Assembly (NCBI GenBank): GCA_023248745.1
Contig: JAHFDZ010000031.1
Coordinates: 1 to 33,312 of the forward strand
DNA length: 33,312 bases
Direction of reading: 5' to 3'
Source: Myxococcales bacterium
GTDB lineage: Bacteria; Myxococcota_A; Polyangia; Polyangiales; Polyangiaceae
In this document: positions 1 through 33,312 of the stretch, piece by piece
Layout: each line of letters starts with the position of its first letter
Numbering within the stretch: the first letter of the stretch is position 1
The notes under the pieces: generated by a model
The model's database searches: none
What the model saw: the letters and a program-made list of their open reading frames with translations, nothing else
Told to the model about the DNA's origin: nothing
Program-made: the position numbers and the translations under genes

Positions 1-113
1 GCTGCGAGCCTGTTGGCTGGCGCAATGCAGGGTGAAATAAAGAGCCAACTACGTACGTAGAGGCGTCTTTTCGGGGTTTTCGGACCCGAGTTCGATTCTC
101 GGCGCCTCCACCA
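1..113 (+). ncRNA. ssrA: tmRNA (transfer-messenger RNA), 3' part only
   Basis: The 3' end carries a T-arm with stem CCGAG/CTCGG around TTCGATT, then the acceptor strand CGCCTCC, a discriminator A and an encoded CCA ending at 113. The preceding bases (about 49-70, ACTACGTACGTAGAGGCGTC) resemble the conserved 3' strand of tmRNA helix 2 next to the tRNA-like domain. tmRNA rescues stalled ribosomes by acting first as alanyl-tRNA and then as mRNA for a degradation tag. The 5' half, including the tag reading frame, lies before the window. The absence of a normal anticodon arm upstream argues against an ordinary tRNA. A covariance-model search would settle it. Confidence 0.82.
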
Positions 114-244
114 GTTTTCAGGCAATTTTGACGGTTTTTCCGTTCGTCTCCCCCACCTCTCCACGGCTTCTGTGCAGTCGACGGAAACTACGAGAAGGTG
201 CGGTTCACCGGGTTGTTTCCGCGCTTGCTAGATCCTCCTCGGAT

Positions 245-1582
245 CTAAAAACGAACGCCGGTGAACGAGGTCGTGCATGAATCGGAGCTCCTGATCGTGT
301 TGTATTGCGCGTCTCCGTCAGAAACGGTGTTCCCGTCGAAGAGCGAGCGAACGACGGTTAGTTGTGAATACGAACAGTACATTGCTCCTCCAGAGTCCGT
401 GGCTGAGTTCGCCTCGAATACCGAGTCGCTAACCGTCATATTGGCGTTGTAATTTGAGATAGCCCCACCCGCGCCGAAGCCGATGGATGCTCCAAGTGAC
501 TCGACGGCAACATTCTGGCGAAAGGTCGAACCTGTTATCGCAACAACGAGATTTTGGAACCCATAGGCAAAAATGGCTCCGCCTGAGCCGCCGGTGTTTG
601 CGTCAAACGTTGCGTTGCGAATGGTCGCGGAATCATCGGTGTCCACGTATACCGCACCTCCTACATCCTCCGCATAGTTCGACGTGAACGTCGTGGCTTG
701 AACGTTCAAGGTCCCACCAGCATCAATCGCGCCGCCTCTGTATGCCTGATTTGATTCAAAGGAGCCACCGCTGAGCGAGAGTGTTCCGGTGCGATAGTGG
801 ATGGCGCCACCACTTGTGGTTGCAACGTTCCTCAGGAAACGAGCGTTGGGTATCGTGAGCGAGATTGTCCGCTGAGCATTGATGGCGCCTCCGGCCCAAG
901 CGATGTTGTCCTCGAACGTAGAGGTGCCCGCAGCGGTACCGCCGTCGATGCGAAAGGTGGACCCATCGAGTCGCATGCCGCCTCCGATGAGTGCACCATT
1001 GCGCAGGAAATGGATCGTGTAGGGTGCATCTACGGTTATCGAACCGCCAACGCTGTAGAGCCCGCCACCTTCGGTGCCGTAACAATCTTGTATCGTCAGA
1101 TTGCGGACGGTGAGGGTTCCACCGTTGTTGTAGAGGCAACCACCCTCGGCTTCGGATGAGCCACCTTTGAGCGTCAGGTCGCGCAGGCCGACGTTGTGCG
1201 GACCACGGATATCGAGGATACGATCGCGAAGGGTAGAGCCACTAATCGAAACCGCCGATAGAGTTGACCCGTAGATATTGACGGCTTCGGTGATGTCGAG
1301 GTCACCGGTCTTCGCGGTGTTGTCCGTCCCGCTGAGTGTGAGGACGTAGTTTCCTCCCGCGAGGTTAATCGTGTCGACACCGGGGGAGGCGTTGGCCTCC
1401 ATGATCGCCGCGCGCAACGTACAGTATCCGCTACTGGCTGAGCCGCTCGCCGCATGGCAAATACCGTCGCCCGGATTGTCATCGACTTGATCGCTGTAGT
1501 TCGCAACGCTGAAGGTGCGCGCAAGAGCCGCCGGTGCGATGAGTGAGAAAAAAGAAACAAAACCAATCGATAGTGCGCGCAT
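245..1582 (-). CDS. Secreted CSLREA-domain right-handed beta-helix protein
   Basis: The 445-residue protein has a Sec signal peptide (residues 1-22, ending AALA). A CSLREA-type domain follows at about 25-80, with the hallmark CTLRAAIMEANA at 54-65. The rest is a long run of short repeats of the form GGAI...F..N.A (for example GGAIDAGGTLNVQATTF), typical of parallel beta-helix and polymorphic outer-membrane-protein-like folds. It is probably a cell-surface or secreted adhesion-like protein; no catalytic residues can be named. The start is supported by AGGGAG at 1589-1594, six bases upstream of ATG. It is divergent from the lipoprotein gene at 1843. No C-terminal sorting tag was recognised. Confidence 0.85.
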   Translation of the reverse strand: MRALSIGFVSFFSLIAPAALARTFSVANYSDQVDDNPGDGICHAASGSASSGYCTLRAAIMEANASPGVDTINLAGGNYVLTLSGTDNTAKTGDLDITEAVNIYGSTLSAVSISGSTLRDRILDIRGPHNVGLRDLTLKGGSSEAEGGCLYNNGGTLTVRNLTIQDCYGTEGGGLYSVGGSITVDAPYTIHFLRNGALIGGGMRLDGSTFRIDGGTAAGTSTFEDNIAWAGGAINAQRTISLTIPNARFLRNVATTSGGAIHYRTGTLSLSGGSFESNQAYRGGAIDAGGTLNVQATTFTSNYAEDVGGAVYVDTDDSATIRNATFDANTGGSGGAIFAYGFQNLVVAITGSTFRQNVAVESLGASIGFGAGGAISNYNANMTVSDSVFEANSATDSGGAMYCSYSQLTVVRSLFDGNTVSDGDAQYNTIRSSDSCTTSFTGVRF

Positions 1583-1831
1583 GAGTTACTCCCTGTTGTC
1601 TTCTTCAACTAACGATGACGGGGGCGACAGTGGGCACCACTTACGCGTCGCTACGTGTCGAGTTGTTCAAGTGGACCTGCGTGGGAGCATGCTTTGATCC
1701 GCGGCCGGCCGTTTTTGCCCCAAATTCCGCAACAAAAATCATGACTTGTGCAAACGGACAGCAAGCTCTCTTGTGCGTTGCGCACCTACGTCATAAGACG
1801 CAGCTCGCCGCGACGATGCGGTCCGGAAAAC

Positions 1832-1836
1832 GGGAG
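1832..1836 (+). promoter_or_regulatory. Ribosome binding site GGGAG that fixes the start at 1843
   Basis: GGGAG lies six bases before ATG 1843. The reading frame is open further upstream to 1615, but that extension has no ribosome site and would place a signal peptide internally, so 1843 is preferred. Confidence 0.6.
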
Positions 1837-1842
1837 ATCACA

Positions 1843-2667
1843 ATGCGAACGAGAGGACGAGCAGGATTGCTTTTCGCAGGCGGGCTCGTAGTCGCAGGTT
1901 GCGCTTCGAGCGTTGCCTCCACTGACGGCGATCCGCAATCAACACTGAGCGAAGAGTCGGCGTACGTGACCGGCATCGGTGCGAAGGTTGGCGGCGACTA
2001 TGTGTCGAAGACCGGTGCGTATCCGACGCTGAGCCTCAACGCGAAGGCGCAGACGTACTCGTGGGATACCGGCGTGCGCTGCATTACGACGCCTTGCCCA
2101 TCGGGTGAAGCCGGTAGCTGGGCGCTCTACCGCGACTACAGCGCGCATTACTATCTCAGGCTTCACAGCTCGACGAAGACGGTTCGATGGTTTCACGTGG
2201 TCCTCAACAAGAAGGGCACCATTACCGAGCTCGATGGCATTTGGGGCGAAGCAGCGAATTTCGTTCCGAAGCCAGAGACCGACCCTTGCTCGGTCGTGCG
2301 TTGTGCGGCCGGCACAACTTGCCAAACGGTTAAGGGGGCTGCCGCGTGCGTTCCGAATCCCGTTGTCGGTTGCGCAGCGATGCTCTGCGTAACGGGCTCC
2401 TACTGCGCCGAAGATGCGAACGGTCAGGGATCGTGCATTGCGTATCCAACGTGCGCGACAACCAAGTGTGGCGGCGGCAACTACTGCGCGGATCGCGCGA
2501 TCGTTTGCATCAAGTCGCCCTGCGCGCCGACGGCACCTTCTTGCGAAGCCTGTCCCGCATCGGGCACGACCATCAACTGCATGCCCGGACCAGGAACGCG
2601 TCCTGCGGCTTGCGGAGCAGTCGCCTCACTCACGGCCAACTGTCCTGGTGTGACCGTCGCGTTCTAA
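1843..2667 (+). CDS. Cys-rich secreted lipoprotein, function unknown
   Basis: The 274-residue protein starts with a lipoprotein signal peptide whose lipobox VVAGC places the lipidated Cys at residue 20. A middle region of about 100 residues, with CITTPCPSGEAGSW and an aromatic-rich segment, resembles a domain seen in other myxobacterial lipoproteins (possibly DUF6748; uncertain). The C-terminal half holds several Cys-rich motifs of the form C..V.C..G..C......C.P, such as CSVVRCAAGTTC, which are common in Polyangia surface proteins and probably form disulfides. No enzymatic motif is visible. It converges on the cytochrome-like gene at 2727, with a perfect hairpin in between. Confidence 0.8.
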   Translation: MRTRGRAGLLFAGGLVVAGCASSVASTDGDPQSTLSEESAYVTGIGAKVGGDYVSKTGAYPTLSLNAKAQTYSWDTGVRCITTPCPSGEAGSWALYRDYSAHYYLRLHSSTKTVRWFHVVLNKKGTITELDGIWGEAANFVPKPETDPCSVVRCAAGTTCQTVKGAAACVPNPVVGCAAMLCVTGSYCAEDANGQGSCIAYPTCATTKCGGGNYCADRAIVCIKSPCAPTAPSCEACPASGTTINCMPGPGTRPAACGAVASLTANCPGVTVAF

Positions 2668-2684
2668 GCACACGAGCGCATGAA

Positions 2685-2722
2685 GGCGAAGCCGGACGTT
2701 CGAAAGTGTGTCCGGCTTCGCC
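2685..2722. terminator. Perfect 13-bp hairpin between convergent genes, probable bidirectional terminator
   Basis: GGCGAAGCCGGAC at 2685-2697 is the exact reverse complement of 2710-2722, with a 12-base loop. It sits in the 59-base gap between two convergent genes, where a two-way terminator is expected. Neither side has a good run of T, so intrinsic termination is inferred mainly from position and stem stability. Confidence 0.6.
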
Positions 2723-2726
2723 GCAC

Positions 2727-4764
2727 TTACAGCGTGCGCAAGTACGCCTCGAGCGCGGCGAGGTCGTCGTCGTGCAGATGGCGCGTCGCGCCCATGCTGC
2801 CGTCGCTCTTTCTGAGTAGCTCTTGCAACGTTGCGTACCTTCCGTCGTGAAAGTACGGCGCGCTCTGTCCGATGCGTGCGAGCGAAGGTGTGCGAAAGTC
2901 TGTGAACTTGTCTGCGCTTGCGCGACTCGAAACGTCGTGTGTGCTGCCGTCGGAAAACGCGCGCTTCGGATCGTGGCAGCTTGCGCATGATGCTTCGGGT
3001 GTGTTGAAAATCGCGCGCCCACGCGCAACTTTGAGATCGTCAGCGATCGCAACTTGCGGTGGTGCAGGTAACGAGCGCACGTATGCCGCGAGCGCGCTCA
3101 CATCTTCAGGTGGCAAGCCTGTTCCTTTGAGTCGCTTGATACTCTCGCTTACATGTTCCTCGAGCGTGGCACTCTCGGCGCGCCAGCCGAACGGACCGTT
3201 GCCTACGCGCCCTGCAAGAAGTGCGGTTTGGCGGGGCCCATCGGGCGACGACCACACGAGGCCGTCGTCGCGTCCATCGATGTGACAGCTTCCGCACGCG
3301 CGACCGTCGCTCGAGACGCGCTTGTCGCCGCTGGCGAAAAATAGCGCACGATCCGCGGATCGCATCTTCGCTGGCGACTGCGCCCGTATTCGATGCGCGC
3401 TTCAGCGTGATGACTTCAGGCTCCTTCGCTTTGCGCTCCAATGAGATGAACGACAGCGCGCGGTCGAACTGCGACCAAGCGATCAATTGATTGCTTTCGT
3501 TGTCGGAAGCGAGGCCCATCGGACCACTGGGGACCTTCCACTTACGTGCCGATGTCGCAATGGCACTTCGGTCCCCACCTTGAAATTCCAAAACCGAATC
3601 GACACCAAGGCAGGCGACATAGAGAGTGCGTCGCGAGCCGTGCGTGACCGCAGCTCTCGGAAAGAGGCACGACGTGTGCGCAGCTCCGCGCATCTCGATT
3701 GCGACGTCACTGCCTCCTTCTTTGCTCACCACGGACTCGTCTTTGACGTCGATGACGTCGACGTCAAATAAGGTCGTGTGCGTATCTTTGCCATAGCCGA
3801 TCGATGTCGCGTTGCGTGGGCCCGACGCGACTTTGGTTGAAGGGACTAAGATGCGCTCGCGAGCGGTTAGCGACGCTTTGTCGGATGGATCGCGAGGAAG
3901 ATGGACAAGCGCAAAAACTTGTCGCGAAAGACGCTCCGGATAGTGGTCGTCGAACGCCACAGAACGTTGAGCAGCTCTTGGTGCGCAATCGTCATATCCA
4001 AGGTGCGCGCTGGTTGGCGTTCGGCGCAAATCGAGTCCACCGACGTTTGCCGACTCGAGATCGACGGTCGTGAGATCGCTACTGGTCGCATGCCCGACGT
4101 AGGCTTTCTTCCCGTTGTCTGAAACGACAACCGCACGAGGCTCAGGCGGAACGGAAAGCGCGAGCTGGCGCTCACCGGTGTCGAGACGAAACGCTTCAAG
4201 CGAGTGACTCGATCCGCCCGCAACGAGCAAGGTTGCGTCGTCTGGGCTTACCGCAAGAGCGAGTGGCTCCGTTGCGGTTGTGATGACACGCGTCGCGACA
4301 AGAGGCTCTTTGGAACTCGTCGCGTCTAACACGACGACACTCGAGACTTCGCGAAGTGCGACGACAAGCCTGCCACTCTTCGTGATGAGCATCTGGGCCG
4401 GCGCCGAGCCAAGTGCAAACGCGCCAATTTCGGAGCGCGCCGCAACGTCGATGACGTGAATCGCTTCGTCGTCTTCGTCCGAAACGTACGCAAGCGTGCG
4501 GCCGAGGACCTTGCCGAGAACGATGCGACTGCCGGTTCCGTCTCCTGTGCGATCGATGCGACTTGGATTTGTGCGCTCGCCCAAAGGGGGTGGAAATTTT
4601 CCTGCCGGCTGCGTCTTCGGTGCGGGCGGAGCTGCCACAGCGGGTGCACTTGACTGCAAGATGGGTAGCGAATTTTCGGACGTCTTTGAGCAGCCTGCAG
4701 CAGCCAAGCAGAGAAGCGCGCAGAGTGGGAGGAAGCCTTCGCAACGTACGCGTTTGGAGTTCAC
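2727..4764 (-). pseudogene. Diheme cytochrome c / beta-propeller lipoprotein, broken by one frameshift
   Basis: The gene starts with a lipoprotein signal (LAAAGC, Cys25). A propeller-like region follows at about residues 80-465, with blades such as AYVSDEDDEAIHVIDVAA and LALAVSPDDATLLVAGG. After Gly471 the frame shifts. Downstream, the frame encodes a cytochrome c peroxidase/MauG-like region with two heme sites, CGSCH (about 3282-3296) and CASCH (about 2973-2987), plus later features such as APYFHDGRYATLQELL. Removing one base (near 3351) joins the two frames as AIRG-RALFF and gives one continuous 678-residue protein. The intact protein would probably bind two hemes in the periplasm and do peroxidase-like or electron-transfer chemistry. 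Either this is a true recent mutation or a sequencing error; the clean single-base repair makes both possible. Confidence 0.82.
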
Positions 4765-4913
4765 GCGAGTCCTATCGCGCGATCAGCGCAGAGTGTGACG
4801 CACGGCGCGTAGAGACTTTGGCGATTGCGTGAGAGTTGCCACGCAGGTGTCATCCAACGGGGTGACAACCTTTGAGGCGCATTCGGCAATAGGATTTCAG
4901 CTCGCTATATGAG

Positions 4914-4919
4914 AAGGAG
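4914..4919 (+). promoter_or_regulatory. Strong ribosome binding site AAGGAG
   Basis: AAGGAG lies six bases before ATG 4926. It supports the short lipoprotein gene there as real. Confidence 0.7.
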
Positions 4920-4925
4920 CTTTCG

Positions 4926-5207
4926 ATGAATCACGACAACAAGCCGAGCAAGTTGCGATCGACACGTGTCATGGCGCTCTTCGCAATTGCCTCTTTCTCG
5001 ACAGCGATTGTGCTTCTCGGTTGCTCGTCTTCTGTTGAAGTTGACGTCGACCGTGCGAATCAGCCCGAGCAAACGCTCGGTGCTGCCACGTTCGAGCCGC
5101 TGCCACTGCCCGATGATCCTTGGCTCAAGGGCTGCTGCCCGCGAGGCGATGGTTGGGAGTGTCCTTGTCTCGCGATTGTTGTTCGTCCTGGCAACGGCAA
5201 GAAGTAG
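4926..5207 (+). CDS. Small lipoprotein with a C-terminal Cys cluster, function unknown
   Basis: The 93-residue protein has a charged N-terminus, a hydrophobic stretch (about 15-31) and the lipobox VLLGC with Cys33. The mature part is only about 60 residues and ends in a compact cluster, GCCPRGDGWECPC, with four cysteines. The ribosome site is strong. The cluster could form disulfides or bind metal, but nothing shows which. It is divergent from the broken cytochrome gene, so the two may share the roughly 160-base regulatory region at 4765-4925. No family was recognised. Confidence 0.75.
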   Translation: MNHDNKPSKLRSTRVMALFAIASFSTAIVLLGCSSSVEVDVDRANQPEQTLGAATFEPLPLPDDPWLKGCCPRGDGWECPCLAIVVRPGNGKK

Positions 5208-5223
5208 CCGCGTTGCAGCGTGG

Positions 5224-6600
5224 TCAAGAAGGCTGCGACGGACGCCGCGCGCTTACCCTCGCCGGTACACCATTCTTTGGGCGCAACGTTATGAGCGGAT
5301 CGGCCTCAGCTGGCTCTGCCCGCGACAGCGCAAAATGTAACTTTTGAAGGTACACAGCGAGAAGAATTTGCCCTTCGAGCATCGCGAAGTGGTTGCCGAC
5401 GCACACGCGCGGCCCAGCGCCAAACGGCAAGAATGCGTGCTTCACTTGCGTGGCTTCGCGCTCGGGCAAGAAGCGATCGGGTAAGAACCGCGTTGGTTCG
5501 GCAAAGTAGTCCGTCCTTCGATGCATCGCGTACGGACTCATGACAACAATTTGCCCTTTAGATACGCGCTCTGCCGCAATGGTCGTATCGCGCAACGCCA
5601 CGCGCGAAAGCGTGTGCGCTGGTGGATAGAGACGCATCGTTTCTTTGAACACCTGAAGGCAATAGGGAAGCGACTTGAGGTCTTGAAACGTGAGGCGTCG
5701 GTCGCCGACGACTTGATCAACTTCTGCGCGCGCTTTGTCGAAAACCGCCGGGTTGCGACCCAGCAAGTAAAGCGCCCACGTGACGGCGTTTGCCGTCGTT
5801 TCGTGGCCGGCCAAGAACATCGTCATGACTTCGTCGCGAAGTTGCTTGTCGGTCATTTGCGAGCCGTCATCATCCTGTGCGGCAAGCAAGATACTCAGCA
5901 CGTCGCCGCGGTCGCCGACTGAGCGCCTTCGCTCCTCGAGGATGCGATAGACGACGTTGTCAAGTACCTTGACAGCCTTCGCGAGGCGACGGTTGTGCGA
6001 AGTGGGCACCGGTGGAGGCAGCGGCAAGAGCGTGTAGAATTGCGCGGTGAGGGCTTCCATTGCTTCGGTGATCGCCGGAGCGACCGTTGATGCGTCGCTG
6101 GTTAAGTCGACGTCGAAGAGCGTGCGACCCACGATCTCGAGGGTTGCGCGCATCAATTCTTCGAGGAAATCGACGCTCTGAGAAGCGATCATGCGGGCTG
6201 CCGATCGCTCGGCGCAGTCGATCATCGTTTCGGCGTACCCGGCGAGACGCTTTGGCGAGAGCGCTGGCCCCACCATACGCTTTTGGCGCTGATGAAAGCT
6301 TGCTTCGCTCGTAAGGAGGCCCTTACCAAGAATCGGTTCTGCGAAGAGGCTGAGCGTAACGCTCTTGTCGTAGTCGGCTGGACGCTCGACGAGCACTTCG
6401 TGAATTTGATTGGGGTCGGTCAAGACGATGAGCTGCACAAGTCCGAGCCGCATGACGAAGGGACTGCCATGCTCTTCGGCCATGCGACTGTAGAAGTCGA
6501 TGCGACCCTTGCGCATGTCAAGTAAGTTGCCAATGAACGGGAGGCCGCGTGTGCGTGGAAAGGCGCGTGAAATAAACGACGGAAGGCCGGGAAGTGACAT
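5224..6600 (-). CDS. Cytochrome P450
   Basis: All three P450 signatures are present in the 458-residue protein: the I-helix oxygen-activation motif AGHETT (264-269), the ExxR motif ETMR (320-323) and the heme loop FGAGPRVCVG with axial Cys400. The length is normal for a soluble class of bacterial P450, and no N-terminal membrane anchor is obvious. It would hydroxylate or otherwise oxidise a lipophilic substrate using electrons from a ferredoxin system not seen nearby. ATG 6600 was chosen because it gives a typical P450 N-terminus; an in-frame GTG at 6633 is possible, and neither has a clear ribosome site. It resembles the second P450 at 31440-32882 in motifs and layout. Confidence 0.93.
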   Translation of the reverse strand: MSLPGLPSFISRAFPRTRGLPFIGNLLDMRKGRIDFYSRMAEEHGSPFVMRLGLVQLIVLTDPNQIHEVLVERPADYDKSVTLSLFAEPILGKGLLTSEASFHQRQKRMVGPALSPKRLAGYAETMIDCAERSAARMIASQSVDFLEELMRATLEIVGRTLFDVDLTSDASTVAPAITEAMEALTAQFYTLLPLPPPVPTSHNRRLAKAVKVLDNVVYRILEERRRSVGDRGDVLSILLAAQDDDGSQMTDKQLRDEVMTMFLAGHETTANAVTWALYLLGRNPAVFDKARAEVDQVVGDRRLTFQDLKSLPYCLQVFKETMRLYPPAHTLSRVALRDTTIAAERVSKGQIVVMSPYAMHRRTDYFAEPTRFLPDRFLPEREATQVKHAFLPFGAGPRVCVGNHFAMLEGQILLAVYLQKLHFALSRAEPAEADPLITLRPKNGVPARVSARRPSQPS

Positions 6601-6818
6601 CACGGCGTAAACCGTAGCATCGGTGTGGCTCACAACGTCGGCCGCTCGTAAGGTAGGCGCCTAGAGGCGCAAGGGCGTTCGTCGTCGCAATAGAAAACGC
6701 GAGCCTTCGTTTTTTTGTGCGTGCGTGCGGCATGAGTTGCTCCATCCCGGATTAAGTCGACGTCACGATGCGGTGATCGCGTTGCCTAAGCAGGCGGCGC
6801 GTTGCAGGTTTTGGACGC

Positions 6819-7991
6819 ATGAAGCTTCGATTCTTAGGGGGGCTTGTTCTTGCTCACATGGTCGGTTGTGCCGAAGATCCAGGCAAAGTGGCCGTGGTTG
6901 TCGACCATGAATCTCACGCGTCGCCGGCCGAACGTCGAAGCGCGATAGGAAAGTCGCTTTACAAATCACGTGCGGCGCGGGAAGCGGGAGACTGCAATCG
7001 CTCTCTCGAACATCTTTCGACGATTGAAAGTGCGAGAGCCGCTTGGAACCTCGACCTCGATCCGCAATCTGAATCCGCCTACCGGTACGAACTTCGTTCG
7101 TGTGCAAGCGTGGTCGAGCAGCACTTGCTCCAATCCGCGGCAGAGAGCCCACTCGGCGCGAAAATTAGGCTCGAGGCGCGTGCGAAGTCGTTTCCGATAC
7201 GAGAGTTGCGCGAACGGGATCGCGCGCTCTTGTCGCGCATCGTTGCCATTGGTCAAGCACGTTGCCTTTCGATTGGTGCAACGCCGCAAGCCAATGGGCC
7301 CTACGTAGCCCGTGCGGTCCACCAGTATTGCGAAAGCTTTGGTGCGAGCGGCCCGGTGCAATTGCCGCTTCCACACGCGGCTTCAACGTTCGCGGTCACG
7401 GGCAGTGTGGATGGAGTTGATCACGCGTCGGCGCGCGCACTTCGCACGCGTTTGATGGCAGCCTTCGCGCGCACGTCTTGGTATGACGCGTCGTCGCTTG
7501 CGACTGCAACAGGGCGCCTCTCGGGTTACGCCGCGCGGGAGGTCGTCTCGAGCCAACTTCAGGTCGAAAGGCCACGGATCCCGTTGCTTATGAGGCGGAC
7601 GTACAGGATGGTTGAAGAGCGCACTGCGAAGTACTCGTTCGGATCGCGCGTGAGTCTCGAGGGGCCTACGGGACCTTATGAGGTCGCCTACACAGGCGAC
7701 GAGCACATCGAGAGGGTGCGATCGCCTGGCGAAACCTTTGTTAGGGAGCCGATCTTTACGCCCGTTGCGATCGCGTTCGCGGATCAAGTCGAATCGATCG
7801 TTGCGAACTTCGTCGCCGATCTCAATGCACACTACAACGATCGATTTTGCGCCGCTGAGCGCTACACAACGGAGGAAGCGGCGAGGTGCGCACTGGGTAC
7901 GCGCGTTGCGATTCCCGCGGCGGCAGGTTCTGCGCTGGCGTCGGTGTTCGGTACGGATGCTGAATCGCTCTATCGCGTCTCGCCACCGTAG
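6819..7991 (+). CDS. Putative lipoprotein, function unknown
   Basis: This 390-residue protein begins with a short signal and a lipobox-like HMVGC (Cys17). The rest is mostly charged and probably helical in its first half, with a more mixed second half. I see no known catalytic motif. Six further cysteines are scattered. It is divergent from the P450 and lies 36 bases before the short-chain dehydrogenase start, so it may be co-transcribed with that gene. The ribosome site is weak (AGG about ten bases before ATG). Confidence 0.7.
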   Translation: MKLRFLGGLVLAHMVGCAEDPGKVAVVVDHESHASPAERRSAIGKSLYKSRAAREAGDCNRSLEHLSTIESARAAWNLDLDPQSESAYRYELRSCASVVEQHLLQSAAESPLGAKIRLEARAKSFPIRELRERDRALLSRIVAIGQARCLSIGATPQANGPYVARAVHQYCESFGASGPVQLPLPHAASTFAVTGSVDGVDHASARALRTRLMAAFARTSWYDASSLATATGRLSGYAAREVVSSQLQVERPRIPLLMRRTYRMVEERTAKYSFGSRVSLEGPTGPYEVAYTGDEHIERVRSPGETFVREPIFTPVAIAFADQVESIVANFVADLNAHYNDRFCAAERYTTEEAARCALGTRVAIPAAAGSALASVFGTDAESLYRVSPP

Positions 7992-8015
7992 GTGACAGCG
8001 TCACGCACCGAACGT

Positions 8016-8023
8016 AAGGGAGG
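8016..8023 (+). promoter_or_regulatory. Ribosome binding site AAGGGAGG that fixes the start at 8028
   Basis: AAGGGAGG is four bases before ATG 8028. It favours this start over the in-frame GTG at 7992, which has no such site and would add 12 residues ahead of the Rossmann fold. Confidence 0.7.
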
Positions 8024-8027
8024 CACG

Positions 8028-8867
8028 ATGAAGACGCTCAAAGGCAAGACCGTGGTGATCACTGGGGCCGCTTCTGGCATCGGCCGGGCCCTTTCGCTCG
8101 ATTGTGCATCGCGCGGCGCAAAGCTTGCGCTCGCAGATGTCGACGAAGCGTGTCTTCAAAGCACTGCGTCTGAGGCGCGCGCCCGCGGTGCCGACGTCGT
8201 CGAAACGCAACTTGATGTTGCAGACCGCGCGGCAATCTACCTTTGGGCGGCAGACGTCGAAAAGCGATTGGGCGGGGCCGACGTCCTGATCAACAACGCC
8301 GGCGTGTCGTTGTCGCATTCGATCGAGAAGATGAGCGATGAAGATTTCGAGTGGCTGTTCAACATTAATTTCTGGGGCGTGGTCAATGGGTGTAAAGCGT
8401 TTCTGCCTCAGCTGCGCGCTCGTCCCGAAGCGCACGTTGTCAACCTTTCGAGTGTCTATGGGTTGATCGCAGTGCCGACGCAGGCCGCTTACAACGCCTC
8501 AAAGTTTGCAGTGCGCGGCTACACCGAAGCGCTGCGACAGGAACTGAGCGAAACGAACGTGCGCGTGACGTGCGTTCATCCAGGCGGCATCAAGACCGAC
8601 ATCGTAAGACGTGGCCGTCACTACGAAGACATAGCCGGCGGCGCGACAGACGTTGAGCGTTCGGCCGCAAATTTCGAACGCGCTGCACGCACCAGTCCAG
8701 AGGCGGCGGCAGGTGCGATCGTGCGCGCGATCTTGCGCAATCAACCGAGGCTCCTTATCGGAGCCGATGCACGGGTTATCGACGTCCTCGCGCGACTGCT
8801 TCCTGCGAGTTACGACCCCGTGGTCACATTCATTGCACGCCTCGGCGCGCGCGCCGCAAGTCGCTAG
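8028..8867 (+). CDS. Short-chain dehydrogenase/reductase (SDR family)
   Basis: The 279-residue protein has the classical SDR layout: the cofactor-binding GAASGIG (13-19), an acidic residue after the second strand (ADVDE, which favours NAD), NNAG (89-92), the catalytic Ser near 142 and YNASK (Tyr155, Lys159), followed by HPGGIKTD. It should oxidise or reduce a hydroxyl or carbonyl group; the substrate cannot be told. The C-terminal tail (about 255-279) has a hydrophobic segment that may dock to membrane. The preceding lipoprotein gene is close and in the same direction, and a P450 lies upstream on the other strand, which hints at lipid or secondary-metabolite oxidation without proving it. Confidence 0.93.
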   Translation: MKTLKGKTVVITGAASGIGRALSLDCASRGAKLALADVDEACLQSTASEARARGADVVETQLDVADRAAIYLWAADVEKRLGGADVLINNAGVSLSHSIEKMSDEDFEWLFNINFWGVVNGCKAFLPQLRARPEAHVVNLSSVYGLIAVPTQAAYNASKFAVRGYTEALRQELSETNVRVTCVHPGGIKTDIVRRGRHYEDIAGGATDVERSAANFERAARTSPEAAAGAIVRAILRNQPRLLIGADARVIDVLARLLPASYDPVVTFIARLGARAASR

Positions 8868-8924
8868 CTCATCGGCAACACTTTCACACTCCTCTCACGC
8901 CAGCCTTCGGTCAACTTGATTGCC

Positions 8925-8952
8925 CAATTTGGCCCCCTATTTAGCCAAATTG
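8925..8952. repeat. Perfect 9-bp inverted repeat, terminator or operator
   Basis: CAATTTGGC (8925-8933) and GCCAAATTG (8944-8952) are exact reverse complements around a 10-base spacer. The repeat lies in the 200-base gap between the SDR gene and the exported protein gene at 9068. The AT-rich arms and the lack of a following T-run fit a dimeric repressor operator at least as well as a terminator. Confidence 0.45.
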
Positions 8953-9067
8953 TGCGCTCACGGGTCGGACGAAGCCGATCTCAGCTCAAGGTGACTGAAT
9001 GCGGGCCTTGATCGTGCCGTCTACTGAGTGAGGACGTGTTTTTTCGTCCAGGAGTTTGGGGAAACAA

Positions 9068-9808
9068 ATGCGAAGTTTGATTGCTCTGCTGCTTTCAATC
9101 AGCGTGGCGCATGCAGCGAGCGCGCAAAGCGTGCCGTGCGCGCCATCGAAGCCCATTGCATCGCCTGTGCAATTCGATCCTTACTTCTACTCATCGACGC
9201 GAGGCTTTGTCGACCAGCAAGCAAAGGGCCCTTGCAAGTATCTTATCAAATCGGTGGCAGGTCCAAGCTGGTACAGCGGCAACGTATACGAAGCGCAGAT
9301 GACGTCAGCGCAGTACCAAAGTTGTCTCACCGCGACACGCAACGCACCGTATCGAGGCGTCGCTGCCACGATAAGCTCGACACGGGATCGCGACTCATGG
9401 CTCGTCACGTTCGGCGGGAAAGGCAGGTCGGCAAGTTTTGGTAGCGCGGTTGGCACCGCAGCGGCTGCTGGGGTCGGAAAAGAAGTGGTCGAAGAGATCG
9501 GCAACAAAATTCTCTCGTCCGCTGGCACGCTCGTGTTCTTCGTCGTCGACGTCGCGAAGGTCGCAATCGACGCTACGTGCTACGCGCAAACATCCAGCGC
9601 TGGGAAGGCGTCGATCGAACAGCTGCTCGCGGTTGGAGGCCGTTTCTTCTACGAGCAGCGCGTCGTTCCGGGCATGGCAACGAACAACAGGCCCGCTCTG
9701 GTGCAAACGGCGTACTACCGCACCTTCGTCGGCGATCCAGGGACAGGCGTAGGCGAATGGCGCGTCGTTCCGCTCTACGCGAGTGCGGTGGCCGTTACCG
9801 TAAAGTGA
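9068..9808 (+). CDS. Exported protein of unknown function with one hydrophobic segment
   Basis: The 246-residue product has a clear Sec signal peptide (ending AHAASAQ, about residue 20). The mature part contains several cysteines, a Gly/Ala-rich stretch (about 124-137) and one hydrophobic helix (about 152-170, SSAGTLVFFVVDVAKVAID) that could insert in a membrane. No family was recognised. ATG 9068 is preferred because GGGG at 9058-9061 is well spaced for it; a TTG at 9056 would add only four residues. It may be anchored in the envelope by the single helix. Confidence 0.72.
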   Translation: MRSLIALLLSISVAHAASAQSVPCAPSKPIASPVQFDPYFYSSTRGFVDQQAKGPCKYLIKSVAGPSWYSGNVYEAQMTSAQYQSCLTATRNAPYRGVAATISSTRDRDSWLVTFGGKGRSASFGSAVGTAAAAGVGKEVVEEIGNKILSSAGTLVFFVVDVAKVAIDATCYAQTSSAGKASIEQLLAVGGRFFYEQRVVPGMATNNRPALVQTAYYRTFVGDPGTGVGEWRVVPLYASAVAVTVK

Positions 9809-9881
9809 CTGGCGAAACACATCTTCGCTTTGCGAAAACGTTGGGTCTAAAGTTCTTCGCTGCTCGCGCCGCATCTACGAC

Positions 9882-10703
9882 ATGGCTTTTCGCGATCGCA
9901 TGCGCGATGGAATGAGGGCGCGCCGAACTGTTGTGTCGACAATTATGTTGACGATGTTGGTCACTTTCGCGGCCTGCAGCACCAATGGTGGCAAAGCTGA
10001 CGGCGGCGGAATCGAGAGTGATAGCGGCGGACGCGTGACTCCGTCACAAGACGCTGCGAACGACGTCGTTGTGGCCGATGCGACCAGCATGCCGCCGCCT
10101 GTTCTCGACCGACTGCAAGTCGATCTCGCCACCGCGTTTATGGCGGACGTTGGAAAAGTGGACGACATGCTTCTTGCGCAAGGTCCCGTCGTCGCTTCTG
10201 GCGACGTGCCCGCGGGCCACAACGGAGTGGCCGAACCTTCACTGCTTTTGCAGTTCCTCAATCGCGACGCAAAGGTCACCGCAGGCCTGAGCGGTACGGT
10301 GGTGTTCATCAAGGATCAGACTGCGGAAACTTGCGATTCCGAAATCAACATTGTTCCTGATGGCAACGATCTCAAGAATCCTGCGTGGGTCGTTTCGTAC
10401 GACCATGTTAAGAGCCCAACGGTGAAGGTGGGCGACAAGATTGCGGTTGGCGACATTCTTGGCACGCCTGGATCGGTATTCAACAGTTGCGATGGACCTG
10501 GTCGCGTTGAACTTCAAATCAACGATCAAAAAACCGGCCTCGCGCACTGTCCGTTAACTTTCTTGACTACATCTGCCCAGACGTCTTCGAAGACGTCGCT
10601 CAAGGTCTTGATGGAGAGCTGGAACAAGACGGCGGGAAAGACAATTTACGATCAAGCGCACGTCGACGGAGCGGGTTGCATGGCTGAGACAACCAAACCG
10701 TAG
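9882..10703 (+). CDS. Lipoprotein with a degenerate LytM/M23-like segment
   Basis: This 273-residue protein has a signal with the lipobox TFAAC (Cys32) and a Gly/Asp/Ser-rich linker typical of Polyangia lipoproteins. A segment at 171-198 (VSYDHVK...VKVGDKIAVGDILGTPGS) resembles the core of M23/LytM peptidases, in which a Gly-Asp turn precedes a G..G loop. Where the active enzymes carry the final metal-binding HxH, this protein has GRVELQI (207-213), so peptidase activity is unlikely. It may be a non-catalytic cell-wall or protein-binding domain. Start codons at 9882, 9900 and 9912 are all in frame, and none has a good ribosome site. Confidence 0.72.
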   Translation: MAFRDRMRDGMRARRTVVSTIMLTMLVTFAACSTNGGKADGGGIESDSGGRVTPSQDAANDVVVADATSMPPPVLDRLQVDLATAFMADVGKVDDMLLAQGPVVASGDVPAGHNGVAEPSLLLQFLNRDAKVTAGLSGTVVFIKDQTAETCDSEINIVPDGNDLKNPAWVVSYDHVKSPTVKVGDKIAVGDILGTPGSVFNSCDGPGRVELQINDQKTGLAHCPLTFLTTSAQTSSKTSLKVLMESWNKTAGKTIYDQAHVDGAGCMAETTKP

Positions 10704-10803
10704 CGCGTGCGTCCTTCGTGCTTTGCTCAAGCGGGCCGGAGCGAATGTAGAGCACAAGGAGTGAGCGTGCGACGCTTGACCCTGCGTTGGCTCAACGTCA
10801 TAG

Positions 10804-11988
10804 ATGGGAAGTCTCGTGCAAAATTCAGCATCTACACCTTCGCCGATTCGTTCAGCAATCGACCAAGCGTGCCATGGCCTCGTTGACCGCGAAGCTTTGG
10901 TTGAACTCGTTGTTTTGTGTGCGGTTGCGGGCGAGCACCTGCTGGTTGTCGGACCACCGGGAACGGCCAAGAGTGAGGCAGTGCGGCGCATTGCGCGCCT
11001 TCTTGGCGGACGTTACTTCGAATACTTGGTCGGCCGCTTCACGGAACCCACTGAGCTCTTTGGGCCCATCAATCTTCGCAAGTTGAAGGAAGGCATCGTC
11101 GAAACCGAAACGACTGGCATGTTGCCTGAAGCCGAGATCGCGTTTCTCGACGAAGTGTTTCTCGGTTCAACCGCCATCCTCAACACACTCTTGGGCATTC
11201 TGAACGAGCGCACCTTTCGACGCGGTCATTCTGTGGTGCAGTGTCCGCTTCGTGTCTGTGTGGGCGCTTCCAATCGTCTTCCGGAAGACGAACAACTCGC
11301 GGCGTTTGCAGATCGCTTTCTCGTGCACGTGTTTGTCGAGCCTGTCCGCGATTCGGCGCTCGAAGAGTTGCTTGCGGCAGGTTGGTCGTTGCGTTCTGCC
11401 GAAACGCGAACCGTTGCATCCGTCGCCGACCTCGATGCGCTCATGAAAACCGCGCGTGCAATGGATCTCGCGCCGGTGCGTCCAGTGCTTGCGCAAGCGG
11501 TGCGTCTACTGCGTGCTACCGGTATTGTTGATCTCACCGATCGCCGCGTGGTGCGCGTGCAGCGACTCATTGCAGCGGCGGCGGCGCTCTCGGGACGGTT
11601 GCAGCCGACAGAAAGTGATCTGTGGCCGGTCATTTTTGCGCTGCCCTCGTCCGAAGCGCAACGATTGGGTCGAGAAGCCCTTCGTGACTTGCTCCACGTG
11701 TCCGAAAACGGCAGCTTACTCGCAGCGGCTGCGGAAGCGTCGCTCGGGCCGTTGGCGCAAGGCGCAAAAATTCTAAAAGAAGGAACGGCGATCTTGGCCT
11801 CGCGACCCGAGACCGAAAAAGGTCAAGTGGCTTGGCGATTGCAGGTCGAAGGCGTCGCGCGCGAAATCGACGCAACCTTCACGCCTGTCACCTTGCCTCA
11901 AGATCTCGCAGAGCTCCGTACGCAAGTGGTGGGCATTCTCGAATCGGCGCGAGCCCCAAAGGCCACCTCGCCCGTCGAAGCGTCGTAA
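10804..11988 (+). CDS. MoxR/RavA-type AAA+ ATPase, first gene of a bpX ternary system
   Basis: The 394-residue ATPase has Walker A GPPGTAKS (50-57), Walker B IAFLDE (112-117), a sensor-1 Asn in GASNRLP (about 157) and the conserved ILNTLLGILNERTFRRG region. The sequence between the Walker motifs (FEYLVGRFTEPTELFGPI) closely follows the RavA branch of the MoxR family. MoxR ATPases work as chaperone-like remodelers together with vWA-domain proteins. Here the next genes supply a bpX5-like protein, a vWA-like/propeller protein and a phosphatase fusion, and the four probably form one transcript. An in-frame TAG directly precedes ATG 10804, so the start cannot lie further upstream; no strong ribosome site is seen. 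The C-terminal third (about 290-394) holds a small beta-rich region that may bind the partners. Confidence 0.92.
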   Translation: MGSLVQNSASTPSPIRSAIDQACHGLVDREALVELVVLCAVAGEHLLVVGPPGTAKSEAVRRIARLLGGRYFEYLVGRFTEPTELFGPINLRKLKEGIVETETTGMLPEAEIAFLDEVFLGSTAILNTLLGILNERTFRRGHSVVQCPLRVCVGASNRLPEDEQLAAFADRFLVHVFVEPVRDSALEELLAAGWSLRSAETRTVASVADLDALMKTARAMDLAPVRPVLAQAVRLLRATGIVDLTDRRVVRVQRLIAAAAALSGRLQPTESDLWPVIFALPSSEAQRLGREALRDLLHVSENGSLLAAAAEASLGPLAQGAKILKEGTAILASRPETEKGQVAWRLQVEGVAREIDATFTPVTLPQDLAELRTQVVGILESARAPKATSPVEAS

Positions 11989-11992
11989 CGCG

Positions 11993-12421
11993 ATGTCGCT
12001 GTTGCGTGTTGCGTTTGTCTCCCGCGAGGTTGCTCTCGCGCCTTTGTGCGTGGGCGGTCTTGGCGACGTTGCGCGTGCACTCGCAAGGTGGGTGCTGCGT
12101 GACGACGGGCCACGACTGAGTGAACTCCGTGGTGTTGCTGCAAACGACGTTTTGTTGCTGATGGGTGCAGCCGAAACGCTGCCGTGGGTCGATGGCGTAT
12201 TCTATCTCGGCAAAGACCCCCACGCGCCGCGTTTGCTATTGCCCACACAGCTTCGCCCCGACGTGCCGCTAGCAGCGTTTGAGCAGGCGATCGTTCGCCA
12301 CGTCGGTGAACTCGAATCGCCAATCGCTGTCCTCGCTCATCCGTGCAAGTTGATTCCTTTGGCCGAGGCGCGCCCAGTGAATCGAGAACGTCTCGCGGCG
12401 TGGCTCAAAGGTGCGTCGTGA
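11993..12421 (+). CDS. Small bpX5-like protein of a MoxR-vWA-beta-propeller system
   Basis: The 142-residue protein contains WVDGVFYLGKDPHAPRLLLP (65-84) followed by a LRPDVP element and a C-terminal helix. This pattern matches what I know of the bpX5 domain named from MoxR-vWA-beta-propeller ternary systems; the family number is from memory and should be checked. It lies four bases after the ATPase and its stop overlaps the next start (GTGA), so it is part of the same operon and is probably translated in step with the vWA-like protein. It has no signal peptide and should be cytoplasmic. Its biochemical role is unknown. Confidence 0.75.
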   Translation: MSLLRVAFVSREVALAPLCVGGLGDVARALARWVLRDDGPRLSELRGVAANDVLLLMGAAETLPWVDGVFYLGKDPHAPRLLLPTQLRPDVPLAAFEQAIVRHVGELESPIAVLAHPCKLIPLAEARPVNRERLAAWLKGAS

Positions 12422-14214
12422 CCGAGCTTCCAAAGTCGCTCGCGCCATGGGCAAGACAGTTGACTATTTTCCCGCCAAGCGTCGCGCCCGGTCTGGGCGG
12501 CCTCGTATCGCGCATGTCGGGCATCCTTGGTGCGTGGGGACAACAGCGAGCGCATGTCGGTTCAGTCGACGGCATCAATGGCATCTCGCGTCGTGGAACC
12601 TACGACAGGTTGCTCCTTAGCGAGTGGTTGCTGCACGACGAGATTCCCGACGAGTTCATGCGACGCGTCGTTTCGCATGAGCATTCATTCCTTGATCGCG
12701 CATTCAAGCAAGAATCAATAACAAGGCATTGCTTGGTCCTCTTTGATGCGGGTGTCGAGCAACTCGGCGGTCCGCGCATTGTGCAACTGGCAGGGCTCAT
12801 CGCGCTCGCGCAACGCGCAGAGACTGCTGGCGCAACCTTGTCGTGGGGCGTGCTTCAAGAGGGATCGTGCACGCTTCAAAGCGACGTGACGAAAGCGAAC
12901 GTGACCGAACTTATGCGCGCGCGATGTACGATGCGGCCTTCGCTTGCCGATCTCGATCGTTGGCATGCGGTTGTGAGCGCTACGAAGCACTCTGAACTTT
13001 GGCTTGTGGGATCAGCGTCGCTCGGTGACGAAGCGTCAAAACGACGTGCGTGGCATCTCGAAGTATCCGAACTGCTTGAGCCACGCGCGAGCGATGCAAG
13101 TGAGCGTGTCGTTGTCAGAGCGATCGTGCCCAAGGCATCGAAAGCCCGCGAAGTGACGCTCGAGCTTCCGCCGCCCCGCACGTCGGTGCAGCTGCTTCGC
13201 GATCCATTCTCAATGGCCGTGGTCATGCGCATGGTCACGAAAACAAGCATTGATCCTGCTACAAACTTTGTTTTCTCACGTGACGGTCGAATGCTCTTTG
13301 TTCGCGGATCCGAAGGGACGTTGCTCACATTTCAAATTCCCAATTCACCGCGCGCGAAGGCAAGTGCGCCGGCAGTTTTTGCGCCACCTGACGAGCACCG
13401 CATCCTTGCCGTCGGTCGATCGCGCTCGAATCGCAAGACGTTTCTTGTCACACGATGTGGCGACGCCATGTTTGTTCACGTTCACTCCAAACGCGGTGGG
13501 CAATCGCGCGAACCGATACGCATCTCACTCCCGGCGGACTATCCAGGGCATGTCGAGGGCAAGCTCGCCTCTTTGGCCACGCCCGCCGAAGGTCAGACGT
13601 GCTTCGTTGATCCACACGGCAATCTTGTTCACGTCGCCCACAACGTATTCGGGATCGAAGACACGGCATGCGTGAGTGAATCCAAGGTTGTGCACAGCGG
13701 CCTTGTGTACATAACCGCTTCGGCTGGCAGGCGAGCTCTTGTGACCGCACGGGTGTCGGACGACGGAGTCTTCAGGAAAATCCAATCGACGATCGATCTC
13801 TCCGGCGTCAGTCTCGACTTTCATGCCTTCTTGGGTGCGCCAGAGTCGCATCAGCTCGTCGCGTACGCACGATCAGCGTCGTCGTGGACGGTCGTGCGCA
13901 ACGACCAGTGCATGAAATGGCATGTGCCCGAAGGACGCAAAGTCGTCGGTGTGATTGAACGTGGACATGCCCCGACTGAAGTCCTGCTTGTGACGCTCGA
14001 CGCATCCCGTATGCACATCCGGCTCCACGGCCGCGAATTGAAAGGTGGATCGGTTGTTTTAGAGACCATCGTGACGACGGTGTCTCCGATTGTTCATGTG
14101 GCGGCGAGTGGCCTATCGCCCGTCGTCGCCTATCTGACGGAGTCCGGTGAACTTTGTGTTTATTCGGTTCTCCAAAAGGCCGTCGTTCTGCGCGTCGCAC
14201 CCGAGGCGCCGTGA
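12418..14214 (+). CDS. vWA-like domain plus beta-propeller protein of the MoxR system
   Basis: The start is GTG 12418, overlapping the preceding stop by four bases (GTGA); the open frame further upstream lies within the bpX5-like gene. Residues 45-200 show a vWA-like pattern: SRRGTYDRLLLSEW (57-70), then CLVLFDAGVEQLGG (105-118), where a normal MIDAS has DxSxS. Here it reads D110-A-G-V-E114, so the metal site is probably degenerate. From about residue 270 to the end are propeller-like blades (TNFVFSRDGRMLFVRGSEGTLL and others), which would act as a protein-binding platform. The 598-residue protein is cytoplasmic and presumably the adaptor partner of the MoxR ATPase. Its stop again overlaps the next start by GTGA. 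Confidence 0.83.
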   Translation: MTELPKSLAPWARQLTIFPPSVAPGLGGLVSRMSGILGAWGQQRAHVGSVDGINGISRRGTYDRLLLSEWLLHDEIPDEFMRRVVSHEHSFLDRAFKQESITRHCLVLFDAGVEQLGGPRIVQLAGLIALAQRAETAGATLSWGVLQEGSCTLQSDVTKANVTELMRARCTMRPSLADLDRWHAVVSATKHSELWLVGSASLGDEASKRRAWHLEVSELLEPRASDASERVVVRAIVPKASKAREVTLELPPPRTSVQLLRDPFSMAVVMRMVTKTSIDPATNFVFSRDGRMLFVRGSEGTLLTFQIPNSPRAKASAPAVFAPPDEHRILAVGRSRSNRKTFLVTRCGDAMFVHVHSKRGGQSREPIRISLPADYPGHVEGKLASLATPAEGQTCFVDPHGNLVHVAHNVFGIEDTACVSESKVVHSGLVYITASAGRRALVTARVSDDGVFRKIQSTIDLSGVSLDFHAFLGAPESHQLVAYARSASSWTVVRNDQCMKWHVPEGRKVVGVIERGHAPTEVLLVTLDASRMHIRLHGRELKGGSVVLETIVTTVSPIVHVAASGLSPVVAYLTESGELCVYSVLQKAVVLRVAPEAP

Positions 14215-17200
14215 CTTCAACCTTGCGCCCAAGACAGCGCGTTCATCGGGGCTCGGTGCTCGCGGCAGGCGTTCTTGTGGACACGGCGCTCATCGGTGCC
14301 GCCGAAGCGCGTCGCCGAGTTCTTTCGCTGCACGAACAGTGTCTTGATGTATTTGAAATAGGGAAGTTTCTTGTCGTTCGATTCCGTGCGGCCACGCGCG
14401 TCGATTGTGGCGAGTCGATCGGAACTCCGCTCGTGCACTACGATGCGCTCTATTCAACGGCGCCGCTCGATGTCGACGAAGTGCGCTTGCTCTCAGGTGG
14501 CTCCGAAGCGGTCGTGATTGTTCAAGGGGGCGTTGCGTCCACTTTCCCGCTCGCTGCAAGCGACCGACGAGACGTCTCGCTTTGGTTCGATGTGTCCGAC
14601 TTCGAAGTGGAGCGCGCAGCCGTCTCGCTTGGCGAAATTGCGTCAACGGCCGTTGCGCAATTCGAAGAACACCCCGCGGATATTCGCGCGCCGCTCAATG
14701 TCGCGCCGTTCTCAGCAGAGGGTGCCGCTCTGGTTGCTTCGCTGGCCAAAGGCGAACTCGTATCATCGTCGTCGCCATCGCGAGGGCTTCGGGCGTTCAC
14801 GTCTGCTCTTGCGGTGATCCTCCGCGCGTTCGGAAGCCTTATCTCGGCGTTCGTCAAGCATGTTGATAAAATCGAAGGAGTCGATACTCGCAGTTTGCCG
14901 CCTGCGGAACCTCCGTGGTTCCAGAAAGCGCGCGCGCGTCTGCAGTTTGCCGCTGCGCGCCTTCTTGCGTGGACAAGGCTCGACGCACTCATTGGCCGTC
15001 AATACGCAAGACACTTGACTCAATTGGTCGCGATGCTCGACGCGCACGATTTCGACGCTGCCCTTCGGCACGCTATTCCACTCAACGCTGAGCTTGAGAA
15101 TGCGCTTAAGCCACCTGCGTTGAGTGCGCCTTCTCCAAGGGCATCGCTGGCGATCGCACCGCATCGCACCGCTGCAAGCAGTACGATTGGGCTTGGCGAC
15201 AGTATTTTCGACCTGCTGAAGAAGAAGTATCGGCGCGCTTTTGAGCGGCTGGTTGAGCAGGGCGACATCGACAAGGCTGCATTTGTGCTCGCCGAATTGC
15301 TCAATGCAAGCGAAGAGGCCGTCTCGTTTCTCGAGCGTCATGGCCGGTATCGCCTTGCGGCCGAGATTGCCGAAGCGCGAAAGTTGCCCGCGGGCATCAT
15401 CATTCGCCAATGGTTTCTCGCAGGCGACAAGGCGCGCGCCGTTCAAGTCGCGCGCCGAACGGGCGCATTCGCAGATGCCGTGACAAGGCTCGAACGAACT
15501 CACAAAGACGAAGGTCGATCCCTTCGACTGCTCTGGGCTGACATGTTGGCAACCGCCGGAGCCTATGCCGCAGCTGTGGACGCGGTGTGGCCGATTGAGG
15601 CAGCGCGCCCGTTGGCGAAGGCATGGATCGATCGTGCCATTGCGGTCGGCGGCGTCACGGGTGCGCGCATGCTCGTGAGAAAAGTCCGCGCATTTCCTGA
15701 CACGTTCACAGACGTTCGCGATCGGGTGCTCGCGCTTCTCGCTGCGGAAGACACAACCTTCGCTGATGCCATCGGTCGAGAGGTGCTTGCTGCGTCGATC
15801 GACGCGTCGACACGTGTGATCGCAAAAATCGTTGCGCGTGCGGTGATAGGTAAGCGAATTGACCATGCGTCCGAGCACTTGGTGCGACACCTTCTCGAGG
15901 CCTCATGCGATGCAGCTTTTCGCGCTGATGTTGCCGCATGCAACGAGGTTGATGCGAAGTCGTCGTCGCGAGAAGTGGATGTCTGTGCATTCGGCGTGAC
16001 TCACATCGGTAAGAAGCGGCGCGAGAATGAGGACGGATGCGTCGCCACGCTGCTTCGAGGTGAACCGTCCGCACACGATGCGACCGCATTCGTGGGTTTT
16101 GACCGAAGCAATGGTGTCCTGCTGGGCGCGTTCGACGCCTCTGGCGGAAGTGCCGTCGGCGACTCCTGCGCGAAGCTTGCCGCGAACACGATTTTCACCT
16201 CATTGAAGGACACCTTCAACAGCGCGAGTTGGGACGTCGACCGGTGTGGCCGCGGCTTGGTCGACGCGGTGGTGCGAGCGAACCAAGCGATCGCGCTTGG
16301 CGCAAGCGAGAATGAGTCGCTTTGCGGCATGGCATGCGAGGCCACCGTAGCTTCGATTGCTGGCGACACGCTTGTCGTCGCGCAAGTGGGTACGACGCGT
16401 GGCTATCTTCTGCGCGACAGGCGGTTGGTGCAGCTCACGCGCGATCACTCGCTTCTCAACGACTGGATTGATGCGGGACATGCGCAGACGCCGGAAGAGA
16501 TCGAAGCGTTCCCCCACAAGCACGTCGTGATGCGTGCGCTGGGAGTGAAGCGCGAGGTCTCCGTCGATCTTCTGCGCGTACCGCTTAACAAGGAGGATGT
16601 GATCCTTCTTTGTTCTGACGGCTTGTCGTCGGTTATCGACGATGCACGCATTCGTGATGTGCTGGGCATCCACACGTCGCCACGGCCTGCGTGCGAGGCC
16701 TTGCTTTCAATGGCGCTTGACGCCGGCGCACCCGATAACATTGCCATCGTGGTTGCGTACGTGGGCAATGGACTGCCATCGGGCGCGCCTGTTCGGGTCA
16801 CAAAAGTCGACGGTCAGATGTCTTCTTCCGACCCCATCCGCGTCACACGCGAAGTCGCCGATGCGGGCGCGATTCCGGTCTTTGAGGCCGCTGAACTTCC
16901 CGATGGTCGCATGCTCGTGGCGCTCGGTGAAATCGGTGCGTGGGTTCTCTCGCGCGACGGCAAAGTGCAGGTGCGCTTCATCGAGCCGGCATCCCAAATT
17001 GTAATGTCCGATCACGGCGATCGCGCGATTGTGAGCGCGGCAAGGGGAACTGCCCATCGACTTGCGAAGATCGACCTGCGGACGAATCGCGTCGAGCCGT
17101 GGTGTGACGCGCTGATCGGGACCTTTGCGCACACCTTTGATGGATCGACATGGCTCGTCGCCAGTGACAACGAAGTCTTTGCGATCGATGCGACGTCTAC

Positions 17201-17765
17201 GGGGTGGGAACACATTTGGAACGTGCAACATGACGATGGGGGCACGGTGTCGAACATTGAGCGCGACGCTCATCGTTTTTGTGTCTCGTTCGTTCCGCCG
17301 CCGACCGCGGCGTCGCGCGCAAGCCAACTCTCGATATTCGAACATTCCTTTGCCCTGCGCAGGCGAATCGACGTTGAAACCGCTTGGATGCGCGTTCAGC
17401 ACTACGGCCTTTCACCCGCAGGGGTGATTGCGAGTTCTTACCGCGACGAAAACGGTGTGAACGTGCCATGCGTCTTTGTTGACGGTAATTGGAAGAATCT
17501 ACCGCTGACGTCTTCGCAAAATTCACGTGGGGCCATCGTGACCGATGCGTGGCTCGCTTATCCTTTCGTCACGTCAACCGGAATGGCTGTGCACTTGTAT
17601 GACGTCAAGACCCTGTCCGAACGGCTCATCCTTCGGCTCGAGGGAAGCGAAGACGCTTATGTGCGGATCGATGGCGATCGCCTTGTCGTCGCTGACACGT
17701 GTGGACGCGTGCTCGTGATTGCGTTGGATACGGGTGCCGTTCTCCGCGAATTTCGCGTCTCTTAG
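14211..17765 (+). CDS. bpX6-like / helical-repeat / PP2C phosphatase / beta-propeller fusion
   Basis: GTG 14211 overlaps the previous stop (GTGA). Four parts can be seen in 1184 residues. An N-terminal domain (about 1-150; RPRQRVHRGSVLAAGVLVD) resembles bpX6. A long alpha-helical region (about 240-585) looks like TPR-type repeats. A PPM/PP2C phosphatase (about 590-852) carries KKRRENED (Asp608), FDASGG (Asp642), LCSDGL (Asp803) and APDNIAIVV (Asp842), which are the expected metal ligands; the usual DGMGG is DASGG. The C-terminal part (about 870-1184) has propeller blades. It should be a cytoplasmic phosphoserine/threonine phosphatase, acting on a component of the complex or an unknown client. 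No kinase is encoded in the window. The family placement of the first domain is less sure than the phosphatase. Confidence 0.88.
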   Translation: MTSTLRPRQRVHRGSVLAAGVLVDTALIGAAEARRRVLSLHEQCLDVFEIGKFLVVRFRAATRVDCGESIGTPLVHYDALYSTAPLDVDEVRLLSGGSEAVVIVQGGVASTFPLAASDRRDVSLWFDVSDFEVERAAVSLGEIASTAVAQFEEHPADIRAPLNVAPFSAEGAALVASLAKGELVSSSSPSRGLRAFTSALAVILRAFGSLISAFVKHVDKIEGVDTRSLPPAEPPWFQKARARLQFAAARLLAWTRLDALIGRQYARHLTQLVAMLDAHDFDAALRHAIPLNAELENALKPPALSAPSPRASLAIAPHRTAASSTIGLGDSIFDLLKKKYRRAFERLVEQGDIDKAAFVLAELLNASEEAVSFLERHGRYRLAAEIAEARKLPAGIIIRQWFLAGDKARAVQVARRTGAFADAVTRLERTHKDEGRSLRLLWADMLATAGAYAAAVDAVWPIEAARPLAKAWIDRAIAVGGVTGARMLVRKVRAFPDTFTDVRDRVLALLAAEDTTFADAIGREVLAASIDASTRVIAKIVARAVIGKRIDHASEHLVRHLLEASCDAAFRADVAACNEVDAKSSSREVDVCAFGVTHIGKKRRENEDGCVATLLRGEPSAHDATAFVGFDRSNGVLLGAFDASGGSAVGDSCAKLAANTIFTSLKDTFNSASWDVDRCGRGLVDAVVRANQAIALGASENESLCGMACEATVASIAGDTLVVAQVGTTRGYLLRDRRLVQLTRDHSLLNDWIDAGHAQTPEEIEAFPHKHVVMRALGVKREVSVDLLRVPLNKEDVILLCSDGLSSVIDDARIRDVLGIHTSPRPACEALLSMALDAGAPDNIAIVVAYVGNGLPSGAPVRVTKVDGQMSSSDPIRVTREVADAGAIPVFEAAELPDGRMLVALGEIGAWVLSRDGKVQVRFIEPASQIVMSDHGDRAIVSAARGTAHRLAKIDLRTNRVEPWCDALIGTFAHTFDGSTWLVASDNEVFAIDATSTGWEHIWNVQHDDGGTVSNIERDAHRFCVSFVPPPTAASRASQLSIFEHSFALRRRIDVETAWMRVQHYGLSPAGVIASSYRDENGVNVPCVFVDGNWKNLPLTSSQNSRGAIVTDAWLAYPFVTSTGMAVHLYDVKTLSERLILRLEGSEDAYVRIDGDRLVVADTCGRVLVIALDTGAVLREFRVS

Positions 17766-17782
17766 CGCAACCCTTCTCGACC

Positions 17783-18181
17783 TCAACCGATCTTCGCCCC
17801 GCGTTTCCCAAGCAGGTCACGCAGAACCGATCGGTGACACCGCGCTTCAACCTCGCAATAGCAACCGACCGAGAAACTCGCCGTTTGCGAAAGCGCTGCC
17901 AGCAGATCAAGCGTGCGACTCACGTCAGGTGCGCCCATTTCCGCCTGAAACTTCTTCACGAATGCCGCCCACGCCTTGTCGCTTTGCGCGTCGAGTCCGA
18001 GCTTCATCGTTTCTACCGTTGGCGCAAGATTCGGAAACCACAGGTCGTACCAGTCGTCCGATGCGAAACGCTCTTTGGGGACACCGCGCGGCGGGCGGCG
18101 AACGGTGCCGAGTCGAAGACCTTCGTTGGGAAGACGGGGCGTACCAAGACGAACGATGCGAACTGGCATGATGATCGCCAT
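17783..18181 (-). CDS. DUF488 family protein
   Basis: This 132-residue protein has the DUF488 pattern: an N-terminal strand with RIVRLGTPR, a central WYDLWFPNLAP, and the C-terminal CYCEVEARCHRSVL (107-120), where a CxC and a CHR motif may bind metal or nucleotide. Its biochemical function is unknown. The frame is open upstream to 18421, but that part has low-complexity, shadow-like composition, so ATG 18181 was chosen; ATG 18169 is a second option. It converges on the four-gene phosphatase operon, with stops only 17 bases apart, so transcripts of the two probably overlap. Confidence 0.85.
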   Translation of the reverse strand: MAIIMPVRIVRLGTPRLPNEGLRLGTVRRPPRGVPKERFASDDWYDLWFPNLAPTVETMKLGLDAQSDKAWAAFVKKFQAEMGAPDVSRTLDLLAALSQTASFSVGCYCEVEARCHRSVLRDLLGKRGAKIG

Positions 18182-18331
18182 CGTAACCGCGGATCGATCG
18201 CGCGTGGACTGACTTGCTGCGCGACATGTCCTCCAAAGAGCGCCAGTCCCCGTGTATTGGGCCACCCGCGAGGTTGCTATGCGCAAAAACCACGAGCTTG
18301 TTGTCGATTTGTTGCGACTTCGGCCACGCTG

Positions 18332-19378
18332 ATGGCTCGGACATGTATGCAACATTCTTTTGGCCGAAAAATTGGGGTTTCGCTGCTCACTTCGGCGTTG
18401 TCCGTTTGCTTGGGCGCGCACTTTGTTGGATGCGATTCGGGCGAAAGCCGCTTCACCGGTGACGCAGGGATAGAGTCACCAAACGATGGTTCGCTCGGTG
18501 GATTTACAGACGATGCCACGGTGCCTGGCGCCGATGCGTTTTGGGCAAGCGATCCACCACCCAAGTGGTGCGGTCCCGACGGAAGTGCGCAGCCTGTAGC
18601 GCCAACCGGCACGCTTGATTGTCCGAGTGACAAGAATCGCGAGGGTTGCGAGTGCACCAAAGAAGGCGAGCAAGTCGCGTGCTGGCCGGGCCTTCGAAAG
18701 AACCGTGGCCTTGGGATGTGCAAAGACGGCGTTGCCACGTGCACGTACAAAAACGAAACCTCGCTCGCGTGGGGACCGTGCAAAGGCTACGTCCTTCCCG
18801 ATCCCAAGGCGACGGCGGGTAAGCGCGCTTGCATGTGTTTCTCAGAAGGCGAGTGGAGCGTGAAGAACACATCGCCTTGTGTGCTCGTGGCTGACGGTAA
18901 GGTGTACATGGCTTCGTCATCGAACGGAACGTGCGAGTCCGTGACTACGCTGCCACCGCCGGTACCCAAAGGCGTCTTTTCGGAAGACACGCTTCAAGTC
19001 GATTGCGAAGGACACTTCAAGCTCGCGTTCGCGATCAAAGCGGGCGACGTCGCCAACCCAAAGTCAACCGACTGTACGGTCATGAAGGTGACCACCGAGG
19101 CTGATTATCCCACGAAGAATCAGGTGAAAAAATTCCCCGACCTTCCACCGTGGTCGGCCACCGATTTGGCGTGCACAAAGAAATACTACGAAACCGGCGG
19201 TTACGGAGAGTTCAGCGTCGTCGGCAAGAGCTGGCTCTGCGAGAACATCGACAATGGCAGTGGTGGCGAATACGTCTTTCAACGATTCGCGTACTGCCCC
19301 ATGAAGTGCGCTGATCCCGCGAACAAGAGCTTGCCGGAGTGCGTCTCTTGCACGAGTGGATTGAGCGGCAAGTTCTGA
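18332..19378 (+). CDS. Cys-rich lipoprotein, function unknown
   Basis: The 348-residue product has a signal peptide with lipobox HFVGC (Cys34), then an Asp/Gly/Ser linker, and a mature part with about 20 cysteines in motifs such as EGCECTKEGEQVACWPG and KRACMCFSEGEW. Disulfide-stabilised surface domains are likely. The open frame runs upstream to 17699, but that part overlaps the DUF488 gene on the other strand and is not needed. ATG 18347 (five residues later) is an alternative start. The family was not recognised beyond the Polyangia-type lipoproteins. Confidence 0.78.
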   Translation: MARTCMQHSFGRKIGVSLLTSALSVCLGAHFVGCDSGESRFTGDAGIESPNDGSLGGFTDDATVPGADAFWASDPPPKWCGPDGSAQPVAPTGTLDCPSDKNREGCECTKEGEQVACWPGLRKNRGLGMCKDGVATCTYKNETSLAWGPCKGYVLPDPKATAGKRACMCFSEGEWSVKNTSPCVLVADGKVYMASSSNGTCESVTTLPPPVPKGVFSEDTLQVDCEGHFKLAFAIKAGDVANPKSTDCTVMKVTTEADYPTKNQVKKFPDLPPWSATDLACTKKYYETGGYGEFSVVGKSWLCENIDNGSGGEYVFQRFAYCPMKCADPANKSLPECVSCTSGLSGKF

Positions 19379-19415
19379 AATCGGTACTACGCGTGCTGCA
19401 GCAACTGAGCGTTGC

Positions 19416-20114
19416 TTAGAATGCAAGCCCCGCCGGCGTCAGGTGGGGCTTCGTTGCGCGTGCCGTATCGCGCATCGGCTTGATGGTCGTTGCATTCGTG
19501 GCCCACAGGTAGACGCCGACACCGGCCGAGACGAGGCCGGCGCTTAGCACCGTAATGCCACCGGCGAGCAGACCGGTGCGCAAGCCTTTGCTCCCTGCGT
19601 CTTGGCTTTCGAGGATCGGACTCGCGATCGTGGCGCCGCCGCCGAGTAGCATGCCAGACGCACCGAGTAGCGTGAGGCCGATGCCAGCGAGCCGTCCGTA
19701 AGACGAGCCCATTTTTGCGTCGAGCGTGAGTCGATCGCGTTCGCGTGGAAGCGTGAACGAATCTGAAGGAACCAAACCTTCGCCTGCGATGCGATAAGAA
19801 TGACGCTTGTCGAGCGGACGCTCACAGGGCGCAACGCACACCTGCTCCCATTGCGAGATCGATCCGAACGAAGCGTCGGCCAAGGGCAGCCCCGAGTAGG
19901 AAGAAGTATTAACGCGACGTTCGATCGTAGCGTGATTGCTTTCGGTGTTAACGACGACCGTCGCTTTCGGCTCAGCGGGTGCAGCTTCGGGTGCGTGTGC
20001 AGGCTGTGCCGCCGGCGCTTTTTGTGGCGAGGCGCTCTCTTCGGCCGCCGTGGCCTCGAGTGAAACGGTCAATAACGTGAACGCGAACGTGGAATGCAAA
20101 AGGCCGTGCGACAT
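19416..20114 (-). CDS. Secreted membrane-anchored protein with Pro/Ala-rich linker
   Basis: The 232-residue protein has a Sec signal (residues 1-24, ending ATAA), a Pro/Ala-rich linker (25-50), and a middle domain with two cysteines (CVAPCERPLD). Two hydrophobic segments follow, at 141-165 and 180-205. The middle domain, with VCVAPC and YRIAGEGLVPS, is similar in style to surface-stalk domains common in Polyangia, where a PEGA-like fold precedes two membrane helices. The start is fixed by GGAGG five bases before ATG 20114; a TTG one codon earlier is unlikely. The function is unknown. Confidence 0.78.
   Translation of the reverse strand: MSHGLLHSTFAFTLLTVSLEATAAEESASPQKAPAAQPAHAPEAAPAEPKATVVVNTESNHATIERRVNTSSYSGLPLADASFGSISQWEQVCVAPCERPLDKRHSYRIAGEGLVPSDSFTLPRERDRLTLDAKMGSSYGRLAGIGLTLLGASGMLLGGGATIASPILESQDAGSKGLRTGLLAGGITVLSAGLVSAGVGVYLWATNATTIKPMRDTARATKPHLTPAGLAF
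19425..19451. terminator. 10-bp hairpin overlapping the end of a convergent gene
   Basis: AAGCCCCGCC (19425-19434) pairs with GGTGGGGCTT (19442-19451), with one G-T pair and a 7-base loop. It lies 47 bases after the end of the lipoprotein gene at 18332 and inside the 3' end of the opposing gene. It could end transcription from the left; there is no strong T-run, so this is a tentative call. Confidence 0.45.
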
Positions 20115-20119
20115 CAAAT

Positions 20120-20124
20120 CCTCC
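20120..20124 (-). promoter_or_regulatory. Ribosome binding site GGAGG for the gene ending at 19416
   Basis: GGAGG on the minus strand lies five bases before ATG 20114 and decides the start over the adjacent TTG. Confidence 0.6.
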
Positions 20125-20189
20125 GAAAAATTGTCCGTGCAGAGGTTGGTGGACGGCGTTTGGGCCTTTTATGAACGCTCTCAGATTTT

Positions 20190-20942
20190 TTATCGCAACA
20201 ACCGCTCAAACGTGGCGGTTCGGAGCACAATTTTCGCCGCAATTGCTGCGGCCACCAGGTACAAAGCTGACAGGCCCAAAGCGCGAACGGGCCCGGCAGG
20301 CAGAAGTGTCCCAATCGCCATCGTCGCAATCATTGACGGTCCCAGCATGGCGCCCGCGATGTTGTTCGCAGTTCGAAAGTCTCGCGCGGCGACACCCAGC
20401 AGGAGCGCTGCGGTTGTCGCGTATGCCAATACGCATGCGAGGAGTGCCGGAAGCGCAATCACGTCCACAATCGCGCCGGATCCGCGGAGCGGAAAAACGA
20501 TCATGTCGAGAATGAGGATCGGGAGTGTAAAACAGAGCGTCGCTGCGAGAACGGCAAGGAGCTTTGCTTCCAGTACTTTTTCGATTCGAACGGGCAAGGC
20601 GACGAGCAATTCGAGCGTTCGCTGTTCGCGTTCGTTGGTGAGCAAGTGCGTGGCAAGCATCGACGGCAATACGAGACCGACCATGCAAATGAAGAGTGGC
20701 AACACGGCGACTGGCAGGCGCCTTGGATCTTGGTCAATTTCCTGAAGCAATCCGACGCTCAGCGAATGCGGTAGCTGCGCAACCTTCGATGGGGCTGGGC
20801 TTGCGACCGCCGCGCCCATGATCTGCGGCACAACACCCAAGAGCAGACCAGGAAGCAGAAGACTCGTGGCCATCGCGCTCTTGCTCGCGGTGAGCTGGCG
20901 CCATTCTTTGCGAAAGAGTGTCGATAATTGAGAGTTGCTCAC
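20190..20942 (-). CDS. ABC-2 type transporter permease
   Basis: The 250-residue protein has about six hydrophobic segments (roughly 26-44, 78-100, 126-150, 160-185, 196-215 and 222-240). Between the second and third lies the cytoplasmic motif TNEREQRTLELL (102-113), which is typical of ABC-2/NatB-like permeases and contacts the ATPase. The start is GTG 20942, overlapping the stop of the upstream ATPase gene (GTGA), so the two are translated together. The substrate is unknown; NatAB-like exporters and small-molecule resistance exporters share this shape. Confidence 0.88.
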   Translation of the reverse strand: MSNSQLSTLFRKEWRQLTASKSAMATSLLLPGLLLGVVPQIMGAAVASPAPSKVAQLPHSLSVGLLQEIDQDPRRLPVAVLPLFICMVGLVLPSMLATHLLTNEREQRTLELLVALPVRIEKVLEAKLLAVLAATLCFTLPILILDMIVFPLRGSGAIVDVIALPALLACVLAYATTAALLLGVAARDFRTANNIAGAMLGPSMIATMAIGTLLPAGPVRALGLSALYLVAAAIAAKIVLRTATFERLLR

Positions 20943-22666
20943 TCTTGTGCCTTCGTCTTTCCAATAGATGCAGCTTCAGCGGTTCTCACCGTTTCGATGA
21001 AAAGCGCTTCGAGCGTCGGTCGCAAGATCCGGCATTCGCAAACGTCGACGCCTTGCTCAAGCAGTGTCCGCAGCATGTGCGGAGCTCCTTGTGCGCCTTG
21101 AGGGAAAGCGATCGTGACTTCCTGGGTGTCATCCGTCTCTTGGACTGTGTGACCTTGTGCCTCGAGCGCGCGCCTGAGCGGTGCGACGTCGCCAACAGTG
21201 CGCAGCGCAAGCATGGGGGTCGATTGCTTTCGCAACTCGGCGATCGATTGATGCAGGAGCACACGGCCGGCGCGCAGAATGATCACGGAGTCGCAAAGTT
21301 TTTCGGCTTCGTCGAGATCGTGCGTGCAGAGCAGCGTCGTGCGCCCCTCGCTCACGTCTTTGAGCAGCTCGATCATTTCGTGTGCGGCGATGGGATCAAG
21401 GCCCGCCGAAGGCTCGTCGAGAATGAGAAGATCGGGGCTCGAAAGAAGCGCCGCCGCAAGCGAGAGTCGGCGTTGCATTCCACCCGAGAGCGTCGCGCTC
21501 GAGCGGTCCATCACGTCCCCGAGCGAGAGTCGATCGATCAGGTGTTCGTAAGGTTCTGATCCGTAAATTTCTTTGACGAAGTCCAGGTACTGTCGGCATG
21601 TCATTTCGCGGTACATGCCGGCCTGCTGCGGAACGACACCGACGCGTCTTTTTGCGACGAGAAATTGATCATCTTCGGCGTTGGACCCGAAAAGAAACGC
21701 CCAGCCATTTGTGGGTGCGAGCGCGCCATTGACGATGCGGATCGCGGTCGTTTTTCCCGCGCCATTGGGGCCGAGGAGACAGACGCGCTCTCCTCGCTTG
21801 ACCATAACGCTCACGCCGCGCAGCGCGTGGACATCGCCGAAACTTTTCTCGACCTCGACGAACTCGATGGGCTCACCCGAAGACTCGGGACGTGTCGACG
21901 CTTGTGCGTCGCTCAGTACGGCGAACTGTTTCATGTTTGCGCCAATGATAAGCAGGTTGATGGGCAAGCATACGGCTAGCCACACCTCTGACATGACAGC
22001 GCCAAACTTGGAAAAGGTCCACACGACCCCAGCGTCGAGAATCGTGTGCCACGCAATTGCAACAACGAGCAAAAGCGGCCGACGTTTCGCGATCGACGCC
22101 ATCACCAAAGTCGCGGCGGCGATGTGAAATGGGATCGTCATCAAACGCTCGAGTGCGCCAAGAAGGACGAGCCACGGCGATGAGGTCATCCACTGGCGGA
22201 CGGCTTGCGCGTCGAGCGTCGAAAGCCCTAAGTTATCGACCCCAAATCGCTGCAAGTAAAGGACGTTGAACGCTGCAGACGCTGCGAACAAACCCACGAA
22301 GATCGATTCAATGCCGCCGTGACCTGCGCCAAACATGAGCGCATGAGGACCTGTGCGAAAGTTGCGAAGTGCGAATCGAAGGGCGACGAAGCGCGCCACT
22401 TCTTCGCAGACCCCCGCGCTGAGACCGAGAAGCAGCGCATGATAGGCGACTCGCGTCCCGCTTGAGAGATGCGTGCTCAACACCATCACGCGCGGAAGTA
22501 CAAAGTGATTCAACGGCAGGTGTGCGGCTTGTGACCCCGCAAACGTGAGCGCGCCGGCGGTAAACAACCACCATGAAAGCGTCCATCGCTTGCGAAGTTG
22601 GATGGCAAGCAACAACGGCGCCGCGATGACGATCACGCATTGAAGGAGAAACGCTGCGGCGAGCAT
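20939..22666 (-). CDS. YhfC/CPBP-like intramembrane protease domain fused to an ABC transporter ATPase
   Basis: Residues 1-250 form a polytopic membrane domain with the intramembrane-protease-like motifs EEVARFVALR (88-97), GAGHGGIES (113-121) and WHTILDAGVV (206-215). These are the Glu-Glu and His positions expected in YhfC and related CPBP families. Residues 265-480 are a full ABC ATPase: GPNGAGKTT (299-307), signature LSGGMQRR (393-400), Walker B LLILDEP (413-419) and a switch His in CTHDLDEAE. A C-terminal domain like that of NatA and CcmA ends the protein. GAGGAG lies just upstream of ATG 22666. With the permease gene it makes one exporter whose ATPase carries its own membrane domain. 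Protease activity is inferred from motifs only. Confidence 0.88.
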   Translation of the reverse strand: MLAAAFLLQCVIVIAAPLLLAIQLRKRWTLSWWLFTAGALTFAGSQAAHLPLNHFVLPRVMVLSTHLSSGTRVAYHALLLGLSAGVCEEVARFVALRFALRNFRTGPHALMFGAGHGGIESIFVGLFAASAAFNVLYLQRFGVDNLGLSTLDAQAVRQWMTSSPWLVLLGALERLMTIPFHIAAATLVMASIAKRRPLLLVVAIAWHTILDAGVVWTFSKFGAVMSEVWLAVCLPINLLIIGANMKQFAVLSDAQASTRPESSGEPIEFVEVEKSFGDVHALRGVSVMVKRGERVCLLGPNGAGKTTAIRIVNGALAPTNGWAFLFGSNAEDDQFLVAKRRVGVVPQQAGMYREMTCRQYLDFVKEIYGSEPYEHLIDRLSLGDVMDRSSATLSGGMQRRLSLAAALLSSPDLLILDEPSAGLDPIAAHEMIELLKDVSEGRTTLLCTHDLDEAEKLCDSVIILRAGRVLLHQSIAELRKQSTPMLALRTVGDVAPLRRALEAQGHTVQETDDTQEVTIAFPQGAQGAPHMLRTLLEQGVDVCECRILRPTLEALFIETVRTAEAASIGKTKAQE

Positions 22667-22779
22667 CGGCTCCTCGATGGTATCTTCGGGCGACGGGCGG
22701 GGGCACGTTTACGTGCATGCACAACCCTACGGGTGCTGGCGCCAACGAGGGGGCATTGGGCGATCGCCACTGCGGTGCT

Positions 22780-23415
22780 ATGCCTCCACGCGTGCGATTT
22801 CCTTTTTTGCTTCTTTTCACTTGCGCTTGCTCGACCGCTGTCGCGCCTGGGCTTGACAGCGATGCGTCAATTTCGGTCGATGCGGTGGCTGCTGATGGAT
22901 CGGTGATCAGCGACGCGCCGCTCGATGTGCCAAACGCCGACGCTCCCGTTCTCAACTTTGCGCTCAAGAGCGACGACACAAGCGAAGGTGCGACGCTTGC
23001 GAAAGAGTTCACGTGCGATGCGACGCCTGCAGCCTCAATGGTCTCGCCATCGCTCAGGTGGACCCATGGTCCCGCCGGTACGAAGAGCTACGCAGTCGTC
23101 TTCAACGACACCAGCATCTCGTTTCTTCACGGTGCGATTTACGACGTCGCTGGCACAAAGCTCACAAAAGGGATCGAGCGCACGTACGAGCCTCTTGACC
23201 CATCGGGTGCTAAGCAGACCAAGGCATACGACGGCAAATTCGGATACGCCGGCCCATGCCCCACCGGCGAACATATCTACGAGTTCGTCCTCTACGCACT
23301 CGACGTGGCGAACGTCCCCGATGTGACCAAGGACTCGACAACAAAGACCGTCGAAACAGAGCTCAAAAAACACGCCCTCGCGAGAACAAAGCTAACCGTC
23401 AAATACGCTCGCTAA
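22780..23415 (+). CDS. YbhB/YbcL (PEBP) family lipoprotein
   Basis: The mature part shows the Raf-kinase-inhibitor-like/PEBP pattern: VSPSLRWTHGPAG (88-100), SYAVVFND (103-110) and GYAGPCPTGEHIYEFVLYALD (155-175), which line the anion-binding pocket. A short signal with CAC (Cys15 or Cys17) and an Asp/Ala-rich linker point to a secreted lipoprotein, whereas most YbhB/YbcL proteins are cytoplasmic or periplasmic. The start was set at ATG 22780 because it gives a proper signal; an open frame to 22717 exists. PEBP members bind phospholipid-like ligands or proteins; the ligand here is unknown. It converges on the phosphoesterase with only three bases between the two genes. Confidence 0.87.
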   Translation: MPPRVRFPFLLLFTCACSTAVAPGLDSDASISVDAVAADGSVISDAPLDVPNADAPVLNFALKSDDTSEGATLAKEFTCDATPAASMVSPSLRWTHGPAGTKSYAVVFNDTSISFLHGAIYDVAGTKLTKGIERTYEPLDPSGAKQTKAYDGKFGYAGPCPTGEHIYEFVLYALDVANVPDVTKDSTTKTVETELKKHALARTKLTVKYAR

Positions 23416-23418
23416 CCG

Positions 23419-24858
23419 CTACCGCTCCTCCGCCTCCTCCAGCTCGCCGCCCCGCTCCACCTCCGTGTGCTCACCACGACTCCAGCACGCAAGGTGCACC
23501 GCGCCATCCTTCTTTGCGAAGTCGAAAATCGCGTAGTTGCGATAGCCCGAGACCAACGCTCGTTTCCCCATCTTCTTCATGATGGGCGCCCAAGTGCCCG
23601 TGTCGACAAACGTCAAATCGTGATCGAGCGGAATCATGCGCGGCTTGTGCGTATGCCCGAACGTGACGACGCGCACCGAGAGAATCGACGCGATCGCGCG
23701 TGCGTACTTTGGCAACTTTTGCTCGACGGTGAAAATGGTCTCTCCCTCGGCAAGCCACTCGTAGATCAAAAAGATCAGCGGAAAACTCGAGAGCGGGACC
23801 ATCAACTTGATCCAAAGCGGAATCGGGACGAGCGCGAGCACGATGGTGCCGACGATCATTGCGCCCGCGACAATCATGCGATCGATCCACAGTTCGCGAA
23901 GGATTCGAAAGAACCGTTCCGTGATCGGTGGCCGCTGCAATTGTTCAAGCTGCTTTACGGTGTCGCGATCGAGGTTGAATCGCTCCGCGAGCGCGAATGC
24001 TCGTTCACGATGTGCAGGTGGCGCATGCCGCAACTTGCTCTTGAGATTAATCAGGCGCCCAACCGTTGCGATGCTGCCCCAAAACCACACTGCTGCGAGA
24101 CTGCGCTTCGAGAACGCATAGTGCCGCACCCAGTGGGTGACATAGCGAAAGAGATTCAAAATGTAATCGGACGCGTGTGGGTTGAAGAACCCCATACGGT
24201 TCATCAAGATTCGGTTCGACAGGTTGCCCATCGGCAGCGCAATCGTCGGCCCCAATCGTGTTGGCACCGTCGGCTCGAGTAGGTAGCGGAAGGACGTGTA
24301 GTAGTCGTACTGGTTTCCATGCTCCGCGTAGAGCTCACCCGGGACGTAGTAAAACCAAGGTTCGATCCTTAGCTGATCGCTCTCGAGCGTCGCGCCATGT
24401 GCGGCGACCGATGCGTCAATGCACTTGACGAATACGTTTCGTACTTCGGGGAAGTGGAGCTCTCTGTCGTGGTTGCCAAGGATGTACACGACGCGATGCC
24501 CCCGCGCGAGGAACGCTCCGAGTGCTTCGACGAAGCGAGGATGATGGTTGAGAACGCGTTCGATCTTCCAGGCAGATTTCTCCGCCGTTGCATCGAGTCC
24601 GCAGGAGCGTTCGCGATGCTTGATCGGCCAAGGTGGATTTTCGGGAGTGGCTGAAATGAGATCGAAGTCGAATACGTCTCCGTTCAAGATGAGGACGAGT
24701 TCGCGCCCCTCAGACGCTGTCTCCTCGAAGCGTCGAAGAAGTGCTCCGATATCGTCATCAAAAACGTAGCGCGCGCTCTTGTGCGCCATCCAACCGTCGT
24801 CGTGATCTTCGACATCACAAAGGTGAAGATCGGAGAGCACGAGGTACCGACGGGGCAT
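23419..24858 (-). CDS. Calcineurin-like metallophosphoesterase with inserted membrane segment
   Basis: The 479-residue protein carries all metal-binding motifs of the family in order: DLH (10-12), GD (60-61), GNHD (128-131), EHGNQYD (179-185) and GHTH (401-404). The EHGNQYD element and overall layout recall the UDP-2,3-diacylglucosamine hydrolase (LpxH)-like branch, but this protein is far longer. The extra length, about 200 residues between EHGNQYD and GHTH, includes a hydrophobic stretch at about 328-368 long enough for one or two membrane helices. It is probably a membrane-bound hydrolase acting on a phosphate or pyrophosphate ester such as a lipid precursor. A positively charged loop follows. 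No clear ribosome site precedes ATG 24858. Confidence 0.9.
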   Translation of the reverse strand: MPRRYLVLSDLHLCDVEDHDDGWMAHKSARYVFDDDIGALLRRFEETASEGRELVLILNGDVFDFDLISATPENPPWPIKHRERSCGLDATAEKSAWKIERVLNHHPRFVEALGAFLARGHRVVYILGNHDRELHFPEVRNVFVKCIDASVAAHGATLESDQLRIEPWFYYVPGELYAEHGNQYDYYTSFRYLLEPTVPTRLGPTIALPMGNLSNRILMNRMGFFNPHASDYILNLFRYVTHWVRHYAFSKRSLAAVWFWGSIATVGRLINLKSKLRHAPPAHRERAFALAERFNLDRDTVKQLEQLQRPPITERFFRILRELWIDRMIVAGAMIVGTIVLALVPIPLWIKLMVPLSSFPLIFLIYEWLAEGETIFTVEQKLPKYARAIASILSVRVVTFGHTHKPRMIPLDHDLTFVDTGTWAPIMKKMGKRALVSGYRNYAIFDFAKKDGAVHLACWSRGEHTEVERGGELEEAEER

Positions 24859-24944
24859 GTAACCGAAAGAATACCCGATTCGTCATGTGCGGCCGAGGAA
24901 GGCGCAAAGGAGGTCTGAGCGAAAGCCAACGAAAACTGCGGTGC

Positions 24945-24976
24945 TTCACTCGCATACGTTTACGTATGCGAGTGAA
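24945..24976. repeat. Perfect 14-bp inverted repeat with four-base loop
   Basis: TTCACTCGCATACG (24945-24958) pairs exactly with 24963-24976 around TTTA. It lies between two minus-strand genes, 34 bases after the stop of the gene ending at 25010. It would form a very stable RNA hairpin after that gene. There is no run of T directly after the stem on either strand, so it may be a transcript-end stabiliser or a pause site rather than a classic intrinsic terminator. Confidence 0.65.
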
Positions 24977-25009
24977 CGAGCCCATTATTTGCGGCGGATT
25001 GGCGCCGCC

Positions 25010-25939
25010 TTAGCGAGTCGTTTGCGAGCAAGGCCCCGCGCCAACGGCGCTCATATGAGCGCTTTCGTCTGGAAGTACGGCAACCTCGCGGAATGACGAG
25101 GCGTTTCGTCGGTAGAGGCTCCAGCCACGCGCGTTGTTTCCGCCCGTTGCAATCAAATCATCGCCCCACACGCCAACGGCCAAAGCGGTAGGACCCGAGT
25201 CTGTGAGTGCGAACGCTTCGAGCTCCGCGCCTGCGCTGGGTTCGAACTTGCGAACGCGCGCGCCCGAGCGCACCCATATCGATCCGTCGAACGAGCCGCT
25301 CATGCTCCCGGGGGCATCGTCGACTTTGATCTCGCGAAGCGAAGTAAACGTGCCGGAATCGGGTGCGACCTCACCGAACAAACGCGGGTCGCGCTTGTAG
25401 GTGTAGAGCGTCGTGACGCCGTCGTGTGGCACAAGCGCGAGGGTGGCAAGCGAGGGTGCCGACGAGAGCTTCACGGTTGACTCGCACGCGCCCGATTCGA
25501 GGTCGAAGAGTCCCAGGTATTGTGTGCCGCTCAACGGAGAGGTGTCGGACGAAAAGAGGACGTACGCACGTGCTTTAGAAACGACGGCCATTGCGCCCCA
25601 TTCGATCGCGCCCAGGTCGTGACACGTAAGTGATGGGCCTATCGTGATCGCGCCCGAATCCGGGAGGCTCTTTGCGAATGCGTACCGGGGACTTTGAGGC
25701 GTATGTCTGTTGACGAGCATGACGATGGGCATGGTCTGACACGATGGCCATTGGCTAGGCATCACCACGCCCGCGTCCACATGCGGCTTTGGCGCCGCGG
25801 TTGTGTTCGCATTCGTGGATGCGCCATCGAGCGGCGTTCGCCCTCCACATGCCGATGCGCCGAGTGCCGTGATCAATGTCGCGCCAATAAGATAGGTTTT
25901 CAACACGGCGATCTTGCTACCGCGAACCCGTACCGCCAT
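25010..25939 (-). CDS. Propeller-like lipoprotein, function unknown
   Basis: The 309-residue protein has the lipobox LGASAC (Cys31) and then ACGGRTPLDG, an N-terminus very typical of Polyangia lipoproteins. The mature part has repeated short beta-strand units with small-residue turns (AVVSKARAYVLFSSD, LALVPHDGVTTLYTYKRD, GSFDGSIWVRSG, LAVGVWGDDLIATGGN). These fit a small beta-propeller of the kind found in surface proteins that read out values of other components. Two cysteines after the lipobox may pair. No catalytic motif is seen. ATG 25939 has no ribosome site, and a later GTG or TTG start cannot be excluded. Confidence 0.75.
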   Translation of the reverse strand: MAVRVRGSKIAVLKTYLIGATLITALGASACGGRTPLDGASTNANTTAAPKPHVDAGVVMPSQWPSCQTMPIVMLVNRHTPQSPRYAFAKSLPDSGAITIGPSLTCHDLGAIEWGAMAVVSKARAYVLFSSDTSPLSGTQYLGLFDLESGACESTVKLSSAPSLATLALVPHDGVTTLYTYKRDPRLFGEVAPDSGTFTSLREIKVDDAPGSMSGSFDGSIWVRSGARVRKFEPSAGAELEAFALTDSGPTALAVGVWGDDLIATGGNNARGWSLYRRNASSFREVAVLPDESAHMSAVGAGPCSQTTR

Positions 25940-25982
25940 CCAGTAAGCGCGCGCAAGCTTCTCGCCGTCTGCGCGGAGCCCT

Positions 25983-27557
25983 TTAGAGTGCGCGAACCAA
26001 TTTGGCGCTCATGCTCACGGTTGCGCCCTTGGCCACGCGCACTCCTATGTAGTAGCTCGCCCCGCTCGCGCCTGTTGTCACTGTGCAAGCTTCGTCTGCG
26101 GTTGGTCCAGTTGATTTACAATTGAACGCTGTGGCGCTCGGGTACGATCCCTCGCGCACGTAGAGGTCTGCGTCACCCTTGCCGGTCATCGTGATGGTGA
26201 CCGTTGTTTTCTCTGGAGCGCCGAGCACGAGGTAGTTCGAGTCGCCTGAGAGCGTGGCGTCACTCAGCAAGATGCGCGTTTCGGTGAGCTGCTTCGGATC
26301 AGCTGCGAGCGCGGTGAGCGTCTTGATGTCCGCGTAGGTGATCATGCCGTTGATAGCCGTCTTGGGATCAGACGTTGGCCACCACGCAAAGTCGGGCTGT
26401 CCGCTACCATCTTTGCCGATCACCCACTGACCACTTAGAATGCGATCGTCTGCGCCGACCGCGAGGATGTAGCGGAAGTGGACCACTTCCGTCAGCTTGG
26501 CCTGATCTTGGACCTCGCGGGATGCGCGTCCAACTTTCGGATACAGAAGGTCGGTCTCGACATCGAAGAATCGCTTCGCAAGTGCGTTTGCGACGGTGCT
26601 CGAATTCGGTCCGAGAATTTTGTCTGCGTCTTGCTTGGAGATTTCGGCGAGGTGGCCGTCCTTCGCGTTCGTGACTTTGAATCCTGAAACGGGTTGGTTC
26701 CAAACTTCGGAGCCCGTGAAGCGCTCGGTGGGTTGGTTCCAAACTTCGGAGCCTGTAAAGCGCTCGGTGGGTTGGTTCCAAACTTCCGAACCCGTGAAGC
26801 GATCGTAGACGAAGCCCTGGTGTCGAACGCCAATGACGTTGGTCATGAGGACGTGCCAAGCGCCTGCATCGCTCACGCGGCATTGTTTTGCTGCGCTGCC
26901 GCTTTGATTCGTAACTTTTGTTGCGTTATTTCCGCACGAGCTGGGCAACGCTTGCGACTTTACCTCGCCCTCGGCGTACAAGGCGCCTCTCAGCGCTTCG
27001 ATGTCTGCACGATAAAATGTAACACCGTTGTATACGATCGAGTCTGCGATCGAGGGTTCGTGGACTGTGGCTGACGCAATGCCGTGGCAAATTCCCCACC
27101 AAGTCGGAACGCACGCCTTCACTTTTCCACTGCCGACGCAGACCGAGCCATCGTTGCTTGCGGCGCAGTCGCTCGTGGTTTTGCAAACTGGGCGATTGTG
27201 CACGGATGCAGTACCGAGCTTGGCGCTCACTGCCGCAGCGAATCCTCTGCGATTGAACGCAAGCTCGAATTTTTCGGCAGGCGACATCGATTTCTCGCCG
27301 TCCCATCGTCGGTTGACGCTGTCTTCGGCGGTTGACCAGTAGTCCGAAGCGAGCGGCGACAGCTGAGGTGCACCTTCGACGGGCAGGCTTGTGGCTTCGT
27401 AGATGAAGCTCGAGCCGATGTACGAAGCAGGGTGATTCGCGCGCTCCCATTCGGTTGCGGCTGCTTCGGTTGCGGTGCCGTCGGCTTCGATGGGTGACGC
27501 AACACAACCGAAGGGAATGGCGAGGGCGAACAGAGAAACAAGACGCTTTTTCGGCAT
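25983..27557 (-). CDS. Elicitor-type transglutaminase-like lipoprotein with C-terminal prepeptidase-like domain
   Basis: The 524-residue protein has a lipoprotein signal (IPFGC, Cys18). It then has a Cys-rich motif (about 124-150) and a papain-like transglutaminase core with WWGICHG (catalytic Cys157), GAWHVLMTN (His235) and VYDRFTG (Asp252). WWG.C.G.A is the hallmark of the elicitor-like transglutaminase group. The VWNQP element that follows the Asp occurs three times in tandem (see repeat). A C-terminal beta-domain (about 415-524; DADLYVREG and ASYYIGVRVAKGATV) looks like a bacterial prepeptidase C-terminal domain. It probably crosslinks or hydrolyses amide bonds at the cell surface. ATG 27557 was chosen; a TTG five codons earlier is in frame. 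Confidence 0.85.
   Translation of the reverse strand: MPKKRLVSLFALAIPFGCVASPIEADGTATEAAATEWERANHPASYIGSSFIYEATSLPVEGAPQLSPLASDYWSTAEDSVNRRWDGEKSMSPAEKFELAFNRRGFAAAVSAKLGTASVHNRPVCKTTSDCAASNDGSVCVGSGKVKACVPTWWGICHGIASATVHEPSIADSIVYNGVTFYRADIEALRGALYAEGEVKSQALPSSCGNNATKVTNQSGSAAKQCRVSDAGAWHVLMTNVIGVRHQGFVYDRFTGSEVWNQPTERFTGSEVWNQPTERFTGSEVWNQPVSGFKVTNAKDGHLAEISKQDADKILGPNSSTVANALAKRFFDVETDLLYPKVGRASREVQDQAKLTEVVHFRYILAVGADDRILSGQWVIGKDGSGQPDFAWWPTSDPKTAINGMITYADIKTLTALAADPKQLTETRILLSDATLSGDSNYLVLGAPEKTTVTITMTGKGDADLYVREGSYPSATAFNCKSTGPTADEACTVTTGASGASYYIGVRVAKGATVSMSAKLVRAL
26691..26807 (-). repeat. Three tandem 39-bp repeats inside the transglutaminase gene
   Basis: The units are at 26691-26729, 26730-26768 and 26769-26807. 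Each encodes 13 residues, RFTGSEVWNQP plus a two-residue joint, and the reading frame is kept. The first two copies on this strand differ at two bases and the third differs by a few more; the RFTGSEVWNQP core is unchanged in all three. Confidence 0.92.
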
Positions 27558-27778
27558 GGGTGATGCTTTCAATCCTTGGACGCGGGCGGTGTAACACCCG
27601 ACGACGTGTGGCGCAAACGGCAGAGACGCGACGGACGCGACCGTTTCTGTGCCGCTAGCGTTCGATGAGTGGTTCGATCGCGGGACGAATCACGCTCGCC
27701 CATTGCGCATGCCGGTCAACCCCTGATGTTGACGAAGGGTGCAGCAATTAATGGGAGATGGGGTTGTCGGCGAGAGGA

Positions 27779-29176
27779 TCAGTGGCCGTCTTTCATCGCC
27801 GCAACGAGGCCCAGCAATGTTTTCTTGGCGTCGCCGAGGACCATCATCGTATTCGGCAAGAAGAACAGTTCGTTCTCTACGCCCGAGAAGCCTGCGTTCA
27901 TGCTGCGTTTGAGCACGATGATTGAGCGCGACAGCTCGACGTTGAAAACGGGCATGCCGTAAATCGGACTGGCGGGATCGGTCTTTGCGGCAGGGTTGAC
28001 CACGTCGTTCGCGCCCACGATGAGCACGGCGTCGGTGCGTGCGAAGTCGTCGTTGATGTCGTCGAGGTCGAAGAGATGATCGTAGGACACGTTTGCTTCG
28101 GCGAGCAGCACGTTCATGTGGCCAGGCATGCGTCCTGCGACAGGATGAATCGCGTAGCGCACTTGCACGCCGCGTTTTTCGAGCGCGGTCGCGAGATCGC
28201 GCACAACGTGTTGCGCTTGAGAAACGGCCATGCCGTAGCCCGGGACAACGATCACGGACTGCGAGGCCATGAGCACTTGCGCCGCATCATCGACGGTCGC
28301 CTCGTTGAACGGCTTGCTCGCGCCCCCTACTGGGGCGGCGCCGGGATCGATCTGCGTGCCGAACGCACCAAAGAGGACGTTCGCAAATGAGCGGTTCATG
28401 GCCTTGCTCATCATGAGCGACCAGAGAATGCCGGACGAGCCGTCGAGCGCGCCTGCGATGATGAGAACGGGGCTGTCGATTGCAAACCCCGTCGCGCATG
28501 CGGCGAGGCCCGCGTACGAGTTGAGGAGCGAGATGACGACGGGCATATCGGCGCCGCCAATGGGAAGCACTGCCATGACGCCAAGCGCGAGACCGGCGCC
28601 GCAGACTGCATAGAAGGCCGGGGCTTGCCCAGGTGACACGATCAAGAAAACGATGACGCCGAACACCGCCAAGAAGAGGCCGATGTTGACGTAGTTTTGT
28701 CCCTTGAATGTGATCGGCGCGCCGGAGATGACGCCCTGCAATTTCCCGTACGCCATGATGCTGCCGGTGAACGTAAGGAAACCAAGGAACGCTTCGAAGC
28801 CAACCGCACCCATCTTGAACGGCGCAAGGTGAACGCCATGGTTGTAGTACTCCGACACGCCGACGAGCGCCGTGGCGAGTCCGCCGAACGCGTGAGAAAA
28901 CGCGATGCGCTCTGGCATCTTCGTCATCGGGATGCGCAGTGAGATCGCCGTTCCGATTCCGGCGCCGATGATGAGGCCGGCAATGATGAACTCGTAGCTG
29001 ACGATCTCTTTGTTCAGCAGCGTAGCGACGACGGCGATGAACATGCCGAGCTCGCCAAGAAAGATGCCACGCCGCGAGGACTGCGGAGAGCTCAGGCCTT
29101 TGAGGCACAGAATGAAGAAGATGCCGGCGATGAGGTACGCGCCGTCGGCCAAGTACAGGCGAACCGCGTCGCTCAT
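27779..29176 (-). CDS. pntB: NAD(P) transhydrogenase subunit beta
   Basis: The 465-residue protein has the expected architecture: multiple membrane helices in the first 270 residues (ELGMFIAVVATLL, FIIAGLIIGAGIGTAISLRI and others) and a C-terminal NADP-binding domain with the fingerprint VPGYGMAVSQAQ and later VGANDVVNPAA. It forms the proton channel half and NADP(H) site of the enzyme that couples hydride transfer between NADH and NADP+ to proton flow across the cytoplasmic membrane. ATG 29176 overlaps the stop of the upstream subunit gene (ATGA). The open frame extends upstream only as a shadow of the neighbouring subunit. Confidence 0.96.
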   Translation of the reverse strand: MSDAVRLYLADGAYLIAGIFFILCLKGLSSPQSSRRGIFLGELGMFIAVVATLLNKEIVSYEFIIAGLIIGAGIGTAISLRIPMTKMPERIAFSHAFGGLATALVGVSEYYNHGVHLAPFKMGAVGFEAFLGFLTFTGSIMAYGKLQGVISGAPITFKGQNYVNIGLFLAVFGVIVFLIVSPGQAPAFYAVCGAGLALGVMAVLPIGGADMPVVISLLNSYAGLAACATGFAIDSPVLIIAGALDGSSGILWSLMMSKAMNRSFANVLFGAFGTQIDPGAAPVGGASKPFNEATVDDAAQVLMASQSVIVVPGYGMAVSQAQHVVRDLATALEKRGVQVRYAIHPVAGRMPGHMNVLLAEANVSYDHLFDLDDINDDFARTDAVLIVGANDVVNPAAKTDPASPIYGMPVFNVELSRSIIVLKRSMNAGFSGVENELFFLPNTMMVLGDAKKTLLGLVAAMKDGH

Positions 29177-29478
29177 TTGTCGTCTCCGCCCGGGCCACGC
29201 TTTTTGAACATGCGCAGCATGCGGTCTGTGATCATGAAGCCGCCGACCACGTTGATCGTCGCGCAAATGACGGCGACGAAGCCCATCAGTTTGCTTGCCA
29301 TTGCGTGATTCGAACCGGCGGCGACGAGGGAACCGACGAGCGAAATGCCGCTGATCGCATTGGTGCCGGACATCAGGGGCGTGTGCAAGAGCGCAGGAAC
29401 CTTGCCGATGACTTGGTACCCAACGAAGCTTGCGAGCGCGAAAATGTAAAAGCCGAGAAACAGGTCGTGACCGCTCAT
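29173..29478 (-). CDS. pntAB: NAD(P) transhydrogenase subunit alpha, membrane part (alpha-2)
   Basis: The 101-residue protein has three hydrophobic helices (about 6-26, 40-58 and 65-85) and ends with a short charged tail. In some bacteria this part is fused to the alpha-1 domain; here it is separate, the three-gene form seen in Rhodospirillum and relatives. ATG 29478 overlaps the alpha-1 stop, and its own stop overlaps the pntB start, so all three subunits are translationally coupled. Confidence 0.95.
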   Translation of the reverse strand: MSGHDLFLGFYIFALASFVGYQVIGKVPALLHTPLMSGTNAISGISLVGSLVAAGSNHAMASKLMGFVAVICATINVVGGFMITDRMLRMFKKRGPGGDDK

Positions 29479-30614
29479 GCGTTCGCGCTCTCCTTCGCCG
29501 CTTTAGTCCCGGCGTGCACGATTTCACCGCCGTGCGTGATCACGCACCCGGCCATGATCTCCTCGTTGAGATCGATGTGGAGCACGCCATCCTTGGAGAC
29601 GTGCAAGAGAAGCTTCTCCATGTTGCGCGAGAACATTTGACTCGCGTGCATGGCGAGGCGGCTTGGAAAGTTGACCTCGCCGATGATCGTGACGCCGTGC
29701 TTTTCGACGACTTTGCCGGGTTCGGTAAGTTCACAATTGCCTTGTTGCTCGGCCGCAAGGTCGACGATGACAGACCCGGCCTTCATCGAGGAGACCATTT
29801 CCTTGGTCACAAGAATGGGTGCTCGCTTGCCGGGAATGAGCGCCGTTGTGATGCAGACGTCGGCTTTGGCGATATGGCGTGCGATAGCTTCGGTTTGTTT
29901 CTGCTTGTACGCCTCAGAAACTTCTTTCGCGTAGCCGCCCGCGGTTTGCGCGTCCTCGGTTTGGTCGACTTCGACGAACTTTGCGCCGAGGCTTTCGACC
30001 TGCTCTTTGACGACCTTGCGCACGTCAAACACCTCGACCACTGCGCCTAAACGTCGAGCGGTGCCGACCGCTTGCAGACCGGCCACGCCCGCGCCAAGAA
30101 TAAGCACACGTGCCGGTGCAATCGTTCCTGCTGCTGTCATGAGCATCGGAAAAAACTTCGGCAACGCAGCCGCAGCCATGAGCACCGCTTGGTATCCGGC
30201 GGCGGTTGCCTGCGACGAGAGCACGTCCATCATCTGCGCAACCGTGGTTCGCGGTATCATGTCGGTTGCGATGGCCGTGATCTTCTTGGCCGCGAGCGCG
30301 CGAACGAGCTCCGTGTTCACGAGCGGGTAGAGCAGGCTCACGAAGAGACTTCCGTCTTTGAGCTTGGCGATCTCGTCGAGCGTGGGGACGCGAATTTTCA
30401 CGACGGCATCCGCGCTGCCAAAGAGCGCTTCCGGCGTGCCCTCGATTGTCGCTCCCGACGACACGTAGTCAGCATCGGGCATATGAGAGCCCGCGCCCGC
30501 GCCCGCCTGCACCGACACGTCAAGTTTCTTACCCGAGAGGCGCTTCACCGAATCGGGAACGACGGCGACGCGCAGCTCCCCTGGAAACGTCTCCGTCGGG
30601 ATTGCGATCCTCAT
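29475..30614 (-). CDS. pntAA: NAD(P) transhydrogenase subunit alpha, NAD-binding part (alpha-1)
   Basis: The 379-residue subunit is related to alanine dehydrogenase. It opens with RIAIPTETFPGELRVAVVP, carries IPRTTVAQMMDVLSSQ (about 121-136) and the Rossmann motif GAGVAG (174-179) followed by the acidic residue that favours NAD (about 197). It is the soluble, membrane-associated NAD(H) site of the proton-pumping transhydrogenase. ATG 30614 matches the family start; a TTG four codons earlier is in frame. It is the first gene of the operon and divergent from the DUF523 gene, so the promoter should lie in 30615-30791. Confidence 0.96.
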   Translation of the reverse strand: MRIAIPTETFPGELRVAVVPDSVKRLSGKKLDVSVQAGAGAGSHMPDADYVSSGATIEGTPEALFGSADAVVKIRVPTLDEIAKLKDGSLFVSLLYPLVNTELVRALAAKKITAIATDMIPRTTVAQMMDVLSSQATAAGYQAVLMAAAALPKFFPMLMTAAGTIAPARVLILGAGVAGLQAVGTARRLGAVVEVFDVRKVVKEQVESLGAKFVEVDQTEDAQTAGGYAKEVSEAYKQKQTEAIARHIAKADVCITTALIPGKRAPILVTKEMVSSMKAGSVIVDLAAEQQGNCELTEPGKVVEKHGVTIIGEVNFPSRLAMHASQMFSRNMEKLLLHVSKDGVLHIDLNEEIMAGCVITHGGEIVHAGTKAAKESANA

Positions 30615-30791
30615 CGGCCGGTCCAAGACATGATCCGCTAGACTCTAGCGAGGCAAGCGGTTGATAGTGAAGTTTGTTGCCGATCGGTGCTCCACCACGT
30701 GCGGCGGTGCAAAGCTCTTACACGTGTGTCACGCTGGTACTGACGCGCCGTACCTTGCGAATGCGCGCGCTTGTCCCTAGACGTGCTCGCG

Positions 30792-31436
30792 ATGAGACCG
30801 ACGCACCTTCCGAGCTACGCGCTGATTCGTGAGTGGCCCGCGTTTACTAAAGCCGCACCGATGCGTGTGATGACAAGCGCGTGCATCGGCGGTGAACTTT
30901 GTGGCGTCGACGGTTCGTCGAACGGCGAGTACCCACTTGCCCGTCGCCTTCTTGCGCTGCCCAATGTTCACGTCGTGAAATTCTGTCCGGAGCACGAAGC
31001 GTTTGGAACACCTCGGCGCACACCGGACCTTCTCGGTGGCGATGGCTTTGATGTCCTGGATGGTCGCGCGCGCGTGGTGAACGACAGTGGTGAGGACTGG
31101 ACACAAGGGCTCGTTACCGCATCGACGACCATGCGCGATCGCGCGCTCGAGCAGGCGGTGCACGTCGCGCTACTCATGGACATCAGCGCAGCTTGCGGAT
31201 CGACGGTTATCTATGACGGTCCAAGGCGGTTGAAAGTGTATCAGCGTGGACCGGGCGTCGCGGCTGCGGCGTTGATGCGTGCGGGCATCCCCATTGTGAG
31301 CCAGCGCGATGAACGGACGCTTGCGCTCCTCTTTGCCAAGCTCGGAGTAACTGCAGATGGCAATCTACTCAGTGATGGGTTCGATCACTACGAACGCGCT
31401 TGGTATCGCGACTACTTTGCCAACCACCTGGCGTAG
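30792..31436 (+). CDS. DUF523 family protein
   Basis: The 214-residue protein shows all three conserved DUF523 segments: SACIGGELCGVDG (29-41), VKFCPEHEAFGTPRRTPD (62-79) and SAACGSTVIYDG (132-143). The conserved cysteines suggest metal or cluster binding; the family has no firmly assigned function. Family members are often near 150 residues, so this one has an extra N-terminal stretch (about 1-24) and an extended C-terminal end. ATG 30792 was chosen over the TTG at 30771. It ends three bases before the stop of the opposing P450 gene. Confidence 0.88.
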   Translation: MRPTHLPSYALIREWPAFTKAAPMRVMTSACIGGELCGVDGSSNGEYPLARRLLALPNVHVVKFCPEHEAFGTPRRTPDLLGGDGFDVLDGRARVVNDSGEDWTQGLVTASTTMRDRALEQAVHVALLMDISAACGSTVIYDGPRRLKVYQRGPGVAAAALMRAGIPIVSQRDERTLALLFAKLGVTADGNLLSDGFDHYERAWYRDYFANHLA

Positions 31437-31439
31437 GCG

Positions 31440-32882
31440 TCAGCGCGACCGAACGAACGCGGGCACGCCACCCTTCGGCCTCAGCGTTGCGAAGTCGTCT
31501 TCTTCGATCGTCTTTTGCGAATCAATTTCGAAGCGCCATCTCTGAAGGAGCGTCGCAAGAACAATGGGCCCCTCCATCATCGCGAAGTGAACACCAATGC
31601 AAAAGCGCGGGCCAGCGCTGAACGGGAGATACGACCCCTTGGGCCTTAGTGATTCACGTTGCGGCAGCCAACGGTCGGGATCAAAGCGGTGCGGATCTTC
31701 GTAGGAGTCTTCGCGATAGTGCTGCGCGTAAGCGCTCACGAACGTGAGGGTCTTACGCGGTATGGTGACTCCGCAAATTTCGACGTCGTCGATCGCGCGC
31801 CGCGGAAACATCATGACCGGTGGAAAGAGTCGCAATACCTCTTTGAATACGCGCGTGCAGTACTCGAGTTTGGTGGGGTCCCATTGGGTGATCGGGTCGC
31901 TTCCAAACGCATCGGCCTCTGCCTGCGCTCTGTCGCGCACTTCTGGGTTTTTCGCGAGCAAGTAAAACGACCATGCGAGCGCGGTCGCAGTCGTTTCGTG
32001 ACCGGCGACGAAGAGTGTGACGGCTTCGTCTCGCACTTGCTTGTCGCTCATATGCGCGCCGGGCTTGTCTTCGTCTTGCGCGGTGAGCAAACGGGTGAGT
32101 AGATCCTTGCGCGCGAAGCCTTGCCTCCTGCGCTCGTCGATCATGTCTTGGATACGTTCGTCAAGTAACTTAACTGCGGAACGCAATTTCTCGTCGCGCA
32201 CGCCTGGCAGCAGAAACGGAACGCTCACCTTCTTGTGCGCGCTTTCGAACAGTTCGTTCAGCGAGCCTGAAGTCTTCGCGCCAAGTGCCTCTATTGCATC
32301 AAGCAAGAGCACGTGTGCGATAAGCCCCGGCGAGCCGACGTTGTGATTCACCCACGAAAGCGCGGTTGTGAGTGCGGCGCCCAGTGCATCGGCGTCGTCG
32401 AACGTATCGGCGTCGAAGAGCGCTTTGCCAACGATCGACATGGCAATGCGCGTGGTCTCTTGGGCAACGTCAATCGCTTCGCCGTCGCGCATGCGGTCTG
32501 CCGCGCGCGTGGCGACTTGACGCATCGTTTCGGCGTATTGATGCATCGGCGCAGGCTGAAAAATGGGCGACATCAATTTGCGCTGCCGTTGCCAAAGGGC
32601 GCCTTCACTCGTGAAGAGACCTTGTCCAGCGAACATGTAGAGGAGCACGCGAAGGCCCGGTGCTTTCTCAAAGTGCTTTGCCTTCGTGACGAGCACTTCG
32701 TGGCAAGCTTCGGGTGTGCATGGCAGCAGAAGCGGACGATGCAAGATGCGACCGCGGACAAGGGGGGAACGCTGCTTGGAGAGCGTGCGTTGGAAGGCGA
32801 GGCGTTCGGATGTTGAAACTCCGAGGCTGCCGTAGAGGCTTACGTCCGGAAGCTTGGGAAGATCGATCACCGAGGTGGGCAC
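31440..32882 (-). CDS. Cytochrome P450 (second)
   Basis: This 480-residue P450 has AGHETT (293-298), EVLR (348-351) and the heme loop FSAGPRFCIG with axial Cys428. It shares the same layout as the P450 at 5224 but differs enough to be an old paralog, not a recent copy: for example, the heme-loop FSAGPRFCIG here reads FGAGPRVCVG there. The start is GTG 32882, the longest in-frame start. No ferredoxin or reductase gene is close by, so electrons must come from elsewhere. The substrate is unknown. Confidence 0.93.
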   Translation of the reverse strand: MPTSVIDLPKLPDVSLYGSLGVSTSERLAFQRTLSKQRSPLVRGRILHRPLLLPCTPEACHEVLVTKAKHFEKAPGLRVLLYMFAGQGLFTSEGALWQRQRKLMSPIFQPAPMHQYAETMRQVATRAADRMRDGEAIDVAQETTRIAMSIVGKALFDADTFDDADALGAALTTALSWVNHNVGSPGLIAHVLLLDAIEALGAKTSGSLNELFESAHKKVSVPFLLPGVRDEKLRSAVKLLDERIQDMIDERRRQGFARKDLLTRLLTAQDEDKPGAHMSDKQVRDEAVTLFVAGHETTATALAWSFYLLAKNPEVRDRAQAEADAFGSDPITQWDPTKLEYCTRVFKEVLRLFPPVMMFPRRAIDDVEICGVTIPRKTLTFVSAYAQHYREDSYEDPHRFDPDRWLPQRESLRPKGSYLPFSAGPRFCIGVHFAMMEGPIVLATLLQRWRFEIDSQKTIEEDDFATLRPKGGVPAFVRSR

Positions 32883-33042
32883 GTAGGGAGCATCGCATGG
32901 AACGGCAAGCGGAACGGGAGCTGGTAGCCCACGTTCGGGCGACGGTTTTTGCGACGTTAGGCATACCTTTCGCTACGCGATTGGTTTCATTTTCGTAAGG
33001 CGACAAGCTCCGCACGGATGGCGCGCTAGCGTTAACCAATCA

Positions 33043-33312
33043 ATGGGAAGGATGTCATTCGTTGCGGTTTCGGCGATTCTGTTGAGTGCGTGTGTGGCAG
33101 AACAACGGCCACCCGCTTCACCCTACGGGTACGCGTATCCACCCGCGCAGCGGGGTGCGCAAACAACGCCTCCCGGATATCCCGCGCCGCCGGGGGCAGT
33201 GCCGTTGCCCTACTTGCCGGCCGCGCCGAATGTGAACCCGGCGGGTTATATTCCAACGCAACCTTTTGGTGCTGGAGCCACCGCTGAGCCAGGTCGACTC
33301 GCGGGCATCACA
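33043..33312 (+). CDS. Pro-rich lipoprotein, 5' part only
   Basis: Ninety codons run off the right end of the window without a stop. They encode a short signal with lipobox LLSAC (Cys17) and then a Pro/Gly/Ala/Tyr-rich stretch (PYGYAYPPAQRG and so on), a flexible stalk of the kind placed between an outer-membrane anchor and a folded domain. The domain lies outside the window. A second ATG at 33052 is equally possible; GGGAAGG sits between the two ATG codons. It is divergent from the second P450. Confidence 0.7.
   Translation, partial: MGRMSFVAVSAILLSACVAEQRPPASPYGYAYPPAQRGAQTTPPGYPAPPGAVPLPYLPAAPNVNPAGYIPTQPFGAGATAEPGRLAGIT

Follow-up and report, generated by a model that had tools for sequence, protein, structure and literature searches.

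What might a Ser/Thr phosphatase-type domain be doing inside one component of a MoxR AAA+ system? The question is raised by four consecutive genes on a contig of a Myxococcales bacterium (GenBank assembly GCA_023248745.1, contig JAHFDZ010000031.1), the 33,312-nucleotide stretch of which is referred to here as the window. The locus is, with near certainty, a MoxR-vWA-beta-propeller ternary system from the Polyangiaceae. The four-gene system itself is already known; the variant described here bears a PP2C domain, which adds to these widespread systems, otherwise lacking a recognisable effector or sensor, a domain that can be interpreted and whose place at a hinge is defined. The role of this PP2C in the gene 4 product is what we infer below.

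Identity, layout and distribution of the four-gene system

The beta-propeller ternary systems were described as subsystem 4 in the comparative-genomics study of Kaur, Burroughs, Iyer and Aravind (eLife 2020; PMC7159879). Their parts are a MoxR ATPase whose P-loop reads GXXXTAKS, a vWA component that ends in a propeller, and a third component comprising a variable N-terminal globular domain, TPRs and a propeller, with extra small conserved genes in some cases; the label 'enigmatic' was attached to them because a conventional effector was not seen (PMC7159879). The window reproduces this plan in the P-loop type of its MoxR, in an adaptor ending in a propeller, in a third component in which an N-terminal globular domain and helical repeats precede a C-terminal propeller, in an additional small conserved protein, and in its presence in Myxococcota. 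It departs from the plan in two respects. First, the third component contains an inserted PP2C, which is absent from the main text of the paper (PMC7159879). Second, the window propeller approximates a full WD40-type propeller, as opposed to the reported 'about four blades'.

An earlier note, made from the sequence and its open reading frames, had assigned the locus to these systems and had named the bpX5 and bpX6 families. Both the assignment and the family numbers are borne out by the Pfam matches to bpMoxR, bpX5 and bpX6 (Table 1). The profile searches that the note proposed identify genes 1, 2 and 4, the last also by its PP2C, but not gene 3, for which Pfam, NCBIfam and PADLOC gave no match when it was searched by itself. 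The bpMoxR match is not diagnostic when taken alone, as it was also obtained in 12 of 14 control genomes, and a second match in the source genome is an ordinary MoxR protein adjoining an amidase and Lon. The gene 1 homologues (21 proteins) are 52-74% identical, and the P-loop GPPGTAKS, found in the window and in more than 90% of them, fits the GXXXTAKS variant of subsystem 4. Within the collection of papers searched, no experimental work naming the bpMoxR or bpX families was found.

As had been read previously, the four genes run in the same direction, and the open reading frames and the sequence confirm the junctions: a 4-base gap (CGCG, 11989-11992), followed by two GTGA overlaps (12418-12421 and 14211-14214). 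The coupling of the genes and the presence of propellers on both large proteins would make a physical complex of the products plausible. A fixed stoichiometry, which the earlier note had considered probable from the same junctions, does not follow from the overlaps. The promoter scan found no sigma-70-like site, and terminators were at or below chance level.

Table 1. Positions in the window of the four genes, their domains and the PP2C residues discussed in the text
Feature	Position	Strand	Evidence or remark
Gene 1: MoxR-type AAA+ ATPase (bpMoxR), P-loop GPPGTAKS, Walker B FLDE	10804..11988	+	PF20030 1.1e-86
Gene 2: bpX5, small protein, fold unknown	11993..12421	+	PF19921 2e-26
Gene 3: 'vWA-type' component, GTG start	about 12418..14214	+	50-member alignment; AlphaFold pLDDT 87
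Gene 3 alpha/beta domain, candidate degenerate vWA	12688..13167	+	model topology, alignment
Gene 3 WD40-like beta-propeller	13240..14205	+	PDB profile search 4.4e-19; VIA Z 15.8-17.3
Gene 4: third component, bpX6 - linker - helical solenoid - PP2C - propeller, GTG start	about 14211..17765	+	
bpX6 domain	14229..14705	+	PF19922 7.3e-20; pLDDT about 92
Linker with amphipathic/hydrophobic helix, possible membrane contact	14790..14870	+	model helix 194-220, low confidence
TPR-like alpha-solenoid	14916..15959	+	model residues 236-583, pLDDT mostly >90
PP2C (Stp1/PstP-type), in solenoid-propeller linker	15987..16769	+	NF033484 1.8e-45
Asp661 codon, M1/M2 metal Asp (FDASGG)	16134..16136	+	kept in 6/6 inserts
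Thr747 codon, M3-metal Asp position, VGTTR for VGDSR (ORF numbering from 14154)	16392..16394	+	
Asp822 codon, metal Asp (CSDG)	16617..16619	+	kept in 6/6 inserts
Asp861 codon, metal Asp (PDN)	16734..16736	+	kept in 6/6 inserts
Gene 4 C-terminal beta-propeller	16824..17762	+	model residues about 872-1184, pLDDT about 90; fold matches to propellers

Scanning 84,980 species genomes with profiles yielded 80 loci, distributed over Myxococcota, Acidobacteriota, Armatimonadota, Pseudomonadota, Melainabacteria and others. All 91 loci in which the four genes were found together, drawn from five or more phyla, have identical gene order and strand, and the medians of their junctions are +2, -4 and -4 nt; the conserved neighbourhood expected earlier is therefore present. 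The distribution is patchy, with bpX6 found in 16 of 284 sampled genomes of the phylum and in 20 of 184 of the order. PADLOC gave no meaningful match to the system, which was not found in the phages searched either; the plasmids yielded two partial matches to gene 3.

Domains of the gene 3 and gene 4 products

The earlier description of gene 3 as a vWA-like protein with a propeller holds for the propeller. The profile of the 50-member gene 3 family matches WD40 propellers in the PDB, and in the AlphaFold model the N-terminal part is alpha/beta whereas the C-terminal part is a propeller, with VIA Z reaching 17.3. The N-terminal half is alpha/beta in the model and is at most a candidate degenerate vWA. 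Profile-profile comparison (hhalign) of the N-terminus with the VWA_2 and VWA_CoxE sets gave no match, whereas vWA-versus-vWA controls scored 2e-19 and 1.5e-12, and no vWA match appeared in the PDB profile search. The structural search probed this domain little, since its matches were filled by propellers. A motif, DAG.xQLG.PR, is conserved after the first central strand of the domain, and its Asp is near-invariant. The vWAs of subsystem 4 are described as divergent, with the MIDAS Asp possibly absent in some cases (PMC7159879).

In the gene 4 product, the bpX6 domain is matched in all 38 homologues. The linker that follows it was assessed for a membrane-spanning segment and its helix is weakly hydrophobic, with a maximal 19-residue hydropathy of 1.77; values above 1.6 occur in 9 of the 38. 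The solenoid is the best-conserved part of the protein, and is recognised by Pfam as TPR_GEMI5 in eight of the 38 homologues. The PP2C is detected by Pfam (PF00481, 2e-10) and by the NCBIfam Stp1-type model NF033484 across residues 616-868, at 155 bits, which is under the 230-bit equivalog cut-off. Its nearest solved relative is Mycobacterium tuberculosis PstP (1txo/2cm1), by sequence (E about 1e-25) as well as by fold (TM 0.70-0.79), the latter obtained with a part of the model that is of lower confidence (pLDDT mostly 45-85).

Origin, rate of change and active site of the PP2C insert

The earlier note had treated the phosphatase as part of the system. This does not hold for the family at large. 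Of 101 third components with a solenoid, six are ended by contig ends before the insertion point, and a PP2C is present in just 6 of the about 95 that can be assessed. Besides the window, the carriers comprise Myxococcales bacterium 68-20, Sorangium cellulosum So ce26 and three genomes that share another genus. A single family includes all six, Polyangiaceae by its named members. In the alignment, the window departs from the other 14 third components precisely where the solenoid gives way to the propeller: it has a PP2C of about 260 residues there, whereas in those 14 the PP2C is absent and the solenoid is joined directly to the propeller. In a tree with 30 standalone PP2Cs from the carrier genomes, the six inserts group together as a single clade (97/89 bootstrap/SH-aLRT). 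On the solenoid tree a single change of state suffices, with a support of 74 for all six carriers and of 98 for the five without Sorangium. The domain is a late insertion, and the trees are compatible with a single gain in one lineage. No separate PP2C gene, as a possible donor for the fusion, was found near the systems lacking the domain. An assembly artefact was also considered and was rejected, as the fusion occurs in five other assemblies, and the three same-genus carriers and Sorangium are single-contig chromosomes.

Rates were estimated from one pair of sister species with matching downstream neighbours, with dN/dS computed from dN and dS. MoxR is 93% identical at the amino acid level (dN/dS 0.09), similar to the flanking genes (94-95%; 0.07-0.10), and bpX5 is 83% identical (0.29). 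The N-terminal part of gene 3 stands at 88% (0.11) and its propeller at 71% (0.39). Within gene 4, the values are 79% (0.21) for bpX6, 83% (0.18) for the solenoid, 79% (0.22) for the propeller and 66% (0.28) for the PP2C, the last being the lowest identity among the folded domains. On the tree, the two inserts of the pair are separated by a distance of 0.62, as compared with about 0.02-0.04 for standalone PP2C orthologues. Since all dN/dS values are below 1, the insert appears to be under purifying selection in this one species pair, although it changes fast.

How much of the active site has been kept? The Asp trio of the M1/M2 metal pair is intact in six of six inserts and in the standalone PP2Cs. 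Of 240 ungapped columns, 36 are invariant, and all three residues are among these (p about 0.003 by chance); the inserts of the window, 68-20 and Sorangium are only 31-45% identical to one another. The M3 Asp, at the position of PstP D118, tells a different story. It is Thr in the window and is lost in five of the six inserts (T, D, N, N, A and L across the set, the Asp being kept in 68-20), as against Asp in 30 of 30 standalones. Other sites are eroded too: the Arg of RxxNED is found in four of the six, and the Asp of NED is lost in Sorangium. A metal pair kept and a third-metal Asp lost constitute a sharp, residue-level prediction for the PP2C variant.

Comparison with characterised relatives helps to place this pattern. 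With the Stp1/PstP-type PP2Cs, such as M. tuberculosis PstP and tPphA, the window domain shares the fold and the M1/M2 metal Asp residues. It differs from them in the replacement of the M3 Asp by Thr and of a Gly of DGMGG by Ala, and in being embedded in a multidomain protein of an AAA+ system instead of being standalone or membrane-anchored. An M3-Asp mutant of PPM1B has undetectable activity and retains phosphopeptide binding (PMC13142519), and PPM1A D146A and PPM1H D288A are substrate-trapping (PMC8567228). The window thus carries a natural change at the position (PPM1A D146A/E, PPM1B D151E, PPM1H D288A) whose mutation abolishes turnover, not phosphopeptide binding. It is also distinct from the pseudophosphatases TAB1 and PHLPP2, in which M1 and M3 are lost and a single metal is bound at M2 (PMC12002173), in that its M1/M2 Asp residues are intact. 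On the other side, SpoIIE is an active PP2C-type phosphatase that has Ser at the M3 position and a reduced flap (PMC3517971), and a survey reports views that bacterial PP2Cs do not need M3 (PMC12088040).

Roles considered for the PP2C and for the system

The retention of the M1/M2 pair together with the loss of M3 and the rapid change favour a phospho-Ser/Thr reader, or natural substrate trap, over an ordinary phosphatase. Accordingly, the enzymatic output that the earlier note had ascribed to the domain is doubtful. We give about even chances to a PP2C that would bind phosphorylated ligands with little or no turnover and would have a sensor role in responses to conflict or stress. Under this reading we infer complex formation, phosphoprotein binding, weak catalysis and a role in conflict. 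Several observations count against it, namely the 68-20 insert with its M3 Asp and the Asn of two inserts, which could still bind metal; the activity of SpoIIE with Ser (PMC3517971) and the views that M3 is not essential (PMC12088040); the derivation of dN/dS from one species pair; and the lower confidence of the PP2C model.

A working scheme can be outlined for a binding PP2C. The MoxR AAA+ hexamer, using ATP, would remodel an assembly in which the gene 3 adaptor is joined by the large gene 4 product, with bpX5 as a putative accessory. The two propellers probably hold the gene 3 and gene 4 products together, a contact suggested by Kaur et al. (PMC7159879). An Stp1-type PP2C, inserted once in one lineage where the solenoid hinges on the propeller, would bind a phosphorylated ligand, and the changed geometry at the hinge might be relayed to a MoxR-driven change of the complex. 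The fullest version of this proposal is that an AAA+ conflict system captured a PP2C and made of it a non-catalytic phospho-Ser/Thr receptor, which gates MoxR remodelling at the hinge and diversifies like a sensor. We put it forward tentatively and consider it somewhat unlikely in its entirety.

The conflict function itself, with its suspected anti-virus role, is a comparative-genomics proposal only (PMC7159879). A minority view that we take seriously, and that is compatible with any reading of the PP2C, is that the four genes encode an assembly chaperone with a housekeeping function, comparable to NorQ/NorD or RavA/ViaA and serving one particular complex, with the PP2C merely regulatory. Those MoxR-vWA pairs that have been characterised act as assembly chaperones (reviewed in PMC7159879), the bpMoxR profile picks up ordinary MoxR proteins as well, among them the one near Lon and the amidase in the source genome, and no phage or defence-library match was obtained. 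However, the patchy distribution and the non-conserved flanks, as well as the fast gene 3 and gene 4 products beside a slow MoxR, are more like a conflict system, and no client gene was found to be conserved alongside.

Could the PP2C instead be a working phosphatase whose kinetics are altered and which the complex switches on, to act on a client or on subunits of the system itself? The M1/M2 Asp residues, invariant in all inserts, would agree with this, as would the one insert with an M3 Asp, the two Asn that may coordinate metal, and the SpoIIE precedent (PMC3517971). Nevertheless, we regard such an enzyme as unlikely. The M3 Asp is lost in most inserts but in none of the standalones, with erosion at other sites as well, and the inserts are Stp1-type by profile, a type whose M3 mutants lose activity (PMC13142519, PMC3517971). 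Furthermore, a partner kinase gene is not conserved in the flanks. The earlier note had anticipated a nearby Ser/Thr kinase and a phosphorylation switch, but only these four genes are common to all six PP2C-bearing loci, and a motif scan of the fetched flanks found a kinase motif in one of the six (Sorangium, about 5 kb away on the opposite strand); it also occurs in the flanks of about eight other loci and is not conserved. In this respect the window differs from the GAP1-N2 GTPase-centric conflict systems, in which a PP2C and a kinase are linked (PMC7159879): both place a PP2C within a predicted conflict system, but there it has a gene of its own and a kinase partner, whereas the window PP2C is embedded and unpaired.

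Finally, a decaying, structural or decoy pseudo-enzyme that does not bind phosphoproteins, for instance a decoy against an invader protein directed at host PP2Cs, would accommodate the fast evolution and has parallels in the inactive enzyme domains that act as decoys or effectors in related VMAP systems (Kaur et al., PMC7159879), but it is improbable given that the M1/M2 Asp residues persist in six of six inserts despite 31-45% identity and that a dN/dS of 0.28 points to metal binding retained under selection.

Ser/Thr phosphorylation is extensive in myxobacteria. If the PP2C does bind without turnover, it would provide a first handle on what beta-propeller ternary machines sense, and AAA+ conflict systems would become linked to Ser/Thr phosphorylation. 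One carrier of the PP2C variant, Sorangium cellulosum So ce26, is cultured.

Genes between MoxR and bpX5

Extra genes, which differ from one locus to another, lie between the MoxR and bpX5 genes in Corallococcus and Archangium. Gaps of 1.6–3.4 kb separate the two genes at seven of the loci examined (L049, L050, L052, L058, L061, L064 and L077). One of the intervening genes encodes a type VI immunity protein of the TsiV type (1.8e-39), another a DUF2381 protein. The gap may be a cargo slot of the operon.

Specificity of the bpMoxR model

The genome of the window carries a second strong match to bpMoxR (Pfam PF20030), the family matched by gene 1 of the operon, at 252 bits (L042:4110-5402). Since this match is flanked by an amidase gene on one side and TsaD/Lon genes on the other, the Pfam model also picks up ordinary MoxR proteins.

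Surroundings and distribution of the operon

The lipoprotein-like ORF upstream of the operon is not kept beside it in other loci. In one of two sister species (L150 vs L149), about 5 kb of additional DNA lies immediately upstream of the operon, the flanks being otherwise common to both.

Features in the window and in the MoxR-bpX5 gap of other loci
Feature	Position	Strand	Remark
Protein whose repeats are of the Chlamydia polymorphic membrane protein type (PF02415, 1.8e-11)	window 245-1582	-	
Lipoprotein-like ORF, weak M23 peptidase match	window 9882-10703	+	directly upstream of operon
YhfC intramembrane metalloprotease domain and ABC transporter ATPase with DrrA-like C-terminus, fused in a single ORF	window 20939-22666	-	
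Transglutaminase-elicitor domain (PF16683, 4e-55) and pre-peptidase C-terminal domain	window 25983-27572	-	
Extra genes in MoxR-bpX5 gap	L062:6755-7666; L056:1756-2664		Corallococcus/Archangium set

In the tree of the helical solenoid of the gene 4 product, the system of Comamonas sp. KCTC 72670 (L069) falls within Myxococcus sequences (99), a placement that would be due to either contamination or recent transfer.

Follow-up and report, generated by a model that had tools for sequence, protein, structure and literature searches.

According to PMC9879208, the peptide Pep-13 (VWNQPVRGFKVYE) triggers defence in parsley and potato. The elicitor derives from a region of the Phytophthora transglutaminase GP42 that is essential for transglutaminase activity, as stated in a review (PMC6770897), and is presented as surface-exposed in a second one (PMC9105555). 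A classification of papain-like enzymes (PMC10318531) describes the GP42 site as a Cys and an adjacent His, which interact either with an Asn located on strand beta-2 or with an Asp from a non-core helix. A 2016 review (PMC4915311) confines the homologs of GP42 to oomycetes and some marine Vibrio. A limited search of the literature, which covered its sources in part, found no account of a repeated Pep-13 motif.

The window, namely the whole stretch of 33,312 bases analyzed in this study, contains an intact 524-codon gene, the product of which was assigned to PF16683 (TGase_elicitor) with an E-value of 4.3e-55 and a score of 187.4 bits against a gathering cut-off of 25. The transglutaminase family proposed for the gene in the initial annotation agrees with this assignment. 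An in-frame TTG at 27572, upstream of the ATG from which the residues are numbered here, would add 5 aa. The second domain detected was PPC (PF04151; E-value of 1.1e-07, 33 bits, cut-off of 25.9). The hydrophobic start ending in Cys18, a feature also present in several relatives in the alignment, suggests a lipoprotein, and the PF16683 protein is probably surface-anchored. No second PF16683 gene was detected in the source genome at an E-value of 0.001 or lower; both matches fell within the array-bearing frame described below. The top solved relative was the GP42 transglutaminase of Phytophthora sojae (PDB 3tw5; E-value of 1.1e-37, 227 query residues aligned), of which TWFGISHA aligned with WWGICHG of the window protein, Cys-His thus falling at the GP42 active-site position. 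AlphaFold2, run on a two-row alignment of the window protein and its relative L032, returned a mean pLDDT of 30.9 and a pTM of 0.23. As for the surroundings, NAD(P) transhydrogenase genes lie upstream of the enzyme gene (27779-30626, minus strand); the alpha subunit is represented by two ORFs (29475-30626 and 29173-29478) and the beta subunit was assigned by eye from its ORF. The 3' part of a tmRNA gene, truncated by the contig start, occupies positions 1-113 (Rfam RF00023).

Table 1. Positions of the PF16683 gene, its domains and its repeat units in the window.
Feature	Position	Strand	Basis
TGase_elicitor (PF16683) gene, 524 aa	25983..27557	-	ORF from ATG at 27557, Pfam
Likely lipoprotein signal peptide, ends at Cys18	27504..27557	-	Read by eye
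Cys157-His158	27084..27089	-	Invariant in 23-row alignment; aligns with mutated (Ser) position of 3tw5
Whole array, three 39-bp units, residues 251-289	26691..26807	-	Tandem Repeats Finder and translation
Copy 1, YDRFTGSEVWNQP, residues 251-263, has D252	26769..26807	-	Translation
Copy 2, TERFTGSEVWNQP, residues 264-276, E265 at D252 place	26730..26768	-	Translation
Copy 3, TERFTGSEVWNQP, residues 277-289, E278 at D252 place	26691..26729	-	Translation
PPC (pre-peptidase C-terminal) domain PF04151, residues 447-507	26037..26219	-	Pfam

The only array detected by Tandem Repeats Finder across the window spans 26691-26805 (period of 39, 2.9 copies, 90% matches) and scored 195, whereas shuffled versions of the window (100, with dinucleotides preserved) reached 66 at most. 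The chance origin of the array was thus rejected. So was its reading as an RNA or DNA element, as the tmRNA piece was the sole Rfam match in the window. Translated on the minus strand, the reading frame stays open across the whole array, which comprises 117 bases or 39 residues and is followed by VSGFKV, a flank found after copy 3 only. The full unit, (YD/TE/TE)RFTGSEVWNQP, contains a core (RFTGSEVWNQP) that is the same in all three copies. Four bases of the 33-bp core vary among the copies, all of them at third codon positions and silent, and the 18 bases encoding EVWNQP differ nowhere. The initial annotation had placed three 13-residue copies with the frame kept at 26691-26807, exactly as recovered here, and had regarded the DNA changes in the core as silent, which holds for each of the four variable positions. 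Its statement that the protein had been held constant is right for the core but not for the two-residue joints, which are YD, TE, and TE ahead of copies 1-3 and VS after copy 3.

The stretch of GP42 aligned with the repeat block, EVWNQPVRGFKVYE, includes Pep-13. In this alignment, the repeated block overlaps the plant-recognized Pep-13 segment of Phytophthora GP42, and VWNQP is the start of Pep-13. The Pep-13 identity of the block is new relative to the initial annotation, in which no such connection was made. Copy 3 and its flank (VWNQPVSGFKVTN) are identical to Pep-13 at 10 out of 13 positions, and copies 1 and 2 at 7 out of 13 positions each. Seven more bacterial relatives (L080, L081, L004, L005, L006, L010, and L026) match Pep-13 at 10 out of 13 positions, raising the question of whether Pep-13-sensing plants meet Pep-13 on soil bacteria too.

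An acidic residue stands eight positions before the Trp in every copy (D252, E265, and E278). Among the 92 relatives, 86 have Asp at the corresponding position and 6 have Glu (87 and 6 of 93 with the window protein included), and the six Glu-bearing sequences are all from one bacterial family (f28). Since the acid is repeated with each copy, Asp252 lies inside the unit and each copy is a complete motif. Asp252 had previously been placed directly before the core, which is correct as to its position but not as to its being outside the unit. The natural occurrence of Glu implies that Asp is not strictly required at this position. Given the Glu in 6 of 92 relatives and the description of the GP42 site in PMC10318531, Asp252 is at most a putative catalytic residue, and we reject it as a demonstrated one.

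The copy number was surveyed at 111 loci, namely the best matches from 97 close relatives and 377 genomes of the phylum, and 40 chosen among the remaining phylum matches listed. PF16683 is common in the phylum, with a match in 24 of the 97 close relatives and in at least 100 of the 377 phylum genomes. A family ORF was found at 101 loci (103 ORFs with E-values of 1e-5 or lower, based on a profile built without the window sequence); five ORFs lacking the motif were excluded and, once identical stretches had been merged, 93 distinct sequences remained. Among the matches listed, 92 of these motif-bearing sequences possess one copy and the window protein possesses three, and the spacing of the Pep-13 segment is fixed, without insertion, in all of the 92 relatives. 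A single copy was thus found where it had been anticipated for other family members, and no three-copy homolog appeared among the 92 other distinct sequences from the matches listed. We regard the lineage-specific, in-frame triplication in this PF16683 enzyme-like protein as confirmed. Separately, we scanned DNA for two W-N-(Q/E)-P codon runs 10-40 bases apart, a pattern that would overlook diverged copies. Of the 317 genomes scanned from the class it matched 5, and of the 377 drawn from the phylum it matched 4 (the window's genome is counted in both), and a family ORF was found at none of the ten matched loci outside the window's genome. These matches are largely due to chance, because the backwards control pattern matched as well (12 genomes of the class and 9 of the phylum). 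In a separate pattern search for wider relatives, a genome contig collection gave 34 matches including one relative, L032, and viral contigs gave 25 matches and no relatives. One Vibrio owensii record, with 23.9% identity across 61% of the query, was recovered from plasmids.

The phylogenetic tree comprised 78 sequences that also hold the Cys motif, with the window sequence entered without its extra copies. The window gene and L009 grouped together as a sister pair with a support of 100/100. L009 belongs to the same genus and is the closest relative among the matches listed (61% identical), and bears one copy with VWNEP for VWNQP. L011, from another genome of the genus, is a more distant gene with a single copy, and no match to the gene was found in a third genome of the genus in the search of the 97 close relatives. 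Since the sister L009 has one copy, the triplication is, on the basis of this tree, younger than the split of the window and L009 lineages. The silent divergence between the copy pairs, roughly estimated from 7.3 silent sites only, was 0.34, 0.34, and 0.97, implying that the copies are not newborn.

The distance between VWNQP and PDFxW exceeds 180 residues in 28 of the 82 measurable sequences and is 91-132 residues in the other 54. A GDADLY-like motif lies between the two in 22 of the 28 long-spaced sequences. Of six long-spaced relatives, four gave a Pfam match to PPC above the cut-off, a fifth gave one below it, and the sixth gave none. Five relatives (L006, L010, L014, L045, and L051) bear a PPC-type domain inside the transglutaminase domain, approximately 30 residues past VWNQP, and L011 bears a similar internal insertion without a Pfam match. 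These insertions indicate that a second domain frequently interrupts the enzyme domain some 30 residues past the Pep-13 segment.

The explanation that we prefer, with about even confidence, is that the Pep-13 segment grew by in-frame tandem duplication and that the copies were kept by selection, likely via altered substrate access or specificity. Slippage or unequal recombination would have duplicated a 39-bp block coincident with the complete family motif, which is composed of an acid, Arg, five residues, and Glu-Val-Trp-Asn-Gln-Pro. Both native ends of the segment are preserved, D252 still coming after the strand that precedes it and the VWNQP of copy 3 running into VSGFKV, and the net gain is 26 residues. 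The added residues may plausibly lengthen a loop at the substrate cleft, and a longer Pep-13 loop might alter the access or specificity of substrates, for which the copies would be retained. Selection on the protein sequence of the copies is indicated by the core changes being silent only. The probability that all four of the four variable core sites are silent was 0.0011 by site counting and 0.0048 with transitions weighted fourfold, both being post hoc values from few sites. Selection on the protein since the origin of the copies is thus weakly shown, and the changed residues of the joints (TE against YD and VS) count against it. Most of the functional argument depends on a single draft genome, in one gene of which only four core sites vary, all silently.

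Alternatively, the duplication may have occurred in a loop tolerant of insertion, with no effect and with decay yet to come. The large insertions that the region past Pep-13 accepts (a spacing of >180 residues in 28 of the 82 measurable sequences, and PPC above the Pfam cut-off in four of six relatives) fit such neutral tolerance. Nevertheless, these lie about 30 residues beyond the Pep-13 segment, which is uninterrupted in 92 of the 92 listed relatives, and no residue has changed among the three cores against four silent changes. We consider neutral tolerance a real rival, though less likely than the preferred explanation.

It is also conceivable that the transglutaminase activity was lost or changed and that the conserved segment was freed to vary. 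We examined 52 near-invariant columns, each shared by 19 or more of the 21 other relatives aligned. The window protein departs from 11 of them (41 are kept) and L009 from 13, a degree of divergence that suits relaxed or changed function and counts against the preferred explanation by retention. At five positions conserved in 21 of 21 other relatives, the window protein has Ile for W160, Ser for P162, Ser for R207, Asp for N230, and Val for E342, and L009 departs at the same five. W160 and P162 stand just after the Cys-His pair; these two, R207, and N230 fall within 26857-27089. The VWNEP of L009 and the long branch leading to the pair (0.97 changes per site) point in the same direction, and the window/L009 lineage may have changed or weakened transglutaminase activity. 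On the other hand, Cys157-His158, N240, W286, N287, and P289 have been retained, the gene has an intact frame, and the amino-acid sequence of the repeat core is unchanged. A repurposed or weakened enzyme is, in our judgement, an unlikely account of the array, yet a real rival.

Each copy possesses the acid, Arg, and EVWNQP at the spacing of the family, so that any of them could dock beside Cys-His. The three copies could then be interchangeable active-site motifs used in alternative registers, with the copy number setting the loop length and thereby tuning the protein, comparable to surface proteins that vary in phase or length. The three exposed glutamines could also be the protein's own cross-linking sites, tying it into the cell surface. 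We give this proposal very little credence. An assembly artefact is the least credible of all, as the genome is indeed a 459-contig draft but the copies differ mutually at several bases with the frame kept, and the array spans just 117 bases internal to a 33,312-base contig.

If the copies are functional, the window gene would amount to a natural experiment on the Pep-13 segment, which in Phytophthora has a role in transglutaminase activity as well as in recognition by plants, and the segment would be one that can grow by whole units with the gene unbroken. If the array is neutral, even the Pep-13 segment accepts insertion. Comparing three copies with one offers a clean test of the part that the Pep-13 segment plays in the enzyme.

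The window protein and Phytophthora GP42 belong to the same Pfam family and share the Cys position followed by His, as well as EVWNQP running into a GFKV strand. They differ in that the aligned stretch of 3tw5 contains one copy whereas the window protein contains two more, and in that the latter bears a PPC domain and its transglutaminase activity is putative. The bacterial PF16683 proteins of the same phylum share with the window protein the CH pair and the (D/E)-x7-W spacing but possess one copy each (92 listed sequences) in contrast to three. The placement of PPC varies among them, being terminal in the window protein, represented by a PPC-like stretch behind the enzyme domain in L009, and internal in L006, L010, and others. 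Finally, the array resembles other repeats in coding DNA with periods that are multiples of three in its 39-bp unit, its maintained frame, and its silent differences. Unlike repeats of the low-complexity or surface-adhesin type, the unit repeated in the window is a near-invariant enzyme motif.
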